A DNA stretch of 64,000 nucleotides from positions 1 to 64,000 of the forward strand of contig JAMCWJ010000050.1 in NCBI GenBank assembly GCA_023475105.1, in the 5' to 3' direction. The stretch comes from Nitrospirota bacterium. Lineage in GTDB: Bacteria > Nitrospirota > Thermodesulfovibrionia > Thermodesulfovibrionales > UBA9159. The notes beneath the pieces are model-generated. The model was given only the letters and a program-made list of their open reading frames with translations. It did no database searches and was not told where the DNA came from. Below are positions 1 to 64,000 of this stretch, in pieces (within the stretch, counting starts at the first letter, position 1; the number at the start of each line of letters is the position of its first letter). The position numbers and the translations under genes were made by a program.

Positions 1-402
1 TTCGAAGATGGTCACTTCGTGACCTTTAAGGGCAAGAAAATAAGCCGCGGTAAGACCACTGGGACCCGCCCCGACTACCGCTATCTTTCCCCCTGTAGAA
101 GGCGCCTTCCTCAAGTTCTCTTTCCAAAGATCGCCGCCTTTTTCGGCCGCCGTCCTCTTAAGAGCCCTGATCGCAATAGACTCATCGAATTGCCCCTTAC
201 CGCATTGGACTTCACATGGGGCAAAACATGCGTGACCACAAATGGATGGAAAGGGAATCGCTTCCCGAATGACGGCCAGCGCCTCATCGAATCTGCCGGC
301 CGCGATCGCCCTCACATAACGCGGGACATCTATCCCGGCTGGACAATGCCTCTGACAGGCTGCCTGCTTTCGAGTGACCCTTAAACATGTTGCACTTTGC
401 AT
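1..402 (-). CDS. GltD-like NAD(P)H oxidoreductase, N-terminal part (runs off window)
   Basis: Read on the minus strand from ATG at 402 to the window edge, 134 codons, with the C-terminus missing. The start has a GGAGG ribosome site about 8 nt upstream. The N-terminus carries the cysteine-rich dicluster domain of glutamate-synthase small subunits and dihydropyrimidine-dehydrogenase-like proteins: C16-x3-C20-P followed by GIDVPRY, then C55, C59, C63 and C67. A Rossmann FAD motif, VVGAGPSGL, begins near residue 113. Known relatives move electrons between NAD(P)H, flavin and Fe-S clusters. The gene follows the SauS-like dehydrogenase on the same strand, so it may act as its electron partner; that is inference. 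True glutamate synthase beta subunit is the main alternative, but no gltB is visible. Confidence 0.85.
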   Translation of the reverse strand, partial: MQSATCLRVTRKQAACQRHCPAGIDVPRYVRAIAAGRFDEALAVIREAIPFPSICGHACFAPCEVQCGKGQFDESIAIRALKRTAAEKGGDLWKENLRKAPSTGGKIAVVGAGPSGLTAAYFLALKGHEVTIFE

Positions 403-440
403 TAATCGAACCTCCATACATTCAATCAATAGACTTTGGT

Positions 441-590
441 TCAGCGAAAACTTTCTAAAATGCCACTTCTCCCTGCTAACTTTTTCTTCTGCGGTCTGCT
501 TCCTGCAAGCACCAGTAAATTACCCCGTATCTTATCGGTCTTTCGAAAAAATCCTGAATCCGGAACATCCATTGTAGTCTCTTCTTCCAT
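441..590 (-). CDS. possible small protein of 49 residues, unknown function
   Basis: A short open frame fills most of the 200-base gap between the SauS-like gene and the GltD-like gene, on the same strand. It starts at ATG 590, 12 nt after the upstream stop codon, with GGGAAA just before it, and ends with TGA at 441. The product is charged, with a basic C-terminal half, and has no signal peptide or membrane segment. I recognise no family. The spacing and ribosome site favour translation, but the frame could be chance. Confidence 0.3.
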   Translation of the reverse strand: MEEETTMDVPDSGFFRKTDKIRGNLLVLAGSRPQKKKLAGRSGILESFR

Positions 591-601
591 TTTCCCAATC
601 T

Positions 602-2008
602 TTAGAGACCGGCAGCATGTTTATTTAAGTAAGCTCCCCACAGTTCCTCCTCCGACGGGATTACTTCAGGAATGATCCGGGACAATCTCGTAATATTAAT
701 GAAGTGCTTATACGAGAGGTTTTCGTTTATACTGTTTCCACCCCAGGTACCGCAGCCCATGGTCAAAGTGAAATTCAAGCCGTTGTCAAAATTACCTCCG
801 TTACCGAACGCCTGGGCCTGATTGACAAGAATCCTCGAGACCGGCATCCTTTCCGCAAGCTTCATGATATGATCTTCGTCAGTCGAATGGATGCCGCAGG
901 AATGTCCCTTCCCTTCATATTCAATGATCCTTTCCACTTTTTCCAGAGCCTCCTCGAAGGCGCCGTACTTATAAAGACTCAAAATGATGGAAAGCTTCTC
1001 ACCTGAAAAGGGATAGTCTCTCCCGATCCCTTCTTCTTCGACCATGATAAATTTTATGCCGCCCATCTTCGCAGAGGGTATGCCTGCAAGAGAGGCGATA
1101 ACTGCCGGGGCCTGTCCCACTATGGCGGGATTGATATGGCCGTTCTTAAAAGCCGCAGTTTGTAAAGCTCTTTTTTCCTCCCGGGAAGCGAGATAGCCAC
1201 CTTCTTGCTTGAGAGAATTCACAACTCTGTCATAAATGCTCTCGTGTATGACAAGGGAGTTCTCGGACGAACAGCTCGTGGCATAGTCAAAGATTTTGCT
1301 GCTGACGATCTTATTCGCCGCCTGGCCGATGTCGGCCGTCGGATCGATAATTACAACAGCGTTGCCCATGCCGACGCCGAGCGCAGGGGTTCCGCTGGAG
1401 TATGCAGCCTGGACCATTGCCGGTCCCCCCGTCGCAACTACCAAGTCGACTTGACGCATGAGCTCCTGCGTCAACTCCTTGGTAGGCTCCTCCAGGAACT
1501 GGACGAGATCGAGAGGAGCGCCTAGCTTGGTCATTTCATGATGCATGAGACTGACGGTCTCCGCACAGGTCCTCTTCCCACGAGGGTGGGGAGCCAGAAT
1601 AACGGCATTTCTTCCCTTTAAGATCATCATTGTGTTATTTACCGGGGTCGCTGCAGGATTTGTGACCGGCGTCAGCGCAGCCACGACCCCCATCGGCTTA
1701 GCAATTTGCGTGATGCCGGTTCTTATATCGACATCGATCACCCCAACTGATTTGGCGCCGGGACCCAAGAGATCCATGAGAGTGCCCATGGTTTTTCTGC
1801 GGTTCTTAACAACCTTGTCCTCATAATTCCCCATACGGGTCTCTTCCACGCTCAAGCGGGCGAGATATTTGGCATTTTCCTCCTTATACAATGCCCAGGC
1901 AACCGCCGTAATCAACTCATTTACTTTCTCTTGATCGTAGTGTTCAATCTGCTCTTGGGCTTTTCTCGCTCTCGCAATCAGTTCATTTACAATGCTTTTG
2001 TTTTCCAT
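602..2008 (-). CDS. sauS: SauS-like acylating (sulfo)acetaldehyde dehydrogenase
   Basis: A 468-residue CoA-dependent aldehyde dehydrogenase. Members of this family oxidise an aldehyde to its acyl-CoA with NAD(P)+, or run the reverse. The catalytic cysteine is seen as C246 in ATSCSSEN, and the C-terminal signature GNGGNFDNG with MGCGTWGG is present. Length and layout fit sulfoacetaldehyde dehydrogenase (SauS) better than the longer AdhE enzymes or the microcompartment PduP/EutE enzymes, and no encapsulation peptide or shell gene is present. It is the first gene downstream of a minus-strand sigma-54 promoter at 2127-2142, with a leader of about 107 nt. Neighbours include a TauE-type exporter and an LDH2-family dehydrogenase, which also suggest C2/C3 sulfonates. 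The exact substrate is inferred; plain acetaldehyde remains possible. Confidence 0.7.
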   Translation of the reverse strand: MENKSIVNELIARARKAQEQIEHYDQEKVNELITAVAWALYKEENAKYLARLSVEETRMGNYEDKVVKNRRKTMGTLMDLLGPGAKSVGVIDVDIRTGITQIAKPMGVVAALTPVTNPAATPVNNTMMILKGRNAVILAPHPRGKRTCAETVSLMHHEMTKLGAPLDLVQFLEEPTKELTQELMRQVDLVVATGGPAMVQAAYSSGTPALGVGMGNAVVIIDPTADIGQAANKIVSSKIFDYATSCSSENSLVIHESIYDRVVNSLKQEGGYLASREEKRALQTAAFKNGHINPAIVGQAPAVIASLAGIPSAKMGGIKFIMVEEEGIGRDYPFSGEKLSIILSLYKYGAFEEALEKVERIIEYEGKGHSCGIHSTDEDHIMKLAERMPVSRILVNQAQAFGNGGNFDNGLNFTLTMGCGTWGGNSINENLSYKHFINITRLSRIIPEVIPSEEELWGAYLNKHAAGL

Positions 2009-2126
2009 TACTTATTCCCTCTTATCCAAATTAACTTGTGACATTTCTATTCCCATTTGATGGAGATTTTCCTTGGTAATGCCCGCATCTTTTCTTGCTT
2101 GTCGACCATGTTCATGACATAATGCT

Positions 2127-2142
2127 AGCAATCCCCATGCCA
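2127..2142 (-). promoter_or_regulatory. sigma-54 promoter of the SauS-like operon
   Basis: On the minus strand the sequence TGGCAT-GGGGA-TTGCT matches the -24/-12 consensus TGGCAC-N5-TTGCW with one mismatch, and GG and GC are exactly 10 bp apart. The start site would be near 2115, about 107 nt before the dehydrogenase start. A divergent sigma-54 activator gene lies next to it, with repeat operators 90-190 bp upstream, the usual arrangement for enhancer-dependent control. Confidence 0.8.
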
Positions 2143-2232
2143 ATTTCTTTTTATGTATCTGATCCTATTTTCTTCTTTTCTTCAGATTTCTTTTGGGGAC
2201 CGGACGATCTATATGCAAAAGTGCTCCGCAAG

Positions 2233-2315
2233 TTTCCGGATAGGCTTGTCTTTGGCCATTGTCGTCGTGGAAGCTGTAAAACGCTTTGTCTTTGTTTCCG
2301 GACAGGCATGTCTGG
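2233..2315. promoter_or_regulatory. paired upstream activator sites (two 19-bp direct repeats)
   Basis: Two copies of TTTCCGGAYAGGCWTGTCT lie at 2233-2251 and 2295-2313, 62 bp apart (about six helical turns). The second copy is also a near-perfect palindrome, CCGGACA-GGCA-TGTCTGG; the first has weaker symmetry. They sit upstream of the minus-strand sigma-54 promoter and 75-160 bp before the activator gene. That suits binding by the dimeric Fis-type activator encoded at 2390, possibly with autoregulation. Binding is inferred. Confidence 0.65.
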
Positions 2316-2389
2316 ATTTATAGATTACATTTATGGTACTTTATATAGTCTTATTTGAAACTATGGGTTAGATTCGCAGATAAGAGACA

Positions 2390-3829
2390 ATGGACAAGAC
2401 GGCCGTACAATATAAAGAGGGAAGCAAGGTAATCAACGTTGCTGAGCTCATCCTGAACAATCTCCCGAGCGGGATTATTTTTTGTGACGCTGACTGCAAT
2501 ATCCTTTTCATTAACAAAACCTATGCCGATTACATTGGAGTGAATCAGGAAGAGGTAATCGGCAAACCGATTCTTGATTATATTCCTGCCTCAAGAATTC
2601 GCCATGTTCTCGAAACAGGAAAACCCGAACTGGGATTCAAATGCTGCATTGGAGAAGGGAAGGGAAAGAAAATCCTGGTCGTTAACAGAATCCCTGTTCC
2701 GGGAACAAACGGACGCATTTTCGGAGTGATATCCCAGACCCTCTTCGGCGACATAGGTGAACTTAAAGACTTATACGAGAGACTCGAATTGCTCGAAAGA
2801 AAAGTAACTTCTTATAGAGAGAAAATCAAGAGCGTACTTTCCGCAAAATATTCCATCGAAGACATAAAGGGACAAAGTGCCGATATTGTGAAGGCCAAAG
2901 AACTTTTGGAGAAATATGCAAAGACTGAGTTTCCTGTTCTCGTTTTAGGGGCCACAGGTACGGGAAAAGAATTGATGGCCCATTCCCTGCACGCGGAAAG
3001 CGAGCGCGCCAGAGGTCCGTTCGTATCTGTCAACTGTGCCGCTATACCGCATGATCTCCTTGAGTCTGAACTTTTCGGTTATGTTCAGGGTGCGTTCACC
3101 GGAGCGCAAAAAGAAGGCAAGATTGGACAAATAGAATTGGCCGACAGAGGGACTCTGTTCCTTGACGAAATTGGTGAAATGTCGTTACAGGCTCAGGTTA
3201 AGCTCCTAAGGGTGTTGGAAGACAAGACAGTTTGTCGACTGGGAGCAACCTACCCAAGTAAGGTGGACTTTCGCCTGGTGGCGGCCACGAGCCGGGACTT
3301 AAAGGCAATGATACTTGAAGGTAAGTTCAGGGAAGATTTATATTACAGGCTCAGCACCATGGTAGTTTCTTTGCCTTCTCTTCGCGAAAGAAAAGAGGAT
3401 ATCCCGCTTCTGGTACGACACATTATAGACAGGATGGGCTTTCATCACCTCTCCTGCTCTCGCGAAGCTATTGATGTTTTGAAGGGATATCATTGGCCGG
3501 GAAATATTCGTGAGCTGCAAAATGTGATAGGCCGCGCCGCAAGTCTTTGCAGTGGAGATGTCATCAATGTCGATGACCTGCCGCCTGAGATCGTTGCTGA
3601 GCCTACTTCCGATTCTTTTCATAATGAGACCTTTACAGCGGTGGCATCTAAATCCGAGTTATCAAAATTGCTTTCCGACAGCGAGCGAAAATTGATTCTC
3701 GACGCCCTGAAGGCGAACGACTGGAACATGGTAAAGACCGCAAAGATGCTGGGATTATCCAGGGCAACTCTTTATGAAAAGGCCAGGAAATATCAAATAT
3801 CCAAAACCAAAAGAGCCGTTGAAAGTTAA
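2390..3829 (+). CDS. sigma-54-dependent transcriptional activator (PAS, AAA+, Fis HTH)
   Basis: A 479-residue enhancer-binding protein. A PAS sensor domain covers about residues 15-125, followed by a short helical linker. The AAA+ domain runs from about 155 to 395, with Walker A GATGTGKE near 188, the sigma-54 contact loop GAFTGA near 234 and Walker B LFLDEIGEM. A Fis-type helix-turn-helix lies at about 435-475. It has no receiver domain, so it probably senses a ligand or redox state through PAS. It is transcribed divergently from the SauS-like operon and precedes the LDH2/DASS/TauE genes. Both flanking units carry -24/-12 promoters, so it is the likely local activator. The inducer is unknown. 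Confidence 0.92.
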   Translation: MDKTAVQYKEGSKVINVAELILNNLPSGIIFCDADCNILFINKTYADYIGVNQEEVIGKPILDYIPASRIRHVLETGKPELGFKCCIGEGKGKKILVVNRIPVPGTNGRIFGVISQTLFGDIGELKDLYERLELLERKVTSYREKIKSVLSAKYSIEDIKGQSADIVKAKELLEKYAKTEFPVLVLGATGTGKELMAHSLHAESERARGPFVSVNCAAIPHDLLESELFGYVQGAFTGAQKEGKIGQIELADRGTLFLDEIGEMSLQAQVKLLRVLEDKTVCRLGATYPSKVDFRLVAATSRDLKAMILEGKFREDLYYRLSTMVVSLPSLRERKEDIPLLVRHIIDRMGFHHLSCSREAIDVLKGYHWPGNIRELQNVIGRAASLCSGDVINVDDLPPEIVAEPTSDSFHNETFTAVASKSELSKLLSDSERKLILDALKANDWNMVKTAKMLGLSRATLYEKARKYQISKTKRAVES

Positions 3830-4001
3830 TCCGATTTCACTTTTTTGCGAACGGCCGCCGTAATCGTCTTCCTCCTATCTCAGCAAAGGGTCAGCTATCG
3901 CGTTGTTTCCTGTCTGTGGATAAGTTGCCGCGATGGCCGATCCTTTAAACATCATATCCCGGGCGATTCTGATACTTTGAGTCAACTAATCGGTCATCCG
4001 C

Positions 4002-4017
4002 TGGTACAAGAATTGCT
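4002..4017 (+). promoter_or_regulatory. sigma-54 promoter of the LDH2-DASS-TauE operon
   Basis: TGGTAC-AAGAA-TTGCT matches the -24/-12 consensus with one mismatch and the obligatory 10-bp GG-to-GC spacing. Transcription would start at about 4028, so the ATG at 4032 would have almost no leader. A possible half operator (TGTCTG) lies about 90 bp upstream near 3910, but no full copy of the 2233/2295 repeat was seen there. The rest of 3830-4001 shows nothing else. Confidence 0.65.
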
Positions 4018-4031
4018 TCTATCCAATGATA

Positions 4032-5075
4032 ATGAAGTATTATGACTCACAAAAAATTAAGAAGCTGATTACAGATATCGCTAAAGGGGCCGGGGTCCCG
4101 GAGAGAGACGCTCTCATCCTTTCCGATGCGTTAGTCGAGGCAGATGTCCATGGAACATATACCCATGGGATTTCCAGGGTCAATATCTACATCCGCCGCA
4201 TACAGAGAGGATTGACAAATCCCCGGGCTGATATCACCGTTGAGAGAAGACGCGGCTCAGTAATAGCCGTTGATGCGGGGAATGGACTGGGACATGTTCA
4301 AGCTTATAAAGTTCTTGAGTTGCTGATACCCATAGCCAAATCCACGGGTATCGCGGCGGCGACTATCAGAAATTCGCAGCACTTCGGCGCGCTCTCTTAT
4401 TACTGCAACAAGGCTGCCGACAAAGATATGATCTTATTTGCCACGACCAACGCGGAGCCGGCCATGGCCCCTGAAGGAGGATATCAGGCATATTTCGGAA
4501 CGAATCCGATCGCAGTCTCCATCCCCACCGGAAAGGGGTACCATATCAAAATTGATCTCTCCACTTCGGTTGTCGCCCGCGGCAACATCATTGCCGCTTC
4601 GAAAGAGGGAAAGGAGATCCCCCCCGGCTGGGCTTTAGATCCGGACGGCAATCCGACAGTCGATGTCGAGAAGGCTCTGGCCGGAACTGTTCTCACTATG
4701 GCAGGCCATAAGGGATACGCTCTTGCCTTGATGGTTGAGGTCTTCTCCGGAGTCCTCTCCGGCGCCGCCGTGGGCTCCTCTATTGGTTCAATGTATAAGA
4801 ACCTCGACAGGAAACAAGACCTGGGACACTTCTTCTGTCTCATGGATATCGACGCCTTTATGGATCTCCCGGTTTTCAGGAAACGGATCGATGCGATGAT
4901 CGATGAGATCAAAGCCTGCAAGAAGCGGCCCGGGATTGAGGAAATATTGATTCCGGGTGAGCGTTCTTTCAGAATCGCAAATAAGAATCGGGAAAGAGGG
5001 ATCCCTATCAGCAATGCAACGCTGAAGGAGCTGAGAGCCTTGTGCGAGCAATACAACATCCCTTTCGCTTTATAA
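4032..5075 (+). CDS. LDH2/MDH2-family 2-hydroxyacid dehydrogenase (malate/sulfolactate type)
   Basis: A 347-residue NAD(P)-dependent oxidoreductase of the malate/L-lactate dehydrogenase 2 family, which is unrelated to classical LDH. Family motifs are seen: EADVHGTYTHGISR near the N-terminus, a conserved NSQHFGAL histidine segment, DLSTSVVARG, and GHKGYALALMVEV in the C-terminal half. Characterised relatives act on malate, ureidoglycolate, diketogulonate or (R)-sulfolactate (ComC). The neighbouring SauS-like dehydrogenase and TauE exporter make sulfolactate attractive, but sulfopyruvate decarboxylase genes are not visible. ATG 4026 is an alternative start in the same frame; 4032 is preferred because the sigma-54 start site falls near 4028. 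An ordinary malate dehydrogenase is the main alternative. Confidence 0.85.
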   Translation: MKYYDSQKIKKLITDIAKGAGVPERDALILSDALVEADVHGTYTHGISRVNIYIRRIQRGLTNPRADITVERRRGSVIAVDAGNGLGHVQAYKVLELLIPIAKSTGIAAATIRNSQHFGALSYYCNKAADKDMILFATTNAEPAMAPEGGYQAYFGTNPIAVSIPTGKGYHIKIDLSTSVVARGNIIAASKEGKEIPPGWALDPDGNPTVDVEKALAGTVLTMAGHKGYALALMVEVFSGVLSGAAVGSSIGSMYKNLDRKQDLGHFFCLMDIDAFMDLPVFRKRIDAMIDEIKACKKRPGIEEILIPGERSFRIANKNRERGIPISNATLKELRALCEQYNIPFAL

Positions 5076-5108
5076 AGAACTGAGCGGCCGAGGAGGCGAC
5101 GCGACGAG

Positions 5109-6512
5109 ATGACCAATCGGGGTTTCACCGTATCAATACCGATGTTACTTGCCTTCACACTATTTGTTCTTCCGGCCCCTGAGGGTCTTTCCCCACAGGC
5201 ATGGAAACTATTCGGGATTTTTGCAGGAACCATCCTGCTCCTCATGCTGCAGGGCCTGCCTGAACCGAGCGCCGTCCTGGTCGGAGTCACCGCCGCCGGT
5301 CTGCTGGTCGTGCCTCTGGGAGATATTCTGGTCGGCTTCACCGACCAGATAGTCTGGCTGACTGTTGTGGCCATCATTATGAGCATCGGCTTCAGCAAGA
5401 GCGGGCTCTCCAGACGAATCGGCTTCCTGATGATCGGGGCCTTCGGCAAGAGCAGTTTGAGATTGGGATACGTATTCAGTTTTATGGACCTGCTTCTGGC
5501 AACGTTCGTTCCTACTGCGCCGGCAAGGACAGGCGGCCTCGTTTATCCCATGTGTCATGGCGTCCTTGATGCCGTGAATTCTACGCCGCGCGAAAATCCC
5601 CGCAGACTCGGCTCCTATCTGACGGTGCTTCTTTACATGGTCAGCATGACTACCGGCAGTATATTCATGACAGGCATGGCTCCAAACCTGTTGAATGCTA
5701 AACTCGCCTCCCAGATCATGGGTCTCCAGATCAGTTGGCCTCTGTGGACTATCGGGGCCGCACCGAGTTTTATCGTCTTTCTCCTCATTCCCGTGGTGGC
5801 ATACAGGCTATACCCCCCGGAGATGCACTCCCTCGAACATATTCGCCGGGCAGCCAGGATTGAACTCACGGCAATGGGACCGATGCACTGGAAGGAAATT
5901 GTGGTGGCGGCAACCTTTTTGACGGCCTTGATCCTCTGGGCGACCAACGGCATGACAAGAATGAATATCACTATCGTGGCCTTCCTGTGCACCGTTATCC
6001 TGTTGCTGTGCAATGTAATCCAGTGGGAAGATATCGCGGAGAGCAAAGAGGCCTGGTCGACACTGGTCTGGTTTGGGGGCATTATAGGCCTCTCATCTGC
6101 GCTCGATAAATTGGGGTTCTTTACGTGGTTCACTGTTCTCCTGAAGAGCGCCCTTCCACTGGGGGGTCTCGGCCACTTTCCATCACTGCTGATCGTCGCC
6201 CTCCTTGCGGTTATTCCGCATTACTTGTTCCCGTCTTTGACCGTATATGTGGCGACCTTTTCACCGGTCCTGTTCGGTTTCATTGTTGCGGCCGATATCC
6301 CTCATTATCCGGCAGTGCTTTTGGCGTGCTATTTAATGGTCATTTCATCCACTTTGACTCACTACGGCAATGGTTTAGGTCCCTTGCTTGTTGCAACAGG
6401 GTATGTTGATAAAAGAATCCTGTGGAGATTGGGGCTCGTGGTAACGGTTCTGGCAGCAGCGATTTATTTGACCGTCGGGCTTCTCTATTGGAAATTGATC
6501 GGCATTTACTAA
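5109..6512 (+). CDS. DASS (SLC13) family anion transporter
   Basis: A 467-residue inner-membrane protein with about 11-12 hydrophobic segments. It has the two-fold repeat layout of divalent anion:sodium symporters, including the FVPTAPARTGGLVYP and VIPHYLFPSLTVYVATFSP hairpin-like regions that correspond to the paired substrate loops. Family members import dicarboxylates, sulfate or related organic anions, with sodium or by exchange. It has an AGGAGG ribosome site and follows the LDH2-family gene by 33 nt, so the two are probably co-transcribed from the promoter at 4002. In this setting it probably imports the carboxylate or sulfonate that the dehydrogenases consume. Sodium dependence and substrate cannot be read from the sequence. 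Confidence 0.85.
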   Translation: MTNRGFTVSIPMLLAFTLFVLPAPEGLSPQAWKLFGIFAGTILLLMLQGLPEPSAVLVGVTAAGLLVVPLGDILVGFTDQIVWLTVVAIIMSIGFSKSGLSRRIGFLMIGAFGKSSLRLGYVFSFMDLLLATFVPTAPARTGGLVYPMCHGVLDAVNSTPRENPRRLGSYLTVLLYMVSMTTGSIFMTGMAPNLLNAKLASQIMGLQISWPLWTIGAAPSFIVFLLIPVVAYRLYPPEMHSLEHIRRAARIELTAMGPMHWKEIVVAATFLTALILWATNGMTRMNITIVAFLCTVILLLCNVIQWEDIAESKEAWSTLVWFGGIIGLSSALDKLGFFTWFTVLLKSALPLGGLGHFPSLLIVALLAVIPHYLFPSLTVYVATFSPVLFGFIVAADIPHYPAVLLACYLMVISSTLTHYGNGLGPLLVATGYVDKRILWRLGLVVTVLAAAIYLTVGLLYWKLIGIY

Positions 6513-6624
6513 AAGGATTAAGAGAGTCCAGAGCAGTTCCCGGCTATCCTGCAGTCATGCAGGAGGCTCTATGTGGAGGAGATGTGGTGTGGCATCGATT
6601 GTCTCAACTGACAGTGGAGTTTGC

Positions 6625-7347
6625 ATGACTTTGTTCAGTGTTATACTTGCCAGTATCGCGTTCTTTGGAGGGGTCCTCAAGAGCGGGTTCGGAATGGGCG
6701 GCATCTTCCTTACACCGGTCCTCGCGCTGGTAACCGATCCAAAGGAAGCAGTTGCACTCGTGGCCCCCATGATGCTCTTTACGGACATAACCGCTCTTTA
6801 CCAATACCGGTACCGATGGGATATCAAATATATTGCGGCATTACTACCTGCCTGCCTTATAGGGGCGGTCTCAGGAGCCTTTCTTTTAAATTGGTTTACC
6901 CCCCCCACCGTGCGGCGTACGATCGGAATCATCGCCCTCGTGTACATGGGGAATGAACTGTTCAGAAAGATGCTCTTCCGTCCATCTCATACGCCGAATC
7001 CCCTATGGGGCCCCATCACGGGTATAGTAAGCGGTGTTGCCACATCCCTAGCGAATGCCGGTGGGGTCTTTCTTATCGCCTATCTCGCGAGACGCCTTCA
7101 GAAGCTCTACCTTATGGGAACCCTCGTCGTGTTATACTTTTTCTTCAGTCTGGTGAAGGTCGTGATGTTCACAGGCTTCGGTATATTAACGCAGCAGTTG
7201 TGGCTTACAGAGCTCTATCTCATACCGTTGATGTTCATCGGCGGCATGACGGGCAATTGGATAAACAAACGACTGCCTGAAATTTATTTCAAGTGGTTCG
7301 TTTTTGTCCTCGTCATAGGCGCCTGCATTAAACTTGCATTTTTCTGA
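6625..7347 (+). CDS. TauE/SafE family membrane exporter
   Basis: A 240-residue membrane protein with about eight hydrophobic segments and the tandem TauE/SafE (DUF81) halves; GGVLKSGFGMGGIFLTP is the typical first loop. The chosen start, ATG 6625, follows GGAG by 6 nt; an in-frame ATG at 6571 lacks a good ribosome site. The family includes proteins proposed to export sulfite or sulfoacetate in sulfonate-degrading bacteria, as well as many uncharacterised anion carriers. It lies 112 nt after the DASS gene on the same strand, as the last intact gene of the island. Sulfite export is suggested only by this context. Confidence 0.85.
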   Translation: MTLFSVILASIAFFGGVLKSGFGMGGIFLTPVLALVTDPKEAVALVAPMMLFTDITALYQYRYRWDIKYIAALLPACLIGAVSGAFLLNWFTPPTVRRTIGIIALVYMGNELFRKMLFRPSHTPNPLWGPITGIVSGVATSLANAGGVFLIAYLARRLQKLYLMGTLVVLYFFFSLVKVVMFTGFGILTQQLWLTELYLIPLMFIGGMTGNWINKRLPEIYFKWFVFVLVIGACIKLAFF

Positions 7348-7380
7348 CGGATGCGCTTTCTTTCGACCTCATTAGTAAGT

Positions 7381-7677
7381 ATGGAACTTCGGGATAACTT
7401 TCACCGTATCATAGACTACCTGCGCATCTCCGTCACCGACCGATGCAACCTCAGATGTGTCTACTGCATGCCTGCCGGCGGTGTCAGGCCCGCGGAGCAC
7501 AAGGAGATAAATAAGAAGTTAGATGCAAAAAGGCGAAACCGTCAACAAGTGGATTCTGCCGCTCTGGAACTAAGCGCAATTAATGGACAATTTATCAGGA
7601 GATTTCTCTTCCAATCCGCCCGGCTTTTTGATAAAATGGTTGTGCTGACTTTTTCTTTTGATGGGGAGAGACCATGA
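7381..7677 (+). pseudogene. moaA: moaA 5' fragment (truncated radical-SAM GTP 3',8-cyclase)
   Basis: The first 43 codons, from ATG 7381 to about 7509, read as the N-terminus of MoaA: RDNF then [20 protein letters not shown], with the C22-x3-C26-x2-C29 radical-SAM cluster motif, and an HKEI segment. After that the frame continues with 55 residues that do not look like MoaA, and stops at 7677. Intact MoaA is about 320-330 residues, so roughly 85 percent is missing. The break coincides with the edge of the accessory island. The fragment cannot bind GTP or the second Fe-S cluster. A functional moaA must be elsewhere if the molybdoenzyme at 33.5 kb is used. Confidence 0.75.
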
Positions 7678-7853
7678 CGGAAGGACGTGAACGCCTCGTG
7701 AAAACTTCGGTGTACCTTGAGGAGGAAATCCTCGATGCCCTCAAAGAACTCGCCGAAGAGTACTCGCGGGAAACCGGCCGCACATGGTCCACGGGTGCGG
7801 TAATACGCGTCGCCCTGAGCGAATTTTTTTCGCGCAGGGGCAGGATCCTCTGA
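7674..7853 (+). CDS. small ribbon-helix-helix protein
   Basis: A 59-residue protein starting at ATG 7674, which overlaps the stop of the moaA-fragment frame as ATGA; GGGGAG lies 8 nt upstream. The sequence has a short basic strand (VKTSVYLEE) followed by two helices ([16 protein letters not shown] and [13 protein letters not shown]), which fits the RHH fold of CopG/Arc-type DNA-binding proteins. Such proteins act as dimeric repressors or as antitoxins. No toxin-like gene adjoins it, and the next 475 bases hold no gene. Its target is unknown; autoregulation is possible. Confidence 0.65.
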
Positions 7854-8328
7854 CATCGTTCCGCCCCTGCCCCCCCCCGTCCGCATCTACTTGACAAAGC
7901 CTTTCTTTTTTGCTCAAATGGTAATAATTGCAGACTAAACCTCTGACTTTAGAGGAAGCGCTGCCGTCATTCTCCCGACATTCCGGGCCGGTGCAGGCCC
8001 GGACTCTGCCGTTCGCAGCAGGAGGCGGCAAACAGTTTGCACAGCTCACAGAAGGGGAACATCTTAATTCTGACGCGGAATGACAATCAGCATGTCTGTA
8101 TCTTCCGGCCTGATTATTGCCGTGACGCTCACGCTACCGGGAGCCGGGCAGAAACGGTCCGGACTCAGCTCATTTCGGAAATTAGAACCCTGAAGACAGA
8201 GGGGAATTGTCTCAGGAGACGGGAAAGGAGATGATGCATATGGCGCCTTGGTAGCGCGTGAAAATGAGTGTATCCATTCCTCGCAGGGAAGTACGCAAAA
8301 CGAGTGAATCAGTGAAAGGAGGGTGTAG
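7854..8328. other. intergenic region upstream of the porin-cytochrome operon
   Basis: About 475 bases without a credible gene. A -35 TTGACA lies at 7891-7896, with TCAAAT 17 bp later (7914-7919). A GC-rich hairpin with CCGGGCC/GGCCCGG arms lies at 7983-8002. The AAGGAGGG ribosome site lies just before 8329. A weak -24/-12-like sequence occurs at 8241-8255 but lacks the TTGC element. This long leader may carry regulation of the conduit; I could not match it to a known riboswitch. Confidence 0.4.
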
Positions 8329-9552
8329 ATGAAGAGAATGTTTCGATGGACTCTCTTGATTACCGTCTTTTTTTCATCGTATTTCATCCTTCCTGCTGCC
8401 GAATCGGCTGAACCTCTGAAGATCACCGGATCATCACAGTTCCTGTGGGGAGACGACTGGCTGGGAGACAGCCAGTCGATCCTCGCCCAATACCTGAGGG
8501 TCAGTTACAATCCGCAAGGAGAAAGGTACTCGATAACCGGCTACGGAAGGATATGGAAGGGTTTCGGAGACACCACGATCAGGGACAACGACTTCCTGGG
8601 AAGACTGTACTACCTCTTCCTGGATTATCGTCCCAGCGACAAAACCAGTCTGCGGCTCGGCAGACAGTATGTGAACTTGAGCGCGGGCTCGGCTCTCCTG
8701 GACGGTCTGACTCTCAATGCGCACAGCGTCGGTCCTGTGGGCATCACTGCCGCGGTGGGACGGGAAATAAAGTACTCCCTCGATGCGGAGTATTCGAGTT
8801 TCAGCAGCACGTTCTGGGGAATCGACGTGCATCTCGAAAATGTACGCTCGCTGCAGCTCGGGGCGAGTTACGTGAGGAGGTATGACGAATGGATGCGGGC
8901 AAGGGAAGAGGTGGGCGTAAACTTCAGGTACTTCTATAAATTCCTCAGTCCCTATGCAGAAGCCAGATACGACATACTTTCGAAGGCAACGGACGAAGCG
9001 ACCGTCGGCATCGATGTCTTCCCGATGAGCAACCTGATGCTCAAGGCCGAGTTCTATCAGTCATATCCCACATTCTTCTCGACGTCCATTTACAGCGTCT
9101 TCGCAGTCGACAGGTATCGCGAATACCTGGTGCGCGCCGACTACAGCCTGGACCAACTTCCGGTAACAGTCTATGCGAGCTATGCAAAGCAGTCCTATGA
9201 GGAAGAAGCGAACACCGACAACTACATCCTCGGCGCAAGGGTCTTTCCGATAAAGAACCTGGTCGTCAATGCCTCTGTCGATTACCGCACGGGGTACGGA
9301 GGAAATCTGTGGGGCTTCGAGATCTACGGCAATTACAAGATCAACAACAAGTTCGTCGTCGCAGCAGGCATCCAGTACGACGCTTACCGGAGACCGGACA
9401 ACGACAATAACGGGAACGCGCAGCGCTATTGGCTCGGCGGGCAGTGGGTCGTGAACAAGAACGTCTCCGTCGACGCCAGGATCGAAGACAACGTCAACGA
9501 AAACTTCGACCACAGGCCTCTCGGAAGAGTCGCGGTAAACTGGACCATATAG
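8329..9552 (+). CDS. outer-membrane beta-barrel porin of a porin-cytochrome conduit
   Basis: A 407-residue protein with a signal peptide (about residues 1-27, ending AESAE). Its body consists of alternating aromatic/polar beta strands with short turns, typical of an outer-membrane barrel, and the C-terminus is strand-like (VAVNWTI). No haem motifs are present. It is followed 15 nt later by a nine-haem cytochrome and then a decahaem lipoprotein. That is the porin/periplasmic/surface triad of MtrB-MtrA-MtrC and Geobacter PCC systems, where the barrel sheathes the periplasmic cytochrome. Sequence identity to MtrB is not obvious, so the role rests on topology and context. The ribosome site is AAGGAGGG. 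Confidence 0.8.
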   Translation: MKRMFRWTLLITVFFSSYFILPAAESAEPLKITGSSQFLWGDDWLGDSQSILAQYLRVSYNPQGERYSITGYGRIWKGFGDTTIRDNDFLGRLYYLFLDYRPSDKTSLRLGRQYVNLSAGSALLDGLTLNAHSVGPVGITAAVGREIKYSLDAEYSSFSSTFWGIDVHLENVRSLQLGASYVRRYDEWMRAREEVGVNFRYFYKFLSPYAEARYDILSKATDEATVGIDVFPMSNLMLKAEFYQSYPTFFSTSIYSVFAVDRYREYLVRADYSLDQLPVTVYASYAKQSYEEEANTDNYILGARVFPIKNLVVNASVDYRTGYGGNLWGFEIYGNYKINNKFVVAAGIQYDAYRRPDNDNNGNAQRYWLGGQWVVNKNVSVDARIEDNVNENFDHRPLGRVAVNWTI

Positions 9553-9567
9553 AGAAAGGAGGGTAGA

Positions 9568-10329
9568 GTGTTAAGAAAAGCAAATATATTGATCGTATTT
9601 ATTTTTGTTCTTTCGGTCCCTGCGGCCTGGTCGCTCACCCCGCATCAGGACTATGCGACGATGGAGATAAAGGACTGCAATTCCTGCCATGACTCCAGCG
9701 GGGTCGCGCAGAACCACAGCACCTTCTGGACGAAGGAGCACAGACTCTACGCGGAGAAATATCCGAACAATTGCAAGGATTGCCACCAGCAGTCTTTTTG
9801 TTTAGATTGTCACACGGGAGGCGGTATCGACCGCGACCTCCATGTTTCGAATTCCGGGGTCGACTACATGCCGAAATCCCACCGGACGGACTGGAGAGAG
9901 ATCCATCCGATAAAGGCAAAGGACGATCCCAGGTCATGCTACCGCTGTCATGACGCGCGACGGTTCTGCAATGAATGCCATAGCAAGTTCAGGCCTGAAC
10001 TCCTCGAGCTCCAGTCGCACCGCAGACAATTCAGGGACATCCAGCTCTCATCCATAGGTCCGAGTCACGCGGGATTTTCCCCTGCGGACTGCAAAAACTG
10101 CCACGTACAGGGCTTTCTTCCGACCACCCAGTGGTCTGCAGATCATGCGAGGGAGGCGCGGAGAAACCTCAACGCGTGCCAGACCTGCCATCCCGACGGA
10201 GATGTCTGCATGAAGTGCCACAGTGCGGTGACCGGTCTCAGGGTGAGCCCCCATCCGAGGAACTGGAACAGCATCAAGGGAAGACTCGAACGGGCAAGCG
10301 GTAACAAGACGTGCGTGAAATGCCACTGA
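9568..10329 (+). CDS. periplasmic nonahaem c-type cytochrome (MtrA-like role)
   Basis: A 253-residue secreted protein starting with GTG 9568 after an AGGAGG site. A signal peptide of about 22 residues ends in AWS. Nine CxxCH haem-binding motifs are visible: CNSCH, CKDCH, CLDCH, CYRCH, CNECH, CKNCH, CQTCH, CMKCH and a C-terminal CVKCH. MtrA has ten haems and Geobacter OmaB eight, so this is a near relative in design rather than a standard family member. It should sit inside or beneath the barrel encoded upstream and carry electrons across the outer membrane to the decahaem lipoprotein encoded 14 nt downstream. The final haem motif is the last five residues of the protein. Confidence 0.85.
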   Translation: MLRKANILIVFIFVLSVPAAWSLTPHQDYATMEIKDCNSCHDSSGVAQNHSTFWTKEHRLYAEKYPNNCKDCHQQSFCLDCHTGGGIDRDLHVSNSGVDYMPKSHRTDWREIHPIKAKDDPRSCYRCHDARRFCNECHSKFRPELLELQSHRRQFRDIQLSSIGPSHAGFSPADCKNCHVQGFLPTTQWSADHAREARRNLNACQTCHPDGDVCMKCHSAVTGLRVSPHPRNWNSIKGRLERASGNKTCVKCH

Positions 10330-10343
10330 GAAGGAGGATAACA

Positions 10344-12542
10344 ATGACTGACAAGCTATACAACATTCTTGTTTTGCTTATGACCGGCCTGGCGACGGCA
10401 GGGCTGATCTGCGGCTGCGGGAGCAGCAACAAGGAAGGGGCGAACGTCATATCGACGATACCCCCGAGCACGGACGGGAATCTCCAGTCGCAGATTACTG
10501 CGGTGACGGTCGGCAGTCCGCCGGTCGTCACCTTCACCCTTTACGACGAAATCGGCAATCCTCTGGAGCCGACCGCCTTTGTCGCAAACGGCGGCACCCT
10601 CAGGTTCACGATTGCGGAGATTCAGTCCGATGGAAATTACAAGAACTACATCCTGAACTCTGTGGGACAGCCGACGTTCGACTCGGGCGGCGTCTTTGCG
10701 ACGGTGAGACCGGGTGTCTACACGTACACCTTCAAGACAGACATAACGGCCAGCAATATGTTCGATCCGACCCGCACCCATACGGTAGCGGCCCAGATAG
10801 AGAGGAACATCACCTCGATAGTCGGCAAGGGCTACCAGCAGGCGGTCAACCCCTACCTCGATTTCAGGCCGGACGGCCAGCCCGTGACCATAACCCGTGA
10901 GGTTGTCGCGATCTCGAACTGCAACGAATGCCATGGCAATCTCGGGCTCCATGGCGGCGGCAGGAGGGAAGTCGCCCTCTGCATCCTCTGCCATAACCCG
11001 GGAGTGATCGACCCCGATACCGGTAATTCCATCGACTTTAAGAACCTCATCCACAAGATCCACTATGGAGACGCGCTCCCGAGCAATGTTGCGGGGGGCA
11101 ATTTCACGATCATAGGATTCCAGGGGAGCGTGAACAGCTACGGCGATGTGACGTACCCGTTCATTTCGGGCGACAATTCGATCAGCGGAACGCCGGTCAA
11201 GTGCGTGAAATGCCATCGGCCGGGCAAAGACCTTGCGGGTCGCGACTTCGGCAAAGACGTTGATAAATACAAAACAGCTCCTACGAGGGAAAAATGCACC
11301 ACCTGCCATGACCTGACCACCTTCGACGGAAGCACGACGATCGTGGTGAAGAACGTCACGACGCCGATCACCGTCCCGGCCGTGCCCCACACCGGAGGTC
11401 CTCAGTCTAGCGACAGCGCCTGTGGAGGGTGCCATCCGTCGACAGGCTCCGAGTTCGGCCAGTCGATCACGGGCGCGCATACCGTTGTAGAAGAGTCGTC
11501 GGTCTTTACAGGCATCAATTTCAAGATTCTCGCGGTAGCCAACGCCACTCCGGGGAACAAGGCCACGGTAACCTTCAAAGTTACCGACAACAGCGGCGGC
11601 GTGATCTCCCCCGCTTCTCCTTCGAGCTTCAGCCTGAAACTCGGTTATCCCACAGTGGATTACAGGAACAATCTCATGGAGAACTACGGGCAGCCGTTGT
11701 CACAGTCTCTGGCTTCGGCTACGGCCAACGGCGATGGCAGCTTCACCATCACGTTCTCGAAAGCGATACCCGCAAATGCTGCCGGAGTCGCGGTTGTCGG
11801 GATAGAGGGCAGGAGACCCTACACGATATCGTCGATCCATAAGGGCACCAAGAGCGTCAACATCGGCGGCCAGGCGATGCAATTCTATGTCGACCTCGCA
11901 ACAGGATCCCAGGCGACGGACCCCGGGCTCGAGCGCCGCAGATCGGTCGACGTCAACAAATGCATTGGGTGCCATGAGCGACTCAGCCTCCATGGCGCGA
12001 ACAGGGTGAACAGCATCGAAGAGTGCGTCATCTGCCACAACGCCGACGCGACAGACAAGGGCCAAAGGCCCTCCGATCCGACGACGACGCCTGATGGCCT
12101 GAAGGAGCGTCCGATAGACTTCAAGCAGATGATCCACAAGATCCACACAGGCGATGAACTGAATGTTGAGCCGTATGTGATCTACGGCTTCGGAGGCAGC
12201 GTCAATGACTTCTCAGGCGTCACCTTTCCCCGTGACAGGAGGGACTGCCTGGGGTGCCACATCGACGCGACTCCCAAGACCTTCGGCTTCCCGCTCAAGC
12301 CCGGTGTGATGGGAACCACGGTCGATACCGGCGCGATCCCCAACGACGATTCGGACAATGTCAGGATTCAGCCTATGACCTCTGTCTGTACATCATGCCA
12401 TGACAGCGCCAATACTGCAACCCACGCGGCCGACAAGACAAGCGGAGGAGTCGAGGCATGTCTCACCTGCCATACCTCCGGATTGCTTCTCGGTCCTGAT
12501 TTCGCCCATTTCGGAGACCACAGGTTCCCTCCGGGCAACTAA
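10344..12542 (+). CDS. OmcA/MtrC-family decahaem c-type cytochrome lipoprotein
   Basis: A 732-residue protein starting at ATG 10344 after AAGGAGG. The signal peptide ends in a lipobox (LICGC), so it should be a lipoprotein. Ten CxxCH motifs occur in two groups of five: CNECH, CILCH, CVKCH, CTTCH, CGGCH, then CIGCH, CVICH, CLGCH, CTSCH, CLTCH. The beta-rich segments before each group fit the domain I/II/III/IV plan of MtrC and OmcA. Repeated HKIH segments follow the second haem of each group. Surface members of this family pass electrons to minerals, other solids or partner cells. With the upstream barrel and nonahaem cytochrome it forms a complete trans-outer-membrane conduit. The operon ends at a strong terminator. 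Confidence 0.92.
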   Translation: MTDKLYNILVLLMTGLATAGLICGCGSSNKEGANVISTIPPSTDGNLQSQITAVTVGSPPVVTFTLYDEIGNPLEPTAFVANGGTLRFTIAEIQSDGNYKNYILNSVGQPTFDSGGVFATVRPGVYTYTFKTDITASNMFDPTRTHTVAAQIERNITSIVGKGYQQAVNPYLDFRPDGQPVTITREVVAISNCNECHGNLGLHGGGRREVALCILCHNPGVIDPDTGNSIDFKNLIHKIHYGDALPSNVAGGNFTIIGFQGSVNSYGDVTYPFISGDNSISGTPVKCVKCHRPGKDLAGRDFGKDVDKYKTAPTREKCTTCHDLTTFDGSTTIVVKNVTTPITVPAVPHTGGPQSSDSACGGCHPSTGSEFGQSITGAHTVVEESSVFTGINFKILAVANATPGNKATVTFKVTDNSGGVISPASPSSFSLKLGYPTVDYRNNLMENYGQPLSQSLASATANGDGSFTITFSKAIPANAAGVAVVGIEGRRPYTISSIHKGTKSVNIGGQAMQFYVDLATGSQATDPGLERRRSVDVNKCIGCHERLSLHGANRVNSIEECVICHNADATDKGQRPSDPTTTPDGLKERPIDFKQMIHKIHTGDELNVEPYVIYGFGGSVNDFSGVTFPRDRRDCLGCHIDATPKTFGFPLKPGVMGTTVDTGAIPNDDSDNVRIQPMTSVCTSCHDSANTATHAADKTSGGVEACLTCHTSGLLLGPDFAHFGDHRFPPGN

Positions 12543-12566
12543 GCGAAGCACAAAGCAATTTCAGCA

Positions 12567-12597
12567 AAAGGCCCCGGTTCTCCGGGGCCTTTTTTTT
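12567..12597 (+). terminator. rho-independent terminator of the porin-cytochrome operon
   Basis: The hairpin has a perfect 9-bp stem (AGGCCCCGG/CCGGGGCCT) with a TTCT loop and is followed by seven more T. It begins 25 nt after the decahaem cytochrome stop codon. Confidence 0.95.
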
Positions 12598-12613
12598 AGG
12601 GAGCCGCGAAAAG

Positions 12614-12642
12614 TTGCAGCGGTCTGCGGATGCCGTTATAAT
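12614..12642 (+). promoter_or_regulatory. sigma-70-type promoter of the RidA-family gene
   Basis: TTGCAG, a 17-bp spacer and TATAAT at 12637-12642. Transcription should start near 12649, about 4 nt before the chosen ATG at 12653, so the mRNA would be nearly leaderless. Confidence 0.7.
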
Positions 12643-12652
12643 GGATATCACG

Positions 12653-13117
12653 ATGGTTTCGCCGGAAGAAAGATTGCGGAAACTCGGCATCACCCTCCCG
12701 CAACCGCCTTCTGCACTGGGCGCTTATGTCCCGTGTCTGCAGGCTGGCGCCCTTCTTTTCCTGAGCGGACAACTCCCCCTGAAGGAGGGAAGACTGACAT
12801 GTCCGGGGAAACTCGGGGAGGCCGTCTCTGTCGGCGATGCACAGGAAGCCGCGAGGCAAGCAGTGATCAATGCCCTGAGCAATGTAAAGGCATTTCTCGG
12901 AGGCCTCGACAAGGTGGCCCGGTGCGTCAGGCTCAACGGTTACGTGGCGTCGGCCCCCGACTTCACCGACCAGCCGCAGGTTCTGAACGCCGCGTCGGAA
13001 CTTCTGCGTGAAATATTCGGCGACGAGGGGCGTCACACGAGGATTGCCGTGGGGGTGGCTGTCCTCCCTCTGAACTCGCCCCTCGAGATCGATCTTATTC
13101 TTGAGGTCAGGGAATAA
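12653..13117 (+). CDS. RidA (YjgF/UK114) family protein
   Basis: A 154-residue protein of the YjgF/YER057c/UK114 superfamily, in the subgroup beginning EERLRKLGITLP and PPSALGAYVPC. Classical RidA hydrolyses reactive enamine/imine intermediates made by PLP enzymes. Members of this longer subgroup are mostly uncharacterised, and I did not identify the catalytic arginine with confidence. The later of two in-frame ATGs (12641 and 12653) is chosen because it matches the family N-terminus and lies just after the predicted transcription start. It is a single-gene unit between the cytochrome operon terminator and der. Confidence 0.85.
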   Translation: MVSPEERLRKLGITLPQPPSALGAYVPCLQAGALLFLSGQLPLKEGRLTCPGKLGEAVSVGDAQEAARQAVINALSNVKAFLGGLDKVARCVRLNGYVASAPDFTDQPQVLNAASELLREIFGDEGRHTRIAVGVAVLPLNSPLEIDLILEVRE

Positions 13118-13186
13118 CCCGCCGCCCGTTTATTCCCGGAGCGGTTCTCTTTGCATTCAGTCTCCGATTGTATTAGGCTAGTAACC

Positions 13187-14533
13187 ATGGCAAAACCCTT
13201 GGTAGTGATTGTAGGCAGGCCGAATGTCGGAAAATCGACGTTCTTCAACAGGATTGTGGGGTCTCAGGACGCCATTGTCGAGGACGTGCCGGGCGTTACG
13301 CGGGACCGCAATTACAGGGAGGCCGTCTGGGGTGAGAGTTCCTTTATTGTCGTCGACACCGGCGGTTTCTATGCCGAACCCTCCGGGGACATCTCCCGGG
13401 AGGTGAGAGAACAGGCGCTTTTTGCCGTCGATGAGGCGGACGTGATTGTTCACCTTCTCGACGGCAAGGAGGGGCTTAATCCCGGCGACATCGAACTTGC
13501 CGGGATACTCAGGGCATCGGGCAAGAAGGTCATCTGGGCCGTGAACAAAATTGATGCGCCCACACGGGAAGACAGACTCTATGATTTCTATCGTCTCGGC
13601 GTAGAGGAAATCCTGCCTGTTTCCGCAGCCACGGGATATGAGTTCGATGAACTCATGGAAAAGCTGGCGGGTTTTCTTCCGCAACGGCCGGAAACAGGCA
13701 AAGAGCCTGATTATCCGAAAGTCGCCCTCGTGGGAAGGCCGAACGCGGGAAAGTCGACCATGGTAAATACCCTCCTCGGCAAGAAACGGATGATCGTGGA
13801 CGCGGCCCCGGGGACGACCCGGGACTCGATCGATTCCGTCTGCACCTACTACGGGAAGAAGTACCTCCTTATAGACACCGCGGGACTGAGGAAGAAAGGC
13901 AGGATCGGATACTCCCTGGAACGCTACTCCATGGTAAGGGCCGTCAGGAGCATTGAACGCTGTGACGTCGCCCTGATCGTCCTTGACGCTTCGGAGGGTC
14001 TGGTGGAGCAGGACAAGAGAATTGCCGGTATGGTCGCCGCATATGGGAAAGGCGCGGTCTTCGTCTTCAATAAATGGGACCTCGTGAAGGACCCTGAATT
14101 TACGCACAAGAGACTCCTTTCCGAATTCCGGAACGAGTTCTGGTTTTTCAGCCATGCACCCGCAATCACGGTCTCAGGCCTCGAGCGAAAGAGGGTCACA
14201 AAGATCTTTCCGCTGATCGACGCGGTGATTTCGGAGAGAAAGAAGCGGATAGCCACCTCCGAGTTGAACGAACTGCTGGCAAGGACCCTGTCCTCTGCCC
14301 CTGTACCCCTCTACCGGGGCAGAGAGGTGAAGTTCTTCTATATGACCCAGGTGAAGACGGAACCTCCGGAATTCGTGGTATTCGTGAACCACCCTGAAGG
14401 AGTGAAGGACGCACAGAAAAGGTTTCTCGAAAGGAGCCTCAGGGAACAGTTCTCTTTTTCCGGCACCCCGATACGGATCTTCGTAAAGGGCAGATCGGGT
14501 GACCCTCGTGTGAAGGAAAAGAATCATGCTTGA
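13187..14533 (+). CDS. der: ribosome biogenesis GTPase Der (EngA)
   Basis: A 448-residue tandem GTPase with two complete G domains. The first P-loop is GRPNVGKST at residues 10-18 and the second GRPNAGKST near residue 186. Each is followed by a G2/G3 region (PGVTRDRNY with DTGG, and PGTTRDSID with DTAG) and NKxD motifs (NKID, NKWD). The C-terminal KH-like domain covers about residues 350-448. Der matures the 50S ribosomal subunit and is usually essential. The start ATG 13187 has no clear Shine-Dalgarno; a TATTAG -10-like element 10 nt upstream hints at a leaderless message. The stop codon overlaps the start of the next small gene. Confidence 0.97.
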   Translation: MAKPLVVIVGRPNVGKSTFFNRIVGSQDAIVEDVPGVTRDRNYREAVWGESSFIVVDTGGFYAEPSGDISREVREQALFAVDEADVIVHLLDGKEGLNPGDIELAGILRASGKKVIWAVNKIDAPTREDRLYDFYRLGVEEILPVSAATGYEFDELMEKLAGFLPQRPETGKEPDYPKVALVGRPNAGKSTMVNTLLGKKRMIVDAAPGTTRDSIDSVCTYYGKKYLLIDTAGLRKKGRIGYSLERYSMVRAVRSIERCDVALIVLDASEGLVEQDKRIAGMVAAYGKGAVFVFNKWDLVKDPEFTHKRLLSEFRNEFWFFSHAPAITVSGLERKRVTKIFPLIDAVISERKKRIATSELNELLARTLSSAPVPLYRGREVKFFYMTQVKTEPPEFVVFVNHPEGVKDAQKRFLERSLREQFSFSGTPIRIFVKGRSGDPRVKEKNHA

Positions 14534-14690
14534 CCTTTTGGGGAAATATGTGGAAGTAGTTGCGAACGGCATAGTATACAGGGGGAAACTTGTCGAAATC
14601 GGGGAAGAGGAGGTCTATCTCGAGGCCGAGTCGGGCTGGGTCGCGATTCCGGTCGAAAGGGTCATCACCATTAAGGAACCGGAGGCGTGA
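14526..14690 (+). CDS. small beta-rich protein coupled to der, unknown function
   Basis: A 54-residue protein starting at ATG 14526, 8 nt inside the 3' end of der, so translation is probably coupled. Its sequence alternates short strands and turns (YVEVVANGIVYRGKLVEIGEEEVYLEAE, read here in parts as YVEVV, IVYRGKLVE and EVYLEAE). That resembles an SH3-like or Sm-like small barrel, as in RNA-chaperone-related proteins. It contains no cysteines or membrane segments. The family is not recognised; a ribosome- or RNA-related role is a guess from its neighbour. Confidence 0.6.
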   Translation: MLDLLGKYVEVVANGIVYRGKLVEIGEEEVYLEAESGWVAIPVERVITIKEPEA

Positions 14691-14715
14691 GATGTTCTAA
14701 ATTTAAAATTTGAAG

Positions 14716-14744
14716 TTGACAAAAACTTTGCAACGTTCTATCGT
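14716..14744 (+). promoter_or_regulatory. sigma-70-type promoter of the monohaem beta-propeller gene
   Basis: TTGACA at 14716-14721, a 17-bp spacer and TATCGT at 14739-14744. The leader to ATG 14883 would be about 130 nt and ends in a GGGGAGGA ribosome site. No known riboswitch fold was recognised in it. Confidence 0.65.
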
Positions 14745-14882
14745 TAAAACATAAATTCAGTGGTGGATCAGCTTCCATAAGGTGACACACCAGATTACGA
14801 AAGGCAACAGGGAGGTGAGGAAAATTACTTTCGTAGCGACAGTGTTAAGGTTAGGGAAAGAAGAAATAACAGGGGAGGATGT

Positions 14883-16028
14883 ATGAAGAAAAGTTTTGCT
14901 GTTACGTTGGTTCTCGTGTTTGCTGTTCTGTGCTACACCGCATTATTTGTAGACCTCGGTTCTGTAAAGGCTGCCGGCGCTCCCGGATATGGAGGTGAAA
15001 AGGCGGCTCCTGCGGCGGCAAAGGAAGCGGCTCCTGCGGTCGTAGCGAAAGTGGAATTGTCCAAGAAGCCGATCACTTTTGACGCTGTCGCTTACATTGC
15101 AGGGCACGGCGGTCATCTGGCGATCATCGACATGAGGACGATGAAGGCGCCTACGGATGTCGAAAAAGATAGGATCGTTCTCGCGGAGGCCGGTTCCGAA
15201 ATGGAAGGCAAGATCGCCGGCATGAGCTTCGAAAAGGTCGTAAAGGCCGGTGGCACCCACGGCCAGGCCCTTGTTTCTGAAAAAGGCAAGAAAGTCCTTG
15301 TTGCGGGCACCCTTGACGGCGACGTGTACAAGGTCGACCTCGCCACAGGGAAAAAGGAAGGACCCTTCAAGGTCGGCGAGAAGTTCTGCGGCGCCATCGT
15401 AGGTCCCGACGGCAACATCTATTTTGAAGACATGGCCAACGGCAACGTCTACATTTGGGACTCGAACAAGTTGAAGACTGTGGACAAGATGCCCGTAGGC
15501 AAGGCGGTATGCGGCATCCAGTGGACGAAAAACAAGAAGAAGGCCTATATTACCGACATGCCGACCGGCGTGGTATATGTGTATGACTGGAAGACAAAGA
15601 AGAAGATAAAGGAGATATCGAGCCCTGAGATGACATTTATCCACCAGGCAAGAATGACCCCTGACGGCAAACAGCTCTGGGTGAGCGCTCCGAACGAGTT
15701 CGATCCTGGTCTGAAGCCGGGCACACACAAGAGCCAGGTCATTATCATCGACACGGCTAAGGACAAGATCATGAAGCGCATAGTCCTGCCGGACAATGTA
15801 AGACCCCATGACTTCGCCTTCACAAAAGACGGAAAGTATGCGTTCCTGTCATCCAGGACCTACGGTGATGACAGCACGCTGAACGTCATGGATATGAAGA
15901 ATTACAACATCGTCGAGAACGTGTCCGCCTGCGCGAGCTGCCACAAGAGCGTCGGCGTTCAGGTAAAGATTGACAAGGGTTCGCCGCTTCTCTGCGGCAT
16001 AGAAATCGACTGGCATCCGGGAAAATAG
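14883..16028 (+). CDS. secreted beta-propeller protein with a single C-terminal haem motif
   Basis: A 381-residue exported protein with a signal peptide of about 32 residues. An alanine-rich linker follows, then a YVTN/NirF-like seven-bladed beta-propeller with repeated motifs such as DGDVYKVDLATGK, NGNVYIWD and GVVYVYDWKTKK. One CxxCH (CASCH) near residue 352 suggests covalent binding of one c-type haem after the propeller. The family recalls cytochrome cd1-type and hydrazine/nitrite-related propellers, but no d1-haem genes are nearby. It may be a periplasmic redox or metal-binding protein. It has its own promoter and terminator, and precedes the ABC/NosL cluster by about 200 nt. Confidence 0.75.
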   Translation: MKKSFAVTLVLVFAVLCYTALFVDLGSVKAAGAPGYGGEKAAPAAAKEAAPAVVAKVELSKKPITFDAVAYIAGHGGHLAIIDMRTMKAPTDVEKDRIVLAEAGSEMEGKIAGMSFEKVVKAGGTHGQALVSEKGKKVLVAGTLDGDVYKVDLATGKKEGPFKVGEKFCGAIVGPDGNIYFEDMANGNVYIWDSNKLKTVDKMPVGKAVCGIQWTKNKKKAYITDMPTGVVYVYDWKTKKKIKEISSPEMTFIHQARMTPDGKQLWVSAPNEFDPGLKPGTHKSQVIIIDTAKDKIMKRIVLPDNVRPHDFAFTKDGKYAFLSSRTYGDDSTLNVMDMKNYNIVENVSACASCHKSVGVQVKIDKGSPLLCGIEIDWHPGK

Positions 16029-16064
16029 GAAGCCGGTTCCCGCCGGATACTTCGGCGTAACTCC

Positions 16065-16091
16065 AAAGGGGGCAAGAGTTTGCCCCCTTTT
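16065..16091 (+). terminator. rho-independent terminator after the beta-propeller gene
   Basis: Perfect 11-bp stem AAAGGGGGCAA/TTGCCCCCTTT with loop GAGT and a short T run, starting 37 nt after the stop codon. The stem pairs equally well on the other strand, but only plus-strand genes adjoin it. Confidence 0.9.
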
Positions 16092-16229
16092 CTTTCCGGT
16101 CCCACTCCCTCTGTTGCGGAACAGGAAAACGCCGGCCGGCAAGACGTCGGACGCCCTTTATCAGGGGCGCTGCAACTGACGGTTCAATAATGTTAGAATA
16201 GAAACAATCGCTTCTTGAAAGAGTTTACG

Positions 16230-17438
16230 ATGTCGACAAGATTGAATATTATTTCATTCGCAACCAAGAATCTGAGAAGGAAAATGATAAGGACGTTATT
16301 GCTCCTTCTCGCCGTAACCGTCGTTACCGGCACGCTCTTTACCGCAACCCTTTTTATTTCGAGCATGCAGAACGCCCTGAAGATAGGAACATACAGGCTC
16401 GGGGCCGATGTGCTCGTTGTCCCTGAGAAATATGCCTCCGAAGCCCGTGCCGCGCTGCTCGCGGGCGAGCCGACAAGTTTTTACATGGACAGAAGAGTCC
16501 TCGAACAAGTCAAGAATGTCGACGGGGTGAAGAGGGTCTCTCCCCAGCTGTTCATCAAACCGACCTCCTTTACGTGCTGCTACAGTGTCGAAGCCTTCCT
16601 CGTGGCGTTTGAACCGTCGACGGATTTTACGATAACTCCATGGCTTGAAAAGAATCTGAAGAAGCCCCTCGTCGATAACGAGGTGATCACGGGGCGGAAC
16701 ATCCCGACCATCGTGGGGGACACGATTCCCTTTTTCGGCACCCCTTTCAGTGTCGTGGGCACGATGGAACCGACGGGCATGAAGTTTTTTGACCAATCCG
16801 TCTTTATGACGATGGATGCAGCCTACCAGATGGCCGAAAACTCAAAAACCAAGTCTCAGCAGCCCATCGATATCGAGAAAAGCAAGATATCCGCCGTGCT
16901 CGTTCAGGTACGGGAAGGGATAGCACCCGACCGGGTTGCGATACGGATAGAGCACGACGTCGACGGGGTCAAGGCAATAGCATCGGACGAGGTCATCAGC
17001 ACGGTGAGAAAGCAATTGGGAGGTCTCCTCAAAGGGATACTCGTGATAAGCGCAGTGGTATGGATACTCGCCCTCCTGATGATCGGTTTTGCCTTCTCGA
17101 TGATCGTGAATGAGAGACAGAGGGAACTCGGCCTGCTCCGGTCGATGGGCGCGAAGAAGGGGCACATCTTCAGGCTTATCATCACAGAAGCGGTCATCAT
17201 ATCCGTGGCGGGAGGCGTCGTCGGACTGGCGGCGGGATCCGCTCTTCTCTTTACCTTCAAGGGTCTGATACTCCACAGCCTGAAGCTGCCCTACCTCCTG
17301 CCTTCGCTCTCGACATTGACGGAACTCGTCGCAGGGGCTGTCCTCTTTTCTCTGCTCACGGGACTTCTGGCATCCCTGCTTCCGGCGATATCGGCGAGTA
17401 AGATGGAACCTTATGAAGCCATACGAAAAGGAGAGTAA
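16230..17438 (+). CDS. FtsX/MacB-type ABC transporter permease
   Basis: A 402-residue inner-membrane permease. One N-terminal membrane segment is followed by a large periplasmic domain (about residues 50-270) and three C-terminal membrane segments, with the conserved RQRELGLLRSMGAKKGHIF segment of FtsX-type permeases. Start ATG 16230 is favoured by a GAAAGAG site; TTG 16215 is an alternative. A TGTTAGAAT extended -10 lies at 16191-16199. It is followed without a gap by a NosL-like gene. The ATPase partner is probably the gene at 19061, after DUF4418 and TPR genes. The substrate is unknown; NosL next door suggests copper handling or maturation of a metalloprotein. Confidence 0.88.
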   Translation: MSTRLNIISFATKNLRRKMIRTLLLLLAVTVVTGTLFTATLFISSMQNALKIGTYRLGADVLVVPEKYASEARAALLAGEPTSFYMDRRVLEQVKNVDGVKRVSPQLFIKPTSFTCCYSVEAFLVAFEPSTDFTITPWLEKNLKKPLVDNEVITGRNIPTIVGDTIPFFGTPFSVVGTMEPTGMKFFDQSVFMTMDAAYQMAENSKTKSQQPIDIEKSKISAVLVQVREGIAPDRVAIRIEHDVDGVKAIASDEVISTVRKQLGGLLKGILVISAVVWILALLMIGFAFSMIVNERQRELGLLRSMGAKKGHIFRLIITEAVIISVAGGVVGLAAGSALLFTFKGLILHSLKLPYLLPSLSTLTELVAGAVLFSLLTGLLASLLPAISASKMEPYEAIRKGE

Positions 17439-17439
17439 G

Positions 17440-17898
17440 GTGAAAATTACCGGGTCAATAAGAAAGCGGGTCGCGACGCGTCTGCCTGGACTGGTCTTCC
17501 TGGGTTTTGGGGTGCTGATCTTTGCGTTTCCGGGCTTTGTCTCTGCGCAGCCCCCCCCTATTCCCCAGGGGACGAAATGCGCCGAATGCGGCATGTCCGT
17601 CGACCGGAATTCGAACTTCTCGAATGTGGTCGCGACAACCGATAACAAGACCAGGTTTTTTTGTGATATCGGAGATATGCTCCTTCATTTCAAATCCGAC
17701 GGGGGCAGGGTAAGGACAGTCTATGTAAGAGATTATGTCACCGGCCAGTGGATGGACGGAAAGAAGGCCTTCTACGTACTGAGCACGAAGTTCAAGACCC
17801 CGATGTCGTGGGGCATTGCGGCTTTCGCCGAGGAGTCGGCTGCAAAGAAATGGGGAACTCCCGTCGCCTATGACAGTGCCACGAGCTTGTTGAAATGA
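17440..17898 (+). CDS. nosL: NosL-family copper-binding protein
   Basis: A 152-residue protein using GTG 17440, right after the permease stop codon, with AAGGAG upstream; an earlier ATG at 17413 would overlap the permease. The signal sequence ends FVSAQ, with no lipobox cysteine, although many NosL proteins are lipoproteins. The CAECGMSV motif, followed by an FFCDIGD segment and a downstream conserved methionine (PMSWG), fits the NosL copper(I)-chaperone fold. Classical NosL feeds copper to nitrous oxide reductase, but nosZ is absent here. This variant, in a cluster with FtsX-type ABC genes and DUF4418, probably serves another metalloprotein. Its last bases overlap the next start codon (ATGA). 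Confidence 0.85.
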   Translation: MKITGSIRKRVATRLPGLVFLGFGVLIFAFPGFVSAQPPPIPQGTKCAECGMSVDRNSNFSNVVATTDNKTRFFCDIGDMLLHFKSDGGRVRTVYVRDYVTGQWMDGKKAFYVLSTKFKTPMSWGIAAFAEESAAKKWGTPVAYDSATSLLK

Positions 17899-18290
17899 TA
17901 AACTGGAAATTCGGCATCATCCTTTTTTTTATGGGTCTTATGGTGCTCCTGGTGCCAAGGTATATCCTGCCTGTCTGCGGATATCAGGGCTTTGAACCGA
18001 TGACATGCACGCAAACGGCCATCGCGGAGATGTTCATGGGATTTGTCGTGATGACGGCTTCAGCTGGGATGGCTTTTTCGAAGGGCCGGCAGCCCCTGAG
18101 GTGGCTTTCTCTCACGACCCTTGCCGCGGGGATATCCGTGATATGGATACCCGAAGCGATCGGGCACTGCCACAGCACCCGGATGCCGTGTAATTACGGA
18201 ACTGTCCCTGTCCTGAGATTATTGGGGGTGCTGATCATTCTCCTGTCGCTTGCAAGCTCCCTCCTCTCTCTCAAGAAGGAAAGGGATTAG
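17895..18290 (+). CDS. DUF4418 family membrane protein
   Basis: A 131-residue protein with four predicted membrane segments. It keeps the family cysteine/histidine pattern, with CGYQGFEPMTCTQTA after the first segment and a second CHSTRMPCNYG motif, which look like possible metal ligands on one membrane face. The start overlaps the nosL-like stop as ATGA, indicating translational coupling. The function is not established for this family; its repeated pairing with NosL and FtsX-type ABC genes argues for a copper or thiol role. Nothing in the sequence points to an enzyme. Confidence 0.8.
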   Translation: MINWKFGIILFFMGLMVLLVPRYILPVCGYQGFEPMTCTQTAIAEMFMGFVVMTASAGMAFSKGRQPLRWLSLTTLAAGISVIWIPEAIGHCHSTRMPCNYGTVPVLRLLGVLIILLSLASSLLSLKKERD

Positions 18291-18306
18291 AAAGAAGAGG
18301 GAAAAT

Positions 18307-18948
18307 ATGAAAAGAAATTTCCGGCACGTCCCGCGAGGCCTCTTCCTTCTGGCGCTTATTACGGCCTTGCTGGCGGTCAGTTCGTGCGCCAAGGAAGAAC
18401 CGGCTTCGACGAAGACGGCAGAGACCAGGGCAGTCAATCCCTATTCGAACGAGTCTGTCTTCGATGAAGTGAAGAAGAAGCTCGAAAAAAACCCCGACGA
18501 CGTGGATGCCCTGTATCACCTCGCCGACCTTTACAACCGTGACGCGCAATATGAGCAGGCGATCGAGGCATACAAGAAAGTGGTGAAGCTGAAACCGACC
18601 ATGGGGTACGCCTATTTCAAGATGGGTACCGCGTACGACCGGCTGAACCGTCCCGCGGAAGCCGTAGAGGCATTCAAGAAAGCGCTGAAATATATGCCCA
18701 ATTACGCAGTCGCCTACAACAACCTCGGGGTCGCATACGGAAATCTCGAAAAATACGGCGAGGAGATCACCGCGCTGAAAAAGGCGATAAAATTGAGGCC
18801 GAACTATTCCTCGGCGAGGTATAATCTCGGCTATACCTATCTGAGGAAGGGCGACAGGAAGGCGGCGCTGCGGGAATACGAGGCTCTGAAGAAGCTCGAC
18901 GAGGGTGCAGCCGAGGCTTTAAAAAAGGAGATCGACAAGGCTTCGTAA
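18307..18948 (+). CDS. TPR-repeat lipoprotein
   Basis: A 213-residue protein starting at ATG 18307 with GAAGAGGG upstream. The signal peptide ends in a lipobox (AVSSC), so it is probably lipidated. Four tetratricopeptide repeats cover about residues 60-200, each ending in a KLKP, KYMP or KLRP-type turn. TPR proteins are adaptors rather than enzymes. It lies 16 nt after the DUF4418 gene and 112 nt before the ABC ATPase gene, so it probably scaffolds the same envelope complex. An outer-membrane or periplasmic role is likely but not proven. Confidence 0.88.
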   Translation: MKRNFRHVPRGLFLLALITALLAVSSCAKEEPASTKTAETRAVNPYSNESVFDEVKKKLEKNPDDVDALYHLADLYNRDAQYEQAIEAYKKVVKLKPTMGYAYFKMGTAYDRLNRPAEAVEAFKKALKYMPNYAVAYNNLGVAYGNLEKYGEEITALKKAIKLRPNYSSARYNLGYTYLRKGDRKAALREYEALKKLDEGAAEALKKEIDKAS

Positions 18949-18987
18949 CTGCCTGTGGAAAGGACTCGCAGGTCCGTGCGGCAGCCT

Positions 18988-19045
18988 TCATTCCCGGCCT
19001 GCGGGAATGACCGATCCGAAGACTGGTTCCCCTTTCGGGGAATGA
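18988..19045. repeat. GTCATTCC-type dispersed palindromic element
   Basis: Two adjacent hairpins, CATTCCCG...CGGGAATGACC at 18989-19012 and GTTCCCC-TTT-CGGGGAATGAC near 19026-19045. They share the core of elements at 19814, 34759, 35134, 35258 and 63416. This one separates the TPR gene from the ABC ATPase gene. Confidence 0.7.
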
Positions 19046-19060
19046 CGGAGAGAAACGAAC

Positions 19061-19726
19061 ATGATAGAAGTGACCGGTCTTACAAAGACGTACTCCATCG
19101 ACGGGCAGGTTCTGAAGGCAGTCGATGGAGTCTCTTTTTCGGTGGACAGAGGCGAGATGGTATCGATCATCGGCCATTCCGGGAGCGGAAAGACGACACT
19201 GCTGAGCCTGATCGGAGGGCTGACGAGACCGGACGCGGGGCAGGTGGCGATCGAAGGGATCAACATATGGTCGATGGACGACGATAAGCTTTCCGAATTC
19301 AGGAACAAGAAAATAAACTTCATCTACCAGTTCGCAAGCCTTATCCCTACCCTCACGGTCCTTGAAAATGTGCTGCTTCCGACCGCCTTCGGAGACTACG
19401 GGGAGGAGAGCGAAGAATACGCACGGGAGCTTCTGAAGATCATGGGACTGGGAGACAAGACAACCTCCTACCCTGCTCATCTTTCGGGGGGCCAGCAGAG
19501 AAGGGTCGCCATTGCGCGGTCCTTCATCAACAGACCGGATATCGTTCTTGCAGATGAGCCGACAGGGGACCTTGACGAGGATACGGAGAAGGAAGTGATA
19601 CAGTTATTTCACAGAATGAACGAAGAGAAGATGACGACCTTCATCATCGTCACGCACAATAGAGATATCGCAAACCAGGCGAAGAAGCAGTTCACGATGA
19701 GCAACGGGGTCCTTTCCCCGATATAA
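19061..19726 (+). CDS. ABC transporter ATP-binding protein (LolD/MacB type)
   Basis: A 221-residue ATPase with all ABC motifs: Walker [10 protein letters not shown], a Q-loop in [18 protein letters not shown], signature [14 protein letters not shown], Walker B with [11 protein letters not shown], and the switch histidine in IIVTHN. This subfamily pairs with FtsX-type permeases, and the only such permease nearby is at 16230, so they probably form one transporter. It is set apart from the cluster by a palindromic element. It may be the functional end of the ABC-NosL-DUF4418-TPR operon. Confidence 0.93.
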
Positions 19727-19813
19727 CGCCTCCCTGAGAACCGGCAAAATACGAGCCCGCGCCGGGCCCCGTTTCCGTAATGCCGGCTCGACCGCAATAC
19801 CTCTTCAAAGAAA

Positions 19814-19834
19814 GATCCCGGTAAGCGGGAATGA
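19814..19834. repeat. short GTCATTCC-type palindromic element
   Basis: A single hairpin, ATCCCGGTAAGCGGGAATGAC, in the space between the two convergent ABC ATPase genes (19727-19911). No clear terminator or gene is seen in the rest of that gap. Confidence 0.55.
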
Positions 19835-19911
19835 CGGCCTGGAATTCAGGAATTGATTGAGCGGCCCGCGAGAGCGCGGGGGCAGCTGTCAGCCGGCAGC
19901 TATGAGCTGAT

Positions 19912-20583
19912 TTATTCTAGCCTCCCGTCCACCATCTTCAAGACCCTGTGGCACCGTTTCGAGAGAGATTCATTATGTGTGACTATGACGAAAGTAATCC
20001 CTCTGTCCCTGTTCAGCTCCAGGAGTAAATCGAAGAGTTCTTGCCCGGTGGTAGTGTCAAGATTGCCCGTCGGCTCATCGGCAAGAACTACTTTGGGGCT
20101 CAGTATGAGCGCCCGCGCCACCGCCACCCTCTGCTGTTCACCGCCCGAGAGCTCGCCGGGTCTGTGGTCCTTCCTCGCAAGAACGCCGAGTTCGCCGAGA
20201 AGCTCCTCGGCGCGGGACCTTAACTCGTCCCTGTCGCCGGAATGTATCAGACCCGGCATCATCACATTTTCGAGCGCGGTAAATTCCGGCAAGAGGTGAT
20301 GGAACTGAAACACAAACCCGATCGTCCTGTTCCTGAAGGCGGCAAGTCCTCCGTTATCCATAGAAAACACGTCGATCCCTTCATAGAGGACATTACCGGA
20401 TGTGGGTCTGTCGAGGGTGCCCAGGACATGAAGGAAGGTGCTCTTCCCTACGCCCGAGGCCCCGACGATCGCCGCGACTTCACCTTTTTCTATGGCGATA
20501 TCGACGCCCTTGAGAATCTTTAGTTCCCCTGCAGGAGGGTAAAAAGATTTCGCTATGTTTTCCGCCTTAACGAGACTTGTCAT
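19912..20583 (-). CDS. lolD: LolD-like lipoprotein-releasing ABC ATPase
   Basis: A 223-residue ABC ATPase with Walker A GASGVGKST, the LolD-typical Q-loop region FQFHHLLPEFTALENV, signature LSGGEQQRVAVARA, Walker [12 protein letters not shown] and the TH switch. LolD drives transfer of lipoproteins from the inner membrane to LolA together with LolC/LolE. Neither permease lies next to it here, so they must be elsewhere or it serves another FtsX-type permease. Its start overlaps by 17 nt the 3' end of a small membrane-protein gene, so the two are probably translated together. Confidence 0.88.
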   Translation of the reverse strand: MTSLVKAENIAKSFYPPAGELKILKGVDIAIEKGEVAAIVGASGVGKSTFLHVLGTLDRPTSGNVLYEGIDVFSMDNGGLAAFRNRTIGFVFQFHHLLPEFTALENVMMPGLIHSGDRDELRSRAEELLGELGVLARKDHRPGELSGGEQQRVAVARALILSPKVVLADEPTGNLDTTTGQELFDLLLELNRDRGITFVIVTHNESLSKRCHRVLKMVDGRLE

Positions 20584-20827
20584 TGTTTCCGGAGTCTTTG
20601 CTTCCCGTAAATTCCTTCACCTTTTGCGTCGTCTTCTCGATGCCTCGTATCACCTCGTCGCTGCCTTTCTTTATGGTGTCGGCCTTCTCTCCTATCTTCT
20701 CGCTCTGCTGCTCCACCTTCTTCCCGAACCACCTGAACTTCTCCCCGCCGCTGTAGATCGCCAGGCAGACGAAAACAATAATGGCGCCAATCGCCAAAAA
20801 TATGAACCGCACCACAATCTTGATCAT
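20567..20827 (-). CDS. small single-pass membrane protein with a helical tail
   Basis: An 86-residue protein starting at ATG 20827 behind GGGAGGA. One N-terminal membrane helix (about residues 4-26) is followed by a charged, lysine- and glutamate-rich tail likely to form a coiled coil. The basic C-terminus overlaps the start of lolD. The family is not recognised. Its size and position suggest an accessory to the ABC system or an envelope-spacing protein. A longer in-frame start upstream lacks a ribosome site. Confidence 0.6.
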   Translation of the reverse strand: MIKIVVRFIFLAIGAIIVFVCLAIYSGGEKFRWFGKKVEQQSEKIGEKADTIKKGSDEVIRGIEKTTQKVKEFTGSKDSGNNDKSR

Positions 20828-20911
20828 ATGCTCCTCCCTCTGAAGGACATTACTGAAGTTTACCAGAAAAGAAGCGGAAAAGTGAAAAGGGACTTCCCCC
20901 GGCAAGACCGA

Positions 20912-21043
20912 CCAAAATCCACCATCAAGAAAGACTGATACTGCGTGAGGCGGCATTCTCTCTCATTCGCGCTCTGAGGCAGCGGGTCTGCGGCCCTCTG
21001 AAACCGTTCGAACGCATCTTCACGCAGAATCGATGGTGGATTT
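20912..21043. repeat. imperfect inverted-repeat element (MITE-like)
   Basis: AAATCCACCATC at 20915-20926 is mirrored by GATGGTGGATTT at 21032-21043. Inside these, CTGCGTGA at 20941 is mirrored by TCACGCAG at about 21020. The whole is about 130 bp between two divergent genes and contains no open frame of note. The left arm, extended to AAAATCCACCATCAAGAAA, recurs at 28451 and, diverged, at 35070. It could be a mobile element remnant or a large operator. Confidence 0.5.
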
Positions 21044-21060
21044 CGGACCGGGGGAGCCGT

Positions 21061-21089
21061 TTGACAGGACTCAGGGCTGTTGTTATAAT
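21061..21089 (+). promoter_or_regulatory. consensus sigma-70 promoter of the MDR oxidoreductase gene
   Basis: TTGACA at 21061-21066, a 17-bp spacer and TATAAT at 21084-21089 are all perfect matches to the consensus. It lies just outside the inverted-repeat element, 60 bp before the gene. Confidence 0.85.
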
Positions 21090-21149
21090 CCCGCATCCCA
21101 ATGCTGCCTCCCTTTTTGCAGACGGGGAAAGAAGGAGAGATGACCAGGG

Positions 21150-22109
21150 ATGAAGGCGGTGCTCATCAGGCAGTTCGGCCCCCCCGGGGTGATGAAGATC
21201 GAGGAGGTCGAGACACCGGCGATCTCGAAACGCCAAGTCCTCATCCGCGTTCGTTATGCAAGCGTAAACCCCGTCGACTGGAGGACGAGGAACGGCTCGC
21301 TGAAACTCCTTACAGGCTCCAGGTTCCCCATGTTTCTCGGCTTAGACGTGGCGGGAGAGGTCGTTGAATTGGGACCGGCCGTGAGCAGGTGCAGAAAAGG
21401 AGACAGGGTCTACGGAATGCTGAGGTATAACCAACGTGGGGCCTATGCGGAGTATGCCGCTGCAGGGGAGGATGACATCGCCCTCATTCCGGAATGTCTG
21501 GACTACAGAGAAGCCGCAGCCGTACCCCTCGCCGGCCTCACCGCATACCAGGCGCTTCATCATAAAGGGAAGATAGCGAGCGGTGACACTGTGCTCGTGA
21601 ACGGTGCCTCGGGAGGCGTCGGCTCCTTTGCGGTCCAGATCGCAAAGGCAGCAGGAACGACCGTAGCCGGCGTTTGCGGCTCCGACAATATGGGTCTCGT
21701 CGAATCGCTCGGCGCCGACAGGGTGCTTGATTACAGGAAAGAGGATTTTAGGAGGCTGCCGGATACGTATGATATTGTTTTCGATGCCGTGGGCAAACTC
21801 ACATTTTTCAAAGTACGGAAGACCCTGAACAGGACCGGTAGGTATGTCACTACCCTTCCGGACAAACCCGGAGACATCCTCAGCTTTTTCCTCATCCCTT
21901 TCCTTTCCTTCTTCGGATACGGCAGGAAATCCGCCTTTGTGAGCGTGAAGCCTAACTCCCCGGACCTCGAACATCTGTCCCGGCTGCTGCAGGAAGGAAG
22001 CGTGCGTCCTCGTATCGATCGCGTCTTCCCCCTGACAGAAATCGCAGAAGCGCACGTTTACAGCGAGACGGGGCATGCCCGCGGAAAGATCGTAATAGAG
22101 GTCTCCTGA
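21150..22109 (+). CDS. zinc-independent MDR alcohol dehydrogenase / quinone oxidoreductase-like protein
   Basis: A 319-residue medium-chain dehydrogenase/reductase. The N-terminal GroES-like domain includes ASVNPVDWRTRNG and GLDVAGEVVELG; the Rossmann domain begins at about residue 145 with VLVNGASGGVGSFAVQIAK. The catalytic-zinc cysteine and histidine ligands are missing, placing it with the quinone oxidoreductase (zeta-crystallin) and enoyl reductase branches that use NADPH. The substrate is unknown. It is driven by a perfect consensus promoter and is probably monocistronic. The AAGGAG site is rather far (13 nt) from the ATG. Confidence 0.88.
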   Translation: MKAVLIRQFGPPGVMKIEEVETPAISKRQVLIRVRYASVNPVDWRTRNGSLKLLTGSRFPMFLGLDVAGEVVELGPAVSRCRKGDRVYGMLRYNQRGAYAEYAAAGEDDIALIPECLDYREAAAVPLAGLTAYQALHHKGKIASGDTVLVNGASGGVGSFAVQIAKAAGTTVAGVCGSDNMGLVESLGADRVLDYRKEDFRRLPDTYDIVFDAVGKLTFFKVRKTLNRTGRYVTTLPDKPGDILSFFLIPFLSFFGYGRKSAFVSVKPNSPDLEHLSRLLQEGSVRPRIDRVFPLTEIAEAHVYSETGHARGKIVIEVS

Positions 22110-22170
22110 CAGTTACGGGTCTGCGCCCTTTCTCTTTTTTGACATCCCCGTCCTAAAAATGATACCTTTC

Positions 22171-23070
22171 ATGATGGACCCGCTCAGCCATGCCCTCACA
22201 GGCGCAGCGATCAAACAAATGGGATTCAGGCGGAAGGCTGCGCTCGGCGTTCTCCTGCTCTCTTCCCTTGCTCCTGATTTCGATTATGTGACGAGGTTCT
22301 GGGGCATGGACACGTTTCTCAGATACCATAGGGGGATCACCCACGGAGTTCTCGCGCTCGTGGTGGTGCCCCTGGTAATCGCCTTCATTTTCGGGTTCAA
22401 AAAGGGCTTCGTCTATTATTTCTCTCTCTCACTCCTTGGTTACGGGACCCATCTGTGTATGGACCTGACGAACCAGTACGGCACGCGGATATTGGCCCCC
22501 CTTGACTGGGAACAGTACTCACTCGACCTCTCTTTTATCGTCGACCCCTATATCATCATCGGTCTGCTTGTGTGCGTTGTTCTTGGACGGAGGTTCAGGA
22601 AGAAGGCATCTCTCATTGCTGCGGTGACGCTGCTCCTGCTCGTGTCCTATTTCGGGATGAGGTATTATCTCCACAACAGGGCCGAAGATTTCCTCCGGGC
22701 GAACCTCGACGCGAACACCTATAAAATGTGCCCTCTTCCGAACGATTTTCTAAGATGGTGGTTCGTGGCGCGGTCGGGTGACGAGTTCATCACCGGTTTT
22801 GCGGACCTGTTCACCCGGAGAGTTTGCGTCCAGGAACGGTATGTGAATAACCTTAAAGACCCTTACGTGATGCGCTCCAAGACAGACAAGGTAGTGGAGA
22901 GCTTCCTCTATTTCGCGAAATACCCCCATGCCGAGGTGAAGAGCGAGGGGGGGAATGTCGTCGTGGTCTGGCGCGAACTCGCATACTCTTTCAGGGCCGG
23001 AGAGCACTTCGCAACAAAGGTCTTCTTCGACAAAAACGGAAGAATCGTGAAATCTGAATTCAGTTTCTAG
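22171..23070 (+). CDS. DUF457/YdjM-like membrane-bound metal-dependent hydrolase
   Basis: About 299 residues with four or five N-terminal membrane segments. The family motif DPLSHALTG opens the protein, followed by SSLAPDFDY and YHRGITHGVLAL, whose histidines and aspartates are the expected metal ligands. Members are annotated as inner-membrane metal-dependent hydrolases, and the substrate is unknown. ATG 22171, 22174 and 22159 are in-frame start options; none has a convincing ribosome site. A TTGACA at 22139 would place transcription close to 22171-22174. It is followed after 10 nt by queE. Confidence 0.82.
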   Translation: MMDPLSHALTGAAIKQMGFRRKAALGVLLLSSLAPDFDYVTRFWGMDTFLRYHRGITHGVLALVVVPLVIAFIFGFKKGFVYYFSLSLLGYGTHLCMDLTNQYGTRILAPLDWEQYSLDLSFIVDPYIIIGLLVCVVLGRRFRKKASLIAAVTLLLLVSYFGMRYYLHNRAEDFLRANLDANTYKMCPLPNDFLRWWFVARSGDEFITGFADLFTRRVCVQERYVNNLKDPYVMRSKTDKVVESFLYFAKYPHAEVKSEGGNVVVVWRELAYSFRAGEHFATKVFFDKNGRIVKSEFSF

Positions 23071-23080
23071 GGCCTCTGCA

Positions 23081-23716
23081 ATGAAAGTCTGCGAGATATT
23101 TGCGAGCATCCAGGGGGAATCGACCTACGCAGGGGTACCCTCCGTGTTTATCCGCCTGACGGGATGCAACCTGCGATGTTCCTACTGTGATACGGCCTAT
23201 GCATATGATGAAGGGACGGAGCTGAGCCAGGAAGAGCTACTCGGGAAAGTGCAGGCGATCGGCCTCAAGACCGTCGAGATCACCGGCGGCGAGCCCTTGC
23301 TTCAGGAAGATACCCCGACGCTCATAACACGACTTCTCGATAAAGGATACCGCGTCCTGGTAGAGACGAACGGGACCCGGGACATACGGGACGTCGATCC
23401 GAGGGCGGTCCTCGTCGTCGACATAAAAACACCCGGCAGCGGCATGTCCGGCAAGGAACTGCTCTCGAACCTCCTTTTCCTCAGGCAGAAGGACGAGGTC
23501 AAATTCGTGATAAGCGACAGACGCGATTATGAATGGTCGAGAACTTTCGTAAAGGAGCATTCCCTCATCGGGAAATGCACCGTGCTCTTCTCTCCCGCCT
23601 TCGGCGCCATGGACCCCGGGGAGCTTTCGCGATGGATTCTTGGGGACCGGCTCGAGGTGAGACTGAACCTTCAGCTGCACAAATACCTCTATGGACCAGA
23701 AGCCAGAGGAGTATGA
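23081..23716 (+). CDS. queE: 7-carboxy-7-deazaguanine synthase QueE
   Basis: A 211-residue radical-SAM enzyme that converts 6-carboxy-tetrahydropterin to 7-carboxy-7-deazaguanine, in queuosine tRNA modification. The N-terminal FASIQGE motif, radical-SAM cysteines C29-x3-C33-x2-C36 (GCNLRCSYCDTAY) and TGGEPLLQ are diagnostic. Length fits the compact bacterial QueE group. No queC, queD or queF is nearby. It is probably co-transcribed with the DUF457 gene and ends 14 nt before a convergent NUDIX gene. Confidence 0.95.
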   Translation: MKVCEIFASIQGESTYAGVPSVFIRLTGCNLRCSYCDTAYAYDEGTELSQEELLGKVQAIGLKTVEITGGEPLLQEDTPTLITRLLDKGYRVLVETNGTRDIRDVDPRAVLVVDIKTPGSGMSGKELLSNLLFLRQKDEVKFVISDRRDYEWSRTFVKEHSLIGKCTVLFSPAFGAMDPGELSRWILGDRLEVRLNLQLHKYLYGPEARGV

Positions 23717-23730
23717 GAGGGAGAGGAATG

Positions 23731-24258
23731 TTATCGTGATGCCCGTCGTTTCGACCCGGCATGACCGAGATACGTCCGGAATTCATGCTCGAAGTTATCG
23801 CTCAACACCCCCTTGCCCATGGCCTTCCGTATCTCCTCCGGACTCCAGAATCTCACCTCATCTATCTCTTCCCTGTTGAAGGTCACATCGCCGGGGTCGG
23901 TGCAACGGTAAGTCGTAACCAGCTCGGTTTCATAAGGGTTCGTATGGGTGTAGGCGTAGAGAAATTCGAGATCGCAGGCCGCAATGCCCAGTTCTTCCTC
24001 CATCTCCCGCCTTGCCGAGGTGACGAGATCTTCCCCGACGGCAACGTGACCTCCTACCGAAGTGTCCCATTTCCCGGGTGCGACATCCTTCCTGCGGGAA
24101 CGTTTCTGCAGAAGCAGTTTCCCCTCAGGGTCAAAGACGAGGACATGGACCACCTTGTGGATGAGGGAAGGATTGCCATGGATCTCCGACCTCCAGCCGA
24201 GTCCGATCACTTCACCCGCTTCGTTGACGATCTCCAGTTGTTCTTCCGGTTCCGGCAT
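23731..24258 (-). CDS. NUDIX hydrolase (YfcD/isopentenyl-isomerase-like)
   Basis: A 175-residue protein with a complete Nudix box from about residue 76: GHVAVGEDLVTSARREMEEE followed by LGI, matching GX5EX7REVXEEXGU. Upstream, NEAGEVIGLGWRSEIH and GNPSLIHKVVHVLVF are typical of the YfcD/IDI-like subgroup. Nudix enzymes cleave nucleoside diphosphates linked to other groups; the substrate of this subgroup is uncertain. ATG 24258 is chosen over a TTG at 24276. A good minus-strand promoter lies at 24375-24403. Confidence 0.9.
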   Translation of the reverse strand: MPEPEEQLEIVNEAGEVIGLGWRSEIHGNPSLIHKVVHVLVFDPEGKLLLQKRSRRKDVAPGKWDTSVGGHVAVGEDLVTSARREMEEELGIAACDLEFLYAYTHTNPYETELVTTYRCTDPGDVTFNREEIDEVRFWSPEEIRKAMGKGVLSDNFEHEFRTYLGHAGSKRRASR

Positions 24259-24374
24259 CACCTGTTCCCGACCCAACTATAACCTTCGGCTTCACAAACT
24301 GCCACGTCCAGGGCGGACAGAGCAGCCCGATAAGCATTTTGCAGCGATTCCTTACGGCATCGGAAGCCACAAGA

Positions 24375-24403
24375 ATTATACACAGGCGGGGAATACCATT
24401 CAA
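24375..24403 (-). promoter_or_regulatory. sigma-70-type promoter of the NUDIX gene
   Basis: On the minus strand TTGAAT, 17 bp and TATAAT. The start site near 24368 gives a leader of about 110 nt before ATG 24258. Apart from this promoter and the hairpin at 24627, no feature is seen in 24259-24661. Confidence 0.75.
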
Positions 24404-24626
24404 TAAAGTTTCGTATTCCCGCGCCATGCCCTCATCAATCTTATCGCTTAAAAGGATTGGAGGGATGCTTTGTCCACCTTTGCACGGCGATAGAGTATCA
24501 TTGCACAACAACGGGAGAAAAGCCAACAGGTAGTGGTGCGTTTGAGCGGCCCGAGTCCTCATCAGGCGGACAGACCGCGTCGGGGTCTGATGAGAAAGCA
24601 GGTTACGTTAACGAAGCTTTTTGGGA

Positions 24627-24652
24627 AATGCAGGCCCGTTCGGGCCTGCATT
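24627..24652 (-). terminator. strong hairpin downstream of the cold-shock gene
   Basis: A perfect 12-bp inverted repeat, AATGCAGGCCCG/CGGGCCTGCATT, with a 2-base centre, 10 bases after the csp stop codon. On the csp strand the T run is short (ATTT), so it may end transcription weakly or protect the 3' end. Confidence 0.65.
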
Positions 24653-24661
24653 AGTATTGGC

Positions 24662-24862
24662 CTAGACTTTTACTACGTTTACCGCTTTCGGACCCTTCGG
24701 GCCGTCCACGATCTCGAAGCTCACTGCCTGCCCTTCGGACAGGGATTTGAATCCATTGTCCTGGATGGCAGTATAGTGGACGAACACGTCTCCGCCGTCT
24801 TCCTTGGTAATGAATCCGAAGCCCTTGGACTCATTGAACCATTTAACGGTCCCCTTCTCCAT
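24662..24862 (-). CDS. cold-shock domain protein (CspA family)
   Basis: A 66-residue single cold-shock domain that binds single-stranded RNA and DNA. RNP1 (KGFGFI) and RNP2 (VFVHY) are intact, with the usual [13 protein letters not shown] opening and the [11 protein letters not shown] end. Length is standard. The start has an AAGGAGGTG site. The leader is long and structured (see 24863-25047), as in cold-inducible csp genes. Whether this copy is cold induced cannot be read from the protein. Confidence 0.97.
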
Positions 24863-25047
24863 GCACTACACCTCCTTGCTGAAAAAATTCTTCAAAGCGT
24901 AGAACCTTTGAAGTACTAATGAAGATTACGGAATCCGCCATAAAAAAAGCCGCAAAGTCCAAAGTCTTTGCGGCTATATTCGGCGATATACGACAAAAAC
25001 TTCCGAAACTTCATTCTTACTATTACATAAAATCCGAAAAAGGTCAA
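24863..25047 (-). promoter_or_regulatory. csp promoter and about 150-nt leader with two terminator-like hairpins
   Basis: On the minus strand a promoter reads TTGACC at 25047-25042, 16 bp, then TAATAG at 25025-25020. The start site near 25013 gives a leader of about 150 nt. It contains a 10-bp stem (AGCCGCAAAG/CTTTGCGGCT, about 24947-24975) followed by a run of seven T. It also contains an 8-bp stem (CTTCAAAG/CTTTGAAG, 24890-24913) followed by AATTTTTT. Both look like intrinsic terminators inside the leader. No other minus-strand gene upstream needs them, so they are candidate attenuators or cold-responsive folds. Confidence 0.6.
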
Positions 25048-25084
25048 GATGCCGGATTGCCTGTTTCTTCCTCTTCCCCGCTCC

Positions 25085-25113
25085 TTTCAAAAGTGTCTCC
25101 GATCTGCTACAAT
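25085..25113 (+). promoter_or_regulatory. promoter of the SspB-like gene, probably leaderless
   Basis: TTTCAA, 17 bp, TACAAT at 25108-25113, with TGC before the -10. Six bases separate the -10 from ATG 25120, so transcription should begin at or next to the start codon. Confidence 0.55.
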
Positions 25114-25119
25114 TCGGGC

Positions 25120-25563
25120 ATGGGGAAAAGAATGAACGAGCTCAAGAAAACCGTCTTCTATGAGATGCTCGACATGGCAGGACGCGTTTTCATCGTAGTG
25201 AGATATTCCGAGAATGTGACGATTGGAAACCGAGGCTTCACGCACGAGGAGAAGCAAAACGGCATCATACTCGTCTTTAGCCGGAGCATGAATTTTTCAT
25301 GGGGTGATGCAGGCATCGCCTCGTCACTAGTATTTGGCACGTCTCCCCAAAAATGCTTCATCCCGCCGGAGGATATCATCGCGATATACTCCCCTGAATT
25401 GAATTCCCAATTTATCACAGCCTTGCAGCCCTCAATCGAGATGCCGGGCAAAAAAGAAGACGCTGCCGGGCCTGAACAGGAGGAGCCCGGGGGACCGAAC
25501 GTGGTAAGGGTCGATTTTTCACGCAAAAGGTCTCCGAAGCGGCCTGAAAGACCGCATACCTAA
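25120..25563 (+). CDS. SspB-like protein (possible ClpXP adaptor)
   Basis: A 147-residue protein. The segment from about residue 20 to 105 resembles the SspB fold (short beta strands, an FSRSMNFSWGD segment, and PPEDIIAIYSPE in place of the SspB AIYARE motif). It ends in a charged, proline-rich tail (VVRVDFSRKRSPKRP) like the flexible tail with which SspB contacts ClpX. E. coli SspB tethers ssrA-tagged proteins to ClpXP. The assignment rests on pattern, not on strong identity. ATG 25120 fits the promoter; ATG 25132 has GGGGAAAAG before it but would lie inside the message. The glgB gene starts 6 nt later. Confidence 0.5.
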   Translation: MGKRMNELKKTVFYEMLDMAGRVFIVVRYSENVTIGNRGFTHEEKQNGIILVFSRSMNFSWGDAGIASSLVFGTSPQKCFIPPEDIIAIYSPELNSQFITALQPSIEMPGKKEDAAGPEQEEPGGPNVVRVDFSRKRSPKRPERPHT

Positions 25564-25569
25564 AATCCC

Positions 25570-27513
25570 GTGACGACCGGAAAAAAAACAAGGATACTTT
25601 CAGACTTCGATCTTCACCTCATGGGAGAGGGAAGCCACTACAATCAATACGAGAAACTCGGCGCCCACCTCATGGAGTTCGACGGACTGAAGGGCGTCCA
25701 TTTTGCAGTCTGGGCTCCGAACGCAAAAAGCGTGAGCGTCATCGGCGACTTTAACGGCTGGAGCCCAAAGACCCACACCATGCAGAGCCTCGGCGCGTCG
25801 GGTATCTGGGAGCTCTTCGTCCCCGGCATCGGCGAAGGGAGCCTTTATAAGTTCGAAATGCGGTCGCGGATCGGCAAATACATCGCGCAAAAAGCCGATC
25901 CGTTCGCCTTTTATTTTGAAGTGAGACCGAAGAGCGCATCGATCGTATATAACATCGACGGGTACGGGTGGAACGACGATGCATGGAACGAGAAACGCTC
26001 CGCCGCCAACTGGTTCGAATCGCCCCTCACCTTCTATGAGGTCCATCTCGGTTCCTGGATGAGGAAGGCGGAGGAGGGCAACCGGTGGCTCACCTACAGG
26101 GAACTTGCAGCCGCCTTGATACCCCACGTGAGGGAGCTGGGATTCACACATATCCAGCTGATGCCGATCACTGAGCATCCCCTCGACGCATCCTGGGGGT
26201 ATCAGACGCTCGGCTATTTTGCGCCCACGAGCAGGTTCGGGGAGCCGAAGGACTTCATGTATTTCGTGGACCAGTGCCACCAAGCCGGCCTCGGAGTTAT
26301 TCTCGACTGGGTCCCTGCCCATTTCCCCAGCGACGGCCACGGCCTCGGATTCTTTGACGGCACATGTCTTTACGAGCATGAGGATCCGAGGAAGGGCTTT
26401 CATCCTGACTGGGGCACAAAGATCTTCAATTACGGAAGGAACGAGGTGAGAAACTTCCTCATCTCAAACGCGCTTTTCTGGTTTGAAAAATATCACATGG
26501 ACGGCCTCCGCGTCGATGCGGTCGCTTCGATGCTTTACCTCGACTACTCGAGGAAGAAAGGCGAGTGGATACCGAACAGGTACGGAGGGAGGGAGAACCT
26601 CGAGGCGATCGACTTCCTCAAGAAGTTCAACGAGGTTTCCCATAAATACCACCAGGGCATCCTCACGATAGCCGAGGAGTCGACTTCATGGCCCAACGTC
26701 TCGAAGCCGACCTATCTCGGAGGGCTCGGCTTCAGTATGAAGTGGAACATGGGCTGGATGAACGACACACTCGCGTATTTCTCGAAAGACCCGGTGTTCA
26801 GAAAGTACCATCACAACAATCTGACCTTCAGCCTCCTCTACGCCTTTTCCGAGAATTTCATCCTGCCCTTGTCCCACGACGAAGTCGTGCACGGAAAGCG
26901 CTCCCTGCTGGACAAGATGCCGGGAGACCTGTGGCAGAAGTTTGCAAACCTGCGTGCTCTCTACGGATTCATGTACGGCCATCCCGGGAAGAAGCTCCTG
27001 TTTATGGGCGGAGAATTCGGACAATGGCATGAATGGAACTTCGATACAAGTCTTGACTGGAACCTGCTTGAATACGAATCCCACAGGGGCCTCCAGAGAC
27101 TGGTGAAAGACCTCAACCGCATCTGCAGGTCCGAGCCCTCCCTCTATGAACTCGATTCCGAGCCGAAGGGCTTCGAGTGGATCGATTTTCACGACGTCGA
27201 GGGAAGCGTCCTCTCTTTTCTGAGAAGGGCAAGAGACCCCGACGATTTCACGATCTTCGTCTGCAACTTCACTCCCGTGCCGAGACTCAATTACCTCGTG
27301 GGGGTTCCCGCGCCCGGCTTCTACAGGGAAATCCTTAACACCGATTCTTCGATCTACGGGGGAAGCAACATGGGAAATGCGGGAGGAGTGCCTTCGGGTC
27401 CCATCCGCATACATCTCCGGTCCTGTTCCATAAGAATTACCCTGCCGCCCCTCGCCGTCGTCGTCTTCAGACGAACGGAGAGCGCTACCCCTTCTCCATC
27501 TCTTCAAGCGTGA
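25570..27513 (+). CDS. glgB: 1,4-alpha-glucan branching enzyme GlgB
   Basis: A 647-residue GH13 enzyme that makes alpha-1,6 branches in glycogen. It has the N-terminal CBM48 region ([23 protein letters not shown]), then the catalytic barrel with DWVPAHF, the nucleophile region [17 protein letters not shown], the acid/base EES region and the [12 protein letters not shown] segment, and a C-terminal beta domain. It starts with GTG 25570; an in-frame ATG at 25621 would remove conserved residues. No glgA, glgC or glgX is adjacent. Its 3' end overlaps the convergent deacetylase gene by 29 nt. Confidence 0.96.
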
Positions 27514-28399
27514 TCAGCACCGACTCTGCCAGCGCCTCCGGGTCATAGCCGCCTTCGAGCGTCATGACCGTGGGCAGCCGGAAGGAAAGAATCGCCCTCA
27601 CGATTTCTCTGATGCCCGCGCCAGAGACACGTATCGCCGCCAGAGGGTCGTCCCTGTGGATGTCATATCCTGCAGACACCAGGATTATGTCCGGACCGAA
27701 GCTCTCTACGAGGGGCGGAAGAATCTCGCGGTACGCGGCGAGGTACTCTTTGTCCCCCGCCCCCCCCGCCATCGGGACGTTGCGGGTGAATCCCCTGCCT
27801 TTTCCTTTTCCGCGCTCGGCTTCGCTTCCGGTTCCCGGGTAATGAGGATACTGGTGTGTGCTGAAATAGAAGACCGTGTCGTCTTCCTCAAAGGTGTGCT
27901 GCGTGCCGTTGCCGTGGTGGACATCGAAATCCACAATGAAGGCTTTCTCGTACCCCGTCTTCTGCGCGTATCGTGCTCCCACCGCCACGTTATTGAAAAT
28001 GCAGAAGCCCATCGCCCTGTCCGCCTCCGCGTGATGTCCCGGGGGCCTCACCGCGCAAAAGGCCCTCTTCGCCTCCCCGCCGCGGCATTCGTCGACGGCC
28101 GCCATCACCGCGCCGGCAGCGAACAATGCAGCCTCCAGACTGCCGTGCGAGAGGAAGGTGTCTGGGTCGAGATATCCTTCACCCATCCCCTTCAGTTTTT
28201 CGACGTAGCCGAGAGTATGGACCGTCTCGATATCTGCGAATGAGGCCTTCCTCGGCTTGAGAAAAGCGAGCGCTTCCCGGAGGGGGGAATTCTCGACCGC
28301 ACGCACGATCGCAGTCAGCCTCTCCTTGCATTCGGGATGCCAGGCCGGAGTTTCGTGCCGGAGGAAGATGTCGTCATACACGAATGCGACTTTTTTCAT
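27485..28399 (-). CDS. histone-deacetylase-family amidohydrolase (AcuC/HdaH-like)
   Basis: A 304-residue zinc hydrolase of the HDAC superfamily. The charge-relay histidines are in RPPGHHAE (H122, H123). Zinc ligands D159 and H161 are in [11 protein letters not shown], and the third is the aspartate of RDDPL after SAGYD. The final GGYD glycine motif with the catalytic tyrosine region is present. Bacterial members deacetylate small molecules such as polyamines, or acetyl-CoA synthetase (AcuC). No acetyl-CoA synthetase gene is nearby, so the substrate is open. A -35/-10 pair lies so close to the ATG that the message should be leaderless. Confidence 0.92.
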
Positions 28400-28405
28400 A
28401 ACGCC

Positions 28406-28434
28406 ATTGTATACCGAACGGTATGATTAGTCAA
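28406..28434 (-). promoter_or_regulatory. promoter giving a leaderless deacetylase mRNA
   Basis: On the minus strand TTGACT, 17 bp, TACAAT, then six bases and ATG 28399. The predicted start site is the A of the start codon. No ribosome site precedes the ATG. Confidence 0.75.
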
Positions 28435-28448
28435 AGGAACCGGATTGC

Positions 28449-28469
28449 CCAAAATCCACCATCAAGAAA
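28449..28469. repeat. copy of the AAAATCCACCATCAAGAAA motif
   Basis: The 19 bases at 28451-28469 match 20914-20932 exactly, with two further C before them in both copies. It lies 50 bp upstream of the deacetylase gene, in the same relation to a minus-strand gene as the other copies. Confidence 0.6.
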
Positions 28470-28684
28470 AACGAAATCAGGTCTCTTCCCGGGGAGAGTC
28501 ATCTGATATAATGATTGTGTTTTGGGGGCATGGGAGATGATTGAATCAAGGACGGCATCGCCTGGAACACGTATTTCTAAGGGATCTCCTCAAGAAGCCC
28601 GAAGAAAACAGGGAATAGGGAAAAGGTCCGCAGCGGCTGTCCCATCGTCGCAGCCCCGCAGATCGGGACGAGATGCTCTTCCGG
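28470..28684 (+). other. gene-free stretch with an extended -10 promoter
   Basis: TGATATAAT at 28504-28512 is an extended -10 element without a clear -35 element, reading to the right. The following 170 bases have only a basic, low-complexity open frame that runs into the antisense of vanZ and that I do not accept as a gene. Partial stems are visible (GGAGAT near 28534 with ATCTCC near 28582), so a small RNA is possible. No known RNA family was recognised. Confidence 0.3.
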
Positions 28685-29122
28685 TCAGCGGCGATGATCA
28701 ATGCGCCGCCACAGGGCGCTTACTCCGAGGGCGAGAATCCCGCCGAGGGTATCGATACCAACATCCCGCAGCGATGCAGTCCTCGCTGCGGTAAAGGATT
28801 GGTGGAACTCGTCGCCGGCGGCATAGAGTGCAACGACGAACAGAGAACAGAGGGACCATCGCACGGTGCGCTCTCCCGAGCCGCCGCGGAAGGCGCGAAA
28901 CAACAACATAGCCAGGATCGCATATTCGATCAGATGGCCCGATTTCCGGATTACCCCTTGTACCGCGGCGACTTCGGCAGGCGAAAGCGACGGCGCCAGA
29001 AAAAAGAGAAGAGATCCGATAAGCAGGGAGGTGTTCCGGGCGGAGAATGTCTCCGTCGACATCCAGAAAATAAAACCCATCCAGAGGAATACGGGCAGCC
29101 AATGCCTGATAGCTTTGTTCAT
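28685..29122 (-). CDS. VanZ-family membrane protein
   Basis: A 145-residue protein with four membrane segments. It has the family motifs LPVFLWMGFIFWMST near the N-terminus, KSGHLIEYAILAMLLFRA in the middle and DEFHQSFTAART followed by DVGIDTLGG at the end. VanZ gave teicoplanin resistance in enterococci; distant homologues such as this are widespread and of unknown role. A TGCTAGAAT extended -10 ends seven bases before ATG 29122, implying a leaderless message. Confidence 0.9.
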   Translation of the reverse strand: MNKAIRHWLPVFLWMGFIFWMSTETFSARNTSLLIGSLLFFLAPSLSPAEVAAVQGVIRKSGHLIEYAILAMLLFRAFRGGSGERTVRWSLCSLFVVALYAAGDEFHQSFTAARTASLRDVGIDTLGGILALGVSALWRRIDHRR

Positions 29123-29198
29123 GATTTTTATTCTAGCATAAGTGTTTTGAGGCGAAACTTCCCGGTTTCTTTATCGGGTTTCAGAACAGCTTCTTTGC

Positions 29199-29228
29199 GT
29201 ATCAAAACTACGGGTGATTTGATACAAT
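29199..29228 (+). promoter_or_regulatory. operator-like inverted repeat over a -10 element
   Basis: GTATCAAA at 29199-29206 and TTTGATAC at 29218-29225 form perfect 8-bp arms 11 bp apart, and the right arm overlaps TACAAT at 29223-29228. It lies about 85 bp upstream of the subtilase gene, in the divergent space with vanZ. A repressor bound here would block the promoter. The regulator is unknown. Confidence 0.5.
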
Positions 29229-29312
29229 AGCGGAACATCGGCTGGGAAAGGGGGTCGATGACATGGGGGTATCTATTTCGTTCTCGGTCTCATTAACAGC
29301 AAGGAGGGTGTG

Positions 29313-31073
29313 GTGAAAAAAATCGTTTTGAGCACGTTGTTCGTCCTGTCTTTTGCATTTATTTTTTATGGAAACCCGGCAGCGTATGCGGAAGTGTCGG
29401 TTCCCAAGGATCGCTTCATCGTGACGGTGAGGAGCAGCGCCGAATATGACACCCTTCGCGCCGAGGTGACCAAGCTCGGCGGCCTGGTCGTAAATGACCT
29501 GCGGGAAATCAAGTCGTTTGCGGTGGTGGCTTCTGAAGGGCTGAAGAGCAGGATCGCGGCCGATCCGAGGGCCGCGGAGGTGGCACGGGACGGCATCAGG
29601 AGATTGATCAGGCCGGAGATGGGTGAAGAGTTCTTTCGTTCCGGCCAGGCTCCGCAGACCTTGGTCAATGGCGCCGCTGCTCTGCCTCCTGCGATTGCGG
29701 GTTCGGAGGGAGACCCCGCTTTCTTGCTCCCGGGCCTGCTCTGGAACGTGGAGCGGATCAACGCTCCCCAGACGTGGAGCTTCACCGCGGGCAGGCCGGT
29801 AATCACGGTAGGTGTGGCGGACACCGGTCTCGATTACACGCATTTTGAGCTTGCGACCAATGTGACGGAAGTGGTCGACCTGACCGCAGGAGAAGACCCT
29901 CCACTCTGTGAGACCTATTTCGGCTTTGGCGACGATTTTCTTGCGGGAATGATGGGGGCGCCTTCTTCGGACCTTGATTTCAACGGGCACGGCACCTGGA
30001 TCGGCGGAAATATCGCGGCGCTCATGAACGGGTCTGGTATCAACGGTATTGCCCCGAATATCAGCCTCGTCGGAATCAAGATATCGCAGTGGTGCGGCAG
30101 CGCCTACGACTCCACAATCCTGAGCGCTTTCCTTTATGCTGCGCGGAACAGAGTCGACATCGTGAGCATCTCTTTCGGAGGATACACGGATCAATCCGAC
30201 CCGGAACAGGCCGCGATTTACCGGAAGTACGTCGCCGTGGTCGAATACGCCCGCTCGAAGGGGACGGTGATCGTTGCCTCGGCGGGCAACGATCATGTCC
30301 GTATCGGTAACAACGGCAGGGTCATGAGCTACGGCAGCCTGACGACCCCCGGCGGCAGTGTGACCGATCTTCACGGTATGTACGAGACTCCTGCGGGGAT
30401 CCCCGGCGTCGTGATGGTCTCTGCCACCGGCAATGCGGTGAACAGCGCGTCGGAAAGCTGCCCCCCCGGCACAACAGACACCAATGCGACGTGCAAGCCA
30501 TCTTCGGACCTCCATCAGCCTTTCGGCGTCGGACGAGAAAACCAGCTCGCCTATTACAGCAACTATGGCCCCCGCGTCGATGTGGCGGCGCCCGGAGGAG
30601 CAAGGAAATTCAATCTCCCGCTCTCCGACAGGGGAGGGACCCCCGGATTCCCTTTCACCTTTGATGACGGATCTTCCGCATGGGAAACATTCAGCACCAC
30701 TTCGAACTGGGCGACCCAGATTCCCTGTATCATGTTCCTTGGATGGACGGAATTCCCGGACCTGCAGTGTTACAGCACCATACAGGGAACTTCTATGGCC
30801 ACACCGCACGTCGCAGCCGTTCTTGCATTGATTGCGAGCAGCCATCCCGACCTTCAAAACGATCCGGACGGTCTCATCGCTTTCATGAAGGATACGGTGC
30901 AAAGGGTCAGGGGCAACGCGACGCCGCCGCTCGACCCCTTTGATACCACACCCGGAGACCTCACAGGTATACCCTGTGATACGGGGTATTGTCATCTCGG
31001 CGGCAGCCCTATCCCGGACGGCGAGGCCTATGGCGCGGGACTCGTGGATACGCGGTTGATGACGCTAAGGTAG
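29313..31073 (+). CDS. secreted S8 family serine protease (subtilase)
   Basis: A 586-residue exported protease. Start GTG 29313 is 5 nt after AGGAGG (GTG 29310 is the alternative). A signal peptide of about 26 residues ends AAYAE; an inhibitor_I9-like propeptide region follows (FIVTVRSS to about residue 110). The catalytic triad is in place: Asp in GVADTGLDY (about 170), His in NGHGTWIGG (about 225) and Ser in GTSMATPHVA (about 494), with oxyanion Asn in SAGND. An insertion rich in glycine and aspartate precedes the serine. It should act outside the cell or in the periplasm. A strong hairpin follows the gene. Confidence 0.95.
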   Translation: MKKIVLSTLFVLSFAFIFYGNPAAYAEVSVPKDRFIVTVRSSAEYDTLRAEVTKLGGLVVNDLREIKSFAVVASEGLKSRIAADPRAAEVARDGIRRLIRPEMGEEFFRSGQAPQTLVNGAAALPPAIAGSEGDPAFLLPGLLWNVERINAPQTWSFTAGRPVITVGVADTGLDYTHFELATNVTEVVDLTAGEDPPLCETYFGFGDDFLAGMMGAPSSDLDFNGHGTWIGGNIAALMNGSGINGIAPNISLVGIKISQWCGSAYDSTILSAFLYAARNRVDIVSISFGGYTDQSDPEQAAIYRKYVAVVEYARSKGTVIVASAGNDHVRIGNNGRVMSYGSLTTPGGSVTDLHGMYETPAGIPGVVMVSATGNAVNSASESCPPGTTDTNATCKPSSDLHQPFGVGRENQLAYYSNYGPRVDVAAPGGARKFNLPLSDRGGTPGFPFTFDDGSSAWETFSTTSNWATQIPCIMFLGWTEFPDLQCYSTIQGTSMATPHVAAVLALIASSHPDLQNDPDGLIAFMKDTVQRVRGNATPPLDPFDTTPGDLTGIPCDTGYCHLGGSPIPDGEAYGAGLVDTRLMTLR

Positions 31074-31091
31074 AGGCGGAAGCCGGACTTT

Positions 31092-31135
31092 CAGAACAAG
31101 GAGGCCGGGACGCGCCTTCCGGCCTCCTTGTTCTG
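31092..31135 (+). terminator. long perfect hairpin after the subtilase gene
   Basis: A 17-bp perfect stem (arm CAGAACAAGGAGGCCGG) with a 10-base loop, starting 18 nt after the stop codon. The T run is lacking, so it may be a factor-assisted terminator or an mRNA-stabilising structure. Confidence 0.75.
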
Positions 31136-31287
31136 CTCCGTTGCAATATCGTTCATTCCTGTTTATTCTCCGATGTTCAGCCCTTATCCGCGTTCTGATT
31201 TTTGTTGTGACGGCAAATTTCGTGTCTCTCCGGGGGCCGATAATTCTGTTTGATTACGGAAGATTTTTTAGTGTATGAATTTTTTGG

Positions 31288-31322
31288 TTGACAAAATACT
31301 GTTAATTTGTTAATTAACAGTA
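31288..31322 (+). promoter_or_regulatory. promoter with a 26-bp palindromic operator
   Basis: TTGACA at 31288-31293, 17 bp, TAATTA at 31311-31316. Perfect 11-bp arms TACTGTTAATT and AATTAACAGTA with a TGTT centre span 31297-31322, covering the spacer and -10. A further ATTAAC half-site and TTAACAG follow at about 31322-31335. Any protein bound here would occlude the promoter of the downstream regulator, so autorepression is likely. Confidence 0.7.
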
Positions 31323-31359
31323 TTAACTATTAACAGCAGGGTCTGCTGAGAAAACAACG

Positions 31360-32715
31360 ATGAATTCTATGCTCGAAAGGTTTCTTAAGGATCCGAAGTT
31401 TCTCGTAGATGTCTTCGAGACGATGAGGGACGGCCTTATGGTCGTCGACACCGAAGGGACTATCCTGTTCTTCAACAAGGCCGCCGAAGAGATAACCGGT
31501 CACCGCAGGGAAGAAGTTATCGGGAAATCCTGCACCATGCTCGACAGCGATACCTGCGTAATCCTCACGGAATCGGGAAGACAGAGAAGTTGCGATCTCT
31601 TCGAGACCGGATCGATGTGCAACAAGAAATGCAGGATACGCTCCGGCGACGGAAGGTCTGTCTATCTCCTGAAAAACGCCGTCGTCCTCAGGGACAGCAG
31701 CGACGAGGTCGTCGGTGCCGTGGAATCGATGACCGATATTACGTCCCTCTACATGAAGGAACTGGAACTCGAGGAACTGAAACAGGAGTTGAGGCAGGAA
31801 TACTGGTTCATGGGTCTGCTGGGAAGAAGCAGCCCGATGCAGAGACTGTTCGAGCAGATACGGAACGCCGCCGTGAGCGAGGCGCCGGTCTTGGTATGCG
31901 GCGAAAGCGGTTCGGGCAAGGACCTCGTGGCACGTGCGATCCACAAACTGAGCAGACGCAAGGAAGGGCCCTTCATAGCAATGAACTGCGCGTCACTGAA
32001 CGATCATCTCCTCGAAAGCGAGCTCTTCGGCCACACGAAGGGTTCCTTCACCGGCGCGATCAACGACAGGGTTGGGAGGTTCGAGGCCGCCAACAACGGG
32101 AGCATCTTCCTCGATGAAATAGGCGATATGCCCAAAATCATGCAGGTGAAGCTTCTGCGGGTCCTCGAGGAGAAAGTCGTCGAAAGGGTCGGAGACCACA
32201 GGCCGATCCCTGTTAACATAAGACTTATCTCGGCGACGAACAAAGAACTGGACGGTCTCATTCCCCAGGACAGGTTCAGGGAAGATCTCCTGTACCGGAT
32301 AAACTCTATCGTGGTCGAGGTGCCTCCTCTCAGGGAAAGGCGCGAGGATATTCCGATCATAGCCTTCCATTATCTGAAGAAGATCTCTCTTGTGAACAAC
32401 AAGGACATCCGGAGGATAAGTCCGCCCGCAATGGAGATCATAGGGAATTTCAGCTGGCCCGGAAACGTGAGGCAGCTGATCAATGCCCTGGAGCACAGCG
32501 CGATTACGTGCAAGGGCGACACCATCGAAGTCTCGAACCTGCCGGACTATCTGTTTCGCGAGAAAAAGGCCGGCGGAAACGACGAGCGGGCAGAGCGCGA
32601 GAAGATACGCTCCGCCCTGGCCCTGTACAAGGGGAATAAGACCCTCGCTGCGAAACACCTGGGGATCAGCAGGGTCACGCTATGGAAAAGGCTTAAGGAA
32701 CTCGGAGCGGACTGA
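31360..32715 (+). CDS. sigma-54-dependent regulator with a cysteine-rich PAS domain
   Basis: A 451-residue enhancer-binding protein. The PAS domain (about residues 15-130) holds five cysteines within about 40 residues, including CNKKC, which could bind a metal or Fe-S cluster or act as a redox switch. The AAA+ domain follows with Walker A GESGSGKD, Walker B IFLDEIGDM and the sigma-54 contact loop as GSFTGA, a tolerated variant of GAFTGA. A Fis helix-turn-helix closes the protein (LAAKHLGISRVTLWKRL). A palindromic operator covers its promoter. The target genes are unknown: no -24/-12 site was found before the neighbouring sulfite-oxidase-like gene. Confidence 0.93.
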   Translation: MNSMLERFLKDPKFLVDVFETMRDGLMVVDTEGTILFFNKAAEEITGHRREEVIGKSCTMLDSDTCVILTESGRQRSCDLFETGSMCNKKCRIRSGDGRSVYLLKNAVVLRDSSDEVVGAVESMTDITSLYMKELELEELKQELRQEYWFMGLLGRSSPMQRLFEQIRNAAVSEAPVLVCGESGSGKDLVARAIHKLSRRKEGPFIAMNCASLNDHLLESELFGHTKGSFTGAINDRVGRFEAANNGSIFLDEIGDMPKIMQVKLLRVLEEKVVERVGDHRPIPVNIRLISATNKELDGLIPQDRFREDLLYRINSIVVEVPPLRERREDIPIIAFHYLKKISLVNNKDIRRISPPAMEIIGNFSWPGNVRQLINALEHSAITCKGDTIEVSNLPDYLFREKKAGGNDERAEREKIRSALALYKGNKTLAAKHLGISRVTLWKRLKELGAD

Positions 32716-32792
32716 GCGCAGTCGGAGCGGTCGCTGTCTTTGCAGCAGGGAAAGCAGGCTCACCGGGAGAAATTCAGAAGCCCTTTCTCCCA

Positions 32793-33500
32793 TCACAGGA
32801 CGAAGTTGCCGGACTTTTTCTTTCTCGATTTGTAAAAGCCGAACAGCTTCTTCGACACAAGAGGGAACAACCCCAGGAGAAGAAAAGAGAGGATCAGCCC
32901 CGGGGAGAGTATTCCCGACAGCGAACGTATCTTCGCCAGCTCCCTGCCGGCATTGACGTATACCAGGGTGCCCGGGAGCATCCCTATCTGCGATACCCAG
33001 TAGAATGTCTTCAGGGGCATCCTCGTTAGTCCCACCAGGAGATTGATGAGCCAGAAGGGGAAGACAGGGATCAGCCGCAGCGTGAAAAGATAGAAGGGGC
33101 CCTCTTTTTCGATCCCTTCATTGATCGTCCCGAGTTTATCCGCGAACCTCGACTGCACCCAGTCACGCAAGACGAACCGCGAGACGAAACACGCAAGGGT
33201 CGCACCGACGGCGCTCGCGAAGGAGACGACAATCGTGCCTCTCAGCAATCCGAAAAGCGCGCCCCCGGCAAGGGTCATGATCGCAGCCCCAGGCAGAGAA
33301 AGCGACGTGACGAAGATATAGACGGCCGTGTAGGCCGCAACAACGGCGATCGGGTGGCCGGCATAGAGGGCCGCGAACCTCTGCTGCGACTCCTTCAGGT
33401 AGGAAAGCGCAAAATAATCGCCAAGGTGGAAGACCTTGAAGGCGGCAATGATGGCGATGACCGCAACGAGGACCGCTGTTTTCCTGAGCTTCCCGCTCAT
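32793..33500 (-). CDS. TVP38/TMEM64 (DedA-related) membrane protein
   Basis: A 235-residue inner-membrane protein with about six hydrophobic segments. The VTT-domain signature is seen: SLPGAAIMTLAGGALFG, an FVSRFVLRDWV segment, LRLIPVFPFWLINLLVGLT and GMLPGTLVYVNAG. Recent work links this superfamily to lipid scrambling or undecaprenyl-phosphate recycling; older annotation was SNARE-associated. It lies 15 nt downstream of the sulfite-oxidase-like gene on the same strand, so the two are probably co-transcribed. Confidence 0.9.
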   Translation of the reverse strand: MSGKLRKTAVLVAVIAIIAAFKVFHLGDYFALSYLKESQQRFAALYAGHPIAVVAAYTAVYIFVTSLSLPGAAIMTLAGGALFGLLRGTIVVSFASAVGATLACFVSRFVLRDWVQSRFADKLGTINEGIEKEGPFYLFTLRLIPVFPFWLINLLVGLTRMPLKTFYWVSQIGMLPGTLVYVNAGRELAKIRSLSGILSPGLILSFLLLGLFPLVSKKLFGFYKSRKKKSGNFVL

Positions 33501-33515
33501 CGCTCCGGCATCCTG

Positions 33516-34580
33516 CTACCTCACTACTTTCACACTTACAGAATGAAGTCCCTTTGCGCCATCGGGAAAAGTCCCGAAGAGTTTTCCGAAAAGGGACGGA
33601 GACTCCTGCACTTTTCCGCCCCTGCCAAAGGCCCGCACCGTTATCCTATGGTCCCCTTCCTTAGCGGGCCTCCAGTCGTATCTCCACAGCACCCATGACC
33701 ACCGGGAGAGCGGCGCCTTCATCTCTGCGTCGTGCCAGGTCTTCCTGTCGTCGAGGGAGACTTGTACTTTGCCGATGCCGTACCTGCCGCCAAAGGCGAT
33801 TCCTCCGATTACGTAATTCCCAAGAGGCACTTCCCTGCCGTCCATCGGCATCAGGATCTCGGACATGATCGAGATGACCGCCGTGTCGGACCACCCCCTC
33901 TTCTGCCAGTACCCCTTGAAATCATAATCCACAAGCTCTATCTTCGAAAGCCACTTTACGCTCTTTTCCCCGTAAAGGCCCGGAATGATCATCCTCAGGG
34001 GATATCCGTGCTGTTTCGGCAGGGCCTGGCCGTTCATCCTAAAGGCGAGGAATACCTCCCCGGAGAGCGCCAGAGAGTATGGGATGCTGTCGCTGTACCC
34101 ATCCTCCGCAAAAAAAGCCGCCTTGACGATGCCCTTGCCGGGTACAGCCCTTTCAAGCACCTTCCTCAGAGTGACCCCTTCCCACAGGGCATTGCTGACG
34201 GCGCTGCCTCCGACCGGGTTCCCGATACACTCGAGGGTAACGAACTCCGTCCTGTCCTGCATCGCTTTGATCTCGCCAAGGCTGAGCGCATAGGGTTTTT
34301 CGGCGCGACCCTCCACCCTCAGGGAGAATGTCTTCGGATCGATATCAGGTACCTTGTCCGAGTATGTCGTAATGTAGAATTCATTGTTCGGGGTGATCTC
34401 TTCGGCCGTGAAACCCTTGAAATTAACGGTCCCCTTCATAAGAAGGGTGTGTGTTTCCTCTTCGGTGAGCGCCTCCGCACACTGGTATATTCCATCAAAG
34501 AGAGAAACGCCGATACCGAGACCGATCGTCCCCGCCCCGAGCCCCTTGAAAAAATCCCTTCTGGTGAACGAAGTTTTCAT
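33516..34580 (-). CDS. Tat-exported sulfite-oxidase-family molybdoenzyme
   Basis: A 354-residue protein starting at ATG 34580, 6 nt after GGAGG. The N-terminus has a Tat signal (TRRDFFKG). The molybdopterin domain contains the ligand cysteine C118 in TLECIGNPVGG, and GYPLRMIIPGLYGEKSVKWL; a C-terminal Mo-co dimerisation domain follows. Family members oxidise sulfite to sulfate or reduce other oxo compounds in the periplasm. It needs Moco, yet the moaA copy at 7.4 kb is broken; mogA at 51.4 kb is intact. Its cytochrome partner is not obvious nearby. SorA-like sulfite dehydrogenase is the closest guess. Confidence 0.9.
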   Translation of the reverse strand: MKTSFTRRDFFKGLGAGTIGLGIGVSLFDGIYQCAEALTEEETHTLLMKGTVNFKGFTAEEITPNNEFYITTYSDKVPDIDPKTFSLRVEGRAEKPYALSLGEIKAMQDRTEFVTLECIGNPVGGSAVSNALWEGVTLRKVLERAVPGKGIVKAAFFAEDGYSDSIPYSLALSGEVFLAFRMNGQALPKQHGYPLRMIIPGLYGEKSVKWLSKIELVDYDFKGYWQKRGWSDTAVISIMSEILMPMDGREVPLGNYVIGGIAFGGRYGIGKVQVSLDDRKTWHDAEMKAPLSRWSWVLWRYDWRPAKEGDHRITVRAFGRGGKVQESPSLFGKLFGTFPDGAKGLHSVSVKVVR

Positions 34581-34758
34581 CTGCACCTCCCGGCAGAAAG
34601 CCTGCTGTTGCTGATCCCGTTCCTCTGCAATAAGCTTTTGAGAACCTCGGCTTACCGGAAAGACCGGTCCTGAAGATTACGCACGCTGCGGTCTTTCCCG
34701 TCCCTTTCATTGTATCATCCGAATTGATGATGGTATAGACAGTGCAGGATGAGGAGCC

Positions 34759-34784
34759 AAGGATTCCCGGCAAGCAGGAATGAC
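34759..34784. repeat. GTCATTCC-type palindromic element
   Basis: A single imperfect hairpin, GGATTCCCGGCAAGCAGGAATGAC, next to the hairpin at 34787. The gap between 34581 and 34864 otherwise holds no gene. Confidence 0.6.
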
Positions 34785-34786
34785 AA

Positions 34787-34813
34787 GAGGGCGCGGTGTA
34801 CGACCGCGCCCTC
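34787..34813 (-). terminator. hairpin downstream of the small zinc-ribbon gene
   Basis: A perfect 11-bp stem GAGGGCGCGGT/ACCGCGCCCTC with a 5-base loop, about 50 nt after the minus-strand stop codon at 34865. The T run is weak. Confidence 0.6.
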
Positions 34814-34864
34814 CTGAGTGATGACTTTTCAGAGACCGGACCGGTCTCAGCAGCTGAAGGGGGT

Positions 34865-35014
34865 TCAGCCGCCCCCGCCGCCCAAGAATCCGAATACGTT
34901 TGGCGGGGTCAGCTTCAGGGTATTGGCGCTGCCGCATCGCGGGCAGCTCTCTTCCTCGGGCGGAGAGACCTCAAAGCGGTCTCCGCAGGCGAGGCACAGG
35001 TACTGTGTTTCCAT
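34865..35014 (-). CDS. small zinc-ribbon protein with a glycine tail
   Basis: A 49-residue protein from ATG 35014, with AGGAGG 8 nt upstream. Two CxxC pairs (CLAC near residue 7 and CPRC near residue 24) form a zinc ribbon, with a hydrophobic GFLGGGGG end. It recalls FmdB-type regulatory ribbons and rubredoxin-like knuckles, and the FmdB-like protein at 53241 has a comparable layout with a Ser/Cys-rich tail. The function is unknown. It is a single-gene unit. Confidence 0.7.
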   Translation of the reverse strand: METQYLCLACGDRFEVSPPEEESCPRCGSANTLKLTPPNVFGFLGGGGG

Positions 35015-35069
35015 AACGTTTCCTCCTTGCTATTTCTTCAGTGCCGGCTTTGGCCGAAACCATACATAC

Positions 35070-35088
35070 AATCCGCCATCAGGGAAAA
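35070..35088. repeat. diverged copy of the AAAATCCACCATCAAGAAA motif
   Basis: AATCCGCCATCAGGGAAAA differs from the motif at 20914 and 28451 at three positions. It again lies about 55 bp upstream of a minus-strand gene (the zinc ribbon at 35014). Confidence 0.35.
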
Positions 35089-35133
35089 GCCCGCAGATGC
35101 CGATCATCTTGCTAACACATTCATTAGCAGGAT

Positions 35134-35191
35134 GTCATTCCCGCTTGTCGGGAATCCTTCTTAAGAGAGACTCCGGTCAAGCCGGAGTGAC
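35134..35191. repeat. GTCATTCC-bounded palindromic element
   Basis: Begins GTCATTCCCGCTTGTCGGGA and ends CCGGAGTGAC, with two internal hairpins (CCCG/CGGG and CTCCGG/CCGGAG). It is 58 bp long and intergenic. Confidence 0.75.
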
Positions 35192-35205
35192 ATTCAAAGT
35201 ATCCT

Positions 35206-35373
35206 ACTTACTAATGTTCTCATAATAATGTGGACACTGATTGAACGCCTCTTCTCTGTCATGCCGGCTTGTCCGGCATCTTTCTTTGCTGCAAGAAGGA
35301 TTCCCGACAAGCGGGAATGACACAATAGATGTCGATACTATTATGCACACCTTAATATGTCCCCTTAGTAAGT
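35206..35373. repeat. imperfect inverted-repeat element interrupted by a palindromic element
   Basis: ACTTACTAA at 35206-35214 is mirrored by TTAGTAAGT at 35365-35373, and the bases inside also match imperfectly (CATAATAATGTGGACA against CATATTAAGGTGTGCA). The GTCATTCC-type element at 35258-35321 lies inside it, suggesting a nested insertion. The region 35015-35411 has no gene. Confidence 0.4.
35258..35321. repeat. GTCATTCC-bounded palindromic element
   Basis: Begins GTCATGCCGGCTTGTCCGGC and ends GACAAGCGGGAATGAC, with two hairpins, 64 bp. Same design as the element at 35134, in nearly the same orientation. Confidence 0.75.
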
Positions 35374-35411
35374 TTACACCTGCCGGGGCCGTCAGAGTCA
35401 ACCTCCTTTTC

Positions 35412-38400
35412 TCACATCTCGGAGAACTCGTCGTTCTCCCTCTTTTCTTTTTCCTCTTCCGCGACCTCTTCCTTCAGGGGACAGACCCTGTTCTTGAAGA
35501 ATTCATAATACAGCAGCGGGACAGCGAGCAATGTCAGGGCTGTTGCCGCCACGGCGCCGAACATCATCGCAATCGCAAGACCCTGGAAGATCGGATCGAA
35601 AAGCATGACAAAGGAGCCGACGACGACCGCGGCTGCAGTCAGGGCGATCGGCCTGAACCTCACCGCCCCTGCCTTTATCAGCGCATCCCTCAGCTGTCCT
35701 CTCTCTCTCCACTCCACCTGGACGAAATCGATGAGCAGGATCGAATTCCGCACGATGATGCCCGCCAGGGCGATAAAGCCGATCATCGAGGTGGCCGTGA
35801 AAAATGCGCCGAACAGCCAATGCCCCGGGAGTATGCCGACGAGCGTGAGGGGTATGGGCGCCATGATGATCAAGGGGGTGACGAAATTCCTGAACCAGGC
35901 GACGACGAGAATGTAAATGAGAATCAGCACGGCGCCGAAGGCGATGCCGAGGTCCTTGAACACCTCGTAGGTTATCTGCCACTCGCCGTCCCACTTCATC
36001 GCATAGCGGTCTTCAAGCCAGGGCTGGGAGGTAAAATACTGCTTCAGCGTGTATCCGCCCTGAAGCGGGATCTTCCCTATGGTGCCCTTCATCTTGAGAA
36101 TGGCATAGACGGGGCTTTCCGCGGCGCCCGCGACATCTCCCGTGACGTATACCACACGCTTCAGGTTCTTGTGATAGATGGTCTTGTCTTCCGTCCGCTC
36201 CCTCACTGTGACGAGTTGCGACAAGGGTACCAAAGCCCCCGAAGAAGACGGTACGGAAACCTCTTCCAGCGAGGGAACACTTGAACGGTCCCTGACGGGC
36301 ATCCTCAGCAGGAGTTCGACAGGCTCCTTTTCCCGATCGAAATGCACAAGCCCGGCGGTCATGCCGCCGAGCGCGGTCCTCAGGGTCTTCGAGGCCGCTT
36401 TGGTAGTGATCCCGTTCTGCGCTGCCTTTTCCTTGTCGACATCGAAAACGAATTTCTTCTGGTCCGCCTCGACGTACCAATCCACGTCAACGACCCCTTC
36501 CGTCTGCGCAAAGATCTTTTTTATCATTCGGGCGACCTCGACCTGTCCCTCCCTGTCTGGTCCGTACACTTCCGCGACGAGGGTGCTCAGGACCGGCGGA
36601 CCGGGAGGTATTTCCGCTATCTTCACTCGTGCATCATACGCGTCGGCGATCTTTTTGAGAGGGGGTCTGATCCTCTTTGCGATATCATGGCTCTGCGCCG
36701 TCCGCTCGCCTTTCTGGACGAAATTTACCTGGATATCCGCAACGTTGCTGCCGGACCGGAGATAGTAATGCCGGACCAGACCGTTGAAGTTGAAGGGCGC
36801 CGCGGTTCCGATATACGACTCATAATCGGTCACTTCGGGCACGGTCTTCAGGTACTCCCCCATCTCTCGCGCCAGGGAAGCGCTCTTTTCGAGCGTCACC
36901 CCCTCGGGCAGGTCTACGATCACCTGAAGCTCGCTCTTGTTGTCGAAGGGGAGCATTTTCATCTCGACCGCCTTGAGGGGAACGAGAAGCAAAGACAGTC
37001 CGAGCAGCAGCAGGACGATACAGAGTGCGGCTGCTCGCTTCCCTCTGTTGTCAAGGAGCGGCCCGAGCATCTTCCCATAGAGCCTTTCGAGCCCCTCCCC
37101 TTCTCTGCTTTCTTTCTCCCCGTCGTTCTTTGTCCTGACGCCTTTGAGAACCAGATAACTCATCCAGGGACTGACGATGAAGGCGATAAGGAGCGAAAAT
37201 ATCATTGCCGCCGATGCCACTATCGGGATCGGCCTCATGTAGGGGCCCATCAGGCCCTGTACAAACGCCATCGGCATCAGCGCCGCGATGACCGCAAGCG
37301 TCGCCAGGATCGTCGGATTGCCGACTTCATCGACCGCGAGTACCGCCGTGAGGCGGTCTATCCTGTGCATCCTGAAATGCCTGTGGATATTCTCGACGAC
37401 GACAATCGCATCATCGACCAGGATTCCTATCGAGAAGATCAGGGCAAAAAGGGTCACCCTGTTGAGGGTGTAACCGTAAAGGTAGTTTATGAGGAGTGTC
37501 AGGGCAAGGGTGACGGGAACCGCGACCGCAACAACGATCGATTCCCTCCAGCCGAGCGCCAGCGCAATGAGGATGATGACGGAGATCGTCGCGAGCAGGA
37601 GGTGTTCGAGGAGTTCATCGGATTTCTCCTTTGCCGTCTCCCCGTAGTTTCTCGTCGTAGTCACCTCGACGCCCGAAGGAATGAGGCTCCCTTTCAGGGC
37701 CTGGATCTTCCTTGTTGTCTCCTCCGCGATGATGCTGGCGTTGGAACCCTTTTTCTTGGCGACGGTGATCGTTACCGCCTGGTATTGGCCGGACTTCGGG
37801 TATGCCCCTCCGATACCCTTGACCCCCGCCCGCGGACCGAGGCCCAGGAATACATAATCCGCGGGCTCTTCCGGACCGTCCCTCAGTTCCGCCACGTCCC
37901 TGAGGTATACGGGTTTTTCGTTGTACACCCCGGTAACGAGATTCCCTATTTCATCCGTATTCTTGAGAAATGCGCCCGTGTCTACGAGAAACTCCCTGTT
38001 GCCGGAGGAAAAGGCGCCCGAGGGAAGGAGGAAGTTCGCCTTCTGAAGGGCCCCCAGTATCTGAAACGGGGAGGTGTGATATGCCCTCAGTTTCAGGGGA
38101 TCGAAGACGACCCTCACCTGCCTCCTCTGGCCGCCGGTGACGTTCGTCTCGGAGACGTTCTTGCCTTTCTTTATCTCATTGCAAACCTCGACCGCGATAC
38201 GCCTCAGTTCATAACCGTGATACTTGTCGCTCCAGAGCGTGAAGGTGGCGATCGGTACGTCGTCAATCGATTTCGGCTTCACGAGGGGCTGGGAGACGCC
38301 CGGAGGGATGATGTCGTAATGGGACATCAGTTTGTTGTAGAGCTTTACGAGGCTCTCCTCCATGTCCTGCCCCACGTAAAACCTGACGATCGTGAGGTTC

Positions 38401-38681
38401 ATTCCGGGCTTCGCCATCGAATAGACGTACTCGACTCCCTTGATCTCCCACAGGAGCTTCTCGACCGGTCTGGTGACCCTCTCCTCCACCTCCTTTGCGG
38501 AGGCGCCGGGATAGGCGACCATCACGTCGATCATCGGAACAATAATCTGGGGCTCTTCCTCCCGCGGGGTGACGATCACCGCAAAGACCCCGAGTATGAG
38601 GGCTGTGAGCACGATGAGAGGGGTGAGCTTCGATTGAATAAAGGCCTTTGCGATTTTTCCCGACAAACCTGTCCCCTTCAT
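35412..38681 (-). CDS. RND efflux pump permease (HAE-like AcrB family)
   Basis: A 1089-residue inner-membrane pump with 12 membrane segments in two repeats and two large periplasmic loops. The proton-relay motif in TM4 is [12 protein letters not shown], the double aspartate of hydrophobic/amphiphilic exporters, not the motif of CzcA/CusA metal exporters. [20 protein letters not shown] at the N-terminus and a REEEPQI motif place it in a subgroup distinct from classical AcrB. It is the last gene of an arsR-tolC-MFP-RND operon, 29 nt after the adaptor. The substrate is unknown. The regulator at the head suggests a thiol- or metalloid-related signal. Confidence 0.93.
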
Positions 38682-38710
38682 GTCGTAATCCTGTCGTATC
38701 CCTTCCTGCT

Positions 38711-39874
38711 TTACCCCTGTTTTTCGGAGCCCGGACCGCGGTATAATCCGCCGTCAACGGCCTTTTCGACCCCCTTGACAATCACCCTTTCCGCCGTGCC
38801 GAGACCCGACACTATCTCGACCCTGTCGTCGTATGTCTTTCCGGTTCTCACCAGCGTGAACCGTATCACGTCATCATTGCCGACCGTGTACACACCCGTC
38901 AGCTCGCCCTTTTCGACGATGGCGTTCTTCGGAACGAGGACAGCCTCCCTCTTGCCGACCGGGATCCTGACCTTGGCGTAAAGCCCGGACTTCAGCCCCG
39001 GACCTTTGAATTCGACTTTTACCAGGAACGTTCTCGACATCGGATCGACTGCCGGGACTATTTCCGAAATCCTGCCCGAGATCTTCTGCGGGGCCGCTCC
39101 GATAAGGATGTCTGCGGGCATGCCGGCCTTCAGTGCTCCGCTGAGTCCTTCCCCGGCGTTTACATCGATCCGCAGGGAGGAACTGTCCTCTATGGTGAGG
39201 AGGGGCGTTCCCGGAACGGCCATGCTGCCCTGGTCTATTTTTTTCTCCGTGACGACCCCGGAGACCGGCGCAGTGATCCTCGTAAAACCGTAATAGACCT
39301 GTGCCTCCGCAAGACCGGCCTTTGCCCTTTCGTATTCGCTTCCTGCGACCTTGCGCTGCGTGTCTATCTGATCGATCTCCTGCTTCGAGGCGGCCTTCCC
39401 GTCGTAGAGCTTCTTGTACCGGTCGTACGTAACCTCTGCGAGCAGTCTGTTCTGCTCTGCAGCCTCCAGGGCCTTCTCCGCGGCCTTCACCCTCTGCGCG
39501 ACATCCCTGTCGTCCAGAATCAGCAGCACATGTCCTGCATGCACATGGTCTCCCTCGCGCACCTTTACCGATGTCACGGTCCCCATCACCCTGCTTGCAA
39601 CGATACTCGCGGTCTTTGCCTTTACCGTCCCGGAGGCCTCGTAGTACTCCTCGACCGGCGAGGGTAGTATCTCTGCCGCTTCGACCCCCGTGACCGCCGT
39701 CCTTTTCACCTCTGCGGTGCCCGGCTTCACCTTCTCCGTGCAACCGGCAAGGAGCAGTACGGAGGCGGCCAGGACAATGCAGGAAAAGAGGAAAGAAAAA
39801 AGGCGCACCGCATGGCGCGCCCCGACGCTCGTTACAGACCGGCCTTGCAGGCCTGATGGGCGGTCTTTCTTCAT
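38711..39874 (-). CDS. RND periplasmic adaptor (membrane fusion) lipoprotein
   Basis: A 387-residue protein from ATG 39874 after GGGAGG. The signal peptide ends with a lipobox (LLAGC). It has the adaptor order: barrel-sandwich hybrid ([34 protein letters not shown]), helical hairpin (about residues 105-175), return strand with [13 protein letters not shown], then beta-barrel and membrane-proximal domains. It bridges the RND pump and the TolC-like channel. It sits between those two genes, with short spacing on both sides. Confidence 0.93.
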
Positions 39875-39891
39875 TGAATCCTCCCGGGGTG

Positions 39892-41229
39892 TCATTCTAT
39901 GTTCAGGTCCTTTAATATCGTTCCGCTTTCACAGGCGAGATTTGCAACGGCAAGACGGCGCTCGTTTTCGCGGGCTGCGGCATTGGCGCGCGCATGGTCG
40001 AGACTCACCTGCGCATCGAGGAGATCGACCATGGGGGAGAGGGAATTTTCGTACCTCTCTTCGACGAGGCGCTTGCCCTCCTCCGCAGTCCCGAGGGCTT
40101 CCTCCGCCAGTTCCGCATTCTTTATCGCTTCTTTCGCCGTGAGATAGGCCTCGTACACCCTGAAGGAGATTGTCTTTTTCAGGCCCTCGAGATGCTCCTC
40201 CGTTTCCGCAGCCTGGTACTTTGCCTTCGATCTTTCGTGTTCCCTCTTCGTTCCGTCAAACAATTCCCACCGCAGGAAAGCGAGCATCTGCCAGCTCTCC
40301 CCCTCGGAGCCGAAAGGCCTTCTGTGGTCGTTGAACTGGTAAGAGCCCCCGATTCCGACAACCGGAAAGTATCCTGCCTCGGCAAGCTTCACCCGTCGAA
40401 CCGGCAGGGGAGAGGCTTGCGCCAGGGCACTGATGTCCTTTCTTTCCATCGAGGCGTTCGTATAATACTCGACGCCCCTCAGGGGGAATTCCAGCCTCTC
40501 CCCTGCCGGTTCGACGGGTTCCGACCTGCCCATGACCAACCCGAGCGCCCTCTTTGCGACATCAAGATTCTTTTCCGCACTCACCAGTTTCTGTTCCGTC
40601 TCGGTGAGCGCGGTCGAAGCCCTCAGGGTATCGGAATACAGGCCGAGTCCTGCGTCGTACCGGAGCTTCGCAATCCGCAGATGTTCCTTCGCGTCTTCCG
40701 TGGCCTTTTCCGAGGCCGAGACGTATTCCTTTGCGGTGAGGACCGCGAGATAGGCCCGCACCACTTTCAGCGCCGTCTCCTGCTTCATCCTCACGTAGTC
40801 GTCGTTCTTTGAGCGGTACTCCTTTTTCGCCATATCCAGGCCGATGTATGCTTTCTTTGCAAAGACGGGCTGCTCAAAGGAGAACGACGTCTGGAAATCG
40901 TTCGTCGCCGAGGGATTGTTCAGCGAGACCACATCGAAATCCTGCGCGGTGAAACGCTGCTGGTTCAGCTTTGCCATGAAGGCGTAGGTGGGGTTCGTGG
41001 TGCTCATGAATCTTTCTTCGAACGTGAGCCTGGGCAGCAGGGAACTCTTCGCGATCCCGATGTCTTCCTCCTGGGCGGCAAGGGAATTTCTGAAGGCCCG
41101 TATTTCGTGGTTGTTCTCGAACGCGATGCCGATTGCGTCGCGCAGGCCGATAGGCCCCTGCTCCGCGTACAACGCGGCGGGAACGATCATGCACGCCGTC
41201 AACAGGACAACAATCGTTTTTCTCTTCAT
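39892..41229 (-). CDS. TolC-family outer-membrane efflux channel
   Basis: A 445-residue protein from ATG 41229 with AAGGGGGAAAAG upstream. A signal peptide of about 22 residues ends LYAEQ. Two homologous halves follow, each with long helical stretches and an RDAIGIAFENNHEIRAF-type or EEGKRLVEERYENSLSPMVD-type motif, as in TolC/OMF proteins. Its start overlaps the arsR stop as ATGA, so translation is coupled. It should form the outer-membrane exit duct of the pump. Confidence 0.93.
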   Translation of the reverse strand: MKRKTIVVLLTACMIVPAALYAEQGPIGLRDAIGIAFENNHEIRAFRNSLAAQEEDIGIAKSSLLPRLTFEERFMSTTNPTYAFMAKLNQQRFTAQDFDVVSLNNPSATNDFQTSFSFEQPVFAKKAYIGLDMAKKEYRSKNDDYVRMKQETALKVVRAYLAVLTAKEYVSASEKATEDAKEHLRIAKLRYDAGLGLYSDTLRASTALTETEQKLVSAEKNLDVAKRALGLVMGRSEPVEPAGERLEFPLRGVEYYTNASMERKDISALAQASPLPVRRVKLAEAGYFPVVGIGGSYQFNDHRRPFGSEGESWQMLAFLRWELFDGTKREHERSKAKYQAAETEEHLEGLKKTISFRVYEAYLTAKEAIKNAELAEEALGTAEEGKRLVEERYENSLSPMVDLLDAQVSLDHARANAAARENERRLAVANLACESGTILKDLNIE

Positions 41230-41621
41230 CTTTTCCCCCTTCTCGTTTCCATGAATGAGAGAAAGGTCTTCATATCGCACTTCCCCGTCTTTTTCTGAAA
41301 TTCGTAGCACTCGCCGAGGGAGCGGAGGTCATCCAGTAACCTTTTATCATTTTTCAGGCCGGTTTTCAATACTGCGAGAATCCGTGCAACGAAAGACGAC
41401 TGTTTCCTCTTCAGCGAATAAAATACGAGCTTGCCCTCCCTCCGTTCCTCAAGGAGGTCCGCACTGCTCAGGAGCGAGATGTTCCGGGAGACGAGCGGCT
41501 GGGACACGCCGAGCACCCCCATGAGCTGGCATACGCAGAGTTCTCTCCGTCCGAGGAGCATGAGAATCCTCACCCGTGTCTCGTCGGAAAGCAGTTTGAA
41601 GAGCTGCACCTCGGAAATCAT
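41226..41621 (-). CDS. ArsR-family metalloregulatory repressor
   Basis: A 131-residue winged-helix repressor, from ATG 41621. LFKLLSDETRVRILMLL leads into ELCVCQL, which holds the C29-x-C31 thiolate pair of arsenite/antimonite-type ArsR sensors in the recognition-helix region; GVSQPLVSRNISLL and an RREGKLVFYSL wing follow. It heads the efflux operon. The promoter and an ATATAAA/TTTATAT palindrome overlap its start codon, so it is probably autorepressed and leaderless. A cysteine-rich tail (GECYEF...GKCDM) may add ligands. Metal identity is inferred from family. Confidence 0.92.
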   Translation of the reverse strand: MISEVQLFKLLSDETRVRILMLLGRRELCVCQLMGVLGVSQPLVSRNISLLSSADLLEERREGKLVFYSLKRKQSSFVARILAVLKTGLKNDKRLLDDLRSLGECYEFQKKTGKCDMKTFLSFMETRRGKR

Positions 41622-41660
41622 ATAAACATATTTATATATGATTATCTGACAAAAAGTCAA
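41620..41660 (-). promoter_or_regulatory. promoter and operator of the arsR efflux operon
   Basis: On the minus strand TTGACT (41660-41655), 17 bp, ATATAA (41637-41632). The palindrome ATATAAA-TATG-TTTATAT, in the same direction, covers 41620-41637. The -10, predicted start site and ATG 41621 all lie in or beside the operator, so bound ArsR would block initiation directly. Confidence 0.7.
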
Positions 41661-41811
41661 GGGGAAGGGCGCGGCGGGAACGATGCCGGGATCAGTCACA
41701 CAGTGAGCATCGTGGCATGCCGGAGGACCGCTCCGGTCGCGTTACTCAGCTCCGCGAAGGACAGCTTTGGGTTTCCTCAGAGCAAGTTCTTCTCTAAGCC
41801 TGCAGTACCCG

Positions 41812-43305
41812 TCAGCGCATGTCAACAGAAAAGTCCGTGCCGGGAGGCTCTTCCGCGAGGAGTTTGTCCCTGCAGTCCCCCACAATCTTCCCGGTGCTTC
41901 CCTCGTCGTCGAATTCGACGAGTTCAACCTTCCCGTCTTTCCGTTCCAGGTATGCGGCGTTCTCCTTCTCTATCTTCGGGAAGTAACCGCCCGATAGGTC
42001 CTCGTAGAGGTCCACCGCATAGAGAAGCTTCCCTTGGGGCGCCCGATCAGATCCCGCTGCGGAAATGCGAAGAAGGCCCCTGTCCTCGTATACGGTATAT
42101 CTTCCCTTTTCCCTCCTGTAGCCTACGTAGTATTTCCCCGCTTCCTTATGATAAATGTGCGCATTCATCGGACAGAGTCTGTCTCCCACCACCTCGAAGA
42201 ATCTCCCACCCCTGATCCTGAAGCTCTTCTCCGCCCCGCAGAGCACCCATTCGGAAGTTATCGCATCGGGACTGTGCGTCAAAATCGCGTTCTCCCTCGT
42301 CAACGATGTCCTGTGCAGATTCTCATAGTCCGTATGAACCACGCTCTTCCGCGCAGAGATATCGTGGATAACGACGGAATTCCGGAACGCATCGACGGCC
42401 TCCCGGTAACGCTCCTCACTCCACACCCGTTCGATATAATCGTTGATGTCTCCGTAAAGCAGCGACGCAGATTCGAATTCCTTTCCCGAAAGGGAGACAC
42501 GAGGGACCCTTTTCCCGCGGTGCAAGTCCTTCCATAATTCCGTATCGTGGACCGTATCCGAACTGAAGACCAGCGTTTCCTCCCCTGTCCTGATCACGAT
42601 GCCGATCCCTGTGATCCCATGCCATACTGGAGCCTTGATTGCCGCGATCGTGAAGCCCTCCTCATCCCGGTAGAGGTTTTTTTCCTCCTCATAGAATACG
42701 TCCGACGAAAAGGGATAAAAACTTTCCGGTTCGACCCATTCTTTGTAGAAAGGATCCCTGAAGAGCAGCCTCGGCCTCTTCGTTTTTTCGCTTATCACGA
42801 TCTTTGCTCTTTCCGGACCGAGGACGCTGCCGTTGCCGTCGACGACGCAAAGCCTCTCGTGCCCCGGACCGACTTGATGCGGGACTATCCGGTATCTGGC
42901 GCGCGGGCCCAGGGTCCGGTAATCGATATAGGCTTCGTAGGGGATGTCGATCACATTCCGTGAGTCCGCTGAAAGGCTCCTCTCGAGGGAAGGCCCGGAG
43001 GCCCTCATAAGATCGTTATGCACATCCTCGGAGGCGAGAAGGAAAACCCTGTTCGCGACGTCGGGAGCATACATATTGAAGAGGGCGAAGTCGGTGAACC
43101 ATCTCTTGTGGTCGTCATGGCAGTGGGTAATGATCAGACCTTTGATCTTCTTGAGACCGTGGCCTCCTATCTGCTGGAAGAGCGGTGAACCGCAATCGAG
43201 GAGGAAACTGGAGCGGCCGATCGTTACCTGGTAGCCGACGCTCTTGCCCATTCTCGAAAAAGGCCCGTAGTCGCCGAGAATACGAATGGTGATCCCGTCC
43301 TTCAT
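41812..43305 (-). CDS. MBL-fold metallo-hydrolase with a long C-terminal extension
   Basis: A 497-residue protein from ATG 43305. The first half is a metallo-beta-lactamase fold with the metal motif THCHDDHKRW (HxHxDH) near residue 60, and further ligands in PHQVGPGHE and FSSDTVHD. The remaining C-terminal part (about residues 330-497) is unfamiliar. The fold resembles ribonuclease Z and phosphodiesterase-like MBL proteins, but the substrate is unknown. A TGCTAGAAT extended -10 lies eight bases before the ATG, predicting a leaderless message. It is divergent from rluD. Confidence 0.82.
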   Translation of the reverse strand: MKDGITIRILGDYGPFSRMGKSVGYQVTIGRSSFLLDCGSPLFQQIGGHGLKKIKGLIITHCHDDHKRWFTDFALFNMYAPDVANRVFLLASEDVHNDLMRASGPSLERSLSADSRNVIDIPYEAYIDYRTLGPRARYRIVPHQVGPGHERLCVVDGNGSVLGPERAKIVISEKTKRPRLLFRDPFYKEWVEPESFYPFSSDVFYEEEKNLYRDEEGFTIAAIKAPVWHGITGIGIVIRTGEETLVFSSDTVHDTELWKDLHRGKRVPRVSLSGKEFESASLLYGDINDYIERVWSEERYREAVDAFRNSVVIHDISARKSVVHTDYENLHRTSLTRENAILTHSPDAITSEWVLCGAEKSFRIRGGRFFEVVGDRLCPMNAHIYHKEAGKYYVGYRREKGRYTVYEDRGLLRISAAGSDRAPQGKLLYAVDLYEDLSGGYFPKIEKENAAYLERKDGKVELVEFDDEGSTGKIVGDCRDKLLAEEPPGTDFSVDMR

Positions 43306-43434
43306 CGAGGCGTATTCTAGCACAATCGTTATTTGCCGGAAAAGGGTCATTCGTCGATGCGATACGGTATAATGGTCATGGGAAGAGGGACATTTTCGTT
43401 CCGTGCGAAGCTTCCCGGATGCGTCTTGATCTCT

Positions 43435-44373
43435 ATGGATAGAACAGGAAAGATAACGGCTGAAGCAGCGGATGCGGGGGAACGGATCGACGTGTTCCTT
43501 GCGGGGAAAACGGGGATAACCCGCTCGCAGGTGCAGAGACTGATAGAGGCGGGTCGCGTCCTCGTTGCAGGCAGCGCGGTCAGCAGCCATTACCGGGTGA
43601 AGGCGAACGACGCAATCATGTTTGCGCTTCCTCAGAAAGAAACCGGGGCGCTGGTTCCCGAGGCGATCCCCATCGAAATCCTCTACAGGGACGAATACGT
43701 CGTCGTTGTGGAAAAGCCCGCGGGCATGGTCGTGTATCCGGCTGTGGGCCACGCACACGGCACGCTAATGAACGCCCTCGCACACCATTGCGGAGAGCTT
43801 GTCGCGGTCGGCGGCCCGTTACGGCCGGGCGTGGTGCACCGACTCGACAGGGACACCTCAGGTGTGATGATTGTGGCCCTCGCCGACAATGCCTATTACA
43901 GTCTAATCGGGCAGTTTAGGGAGAGGACGATACGGAGGAAGTACTGCGTCCTTGTCTTCGGAAATCTCAATGCCGACACGGGGGAAATAAGGCTTCCCGT
44001 GGGACGCTCCTCATCCGACAGGAAGAAGATGTCGACGAGGGTCAGAAAAGGGAAAGAGGCCGTCACACGGTGGGAGGTGATTAAGCGGTTCGGGTTTGCG
44101 ACATTGATCGAGGCGAGCCTGGGAACCGGACGGACCCATCAGATCAGGGTTCACTTCGCATCGATCGGCCATCCCGTGCTCGGGGACAGGACTTACGGAA
44201 GAAAGACGGAGATCGCCGCAGGAAGAAAAAAGATATCCTTTCCCCGGCAGATGCTCCATGCGAGACTGCTCGGATTTTTCCACCCTGTCTCCGGAGAATA
44301 TATGGAGTTTTCGAGTCCACTTCCGGAAGATATGAAAAGGGCGCTCGACGAATTGTCGGTACTCCGCGCATAA
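43435..44373 (+). CDS. rluD: RluA/RluD-family rRNA pseudouridine synthase
   Basis: A 312-residue enzyme that isomerises uridines in large-subunit rRNA. An S4 RNA-binding domain (DVFLAGKTGITRSQVQRLIE) opens the protein. The catalytic domain contains the signature HRLDRDTSGVMIVA with the nucleophilic aspartate, plus GRTHQIRVHFASIGHPVLGD. ATG 43435 fits the family start. A TATAAT at 43368-43373 lies about 60 nt upstream, and earlier in-frame ATGs exist but lie on the promoter. RluD is favoured over RluA or RluC by length and the S4 domain; the exact target sites are unknown. Confidence 0.92.
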   Translation: MDRTGKITAEAADAGERIDVFLAGKTGITRSQVQRLIEAGRVLVAGSAVSSHYRVKANDAIMFALPQKETGALVPEAIPIEILYRDEYVVVVEKPAGMVVYPAVGHAHGTLMNALAHHCGELVAVGGPLRPGVVHRLDRDTSGVMIVALADNAYYSLIGQFRERTIRRKYCVLVFGNLNADTGEIRLPVGRSSSDRKKMSTRVRKGKEAVTRWEVIKRFGFATLIEASLGTGRTHQIRVHFASIGHPVLGDRTYGRKTEIAAGRKKISFPRQMLHARLLGFFHPVSGEYMEFSSPLPEDMKRALDELSVLRA

Positions 44374-44560
44374 GAGGAATGTCCTCCCGCTCGCAGCCTC
44401 CCTTTCTTTTGCGGCAACGGCACACTCAGTCGCACGAGTTCTTTTTCTCAGGCCATAGTATCGATCATGAGTTTTCGGCGGTCTTCGTGTCGGAAGGCAG
44501 TGTCTTTAATACTATCTCCGGTTTTCGCATTTCTCCTCCCTTCACGACCCCTCCTATCCG

Positions 44561-45073
44561 CTACCTGAATTCAATTGCCGACTGCCTAGAAACCCTTTGA
44601 GGGGGCGAGGGTATCTTCGACGGGTAGCCCACCGGGACTATGGCAACCGGCCTGAGATTATGGGGCAGATCGAGCGCCTCGATCACCATAGCTTCCCTGA
44701 ATGCCCCGACCCAGACGGTGCCGAGTCCGTTTTCATGGGCCACGAGCATCATGCCCATGATACTGGCCGCCACGTCTTGTATGGCATAAAGGTTGAGTCC
44801 CCTGTCTCCGTATCTCCCGAAGATCATGTCGTCTGTGCAAGCCGCAATTACCAGAGGCGCTTCCGCGATAAAACCTTGACCGAGGGCGGCAGCCACCAAT
44901 CCTTTCTTAAGCGCTGCGTCCTGTACGAAATAGAATTTCCTCGCCTGGAGATTCCCCGCGCTCGGCGCCCATATCAGCGCATCGATGAGTGTATCGACAA
45001 GGTTCTGCGGGATCTCTCTTTTCTCGAAGTTCCTGATGCTCCTTCTCTCCCTGACGGCTTTCAGGATTTCCAT
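44561..45073 (-). CDS. nitroreductase-family flavoprotein
   Basis: A 170-residue FMN-dependent oxidoreductase of the nitroreductase superfamily. The N-terminal RRSIRNFEKREIP motif binds FMN phosphate, WAPSAGNLQARKFYFV follows, and the PVAIVPVGYP segment is near the C-terminus. Such small members use NAD(P)H to reduce nitro, quinone or flavin substrates; the substrate is unknown. It starts at ATG 45073. The next gene on the same strand lies 55 nt upstream. The space to rluD (44374-44560) holds no feature I can name. Confidence 0.9.
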   Translation of the reverse strand: MEILKAVRERRSIRNFEKREIPQNLVDTLIDALIWAPSAGNLQARKFYFVQDAALKKGLVAAALGQGFIAEAPLVIAACTDDMIFGRYGDRGLNLYAIQDVAASIMGMMLVAHENGLGTVWVGAFREAMVIEALDLPHNLRPVAIVPVGYPSKIPSPPQRVSRQSAIEFR

Positions 45074-45128
45074 GAAACACCTCCGTCCGGCTGAACTACC
45101 CGGCCCTCCCTGGAATGTGCGGAAACGT

Positions 45129-45563
45129 TCACAGTTTGAGCAGCGTCAATCCCGACGCCTGGTCGAATTCCCTGACCGCCTCGATCCCTTCGAGTTCGAT
45201 GATCACCGCCTCGAGAACGAGGAATGTCTCGGTCTTCTCCCTCATACAGCCCATCTTCACCATCTCTTTTTTCCCGAAGGCGCCGTGGAAATGCACCTTC
45301 GGCTCATCGCCCTCCCAAAAAATCGTCCCGAATCCGACCACTTCGTGGCTCTCCCCGAGTTCCCTCCAGACAGGGACAGGGGGAATTTCGTCCTTCTCGG
45401 GACCGACGACGATCCTTGCCTCGCGCATCCCGCCCACGAGGTAAAGCGCGGCAGCCCTGATCTTCTCCTTTCTGGCGATCTCCGCCAGATTCCCGAGCAC
45501 GTCCTCTCCGTCTTCAAAGCGCGCCACGATCATTCTCCCCGGTTTTCCGACCTGGTATTTCAT
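45129..45563 (-). CDS. PPC/DUF296 domain protein
   Basis: A 144-residue protein made of one PPC (plant and prokaryote conserved) domain. It shows MIVARFEDGEDVLGNLAEIA, LVGGMREARIVVGPE, HFHGAFG and a final FLVLEAVIIELEGIEA strand. Conserved histidines in the H-x-H region can bind metal. Prokaryotic members form trimers and are thought to bind DNA or small ligands; the role is not established. It is divergent from gspG across a short promoter region. Confidence 0.88.
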   Translation of the reverse strand: MKYQVGKPGRMIVARFEDGEDVLGNLAEIARKEKIRAAALYLVGGMREARIVVGPEKDEIPPVPVWRELGESHEVVGFGTIFWEGDEPKVHFHGAFGKKEMVKMGCMREKTETFLVLEAVIIELEGIEAVREFDQASGLTLLKL

Positions 45564-45575
45564 ACGACCTCCGTA

Positions 45576-45612
45576 TTGACTTATCCGCAGATTATTGTTA
45601 GCTTAAATAATC
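45576..45612 (+). promoter_or_regulatory. promoter and inverted repeat before gspG
   Basis: TTGACT at 45576, 17 bp, TAGCTT at 45599. GATTATT at 45590-45596 and AATAATC at 45606-45612 form a 7-bp inverted repeat around the -10, which could be an operator. The AGGAGAG ribosome site is before ATG 45643. Confidence 0.55.
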
Positions 45613-45642
45613 AGTACCTTAGAGTCAATACAGGAGAGAAAG

Positions 45643-46068
45643 ATGCAGAGAAGAACGTGTGTGTCGAACGAAAAAGGGTTTACCCTTGTCGAACTACTCG
45701 TAGTGATGGTGATCATAGGCCTTCTCGCGACGCTCGTTGCCCCGAAGCTTTTCAACCAGCTCAGAAAAGGCCAGTACGAGGCGGCTAAGGCCCAACTTGC
45801 GAGCATCGAGCAGGGTCTGGACAAGTTCAGGCTCGACGTCGGGAGGTACCCTACCACCGAAGAGGGGCTGAACGCGCTTGCAACGAACCCCGGCATCGAC
45901 AACTGGGACGGTCCGTACGTGAAGTCATCGTTGCTGTCGGATCCCTGGAAAAAACCCTGGAACTATCAGACGCCCGGGACGCACGGAGAATACGATCTTT
46001 ATTCCTATGGGAACGACGGCCAGCCCGGCGGCGAAAAAGATAACGCCGATATTATGAACTGGGAGTAG
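45643..46068 (+). CDS. gspG: type II secretion major pseudopilin GspG
   Basis: A 141-residue pseudopilin. The prepilin cleavage site reads KG|FTLVELLVVMVIIGLLATLVAPKL, with the +5 glutamate. The C-terminal domain has the GspG hallmarks RYPTTEEGLNAL, WDGPYVK, DPW, and YDLYSYGNDGQPGGEKDNADI, whose last residues are the calcium site. Other secretion genes (gspD, E, F) are not in the window, so this is an isolated copy. It ends 15 nt before the convergent polA. Confidence 0.93.
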   Translation: MQRRTCVSNEKGFTLVELLVVMVIIGLLATLVAPKLFNQLRKGQYEAAKAQLASIEQGLDKFRLDVGRYPTTEEGLNALATNPGIDNWDGPYVKSSLLSDPWKKPWNYQTPGTHGEYDLYSYGNDGQPGGEKDNADIMNWE

Positions 46069-46083
46069 CAGCTCTTCGCCGCG

Positions 46084-48726
46084 TCAACCGTGGGCCTCGG
46101 CCCAGTTCCTGCCGTAGCCGATTTCGACCTTCAGCGGGACCGACACACTCACTACTCCTTCCATGTTTTCCCTGACGGTCCGTTTCGTATCCTCCAGCGC
46201 GTGCACGGGCAGTTCGAATACGAGTTCGTCGTGCACCTGAAGGATCATCTTCACGGCGGCTCCGCGGGCGGCAAACGTGTCGTGGATCCGTATCATCGCG
46301 ATCTTGATGAGATCGGCTGCGGTCCCCTGGATGGGCGAGTTGACGGCGAGTCTCTCTCCGAGGGCCCGGGTAGCCGCGTTCCGGCTTTTTAATTCGGGTA
46401 TGGACCTCTTCCTCCCGAAAAGCGTCTCGGCATACCCCTTGTCCCTCGTCTCTTCGAGCGTTTGTTCGATATACGCCTTCACGCCCGGATGGCCTTCGAA
46501 GTACCCGTCGATGTACTTTTTTGCCTCTGCCGGAGGGATGTTCAGGGCCTCCGAGAGGCCGTAAGGGGTTATGCCGTAGACGATGCCGAAGTTCACCGTC
46601 TTTGCCGCCCTTCTCATCTCCGCAGTGACCCCCTCGAGCGCGACGCCGAAGAGCTCCGAGGCGGTCCTTGAATGGATGTCGATCCCCGCAGTAAAGGCGT
46701 CGATGAGGCCCCTGTCCCCGCTCAGGTGCGCGAGGATCCTCAGTTCGATCTGGGAGTAATCGGCAGAGAGAATCACATTCCCCTCCTCCGCGACAAACGC
46801 CTCCCTGACCCTCTTGCCCCAGTCCCCCCGGATCGGTATGTTCTGCAGATTGGGCTCGCTGCTGCTCAGCCGCCCCGTCGCGGCGACCGTCTGGTTGAAG
46901 GACGTATGGATACGGCCCGTGGCGGGATTGATGAGGTTCGGCAGTACATCAGTATAGGTCGATTTCAATTTGCTCAGACTTCTGTAGTCGAGTATCTCCC
47001 GGGGAAGTTCATGGTCCTCCGAAAGCTCATCGAGGACGCCCATCTCGGTCGAAAAGCCCGTCTTCGTCCGTTTACCCGGTTTAAGCCCCAGCGTATGAAA
47101 CAGGACCTTGCTCAACTGTTTCGGGGAATTGATGTTGAATTCCTCGCCGGCGAGAAAATAGATCCTCTTCCGGATGGCGTCGAGCTCAGTCGAAAGCTCC
47201 CGGGACATCGCATTCAGTCTCTCCGTATCCACCTTGAAACCCGCTTCTTCCATCCCGATAAGCACGCCGATAAGGGGCATTTCGATATCGAAATAGACGG
47301 TTTCGAGACCTTCTTCTTTCAGTTTCGCGAAAAGGATCTCCCTGAGTTCATAAGCGAGCGCGGCATCCTCCGCGGCGTAGGAGACTGCGTCTTCGAGCGG
47401 GACCTCCGAGAAGGACTTTCTTTTCCCGAGTACTTCCTGAAAAGCCTTCTTCCGGTAGGAGAGGTACTCGAAGGAGACGTCACCGAGGCCGTGGTTCGAT
47501 CTGTTCGGATTGATGAGGTACGAGGCGATCATCGTGTCGTACAACACGCCCCTGACGTTGACCCCCTGACGTCTGAGCATCTCGACGTCGTATTTCAGAT
47601 TGTGGCCGGTCTTCGGAATGCCGTCGTCTTCAAATACCCGGGCGGCGAGAGCAAGGGCCTCGCGCGCCTCTACCGGCTGCGGAGCGCCTTCATAGGAAAG
47701 ATGGAACGGCGCATAGCACGCCTTTCGCTTTTCTTTGGAAAAGGCGATGCCGACGATGCTGTCCGCCAGAGGGTCCCTGCCCGTTGCTTCTATATCGAAG
47801 GCAAAGGTCTCCGTGAGGGACGCGACGAGTTCGCTGAATCTCTCCATCGAAACGATCGCCTCGTAGTCCCTTTCCCTGCCCACGGAAGGGATCATCTTCA
47901 ACAGACTGGAGAACTCGAACTCCCTGAACAGGGAAAGCAGTTCCTTCCAGTTCGGTTCCCTCATCGCAAATTCCTCCCTGTCGATTTCGATGGGGACGGA
48001 GGTGTCGATCGTTGCAAGATGCCTGCTCAGGCGTATGACGCCCGCGTTTTCGGCCAGGAGTTTCCTTAGCTTTTCCTTCCCGATCCTTTCCGGATGATCC
48101 AGCAGCTCGTCGAGGCTCTCCGCCGAAGAGAGGAGTTCCCGCGCCGTCTTCTCCCCTATTCCTTTCACCCCCGGTATGTTGTCGACCGCGTCTCCGGTAA
48201 GAGCCATAACCTCCGTCACCCTGCCGGGTCCCACGCCGAACTTTTCCGTCACGTAGTGCGTATCGAGGACCCTGTCCTTCATCGGATCGTACATCTTGAT
48301 CCTGTCGTCCACGATCTGCAGCATGTCCTTGTCGCTCGTAACGATGAAGACTTCATCGCCCTCTGCTGCGGCCTTCTTCGCTATCGTACCGAGAAGGTCG
48401 TCCGCTTCGTATCCCGGCATCTCGAAGATCTTTATATTGAAGGCCCGTATGACATCCCTGATCAACGGAAGTTGCCGGACCAGGTCTCCCGGGGCCTCGG
48501 GCCTCTGGGCCTTATACGCCTCAAAGAGCCTGTGTCTCTCCGTCTGCTGAGGGGAGTCAAAGGAGACGACGACGCCGTCAGGTTTCTTCTCCCTCAGTAT
48601 CTTAAGGAGCATATTCGTAAAGCCGTAGATCGCGTTCGTCGGAAGGCCCTTTGAATTGGACAGGCCCTTTATCGCAAAAAAGGCGCGGTAGACGTAGGAG
48701 TTTCCGTCGATGAGATAGAGCGTCAT
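46084..48726 (-). CDS. polA: DNA polymerase I
   Basis: An 880-residue protein with three domains. The 5'-3' exonuclease (about residues 1-290) has LIDGNSYVYRAFFAI, GYEADDLLGTIA and SDKDMLQIV. The 3'-5' exonuclease region (about 300-480) has FDIEATG with the catalytic D-x-E. The polymerase (about 490-880) has ILSADYSQIELRILAHLSGD, RRAAKTVNFGIVYG and LQVHDELVFELP. All catalytic residues seem present, including the proofreading ones, unlike the decayed exonuclease of Taq. It works in repair and Okazaki fragment processing. Confidence 0.97.
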   Translation of the reverse strand: MTLYLIDGNSYVYRAFFAIKGLSNSKGLPTNAIYGFTNMLLKILREKKPDGVVVSFDSPQQTERHRLFEAYKAQRPEAPGDLVRQLPLIRDVIRAFNIKIFEMPGYEADDLLGTIAKKAAAEGDEVFIVTSDKDMLQIVDDRIKMYDPMKDRVLDTHYVTEKFGVGPGRVTEVMALTGDAVDNIPGVKGIGEKTARELLSSAESLDELLDHPERIGKEKLRKLLAENAGVIRLSRHLATIDTSVPIEIDREEFAMREPNWKELLSLFREFEFSSLLKMIPSVGRERDYEAIVSMERFSELVASLTETFAFDIEATGRDPLADSIVGIAFSKEKRKACYAPFHLSYEGAPQPVEAREALALAARVFEDDGIPKTGHNLKYDVEMLRRQGVNVRGVLYDTMIASYLINPNRSNHGLGDVSFEYLSYRKKAFQEVLGKRKSFSEVPLEDAVSYAAEDAALAYELREILFAKLKEEGLETVYFDIEMPLIGVLIGMEEAGFKVDTERLNAMSRELSTELDAIRKRIYFLAGEEFNINSPKQLSKVLFHTLGLKPGKRTKTGFSTEMGVLDELSEDHELPREILDYRSLSKLKSTYTDVLPNLINPATGRIHTSFNQTVAATGRLSSSEPNLQNIPIRGDWGKRVREAFVAEEGNVILSADYSQIELRILAHLSGDRGLIDAFTAGIDIHSRTASELFGVALEGVTAEMRRAAKTVNFGIVYGITPYGLSEALNIPPAEAKKYIDGYFEGHPGVKAYIEQTLEETRDKGYAETLFGRKRSIPELKSRNAATRALGERLAVNSPIQGTAADLIKIAMIRIHDTFAARGAAVKMILQVHDELVFELPVHALEDTKRTVRENMEGVVSVSVPLKVEIGYGRNWAEAHG

Positions 48727-48776
48727 GAGAGATTATACCTTAAATCGGCCGGACGGGCTCAGGGGGAAAGGCAGTA

Positions 48777-49895
48777 CTATGACAGGCAGAGCGCAACTCT
48801 CCCTGCAAGTTCATCCATGAGGGCCTTGACGGACACGATCCGGTCGACCCTGTACGCGTTCGTGCCGACGGTATAAAGCGGTTCCTCTCTCTCCGGATGA
48901 TAACCGGCGGAGCTGAGAAGTCCGTTGCAGATACAGAAGGAGTTCCCGTCTTCTTCCCTTGCGGGGCACTGCGAAAAGTTGCCCCCGGCATCCTTCCGGA
49001 GCACATATCCCTTATCACACCTCGGCTTTCTCAGTTTCTTGAGGGCAGAGAGGAACATGGGCGACTGTCTGAGTATTCTGAAAGGCAGACCGCAGGGGGA
49101 ACCGGGGTCATGCGCAACGATGATATCTTCCTCCCTCGCCTCGATGACCGCTCTCTTATACGCAGCAGAGGCGCTGCTTTCTTCCGTCGCGAGAAACCTC
49201 GTCCCCATCTGGACCCCGTCGGCGCCCAGCCTCAGAAAGTGTGCGATGTCGCCGTGCGTGTAGATGCCTCCAGCAACGATCACGGGGAAGTCCCCGTGTT
49301 GTGCCGCCACGTCCCTGACGGGCGGCAAAAGGCGGGCGAGCGAATTGGCCTCAAGGTCTATCGAGTCGGCCCTGAACCCGAGATGACCGCCTGCGAGAGG
49401 GCCTTCGAGGACTACCGCATCGGGGCGGAATCCCAGTTTTTCCCATTTCCTGCAGATCACCTCGAGCGCCCTTGAAGATGACACGATCGGCACGAGCGCC
49501 GTGTCCCGGGGAGATTGGATGGAAGGGAGGTTGAGCGGCAACCCTGCGCCCGAGATGATGATATCGGCTCCCGCATCGATCGCTCCCCTCACGGAACTTT
49601 CAAAGTCCCTGACAAGGGCGACCATGATGTTTATGCCTGCGTAACCTTCGGCAGCCTTAGCAAGCGAGACCTCTTCGTATGCAGCTTCATAGGCAGTGAC
49701 TTTTCTGCCCGTCCTTCGCGATAGCAGTCTGTCGAGGCAGGCGCTCGAAACAATACCGACGCCCCCTTCCATCGCGACAGCGTGAGCGAGCGGGTGGAGG
49801 GATACCCCGACACCCATCCCTCCCTGTACGATGGGAACAGGTATTCTCTTCCCTTTTATGGTGAGAGGAGACAACGGTGCTTCAGATTGTGACAT
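48777..49895 (-). CDS. nitronate monooxygenase-family FMN protein
   Basis: A 372-residue TIM-barrel flavoprotein starting at ATG 49895. An AAGGGGC ribosome site is before the ATG. The opening PVPIVQGGMGVGVS, VALVRDFESSV, AGADIIISGAGLPL and VIVAGGIYTHGDIAHFLRLGADGVQMGTRF match NMO/2-nitropropane dioxygenase-like proteins, and related enoyl-ACP reductase FabK folds are possible. A C-terminal addition (about residues 300-345) has five cysteines, unusual for the family, perhaps a metal site. It is separated from polA by 50 nt on the same strand. Confidence 0.85.
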   Translation of the reverse strand: MSQSEAPLSPLTIKGKRIPVPIVQGGMGVGVSLHPLAHAVAMEGGVGIVSSACLDRLLSRRTGRKVTAYEAAYEEVSLAKAAEGYAGINIMVALVRDFESSVRGAIDAGADIIISGAGLPLNLPSIQSPRDTALVPIVSSSRALEVICRKWEKLGFRPDAVVLEGPLAGGHLGFRADSIDLEANSLARLLPPVRDVAAQHGDFPVIVAGGIYTHGDIAHFLRLGADGVQMGTRFLATEESSASAAYKRAVIEAREEDIIVAHDPGSPCGLPFRILRQSPMFLSALKKLRKPRCDKGYVLRKDAGGNFSQCPAREEDGNSFCICNGLLSSAGYHPEREEPLYTVGTNAYRVDRIVSVKALMDELAGRVALCLS

Positions 49896-50081
49896 TCGCA
49901 GCCCCTTCGAAAAAAAATATCGAAACGACGCTCTTCGAGCAGGCGGTTCAGGCAAGCCATGCAGTTCACCGTTATCACACGTCAGCCGCAGGGCGGGAGA
50001 AAAGTGCAATGCATCGCGTCGGGAAGATTCCGAGTTCGTTTAAGCGCCTCAGGTACTATACCACTTTTGTTAATATAATAT

Positions 50082-51257
50082 GTGAAGGCTATTGTGGGCA
50101 TGAGCGGGGGGGTCGACTCCTCGGTAACGGCTTGGCTCCTGAGGGAACAGGGATATGACGTCGAAGGACTGAGTTTGCTCGTTTACGAGGCGCGGATCAA
50201 AGGCGCCTTTCCCGGATGCTGCTCCCTCGAATCGATCCGCGACGCGAAAAAGACGGCCGACGGTATCGGCGTAGCGCATGCCGTACGGGACGTGAGAAAC
50301 GAGTTCCTGGAGCGCGTCATCGAGCCTTTCATCGATGCTTACGGGAGGGGCGTCACTCCGAACCCCTGTATCCTCTGCAACAGGTTCATAAAGTTTCCCC
50401 ATCTTCTGAGATATGCGGATGAAAGGGGCGCCGGCCTCATTGCGACGGGGCATTATGCGAGGGTCGAGAAAGAGGACAAGTTACAAGTGACAAGTGACAA
50501 CGGCAGAAACTTAGGCGACCCTTCACTCGTCATTCATCGCCCGTCGAGGTTGTTAAAAGGCATCGATCCGAAGAAAGACCAGTCCTATGTGCTCTACGTG
50601 CTTCGCCCCGAAGAACTGGAGAGACTCGTGCTCCCCCTGGGAGAAAAGAGAAAGGACGAAGTGAGAGCGGTTGCACGGACCCTTCACCTTCCCGCTGCGG
50701 AGAGACCGGAGAGCCAGGAGATATGCTTTGTCGGGGACGGCAATTATTCGCGGTTCATCGGCGGGTTCCTGGCGGAAGACCGCGGCCCCGGAGAGATCAT
50801 CGATGCGACAAACGGCAAAGTGCTCGGCGTGCACAAGGGCATCCACCGGTACACGATCGGACAACGGAAGGGGCTGCAGATATCTTCCCCGGAACCTTGC
50901 TATGTGGTGAGGATCGACCGGGACCACAACGCGGTGTATGTGGGTCCGCGGGAGGCCGCCCTGAAAAAGGAGTTCATGGTTCAGGACGTGCACTGGCTGA
51001 TGAGGAAGGCGGAGATGCAGAGGGCCGGCAGTGCGGGAGGGGAAGACCCTTTTGGCCGGGCTTCCGGGCCCCGCATCCGCGCCTCGGTGAAGGTCCGCTC
51101 GACGATGAGGGACGAACCGGCGGATCTCTTCGTCACAGGCAGGGACAGGCTTCGCGTCGTGTACGATGCGCCCCAGTGGGCCCCGGCCCCCGGGCAGAGC
51201 GCCGTCTTTTATGAAGGGGACTCGGTCATCGGGGGCGGCGTGATAAGCGCGGAATGA
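50082..51257 (+). CDS. mnmA: tRNA-specific 2-thiouridylase MnmA
   Basis: A 391-residue enzyme that adds sulfur to U34 of tRNA. The start is GTG 50082. The PP-loop SGGVDSS is at residues 8-14. The catalytic cysteine pair is C96 in NPCILC and the cysteine of ESQEICFVGDG near residue 202. The central barrel and C-terminal domain follow. A roughly 25-residue insertion near residues 130-155 comes from a tandem of GACAAGT-like units at 50475-50500. Family members normally go from HYARV straight to the GxDPKKDQSY region. TATAAT at 50074 is too close to the GTG to be its promoter. Confidence 0.95.
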   Translation: MKAIVGMSGGVDSSVTAWLLREQGYDVEGLSLLVYEARIKGAFPGCCSLESIRDAKKTADGIGVAHAVRDVRNEFLERVIEPFIDAYGRGVTPNPCILCNRFIKFPHLLRYADERGAGLIATGHYARVEKEDKLQVTSDNGRNLGDPSLVIHRPSRLLKGIDPKKDQSYVLYVLRPEELERLVLPLGEKRKDEVRAVARTLHLPAAERPESQEICFVGDGNYSRFIGGFLAEDRGPGEIIDATNGKVLGVHKGIHRYTIGQRKGLQISSPEPCYVVRIDRDHNAVYVGPREAALKKEFMVQDVHWLMRKAEMQRAGSAGGEDPFGRASGPRIRASVKVRSTMRDEPADLFVTGRDRLRVVYDAPQWAPAPGQSAVFYEGDSVIGGGVISAE

Positions 51258-51331
51258 GCGGACGATGACAAGAACGCGGCATTCGCGCTGTTCGCCTTGC
51301 CAGTCCCCCCCTCCGTATGGTATTTTAATGA

Positions 51332-51415
51332 ATGTCCGGAAAGATTGTTTCCCTCAATATAAGCGACAAGAAAAGGGAAATCCCGGTCGGCGACGTCATA
51401 GGTATCGCGTCATGA
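51332..51415 (+). pseudogene. MOSC-domain N-terminal remnant (27 codons)
   Basis: From ATG 51332 the frame reads like the opening of a MOSC-domain protein (MSGKIVSLNISDKK, then EIPVGDVIG) and stops at 51413-51415, overlapping the mogA start as ATGA. Intact MOSC proteins are about 150 residues or more and often stand next to or fused to mogA. This looks like an internal deletion that left a short leader cistron. It may still couple translation to mogA. Confidence 0.4.
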
Positions 51416-51897
51416 TCACGGTTGCAGTCCTGACACTCAGCGACAAGGGTTCAAGGGGGGAGCGCGAGGACTTGAGCGGACCCGCCATCGGTGAGGTGCT
51501 TAAAGGCATCGGCGCGGAGGTGACACACTATGAGATCCTGCCTGACGAAAAGGCGATGATCCGTGAGAAACTCATAGAATTTTCGGAGAAGGTCGACCTC
51601 ATACTTACTACAGGCGGCACAGGGCTAAGTCCGAGGGATGTGACCCCCGAGGCGACTTCAGAGGTCCTGGACAGGGAGATACCCGGGATTGCCGAGGTGA
51701 TGCGGGCGGAGGGGATGAAAAAGACGCCGAGGGCAATGCTTTCCCGGGCCGTTGCAGGGGTAAGGGGCCGGACATTGATCATAAACCTTCCGGGCAGTCC
51801 GAAGGCGGTGAGGGAGAATCTCGAAGTCATACTGGAGGCGATCCCCCATGCCGTCGAGAAGATCGGCGGGGACATGTCGGAATGCGGAAGAACGTAA
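51412..51897 (+). CDS. mog: molybdopterin adenylyltransferase MogA/MoaB
   Basis: A 161-residue protein of the MoCF_biosynth family that adenylylates molybdopterin for molybdenum insertion. TVAVLTLSDKGSRGERED, a TTGGTGLSPRDVTPEAT substrate loop and INLPGSPKAV near the C-terminus are diagnostic. The start ATG 51412 overlaps the stop of the MOSC remnant. Together with the molybdoenzyme at 33.5 kb it indicates active Moco use, even though the moaA copy at 7.4 kb is broken. The next gene follows 10 nt later. Confidence 0.93.
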   Translation: MITVAVLTLSDKGSRGEREDLSGPAIGEVLKGIGAEVTHYEILPDEKAMIREKLIEFSEKVDLILTTGGTGLSPRDVTPEATSEVLDREIPGIAEVMRAEGMKKTPRAMLSRAVAGVRGRTLIINLPGSPKAVRENLEVILEAIPHAVEKIGGDMSECGRT

Positions 51898-51907
51898 GAT
51901 CCGACCG

Positions 51908-52630
51908 ATGAAGGACATCTCCTTCCCTCTTGCGTTTTTCGCAGGCGTATTGTCCTTCCTCTCTCCGTGTGTGCTGCCTCTCGTACCTTCCTACGTGTCT
52001 TTTATAACCGGCATATCCTTCGAGGACCTCACGGCGGATACCGACAGACGCCGGATACGCTACCTCACGGTGACCAATTCCCTTGCCTTTATCCTCGGCT
52101 TCTCCGCGGTCTTCATGGCCCTCGGGGCGTCGTCTTCCGCAGTGGGGAGGATCCTGTTTGAGTATCAGGAATGGATACGGATTATCGGGGGCGTCCTGGT
52201 CATCATCTTCGGGTTGTTCGTCGCGGGCTTTCTCAGGCTCGATTTTCTGATGAAGGACAAGAAGGTGCATCTCACCGGCAAGCCCGTGGGATATCTCGGA
52301 ACCTTTCTGGTCGGGATGACCTTCGCTGCAGGCTGGACGCCCTGCATCGGTCCGATCCTCGGCACCATACTGCTCTATGCGAGCGCACAGGGTTCAGCCT
52401 TTTATGGCTTTAAACTCCTTGCGGTCTATTCAATCGGCCTCGCGCTGCCGTTTTTTGTCTCCTCCCTGGCGATCAACAGCTTCCTGTCCTATTCGAAGAA
52501 GATCATGCGCTCGATGCGCGTGATCATGATCATAAGCGGCGTTCTCCTGATACTCTTCGGAATCATGCTTTTGACGAACAGGGTCAGGGAACTCACGGGC
52601 CTCATGCCGGATTTCGGGATAAAGTTCTGA
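51908..52630 (+). CDS. ccdA: cytochrome c biogenesis protein CcdA
   Basis: A 240-residue protein with six membrane segments that carries reducing power from cytoplasmic thioredoxin to the periplasm. The redox cysteines sit in SPCVLPLVPSY (C21) in the first half and GWTPCIGPIL in the second. Six segments and no thioredoxin domains separate it from the larger DsbD. It supplies electrons for haem-c attachment, which fits the many CxxCH proteins near the start of this window. It is probably co-transcribed with mogA. Confidence 0.95.
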   Translation: MKDISFPLAFFAGVLSFLSPCVLPLVPSYVSFITGISFEDLTADTDRRRIRYLTVTNSLAFILGFSAVFMALGASSSAVGRILFEYQEWIRIIGGVLVIIFGLFVAGFLRLDFLMKDKKVHLTGKPVGYLGTFLVGMTFAAGWTPCIGPILGTILLYASAQGSAFYGFKLLAVYSIGLALPFFVSSLAINSFLSYSKKIMRSMRVIMIISGVLLILFGIMLLTNRVRELTGLMPDFGIKF

Positions 52631-52706
52631 TCCGCGGATGCTGCAGGCCCGACAAGGTGCGGACCCTTAAGGAAAAAACCGAAGAAAATGTAAAGCGGGA
52701 GGGAGC

Positions 52707-53168
52707 ATGAAGGAATTGAGATTGCAGAACGTGAGACGGGTCGCGAAGCTCTGTGTCCTTTGCGCGGTGCTGTCTGTTATGGCAACAGCGTGCGGCGGGA
52801 AGAAGGAAGTGAAACGGGAGTCGGAAGAATCGAGGACCGCGCAGCAGGCGTTTGCTGTCGCGGAGACGCTGCGCACGTCATACGTACAAAAGGATTTCGG
52901 CGCTGTTTCGGAGAGCTGCTCGAAGGAAGCATACAAGGCATTTATGAATTCCCTGAAGTACTTCGACTCGGTCGAACTCGAATTTACCCCCATGTGGGTC
53001 GAGATAGACAAAACAAAGGTCTATCTGAACGTGTCCTGGAAGGGGAACTGGGTCGTGGGAAAAGACACGGTGAGTGAACGCGGAATGGCGGTCTTCCAGC
53101 TTGAAGGGAGGCCCTTGAAGCTCACCAAGATTGTCAGGGGAAGCCCCTTCAGCTATCCAGAAAAGTAG
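52707..53168 (+). CDS. lipoprotein of unknown function
   Basis: A 153-residue protein with a signal peptide and lipobox (VMATAC), so probably lipid-anchored. The mature part has a charged linker and a compact alpha+beta domain (about residues 45-150, ending LKLTKIVRGSPF) reminiscent of nuclear-transport-factor-2-like (SnoaL) folds. That resemblance is by pattern only. It stands alone between ccdA and the convergent zinc-ribbon gene, with a GGGAGGGAG ribosome site. Confidence 0.7.
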   Translation: MKELRLQNVRRVAKLCVLCAVLSVMATACGGKKEVKRESEESRTAQQAFAVAETLRTSYVQKDFGAVSESCSKEAYKAFMNSLKYFDSVELEFTPMWVEIDKTKVYLNVSWKGNWVVGKDTVSERGMAVFQLEGRPLKLTKIVRGSPFSYPEK

Positions 53169-53240
53169 GAAGCGGCAGAGAGCGGGACGGTGTTCTCCCG
53201 ACCATTCACCGTCTCCCGTTCATTGTTCACGTTCTACGGT

Positions 53241-53444
53241 CTAGTGGCAGGAACTGCAGGAACCGCTGCTGCAGGAGCTGCAGCCCGAAGAGCCCGGGTT
53301 CCGGACTCCGCTCATACCGAAGGCCGAAAACTTCTTTCTCACATCGTCGGAACCGCATTTCGGGCATGTCACGCCCTGCTTTCCGAAGACCAGTTTCTCG
53401 AAGTCTTCACCGCATGCATTGCACTTGTATTCAAATACCGGCAT
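53241..53444 (-). CDS. FmdB-family zinc-ribbon protein
   Basis: A 67-residue protein. [12 protein letters not shown] with DFEKLVF and CPKCGSDDV is the FmdB/PF09723 zinc ribbon, with paired CxxC knuckles. The C-terminus is a serine/cysteine-rich tail ([14 protein letters not shown]) typical of this group. FmdB was named from formamidase regulation, but most members have unknown roles. It follows the transaldolase gene by a single base on the same strand, suggesting co-transcription. Confidence 0.9.
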
Positions 53445-53445
53445 C

Positions 53446-54093
53446 CTACCTCCCCTGAACCTTTTCCCAGTCCTTCAGAAACTTCTCTATCCCGATGTCC
53501 GTAAGGGGATGCCTGATGAGCTGGGTGATTACCGAATAGGGTATCGTCGCGATGTGCGCCCCTGTTTTCGCGGCATCGATCACGTGGAGAGGGTTCCTGA
53601 TGCTCGCAACGATAATCTCCGTAACGAACATGTAGTTGTCGAATATCTGGACCATATCGTCTATGAGAGAGAGTCCGGTATGGCTGATGTCGTCGAGCCT
53701 GCCGACAAAAGGGCTTACGTAGGAGGCGCCCGCCCTTGCCGCGAGAAGGGCCTGTCCGGCAGAGAAGATGAGCGTGACGTTCGTCTTTATGCCCATCGCC
53801 GACAGCCTCTTGACCGCCTTTAGCCCGTCCTCCGTCATCGGGATCTTTACGACGATGTTATCGTGTATCTTTGCAAGAGACTCCGCTTCGTTCACCATCT
53901 CGTCGGCCTTCAGGCTGACCGCTTCGGCGCTGACAGGACCATCGACGATGCCGCATATTTCCCTCAGGATTTCTCCCGGGTCCCTATTTTCCCTGGATAT
54001 GAGGGAGGGGTTTGTGGTGACCCCGTCGATCACCCCGACTTCCCAGGCCTTCCTGATCTCGTTGACATTCGCAGTGTCGATAAAGAATTTCAT
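53446..54093 (-). CDS. tal: transaldolase of the small (FSA-like) group
   Basis: A 215-residue class I aldolase. The opening [25 protein letters not shown], the Schiff-base lysine in [12 protein letters not shown], and [26 protein letters not shown] are the signatures of short transaldolases and fructose-6-phosphate aldolases. Most chromosomal copies are transaldolases of the pentose phosphate pathway, and the FVGRLDD pattern favours that. A GGGGGAGG ribosome site lies before ATG 54093. Confidence 0.93.
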
Positions 54094-54210
54094 AACGCCT
54101 CCCCCTTGCAGTAAATACGGAAATGACTCGGAAAATTGCTCATATCCAATTATACCAGGGATCCCCCGCCAAAATCATGGCAGAGATTGCTCCGGTTGCG
54201 TCAGTGCCCT

Positions 54211-55491
54211 TCAGACTCTTTTGCAGACCCGGTCCGGTTCCTGAAAAGTTTCACTTTCTTGTCCGCAGAGCGCTTCTTCCACGAGTTCGATCACGTGGAA
54301 AACCGGCTTATCCCTCAAGCCCGCCCCGAGTTGTATCATGCACCCCGGACATGACGTGATGAGGGCGTCCGCGCCCGAGCGGAGGTATGCCGAGGCGCTC
54401 TTCTCCATCAGGCTCCCGGCGAGCTCCCTATGGTTCAGGCTGAAGACGCCGCCGAATCCGCAGCAACCCGCTCCTTTGGCTTCGATCAGCTCCACACCCG
54501 CAAGGCGTATTAACTCCCTGGGTTCCTCTTTCACGCCCAGAGAATACTCCAGATGGCACGGATCGTGGTAGGTCACGGTCCTGAGGCCCCCGGAGGCGCC
54601 CTGGGGGCGTGATCCGAGCTTGCCGCGCAGAAAGCTCGACACATCGAGCGCATTCTCGATCCCTTTTCCGATGAGCTTCCGGTAATGCATCTTCAGCGAG
54701 AGCACGCAGGTGGGACAGAGGCTGAGCACTGCCTCCGCGTTCAGCTTGCTGAATATCTCGTGGTTCTTTTTTGCAAGCTCTGCAGCGTCTTCTTCAAGGC
54801 CGAGGCCTCTGAAGGGGGCACCGCAGCAGACCTCTCCCTTGGGAAGGACCACCTCATATCCCAACTTGAGAAGCACATTGATGAGCGAGATCCCGAGATA
54901 GGGAAAAAGAAAATTTGTGCTGCAGCCCGTGAACAGGGCCACCCGGCCTCTCTTCTTTTCCGGTTTATATACCTGCTGGTCGTCCCTGAGCGGGCTCTCC
55001 GGGAGGGTAATCCGCAAGGGAAAGGCATGGCCGCCGACTCCCGAATCGTCCTTCCCCGGACGAATCCCCCTTTCCACGCTCCGCGAGAGATCGAAGAGCC
55101 TCCCCGGGCCGAGTCCGATATGCTGCAACATCCTCGCGATCCGGAAACTCAGCATCGGTCGTTTTACGGAAAAACGCAGGAGAAGCCGGAGATACTTCAT
55201 CCTGGGATCGAGGGGTTGCAGAAGCCGCCTGCCATGATATATCACACCCGTGATATCCACTTTCGGGGGACAGAGGCCTTCGCATGCACCGCAAAGGATG
55301 CAGCTGAATATCCGTTCCCTGAGCACGGCCGAAGGCTTCAGCCGTCCGGACATCAGCCCTCTCAGGAGGGTGAGCCTCCCCCGCGCTCCCATCGCCTCCG
55401 TCAGCGCTTCGTCATAGGTCGGACAGTGCGCCTTGCAGCTTCCGCAGCGCACACACTTCGAGAGTTCTTCGAGGCAGTCCGGATTCTCCAT
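54211..55491 (-). CDS. CCG-domain Fe-S oxidoreductase (GlcF/HdrD-like)
   Basis: A 426-residue protein with two N-terminal 4Fe-4S ferredoxin motifs (CVRCGSCKAHCPTY and CILCGACEGLCPP). Two CCG cysteine domains follow (CCGAPFRG with an LCPTC element, CCGFGGVF with an SCPGC element). This is the layout of glycolate oxidase GlcF and related lactate or glycerol-3-phosphate dehydrogenase subunits. No FAD-linked partner such as glcD is adjacent, so its partner is unknown. It would pass electrons to the membrane quinone or a heterodisulfide-like site. Confidence 0.9.
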   Translation of the reverse strand: MENPDCLEELSKCVRCGSCKAHCPTYDEALTEAMGARGRLTLLRGLMSGRLKPSAVLRERIFSCILCGACEGLCPPKVDITGVIYHGRRLLQPLDPRMKYLRLLLRFSVKRPMLSFRIARMLQHIGLGPGRLFDLSRSVERGIRPGKDDSGVGGHAFPLRITLPESPLRDDQQVYKPEKKRGRVALFTGCSTNFLFPYLGISLINVLLKLGYEVVLPKGEVCCGAPFRGLGLEEDAAELAKKNHEIFSKLNAEAVLSLCPTCVLSLKMHYRKLIGKGIENALDVSSFLRGKLGSRPQGASGGLRTVTYHDPCHLEYSLGVKEEPRELIRLAGVELIEAKGAGCCGFGGVFSLNHRELAGSLMEKSASAYLRSGADALITSCPGCMIQLGAGLRDKPVFHVIELVEEALCGQESETFQEPDRVCKRV

Positions 55492-55737
55492 CCTTTATTC
55501 TAATGCACCCGCTCACTTTCCCGCAAATTCCCCTGATCTCCGGACATAAGGACGAGCATAAGGGAACCGGGGGCTATCACAGAGAGCGGGAACGCGGAGG
55601 CATGAGGCCGATTGAAGGCGCCGCTTTGTATATTTGCATAATAATCACAGGTGCCTCCCGAATGATATTATATACTTATAGGCATCGGGGTGCGTATCAG
55701 TTCCGTCTCTTATTCAACGCGGAAAGTCGAGGTGGAC

Positions 55738-56379
55738 ATGTTTCAGGACAGAAGGGACGCGGGAGGCCGGCTCGCCGAAAAACTCCTACGCTACGAAAAA
55801 GACCCGGGTCTGCTCGTGCTTGCGCTGCCTCGGGGAGGAGTCGTCACCGGTTTCGAGATAGCGCGTCGCCTCGATGCGCCTCTCGATGTCCTCATCGTAA
55901 GGAAGATCGGGGTGCCTTGGCAGCCCGAACTCGCGGCGGGAGCCGTCTCCGAGACCGGAACGGTAGTAATGAACGCCGATGTCCTGAGGCTTTCGGGTTT
56001 GACGGAGGAATCCCTCGAGGGCGAAGTCGCCCGACAGAAGGAGGAAATCCTTCGAAGAGTCGGCCTGTATCGCCGCGGCAGGGGGATCGCACCCCTTGAT
56101 TCCCGAACGGTCATTCTTGTCGACGACGGGGCAGCGACAGGCGCAACGATGAAAGCGGCGATCGCCACACTCAAGAGAGAACAGCTGAAAAGGCTGGTCG
56201 CTGCCGTTCCCGTCGCCCCGCCCGAAACCGCCGACGAGATCGAGAGACTTGTTGATGAATTCATCTGTCTCGAAAAGTTCCGCGACTTCATGGCGGTAGG
56301 AAACTTCTATTACGATTTCAGGCAGGTCGAGGATGAAGAGGTGGTACGGCTGCTCGAAAAGGCGGCAGAAGAACGGTGA
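55738..56379 (+). CDS. phosphoribosyltransferase-domain protein
   Basis: A 213-residue protein from ATG 55738 after GAGGTG. It has the type I PRTase fold with the PRPP loop VILVDDGAATGATMKAA near residue 125 and the upstream LALPRGGVVTGFEIA and VRKIGVPWQPELAAGAV segments. Such proteins, often called the erythromycin-esterase-associated or Rv0571-like group, are not nucleotide salvage enzymes with a known base; the substrate is unknown. The 235-base gap upstream (55503-55737) holds no other gene; an AT-rich -10-like patch is near 55665. Confidence 0.85.
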   Translation: MFQDRRDAGGRLAEKLLRYEKDPGLLVLALPRGGVVTGFEIARRLDAPLDVLIVRKIGVPWQPELAAGAVSETGTVVMNADVLRLSGLTEESLEGEVARQKEEILRRVGLYRRGRGIAPLDSRTVILVDDGAATGATMKAAIATLKREQLKRLVAAVPVAPPETADEIERLVDEFICLEKFRDFMAVGNFYYDFRQVEDEEVVRLLEKAAEER

Positions 56380-56456
56380 GAGGAAACCGCAAATTGCCCG
56401 TGCGTGCTTTGTATCGCCGGGTTACGGCTGCATTTTACGCGGCGCAAAACAGATTC

Positions 56457-56487
56457 TTGACAAAAGAATTCATATATTGTTTATAAT
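56457..56487 (+). promoter_or_regulatory. promoter-like elements before the diguanylate cyclase
   Basis: TTGACA at 56457-56462 and TATAAT at 56482-56487. The 19-bp spacer is longer than ideal; an overlapping TTTATA gives 17 bp. A GGAGGAGG at 56513-56520 has no good start codon at the right distance. Confidence 0.55.
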
Positions 56488-56558
56488 GTTCTTACTTTTT
56501 ACAGAGTAGTCTGGAGGAGGGCGCGACTGAGTTCGCGGACAGGTCGCAGCTAAGTGGG

Positions 56559-58607
56559 ATGGACCTGAGACTGATAGACATCGGCTCCGTGATGGAGCTG
56601 CGTGACCGTATCATTGATCTCACAAAGCTCAATTTCTCAGTGTACGACCAGAAAGGCCGGTTGCTCGTCTCTTCCCTTACTGAAGACCCCTTGTCCCTTA
56701 TCGGCCGGGATGGATACACTGATTTCATAAAGACGTGCATCGACAAGGCTGTCCTCAGGAAGGGAGTCTCTCTCTTTAAAGGACCGCTGAACCAGTATCA
56801 GTGCTTCATCCCTATCCAGATCGGTGCTGACGTGCTGGTGTTTGCGGGGAATTCTTTTTACACGTCGGCAAAGGACAGGGATGTTTTTTTCTTTTCGAAA
56901 GGCCCTGCTCACGGCCTTTCTGCTGAAGAGATGAGGTCACTGGCGGGGAGGGTCGCTGTCCGTGACCTGAAGGATGTCTCGGAGGTCTGCGGAAATGCTC
57001 ACCGGTTATTTATCCTCTTCCTGAAGGACAACTACGAAAAAAACCTCAATAGGGAACGGTACAGAAAAGTCAGGACCCTGATGGACCTTTTTTCGGATAT
57101 CGATCAGCATACCATCACCAAGGAAGGAGTCTTTGATCTTCTCTGCGATGCGATCATCTTTCTCTTTGCCGGGGATACCGTGTCCCTCTTGCGAGAAGCG
57201 GGCGACACCTTCGCCCCGGTGCTCACGGCGGGACGGGTGAGGGAAGCGGTTGAGACGGTCCCGCTGCAGCGCAATTCCTTTCTTGTTACCGATATTATCA
57301 GGAACCGAAAGCCTCTCGCATGCTCCGAAACCATGGAACTCCTCCGATTGGGGTATCCCGAGGAAGTCACCTCCGTCCAGGCCTTCCCACTGTTCAAGAG
57401 GGATCACGTCATGGGACTCCTGAGTGTCTTCAATTCGCATCTGTCTGAGGACGACGCCGAAAGTATCTCGAGGCTCTGCAGGTTTTCCGAGTTTCTCCTT
57501 GAGTATGTTCAAGGGCGCGAAAGCTATGCCCGGTACGCGAAGGACCGGGAAGCACTGGAGTTGGCTTCCGCACGGCTCCCCATGGTGGGCGAGGCCGAGA
57601 CCCTGTATGAATCCGTCGTAGAGCTGGCGTCCCGGCATGTTGATGCGGAGAAGGCGTCCCTCATGCTCCTTGATGAGGAAACCGGAGAACTCCTCATACG
57701 AGCAACGCGGGGAATGAACAAGTGGATCGCCGGAAGCATCCGAGTAAGGGTGGGTGAGGGAATCGCGGGAAAGGTCTTTCAAGAGGGAACTCCCCGGGGC
57801 GCCGCCCGCGGGCAGGAAGAACTCCCGGGGAAGAAGAGACCGAATTATAGGACCAGTTCCTTTGTAAGCGTGCCGTTAAGGATCGGGGAGGAGACGATCG
57901 GAGTGCTGAACTTTGCGGATAAGCGCGGCGGGGAACCCTTTACCAAAGCCGACGGGGACTTCCTCATTGCCTTTGCTGCCTATGTGTCCATTGCCATCAG
58001 AGGGACACAGTGCTACCTGATGTCGGAACAGATGCGAACCCTGTCGATCACGGATTCTCTCACCGGACTTTTTAACAGAAGGTATTTCGACAACAGGCTT
58101 TTTGAAGAACTGCAGCGGGCGACGCGCTACGAGACGGTCTTCGCCCTCGCCATCTTCGATATCGATGATTTCAAGCTGTTTAACGATACCGAGGGCCATC
58201 CCGCGGGCGACGAGGTCTTGAAGACAATCGCGAATATTGCGAGGGAGTCCCTGAGGTCCATCGATATCATAGCGCGCTTCGGGGGTGAGGAATTTTCGAT
58301 CATCATGCCCCAAACCGACAAGGACAAGGCGCTTCTGGTGGCGGAGAGGGTCAGAACAAACATCCGGGACTTTGTGCCGATGAACTGGAAGACCTTTCCA
58401 CAGGATAAGATCACGGTGAGCGTAGGACTTGCCACCTTTCCCGCGGACGGAACAGATGCGAAGGCGCTCATCAGAAGTGCTGACAAGGCCTTGTACAGGG
58501 CAAAGGTCAACGGGAAGAACCGGACCGTTGTCTCGGGAGTCGCCGATGCGCCTGCCAGTAAGGGACGGCCAAAAGGTCCCGACCGACTTGCGAAGGGAAG
58601 CGATTAG
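56559..58607 (+). CDS. diguanylate cyclase with PocR-like and GAF sensory domains
   Basis: A 682-residue cytoplasmic protein without membrane segments. A PocR-like ligand-binding domain spans about residues 5-160, with the YDQKGRLLVSS and FIPIQIGADVLVFAGNSF motifs. GAF-like domains follow at about 170-325 and 345-485. The GGDEF domain (about 500-660) keeps the active site GGEEF near 574 and the inhibitory RSID site nine residues before it. It should make cyclic di-GMP in response to a small ligand. No c-di-GMP receptor gene adjoins it. The start ATG 56559 has only a weak ribosome site; the reading frame stays open upstream. Confidence 0.92.
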   Translation: MDLRLIDIGSVMELRDRIIDLTKLNFSVYDQKGRLLVSSLTEDPLSLIGRDGYTDFIKTCIDKAVLRKGVSLFKGPLNQYQCFIPIQIGADVLVFAGNSFYTSAKDRDVFFFSKGPAHGLSAEEMRSLAGRVAVRDLKDVSEVCGNAHRLFILFLKDNYEKNLNRERYRKVRTLMDLFSDIDQHTITKEGVFDLLCDAIIFLFAGDTVSLLREAGDTFAPVLTAGRVREAVETVPLQRNSFLVTDIIRNRKPLACSETMELLRLGYPEEVTSVQAFPLFKRDHVMGLLSVFNSHLSEDDAESISRLCRFSEFLLEYVQGRESYARYAKDREALELASARLPMVGEAETLYESVVELASRHVDAEKASLMLLDEETGELLIRATRGMNKWIAGSIRVRVGEGIAGKVFQEGTPRGAARGQEELPGKKRPNYRTSSFVSVPLRIGEETIGVLNFADKRGGEPFTKADGDFLIAFAAYVSIAIRGTQCYLMSEQMRTLSITDSLTGLFNRRYFDNRLFEELQRATRYETVFALAIFDIDDFKLFNDTEGHPAGDEVLKTIANIARESLRSIDIIARFGGEEFSIIMPQTDKDKALLVAERVRTNIRDFVPMNWKTFPQDKITVSVGLATFPADGTDAKALIRSADKALYRAKVNGKNRTVVSGVADAPASKGRPKGPDRLAKGSD

Positions 58608-58708
58608 GTCCTGCCAACGACGCACCCGGGAACGTTGTTTCTCAGCAACCTGCGCACCTTCTCTCTCGGATAGGTTCTCGATCCTTATCCCATGCTTTCT
58701 TAAGAATG

Positions 58709-58741
58709 AACGCTGTTGCTAAACATGCGACAGCGTTTTTC
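58709..58741 (+). terminator. rho-independent terminator after the diguanylate cyclase
   Basis: An 11-bp stem with one mismatch (AACGCTGTTGC/GCGACAGCGTT), a 7-base loop and a run of T ending at about 58740. It is also the boundary to the convergent efflux operon. Confidence 0.85.
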
Positions 58742-60150
58742 TACTTCTTCACGGTTGCCGATTCCGCAAGACTCACCCAGCCTCCTCCCATCGCCTTGTA
58801 AATCTTCACCAGTGAAATGAAGAGCGAGGCGCGGTACTGGGCGTAATTCAGTTCGGAGGGAAAGAGCTGCTGCTCGGCCTGCAGAACGGTCGAATAGGGT
58901 GAATATCCCCCGTTGTACTGGAGCCGCGCGAGACGCACATACTCGCTGTTCGCCTTGACCAGACGCTCCTGGGCCTGGATCTGATCGATAAGTTTCCTGC
59001 GGGCGACGAGCGCGTTTTCGACATCGGCGAAGGCGCTCTGGATCGCCAACTCATAGCCGAGGAGCGCCGCCTTCTTGCCTGCTTCGGCTTCCTTCACCTG
59101 GCCGGAAACGGACCCCCCGGTAAAGATCGGTCCTGCAAAAGAGCCTGCATAACTCCAGAGGCGCGCCGGACCCTTGAAAAGGTTCGCAAGGTCTGCGCTT
59201 GCAAATCCGAGTGTGCCGGTGAGAGAAATAGTCGGGTAATACAGGGCCTTTGCAGCGCCGATTTGGGCATTCGCCGCGATGAGGTTCTGTTCCGCCTGGC
59301 GTATGTCGGGCCGGTTCTCAAGGATATCCGAAGGCAGGCCCGCGGGAACGGCGGGGGTCATGAGCTCGTTGAGCGTCTTGCCGCGAGGGATGGGACCGGG
59401 GTTGCGTCCGAGCAGGACCGAGAGGGCGTTTTCCGTCTGAGCGATCTGTGATTCTATCAGCGGGATCGCGGCGGCGGCGGTTTCGTATTGTGATCGGGCC
59501 TGCTCCACGTTCATCTGAGAGACCTGGCCGTACCTGAACTGCAGCTCGAACAGCCTGACGGACTCGGCATACGTTTCGAGTGTGCGTTTTGAAATGTTGA
59601 GCTGTTCATCGAGACCGAGCAGCTGCACGTAGGAGCCCGCCACCGACCCGACGAGGGAAAGGATCACGCCGCGCCGCGCCTCCTCGCTTGCAAGAAGGTT
59701 CGCCCGGGCGGCCTCGGTGAACCTCCGGATGCGGCCCCACAGATCGACCTCCCAGCTGGCGCTTGCAAGGGCCTGGTAGGAAGTCTGAGGGTTCGGTACC
59801 CCTGAGAGCTGTACGGCCCCGGATTCGCTCGCCCTCTCCTTTGTCCCGCCGCCGCTGTACCCTATCTGGGGGAAGAGCGGCGACCGAACCTGCAGAAGTA
59901 CGCCCGCAGCCTGCTCCACGTTGGCGGCGGCGATCTTTATGTTCTTGTTGCTCGTGAGAGCCTCGGCAATGAGCGCATCGAGCACAGGGTCCTGGAACTG
60001 CTTCCACCACGCGGTGTTCGCGGTATCACGCGCCTCTTTCTCCTCGTACCGGAAAGCCTCGGGCATATCGGCATGAGGCCGCACGTAATCCGGCCCGGCC
60101 ATGCAGCCGGTGACCAGCAGAGCTAACGCGGCGACGATAATCCACCGCAT
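58741..60150 (-). CDS. NodT-family outer-membrane efflux lipoprotein (OprM-like)
   Basis: A 469-residue protein from ATG 60150, one base after the RND stop codon. A lipobox (LLVTGC) marks it as a lipoprotein. The mature start AGPDYVRP is typical of OprM/CusC channels, and the two halves with GPIFTGGSVSGQVKEAEA and VLQAEQQLFPSELNYAQY motifs follow. It provides the outer-membrane duct for the RND pump encoded upstream. Last gene of the second efflux operon. Confidence 0.93.
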   Translation of the reverse strand: MRWIIVAALALLVTGCMAGPDYVRPHADMPEAFRYEEKEARDTANTAWWKQFQDPVLDALIAEALTSNKNIKIAAANVEQAAGVLLQVRSPLFPQIGYSGGGTKERASESGAVQLSGVPNPQTSYQALASASWEVDLWGRIRRFTEAARANLLASEEARRGVILSLVGSVAGSYVQLLGLDEQLNISKRTLETYAESVRLFELQFRYGQVSQMNVEQARSQYETAAAAIPLIESQIAQTENALSVLLGRNPGPIPRGKTLNELMTPAVPAGLPSDILENRPDIRQAEQNLIAANAQIGAAKALYYPTISLTGTLGFASADLANLFKGPARLWSYAGSFAGPIFTGGSVSGQVKEAEAGKKAALLGYELAIQSAFADVENALVARRKLIDQIQAQERLVKANSEYVRLARLQYNGGYSPYSTVLQAEQQLFPSELNYAQYRASLFISLVKIYKAMGGGWVSLAESATVKK

Positions 60151-60151
60151 A

Positions 60152-63100
60152 TCAGCCGTCCTCCCGGTTCTCCGGCGGCGCATTCTCAGCCGCGTCTGCC
60201 TCTGCGAGCGATTTCCCACCGGCGGCCGCGCTCTCCTTCTTCGCCCCGAAGCGCTCGCTCAGCCGATCAAAGACATAGAACATGAGCGGCACATAGAGCA
60301 TGGCGAGGGTCGTCTCCCCGATCATGCCGCCGATGATGCCGGTGCCGATCGAATGGCGGGCATTTGCGCCTGCTCCCATCGCGGTGGCCAGGGGGAGCAC
60401 ACCGAAGGCAAAGGCAAGCGAGGTCATGATGATGGGCCGCAGCCTCTGCTCCCCTGCCTCGATTGTCGCGTCCATTATCGATTTGCCCTGCTTGCGCAGT
60501 TCTACCGCGAAGGAGACCCTGAGGATCGCATTCTTCGCCCCCAGTCCGATCAGCACGAGAAGGCCGATCTGGAAATAGACATCGTTTTCGAGGCCCCGCA
60601 GCCAGTTCGCGGTCAGGGCGCCGAGGACCCCGAAGGGCACCGCCATCATCACGGAGCCCGGCAGGGTCCATGATTCGTACTGAGCGGCCAGAACAAGGAA
60701 CACGATGATAAGGCCGAAGACGAAGGCGAGCGAAGAAGTGCCTCCTGATTTCTTTTCCTCGAAGGCAAGACCGGACCAGGCGAAGGTGTAGCCCTGGGGC
60801 AGCACCTCGCGGGCGACCGCTTCCATCGCCTCAATCGCCTGTCCCGAGCTGTATCCGGACGCGGCGTTGCCGTTTATCTTGGCAGCGGGGAAGCCGTTGA
60901 AATGGGGCAGCAGATCGGGACCTGTCACCCACTTCGTCGTGACTACGGCAGAGAGAGGCACCATATCGCCGTTGTTGGACCGTGTGTAGAGACGCGTCAG
61001 GTCCCCGGGGTTCTGCCGGTATTTCGGATCGGACTGGAGGATAACCCACCATACCCGGCTGAACTCGTTGTACTGGCTGACCGTCAGAGACCCGAACTGG
61101 GCCTGAATTGCATTGTAGACGTCCTGCACAGGCACGCCGAGCAGGTTGGCCTTGTCACGATCCACATCCGCGCTCAGCTGCTGCGTGGTCGCGCGGAAGG
61201 TCGTGTTCAATCCGGTCAGCTCGGGCCTCTTCTCCGCCTTTCTGAGAAATTGCCTGGTGATCGCGTCCAGCTTCGTAGGGTCTCCCGCTCCCGTATCCTG
61301 GATCCAGAACTCGAAACCACCCGTAGTCCCGATACCGGGGATCGAAGGCGGCGCAATCGGCACAATAAGCCCCTCTCTGATACCGCGGGCTTCCCTGTGG
61401 AGAGCCATCAGCACGGCTCGTGCGTTCTCGGCGCGCGCTTTCTTGATCGATGCATACCGCTCGTCAAAAGGCTTCAGCGTCACGAAGAATGTCCCGGCAT
61501 TCGTCTTGAAACCGCTGTCGAGCAGACTGTATCCGGTAACCTGGGAGCGGTATTCGACGCCCGGGATCTTCGCAAAGATCGCATCCACACGTTCCGCAAC
61601 GTTTTCGGTGCGGTCAAGACTCGCGGCATCGGGCATGATGATCATCGCCATGATATAGCCCTGATCCTCGTTCGGCACGAAGCTTGTCGGGAGAATCTTG
61701 AAGAGGTGCACGATTGTCCAGACCAGGACCGCGAGGATCACGAAGGCGACAATCATGCGCTTGATGACGAGCGTCACGGCGCGACCGAACCCCTGCGTAA
61801 TGCTGTCCACCCCGCGGTTGAACCAGGCGAAAAAGCCGCGCTTCGGCGTCTCTGAATGCCTCAGCAGGACCCCGCACATGGCCGGTGTCAGGGTGAGCGC
61901 CACGAAGCCGGAAACCGCCACTGATATGACGATCGTGATCGCGAACTGTTTGTAGAGCTGCCCCGTTGTGCCGGGAAGAAACGCCGCGGGAATGAAGACC
62001 GAGGCCATTACCAGCACCACAGCAACGAGGGAGCTGGCTATCTCCCCCATGGCCTTGATGGTAGCGTCCTTCGGAGAAAGATGGTACCTCATCATGTTGC
62101 GTTCGACGTTTTCGACTACCACGATCGCATCGTCCACCACCATGCCTATTGCGAGCACCAGGCCGAACAGGGTGAGCAGGTTGATCGAAAAGCCGAGCGC
62201 GAGCATGCCCGCGAAAGTGCTTACCAGCGCCACGATGATCGCAACCACGCAGATGATCGTGGTACGGAAACTCTGCAGAAAGAGAAATACGACCAGCACC
62301 ACGAGCAGGATCGCCTCGAAGAGCGTCGTTTTCACCTCGTCGATCGAGATCTTCACAAAGTCGTTCGTGTCGAGCGAAATGACGTAGTCGATCCCTTCGG
62401 GAAAACGGGGTTTCATCTCTTCGAGGGTCTTTCGCACCGCCTTCGAGACATTGAGACCGTTTGCCCCGGGCTGCTGATAGACGGCTATGAAAGTCGCGGG
62501 GGTGGCGTTCAGTTTGGTATCGACAATGTACTGCCTGAGGCCGACCTCGGCTCGAGCCACATCCCTCAGGCGCACGATCGCGCTTCCGTCCTGGCTGGCG
62601 CGCAAAATGATGTTTTCGTACTGCTCGGGTTTGGTGAAGGGCCTCTGGGTGACGACCGGGAAAGTCTGCTGCACGGGCCCTGCAGTCGGCTGCTGACCGA
62701 TCTGGCCGGCTCCGTAGAGGGCATTCTGACTCGCCACCGCCTGCTGGATGTCGCTTGTCGTGATGCCGAGGGAGGTCATCCTGTCGGGATTCATCCAGAT
62801 GCGCATCGCCTGGTCGGGCACTCCAAGGATCGTCGCCTGCCCGGCCCCGGGCACGCGCTTGAGGGCGTCGAGGACATAGACGTTGGCATAGTTCGCGATA
62901 TAGTCGCTGCTGTAACGTTCCCCTTTCGAGTAGACCGCTATCAGCATCATGATCGAAGAGGCCTTTTTCTCGACCGAAACGCCCTGCTGTACCACTGCCT
63001 CAGGCAGCTGGGGCATCGCCAGGTTCACCCGGTTCTGCACCTGCACCTGTGCAATGTCCGGATCAGTGTTGAGCGTAAAGTAGACAGTAAGCGAAAGCTG

Positions 63101-63361
63101 CCCGTTGGAAGAACTCGTGGACGACATGTAGAGCATGTTGTCCACACCGTTGATCTGGGCCTCGATCGGCGCGGCAACGGAATCGGCAAGCGTTTGCGAG
63201 TCGGCGCCAGGATAGGTGGCTGAGACCGTGACCTGCACCGGCGTGATCGTGGGGTACTGCTCGACCGGCAGGCCCGTCATCGCCACAAGACCGGCCAGAC
63301 AGATGATGATCGCGATCACCGCCGCAAAGATCGGCCTTTCGATGAAAAATTTCGAAAAAAT
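60152..63361 (-). CDS. AcrB/HAE1-family RND efflux pump, probable ATT start codon
   Basis: A 1069-residue pump if translation begins at 63361. The N-terminus then reads (M)FSKFFIERPIFAAVIAIII, exactly where AcrB-type proteins begin. The codon there is ATT, 5 nt after a perfect AGGAGG site. The next in-frame start, GTG at 63319, would remove 14 conserved residues and half of TM1. TM4 has [12 protein letters not shown] and the periplasmic loops carry the GAGQATILGVPDQAMRIW motif. ATT is a rare start known from infC. A sequencing error that changed ATG is the simplest alternative. MFP gene upstream, OMF gene downstream. Confidence 0.92.
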   Translation of the reverse strand: MFSKFFIERPIFAAVIAIIICLAGLVAMTGLPVEQYPTITPVQVTVSATYPGADSQTLADSVAAPIEAQINGVDNMLYMSSTSSSNGQLSLTVYFTLNTDPDIAQVQVQNRVNLAMPQLPEAVVQQGVSVEKKASSIMMLIAVYSKGERYSSDYIANYANVYVLDALKRVPGAGQATILGVPDQAMRIWMNPDRMTSLGITTSDIQQAVASQNALYGAGQIGQQPTAGPVQQTFPVVTQRPFTKPEQYENIILRASQDGSAIVRLRDVARAEVGLRQYIVDTKLNATPATFIAVYQQPGANGLNVSKAVRKTLEEMKPRFPEGIDYVISLDTNDFVKISIDEVKTTLFEAILLVVLVVFLFLQSFRTTIICVVAIIVALVSTFAGMLALGFSINLLTLFGLVLAIGMVVDDAIVVVENVERNMMRYHLSPKDATIKAMGEIASSLVAVVLVMASVFIPAAFLPGTTGQLYKQFAITIVISVAVSGFVALTLTPAMCGVLLRHSETPKRGFFAWFNRGVDSITQGFGRAVTLVIKRMIVAFVILAVLVWTIVHLFKILPTSFVPNEDQGYIMAMIIMPDAASLDRTENVAERVDAIFAKIPGVEYRSQVTGYSLLDSGFKTNAGTFFVTLKPFDERYASIKKARAENARAVLMALHREARGIREGLIVPIAPPSIPGIGTTGGFEFWIQDTGAGDPTKLDAITRQFLRKAEKRPELTGLNTTFRATTQQLSADVDRDKANLLGVPVQDVYNAIQAQFGSLTVSQYNEFSRVWWVILQSDPKYRQNPGDLTRLYTRSNNGDMVPLSAVVTTKWVTGPDLLPHFNGFPAAKINGNAASGYSSGQAIEAMEAVAREVLPQGYTFAWSGLAFEEKKSGGTSSLAFVFGLIIVFLVLAAQYESWTLPGSVMMAVPFGVLGALTANWLRGLENDVYFQIGLLVLIGLGAKNAILRVSFAVELRKQGKSIMDATIEAGEQRLRPIIMTSLAFAFGVLPLATAMGAGANARHSIGTGIIGGMIGETTLAMLYVPLMFYVFDRLSERFGAKKESAAAGGKSLAEADAAENAPPENREDG

Positions 63362-63415
63362 TCCAGCCTCCTTACGTAACGTCTGCCCTTGAACTAATCG
63401 TAGTTGTCATTATTT

Positions 63416-63504
63416 GTCATTCCCGCAACCCCGTGCCTGCCACGGGGGCGTCGGGAATCCCTTTTCAGACGCGATCGGAAGGATTCCGGACAAGCCGGAA
63501 TGAC
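63416..63504. repeat. GTCATTCC-bounded palindromic element
   Basis: Begins GTCATTCCCGCAACCCCGTG and ends ACAAGCCGGAATGAC, with three nested or adjacent stems (CCCCGTG/CACGGGG and others). It is 89 bp and lies between the MFP and RND genes, inside the presumed operon. The rest of 63362-63532 has only the RND ribosome site. Confidence 0.8.
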
Positions 63505-63532
63505 AATAAAGAAACGATTCTGCAAACAGACT

Positions 63533-64000
63533 CTATTGAGATTCCTTTGACCCGTTCGCTTTCGGCCTATTGTCCGCAGGCGCTGCTCCAGACCCGGCCA
63601 CATAGGGCTTCGTGGTCACAATCATGCCGGACCCGAGCGTGAGGCCACCATCGACTACCACCCTCTCGCCGGCCTTCAGTCCTTCGGAGATGAACCAGTC
63701 GTCGCCATTCCAGTCTCCCACTTCCACGGGCCGCTGTTCGACCTTGCCGTCCTTGCCCACCACCCAAACGAAGTGGCCCTTGGATCCCTGCTGGACCGCG
63801 CGCTGGGGCACCAGAATCGCCTTCGGCCTTATGGCGCCCTTCAGTCGGGCACGGACATACTGCATCGGCCGGAGCACTCCTTTGGGGTTCTCGACAGTGG
63901 CACGGATGAGGAACGTCCCGGTTTGGGCATTATACGACGGCTCCGCGAAAGTGATACGTCCCCTGTGAGGGAAGATTGAACCGTCGACAAGGACAATCTC
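63533..64000 (-). CDS. RND periplasmic adaptor (AcrA/MexA family), C-terminal part
   Basis: 156 codons, open to the right window edge, so the N-terminus is missing. The visible part is the beta-barrel and membrane-proximal domain: DGSIFPHRGRITFAEPSYNAQ, TGTFLIRATVENPKGVLRP, an ILVPQRAVQQ segment and ISEGLKAGERVVVDG, as in AcrA and MexA. It lies upstream of the AcrB-type pump on the same strand, separated by a palindromic element. Confidence 0.93.
   Translation of the reverse strand, partial: EIVLVDGSIFPHRGRITFAEPSYNAQTGTFLIRATVENPKGVLRPMQYVRARLKGAIRPKAILVPQRAVQQGSKGHFVWVVGKDGKVEQRPVEVGDWNGDDWFISEGLKAGERVVVDGGLTLGSGMIVTTKPYVAGSGAAPADNRPKANGSKESQ

Follow-up and report, generated by a model that had tools for sequence, protein, structure and literature searches.

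The stretch of DNA analyzed here, which we call the window, covers 64 kb of a 3.28-Mb draft genome (G000), and it carries three adjacent forward-strand genes coding for a barrel, a cytochrome with nine CxxCH motifs and a lipoprotein with ten, just where the preliminary description had placed them (Table 1). Intergenic gaps are 15 bases between the porin and nonahaem genes and 14 bases between the nonahaem and decahaem genes; an AAGGAGG-like ribosome site stands ahead of each gene, and a single GC hairpin followed by T8 closes the run, which bears out the strong ribosome sites and the one terminator claimed earlier. No sigma-70-like promoter was found directly 5' of the three-gene run. Among genomes with a name, close relatives are carried by Nitrospirae MAGs, a Thermodesulfovibrio MAG and Nitrospiraceae bacterium Ngb-4. 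The best start of the decahaem gene is the ATG at 10344, behind GAAGGAGG, the mechanical open reading frame start, a GTG at 10311, being less good; the leader of the product ends in LICG/C, with the lipid-bearing cysteine at residue 25. The porin has no cysteine, and the two cytochromes contain exactly nine and ten CxxCH motifs, with CxxxCH absent from both. Because the rest of the window holds only three other open frames of more than 60 codons with CxxCH, one motif each, the clustering of haem motifs in two genes is far from chance.

Table 1. Features of the conduit locus in the window
Feature	Position	Strand	Remarks
Pcc-type outer-membrane barrel gene, OmbB family	8329..9552	+	407 aa, signal peptide, 22 predicted strands
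Secreted nonahaem c-type cytochrome gene, OmaB family, 9-haem subtype	9568..10329	+	253 aa, GTG start, nine CxxCH, nine conserved distal His
Sixth CxxCH (C175-H179) and distal His167, nonahaem residues 153-190	10024..10137	+	Stretch absent from 8-haem OmaB-type relatives
Decahaem outer-membrane lipoprotein gene, OmcA/MtrC family (TIGR03507)	10344..12542	+	732 aa, 5+5 haems split by a haem-free stretch
Codons of lipid Cys and N-terminal tag CGSSNKEG	10416..10439	+	Also present on Pcc surface cytochromes of other families
Intrinsic terminator	12570..12597	+	Perfect 8-bp GC hairpin GGCCCCGG-TTCT-CCGGGGCC, then T8

Just 5' of the conduit genes, positions 4026-7347 of the forward strand encode a malate/lactate dehydrogenase, a sodium:sulfate-type symporter and a TauE-type exporter, followed at 7351-7677 (forward) by a short open reading frame that is MoaA-like at its start and then loses similarity, an apparent moaA remnant with no Pfam match at 1e-5. 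On the 3' side, a gene at 14883-16028 (forward) encodes a secreted beta-propeller protein with a single C-terminal CASCH, which matches Pfam Cytochrom_D1 (E 1.2e-9); with the model for clade III lactonase-type N2O reductase it reaches 47 bits, below the threshold of 700. An Rfam match to the cspA thermoregulator at 24623-24978 (reverse; 88 bits versus a gathering score of 78) is unexpected for Nitrospirota. The CcdA gene at 51.9 kb, previously offered as support for haem attachment, does code for a DsbD/CcdA-type membrane protein (PF02683), but it lies 39 kb off and carries little weight in that role.

A structural model of the barrel, built from a 17-sequence alignment, has 22 strands (pLDDT 83.6, pTM 0.72); too few strands had been named beforehand as a possible refutation of a conduit, and this number is not too few. 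When the model was searched with Foldseek, outer-membrane barrels were retrieved; the PapC usher came first (TM 0.54 by query), and the remaining matches included porin and TonB-receptor folds. By the standard barrel formula, the backbone radius is approximately 20 Å for 22 strands versus approximately 23.5 Å for 26, and MtrA has a cross-section of about 30 x 35 Å inside the 26-strand MtrB (PMC7198977); a slim cytochrome wire inside a 22-strand barrel is plausible. PDB sequence searches with the porin and with the nonahaem protein, single and profile, gave no meaningful match. The porin profile found Geobacteraceae Pcc porins at E values of 1e-133 to 1e-151. Pcc porins have 18 to 22 strands, their genes come first in their clusters, and the inner cytochromes carry 5 to 14 haems (PMC4245776), a description that the barrel at 8329-9552 fits by both homology and strand number.

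We aligned the nonahaem protein with 16 relatives and found eight invariant further histidines (26, 50, 58, 105, 113, 151, 193 and 229), which, together with H167, match the nine proximal histidines in number. In 8-haem relatives, the sixth CxxCH and the H167 region are missing together. This pattern agrees with a bis-His ligation of each of the nine haems, which would be expected if the protein is a wire rather than an enzyme. Its structure model was poor (pLDDT 47) and was set aside. The nonahaem profile matched both the 8- and the 9-haem Geobacteraceae partners (E 1e-85 to 1e-120), and of the 48 genomes searched from a Geobacteraceae family, 41 have a relative; about ten of these relatives are full nonahaem proteins, and about twenty are 8-haem proteins of approximately 231 aa whose alignments flank residues 153-190. 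Relatives with five haems and about 153 aa are also present in Geobacteraceae. The gene at 9568-10329 thus encodes an OmaB-type periplasmic multihaem homologue directly adjacent to the porin gene.

Every Geobacteraceae cluster that we fetched runs from a porin (approximately 404 aa) through an 8- or 9-haem protein to a multihaem protein, the last with a lipobox in most cases (the L109 copy is broken). Two clusters (L100 and L101) have the textbook 8 + 12 haems, at three loci (L102, L103 and L104) 8-haem and 9-haem clusters lie in tandem, and at two (L099 and L102) a TetR-family gene lies directly 5' of the porin gene, as in the Geobacter arrangement orfR/orfS-omb-oma-omc (PMC4245776). The barrel and nonahaem protein of the window are, by sequence, a Pcc pair of the OmbB/OmaB family, an assignment that rests on these Geobacteraceae clusters, which have the order, haem counts and regulator of the Geobacter system, rather than on the named G. 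sulfurreducens OmbB, OmaB and OmcB sequences. Given this homology, the porin-first order and the occurrence of both 8- and 9-haem forms, the earlier argument that order and haem numbers mark a separate type was mistaken: the Geobacter order is itself porin-first (ombB-omaB-omcB), 8- and 9-haem Pcc pairs both occur in Geobacteraceae, and what had been called a less described type has a core that belongs to the Geobacter Pcc family. Like the Geobacter Pcc clusters (orfR-ombB-omaB-omcB and duplicates), the window combines a homologous barrel of about 400 aa with a periplasmic multihaem protein, porin first, and a multihaem lipoprotein tip bearing the N-terminal tag CGSxxKEG; it differs in having nine haems rather than eight in the inner protein (nine are also found in some Geobacteraceae), an OmcA/MtrC-family decahaem rather than a 12-haem OmcB-type tip, and no TetR gene seen directly upstream of the porin. 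Pcc-like clusters described from Thermodesulfovibrio-related MAGs (PMC6137239) are alike by description, coming from related organisms and comprising a porin with periplasmic and extracellular c-type cytochromes.

Other cassettes were observed among the loci. Five loci from the same bacterial order (L009-L013) hold smaller cassettes that pair a five-haem protein (148-200 aa) with one of five or six haems; in L009, L010 and L013 a distant barrel was seen as well. A Nitrospirae MAG carries tandem Pcc cassettes (L025:1796-11059), one with 8 + 12 haems and the other with 9 + 9, and a second, truncated Pcc porin copy of 313 aa lies 3' of an intact cassette at L027:11558-12499.

The third gene encodes a surface cytochrome of the OmcA/MtrC family: the ten-haem lipoprotein scores 489 bits against TIGR03507 (cut-off, 209), has two MtrC/MtrF domain II/IV matches, and finds MtrF and OmcA in the PDB. 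With its lipobox and ten CxxCH motifs, it is also the adjacent outer-membrane multihaem lipoprotein of a Pcc cluster, though it is not of the OmcB type. Herein lies the unusual point, which the preliminary description missed: an OmcA/MtrC-family tip stands beside a barrel and an inner cytochrome that are not MtrB and MtrA. When 31 near relatives were scored, the TIGR03507 cut-off was passed only by this genome. Our survey for TIGR03507 proteins beside Pcc pairs covered Thermodesulfovibrionia together with a single, evenly sampled order of Desulfobacterota; at E <= 1e-40, relatives of the decahaem were present in 3 of 231 Thermodesulfovibrionia genomes (the window, L026 and L028) and in 2 of 117 genomes of the order sampled around a Geobacteraceae MAG (L117 and L118). 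All five decahaems directly adjoin a Pcc pair, 3' of it in the window, L026, L028 and L117 and 5' in L118, and none of these five close relatives has MtrA or MtrB beside it.

In the reading that we prefer, with a probability of roughly 0.87, the three genes encode a Pcc conduit across the outer membrane, made of an OmbB/OmaB core and an OmcA/MtrC tip where an OmcB-like one would normally stand, and the trans-outer-membrane electron conduit proposed earlier finds support in the sequence. What the sequence provides is the gene content, homology, haem motifs, conserved histidine ligands, modeled strand number and the association of the decahaem with Pcc pairs. The three products would form a complex in which the bis-His nonahaem protein is enclosed by the 22-strand barrel; the nonahaem protein would take electrons from periplasmic carriers and conduct them through the membrane to the decahaem, held by its lipid anchor and presumably exposed at the surface, and the decahaem may in turn exchange electrons with an extracellular partner, be it an Fe(III) or Mn(IV) mineral, another cell or a shuttle. 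The electron path would thus lead from the periplasm through the nonahaem protein in the barrel and the decahaem to the outside. The same anatomy would serve an inward conduit, by which the cell would reduce sulfate or CO2 with electrons taken up from Fe(II), metallic iron, an electrode or a syntrophic partner. A decahaem-carrying relative, the Nitrospirota genome Ngb-4 (L026), is that of the rice-paddy sulfate reducer Ca. Sulfobium mesophilum. Pcc clusters also occur in bacteria that are not metal-oxide reducers, but the characterized Pcc complexes reduce Fe(III) outward (PMC4245776), and because of this, outward transfer is favored by analogy; no sign of an electron-uptake lifestyle was seen in the window, and we consider the inward direction improbable.

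Could the decahaem gene be a mere neighbor, acquired by transfer and not using the barrel pair? Across 28 cassettes, porin and inner-protein similarity co-varied (Mantel r 0.80) and porin and tip similarity hardly did (r 0.11), a pattern that counts toward the preferred reading; the weak porin-tip correlation, like the rarity of the decahaem in its class, would also suit such a neighbor. Yet the invariable placement of the five decahaems next to Pcc pairs in two phyla, despite porin identity of only about 36% between the phyla, speaks against it, as do the short gene gaps, the shared terminator and the Pcc-type N-terminal tag on the tip, and we regard this explanation as very unlikely. Between the window and L117, identity is 46% over 764 aligned positions for the decahaem, 55% for the nonahaem protein and 36% for the porin.

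Highly improbable is a diverged true MtrCAB with an MtrB barrel, an inner MtrA that has lost one haem and an outer MtrC: the decahaem is of the OmcA/MtrC family, 11 of 16 nonahaem relatives have very weak DmsE/MtrA-family matches (best E 0.0012) and 2 of 17 porins a weak MtrB_PioB match (best E 0.0013), but the porin and nonahaem protein come nowhere near the MtrB and MtrA model cut-offs while matching their Geobacteraceae Pcc partners at E < 1e-85, and the barrel has 407 aa and 22 strands versus 26 in MtrB. We accordingly rejected the MtrCAB identity on the barrel, which is not of the MtrB family (TIGR03509/PF11854, 26 strands), and on the inner protein, which has nine haems and scores 14 bits (E 0.019) against the MtrA/DmsE model TIGR03508 (cut-off, 192). 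From the joint MtrB-MtrA-MtrC and Geobacter PCC plan that had been named for the locus, the Pcc barrel and inner cytochrome and the OmcA/MtrC-family tip therefore stand, while the barrel and inner cytochrome have no MtrB or MtrA family match near cut-off.

At and directly after the lipid-bearing cysteine, 24 of 37 tips read C-G/N-S/T-x-x-K-E-G, and 30 of 37 fit a looser form. The decahaems are the informative cases: all three Nitrospirota proteins have it (CGSSNKEG, CNSGNKEG and CGSSTKEG), and their two Desulfobacterota relatives lack it (CGGDDGGA and CSGGGGGG). The N-termini of L026 (CNSGNKEGANQITV) and L030 (CGSGNKEGAAQITV), read by eye, agree at 12 of 14 positions in tips that are otherwise dissimilar, and the window tip scores 27 bits against the L030 tip. 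A genome scan gave 60 sites in fetched loci, some matched sites having no fetched locus, and all 15 sites preceded by a signal-peptide leader (13 that passed the strict filter and 2 at its edge) belong to multihaem proteins; the lipoprotein background comprised 24 leaders, too small for a rate. Because most tagged tips are related to each other, ancestry explains much of the sharing. The solved OmcA chain (4lmh) has GGSDGKDG close to its beginning, so that some of the similarity may simply be typical of surface lipoproteins in general. We therefore treat the tag as a lead rather than a result. It is possible, if rather doubtful, that Pcc conduits accept unrelated surface cytochromes through CGSxxKEG as a docking or surface-export tag, the window tip then being an MtrC-family body with that tag in a working Pcc-Mtr chimera.

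The tip shares its family and its 5 + 5 haems with the Shewanella MtrCAB/OmcA system, in which the barrel and inner cytochrome, unlike those here, are MtrB and MtrA. MtrC carries an extra domain-III disulfide; the window tip has no cysteine beyond its haem motifs and leader, so it lacks this bond. Replacement of the outer lipoprotein in Geobacter conduits has already been described (PMC6148476, PMC4245776), and non-orthologous tip replacement in Desulfuromonadales likewise keeps the inner cytochrome and swaps the outer lipoprotein (PMC6148476), but here the replacement is an OmcA/MtrC-family protein. According to the legend of Fig. 9 in the same paper, some clusters have an extra lipoprotein decahaem 5' of extE, a case that may resemble the present one. 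In Desulfobacterota, mtrC has been found away from mtrAB (PMC12133095), again an OmcA/MtrC-family decahaem apart from mtrAB, although it was assigned there to the Mtr pathway and here lies inside an omb-oma operon. We found no report of an OmcA/MtrC-family replacement in a Pcc cluster in the literature searched; the plan of a Geobacter-type core with an exchanged tip is known, and its combination with a Shewanella MtrC/OmcA-family tip appears to be undescribed.

Mtr and Pcc are regarded as independently evolved conduits (PMC12133095, PMC4245776). If our reading is true, the presence in two phyla of a Pcc core with an OmcA/MtrC tip would imply that the tip is exchangeable between Mtr and Pcc, "Mtr pathway" calls made from an MtrC-family decahaem alone would misassign some genomes, and the separate mtrC genes of Desulfobacterota could have Pcc partners. 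How a surface cytochrome finds its conduit can be tested on a small element, the conserved tag.

Follow-up and report, generated by a model that had tools for sequence, protein, structure and literature searches.

A conserved leader of cold-shock genes in Nitrospirota, shared with RRM, rpsU and deaD genes, is a candidate transcription attenuator

Background

Cold sensing and the setting of cold-shock protein (Csp) levels are poorly known in bacteria beyond enterics and bacilli. In the attenuators of the pyr operon and of ribosomal-protein leaders, mutually exclusive antiterminator and terminator pairings precede the gene, and in cyanobacteria rbpA1 is linked to rpsU.

The leader of Escherichia coli cspA (Rfam RF01766) is described as a translational thermosensor in the part of PMC9947658 consulted. 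In Bacillus subtilis the leaders of cspB and cspC carry 'cold shock boxes', and point mutations in or near the box of cspC suppress a csp double mutant, according to the sections consulted of PMC8307031. The Csps of E. coli affect terminators and can antiterminate (PMC11648934, PMC9765468), and loss of B. subtilis CspB/CspD increases read-through at some terminators and decreases it at others (PMC8307031); in the consulted parts of these papers there is therefore precedent for either sign of Csp feedback. Ribosomal-protein leaders are described in PMC7247131, the consulted main text of which mentions neither S21 nor rpsU. The cyanobacterial RRM protein Rbp1 is required for cold adaptability in Synechocystis, as stated in the available part of PMC9333190.

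Results and Discussion

The window, the whole stretch of 64,000 nucleotides analyzed (Nitrospirota contig JAMCWJ010000050.1, positions 1 to 64,000), carries a csp gene at 24662-24862 on the minus strand, to which all leader coordinates given below refer. The gene encodes a cold-shock protein of 66 aa, recognized from its ORF and from NCBIfam Csp models whose matches were all below the cut-offs, and is one of seven csp genes in this genome; a NUDIX gene lies beside it (23731-24276, minus strand). A sigma-70-type promoter (TTGACC - 17 - AATAGT, with TG before the second hexamer) was predicted at 25019-25047, placing the start near 25012 and giving a leader of about 150 nt from predicted start to the csp ATG at 24862 (about 25012-24863). 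An initial annotation of the window had noted two stems followed by T runs in this leader, and both were found: H1 (24948-24975) has a stem of 10 bp with 6 GC pairs and then a T-run (the U-run of the transcript, 24942-24947), and H2 (24890-24913) has a stem of 8 bp with 3 GC pairs and then AA and T6. It had also held that no upstream minus-strand gene needs a terminator there, in agreement with the ORF list, where the likely genes upstream of the leader start on the plus strand only. The window leader thus holds what defines an attenuator by position, a terminator-like hairpin with a U-run between promoter and start codon, and it folds better than its dinucleotide shuffles (z -2.63; 1 of 200 shuffles as good). 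Within 3 kb around the leader, terminator-like sites were no more numerous than expected by chance (3 found, 3.1 expected), and their count was set aside as evidence for the hairpins.

No Rfam 15 family matched the window leader alone, or the non-csp leaders scanned, at gathering score. A match of 88.4 bits to the cspA thermoregulator family (RF01766) ran through the csp coding region, and the leader alone (24863-25060) gave no RF01766 match up to E 5; identity with this family was discarded, as the match is lost without the coding region. The window leader resembles that of E. coli cspA in being a structured csp 5' leader able to take alternative folds, but differs from that translational thermosensor in being dominated by a terminator-like hairpin and an alternative pairing. 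With the csp leaders of B. subtilis it has in common the possession of conserved leader elements, although the sequences of the cold shock boxes are probably different. As in the pyr and ribosomal-protein attenuators, mutually exclusive pairings can be drawn ahead of the gene; unlike those, the csp leader has no recognized ligand domain, and the genes it precedes encode RNA chaperones, an RNA helicase and S21. The cyanobacterial rbp genes, which encode RRM RNA-binding proteins, are comparable in that an RRM gene is grouped with a cold-type response. The leader was not described in the titles and abstract openings of the open-licence literature searched.

To follow the leader in related genomes, 116 distinct csp leaders were collected, reduced to 76 by filters (motif score of at least 13, length, no N) and to 67 by removal of near-duplicates. 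The motif-score filter selects for the 5' motif, whose conservation among the 67 leaders is therefore in part a consequence of the filter; the P1 3' strand, P3 and the U-run (see below) had no part in the selection. The aligned csp leaders have in common GAAGUUUCRGAAGUUUUUGU as the 5' strand and a hairpin built as GCCRCAAAG-loop-CUUUGYGGC, after which U mostly follows. They also share a strand further on that complements the 5' end, and the Shine-Dalgarno-like sequence AAGGAGGU (24870-24877 in the window). Promoter-like hexamers with a score of at least 8 were found upstream of 64 of the 67 leaders, with a gap to the leader start of 5-8 nt in 48 of these 64; as shuffled upstream sequences often reached this score as well (209 of 335), the weight rests on the narrow promoter-to-leader spacing. 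Across the 67 leaders the transcript appears to begin at the leader 5' end. A start downstream of both hairpins, which the initial annotation had named as evidence against its own reading, is not what is predicted: the promoter of the window lies upstream of both, and the narrow spacing recurs in most of the 67 leaders.

A perfect terminator-like hairpin was present within the first 100 nt in 41 of the 67 csp leaders and in 26 of 670 shuffles. The other 26 leaders failed this strict test and the U-run after P3 is missing in several class II leaders, indicating that termination is not universal. H2 lies outside the conserved element. Of the 43 leaders whose length allowed the test, only that of the window itself has a similar hairpin ahead of the ribosome-binding site, and the nearest relative (L037) has a different sequence at this position; H2 was therefore rejected as part of the element. 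Conservation of the stems in related genomes, which the initial annotation had proposed as a check, was thus observed for H1, with compensatory changes, and H2 is peculiar to the window.

The csp leaders were aligned in two classes, class I (27 rows, alignment A2) and class II (24 rows including the window, alignment A5, from which the mis-trimmed row L090 was left out), because MAFFT on all 67 misaligned the P1 3' strand, RNAalifold seeing only P3. The rows of both alignments and of the 28-row seed of the core model R3 were picked by hand. H1 corresponds to pairing P3 (AGCCGCAAAG with CUUUGCGGCU), identified by hairpin search, covariation and shuffles. P1 is a long-range pairing that encloses P3 and joins the leader 5' end (GAAGUUUCGGAA, 25001-25012, the predicted 5' end of the transcript) to a strand shortly before the ribosome-binding site (UUCCGUAAUCUUC, 24921-24933). 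In a swap test the energy of P1 strands with their own partners was -11.0 kcal/mol, compared with -8.7 kcal/mol when swapped, and 0 of 2000 permutations were as low. P1 was 90.4% paired and P3 96.6% in class I, with a covariation score of 0.239; the shuffles gave 0.203, and none of 500 scored as high. Class II contains in addition P1b, a 6-pair helix (GUCGUA, 24989-24994, with UAUGGC, 24937-24942) paired in 92.0% of cells, and scored 0.265, with 0.201 for the shuffles and none of 500 reaching the real value. P3 in the 28 core rows was 93.9% paired and showed 26 two-sided changes, where shuffles had 6.0; shuffle controls for covariation ignore relatedness, and the slid versions, all much lower, therefore matter too. 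P1 and P3 covary.

The strand AAGUUUUUGU (24993-25002), the proposed antiterminator strand, can form an alternative pairing, P2, with RCAAAGACUU, that is, with the P3 5' arm and the first loop bases (GCAAAGACUU, 24962-24971 in the window). Since the P2 3' strand overlaps the P3 5' arm, P2 and P3 are mutually exclusive, as in a transcription attenuator. Pairing of P2 amounted to 92.9% in class I; in the 28-row core set it was 93.9%, whereas slid versions reached 47-70%. Its strands hardly vary and no covariation was detected in class I or in this mixed core set, and in the swap test on csp leaders 187 of 2000 permutations were as low. In class II P2 was 82.2% paired and beat shuffles on three measures (5, 6 and 2 of 500). 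Covariation of P2 is weak overall and present only in class II. Complementarity of the P2 strands exceeded that of shuffled 5' strands in 11 of 11 non-csp main-type leaders (p <= 0.04) and in 4 of 8 divergent RRM-rpsU leaders (p < 0.05), a test biased in favour of P2 because all rows were found by R3 and 7 of the 11 main-type rows are in the R3 seed. In folding calculations the nascent RNA of the window was predicted to be in P2 at 56-60 nt between 10 and 65 C, with P3 displacing it at 64-72 nt, sooner when hot. Across the 28 cores the P2/P3 balance showed no consistent temperature shift. In the majority of these cores P3, once complete, was predicted to dominate at 10 C as well as at 37 C; the suggestion of the initial annotation that the stem simply melts with temperature is not supported.

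The first 87 loci fetched with covariance models R1 and R2 (L136-L222) all had csp directly after the leader, a count in which several places were found twice and which rests on models made from csp leaders. We also deliberately fetched matches lying elsewhere than at known csp genes, and these yielded further csp genes as well. The leader was found ahead of rpsU (L048, L225, L231, L238, L240, L285, L290, L332, L345), of genes for RRM proteins (L051, L334), of a DeaD-type helicase gene (L234) and of a gene for an unknown csp-linked protein (L052, L053, L223, L226, L228, L235, L294; L053 by eye). A match ahead of glnB (L229) was judged to be due to chance. In the window's own genome a leader at C5:9742-9797 heads an RRM gene, the second copy of rpsU and deaD, and Pfam searches on relatives of these proteins confirmed RRM_1, Ribosomal_S21 and DEAD/DbpA/DeaD_dimer. 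The element is therefore common to csp and to RRM-rpsU-deaD, rpsU and deaD genes. An unfiltered scan of 20 loci with lower-scoring rpsU copies gave five matches at E < 1e-4 (one of them, L347, csp-led), seven more weak ones at E 2.6e-4 to 0.041 and one further at 0.69, and none of 30 main-copy rpsU loci had a leader match below E 0.27. The rpsU, RRM and deaD leaders seem by eye to lack P1 but keep P2, P3 and the U-run.

The unknown csp-linked protein, of about 100-130 aa, is encoded directly after csp in many genomes (L243, L245-L251, L253-L257 and others); it matched no Pfam family and no NCBIfam family above cut-off. In L223 and L294, where csp is reduced to a remnant, its gene is the first full one behind the leader.

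Labels of close records place the window in Nitrospirota, near Thermodesulfovibrionales. R1 gave matches in 46 of 61 genomes of the order, R2 in 85 of 245 genomes of the phylum and R3 in 89 of 121 genomes of the order; the window leader scored 77.9 bits with R2 and 67.6 bits with R3. The phylum of a Syntrophus-labelled genome, which we take to be Desulfobacterota, had matches in 19 of 247 genomes with R2 and in 29 of 297 with R3, and 16 of the 17 R3 matches of at least 40 bits were ahead of csp. In a control of 199 genomes of the Trichococcus phylum the best R3 match was 32.9 bits and none reached 40 bits, a difference from the csp leaders of B. subtilis, and none of the six control loci fetched holds csp, S21, RRM or helicase genes. 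Listed near-complete genomes of genus g15 of family f9 had no R2 or R3 match, though csp was present in the one checked (L026).

The best reading of these data is that the leaders represent a new, apparently undescribed attenuator RNA family that serves a cold-type regulon and is present in Nitrospirota as well as in a minority of Desulfobacterota. The csp leader itself is probably a cis-acting transcription attenuator of this regulon, and the complementary strand upstream of the terminator stem makes conditional attenuation plausible. The initial annotation had proposed a conditional attenuator with both hairpins; this proposal finds partial support for H1, which is a conserved terminator-like hairpin with a complementary upstream strand in a leader common to cold-type genes, and none for H2. 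The attenuator-like hairpin seen earlier is real, the two partner strands that would turn it into a switch and the sharing with other cold-type genes being additions of the present analysis.

Actual termination, cold response, control by Csp, the nature of the ligand and the direction in which it acts are inferred along the following lines. RNA polymerase would start at the P1 5' strand, and the antiterminator strand would pair first with the emerging arm of P3, forming P2. If P3 displaced P2 while the polymerase was on the U-run, transcription would end with the release of a short RNA, about 70 nt long; if P2 persisted, or P3 were blocked, csp would be transcribed. The leader of the read-through mRNA would then refold into P1/P1b and P3, and the ribosome-binding site would lie beyond the stem. 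The most likely control would be exerted by the free pool of Csp or related RNA chaperones, biasing the choice between P2 and P3: ample Csp may keep the U-rich strand single so that P3 forms, and cold or RNA overload may draw Csp off, upon which polymerase would read through into csp and, elsewhere in the genome of the window, into RRM-rpsU-deaD. P1 lies too far downstream to affect termination at P3, and its conservation therefore needs another role. It is conceivable, and we suggest it tentatively, that the pool of free cold-shock RNA chaperones is sensed by one family of RNA attenuators, which thereby co-ordinates the whole cold regulon (several csp genes and the RRM-S21-DeaD operon) across Nitrospirota and part of Desulfobacterota, through transcription termination rather than translation as in E. 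coli.

The leader could instead act after transcription, the long 5'-end hairpin of P1, P1b and P3 protecting the mRNA or tuning translation and the U-run being incidental. The covariation of P1 and its position at the predicted 5' end would be accounted for in this way, as would the class II members that retain the structure without the U-run, and E. coli cspA acts through leader structure and translation (PMC9947658, part consulted). We nevertheless find this explanation rather doubtful, since P1 leaves the ribosome-binding site free and is the very pairing apparently dispensed with in the rpsU, RRM and deaD leaders. A positive feedback, in which P3 of the nascent RNA is opened by Csp or by the DeaD helicase, each thereby antiterminating its own gene, has a parallel in the action of E. 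coli CspA, CspC and CspE at other terminators (PMC11648934, citing Bae 2000, in the section consulted), and agrees with the U-rich single strands flanking P3 and with the sharing of the leader with deaD and RRM genes. It seems unlikely, however, because the conserved P2 complementarity would be left without reason and because CspB/CspD of B. subtilis favour termination at several sites (PMC8307031, part consulted).

An intrinsic thermoswitch, with the exchange from P2 to P3 too slow in the cold and hence read-through without any protein, is likewise unlikely. The predicted probability of P2 in the window RNA at 64 nt does drop between 10 C (0.50) and 37 C (0.06), but the shorter core of the window, with most of the P1 strand omitted, shifts the opposite way at the earliest cut, and the lack of a consistent shift over the 28 cores, in calculations of equilibrium folding, led us to discard a general equilibrium thermoswitch. 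It is highly improbable that a transcription factor uses the inverted repeat as an operator on the DNA, the RNA pairings being by-products: a conserved palindrome just downstream of the promoter would look alike, but at the loci checked the gene lies behind the leader on the same strand, and the U-run, the long-range covariation of P1 and the P2 complementarity would be unexpected. A conserved leader that csp has in common with the RRM-rpsU-deaD operon would allow a cold regulon to be defined by sequence alone, and would provide a compact candidate attenuator for examining Csp feedback with purified components.

Several other loci carry parts or variants of the leader. In L330, L331, L333, L335, L336, L337, L346 and L348 a divergent leader, different in sequence but similar in layout (terminator and complementary strand), lies ahead of RRM-rpsU or rpsU. 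A leader copy in L224 (G018:C4:25213-25324, minus strand) has no gene behind it, and a further terminator-like hairpin comes next; the copy may represent either a small RNA or a relic. In L038 (G001:C65) the promoter and the leader 5' strand occur without csp and now stand ahead of a NUDIX gene resembling that of the window. Minimal csp leaders were found in L055, L077, L081 and L086, where the 5' strand GAAGUUUYGGAAGUUUUUU runs directly into the ribosome-binding site with no hairpin, suggesting a possible independent role for this strand.
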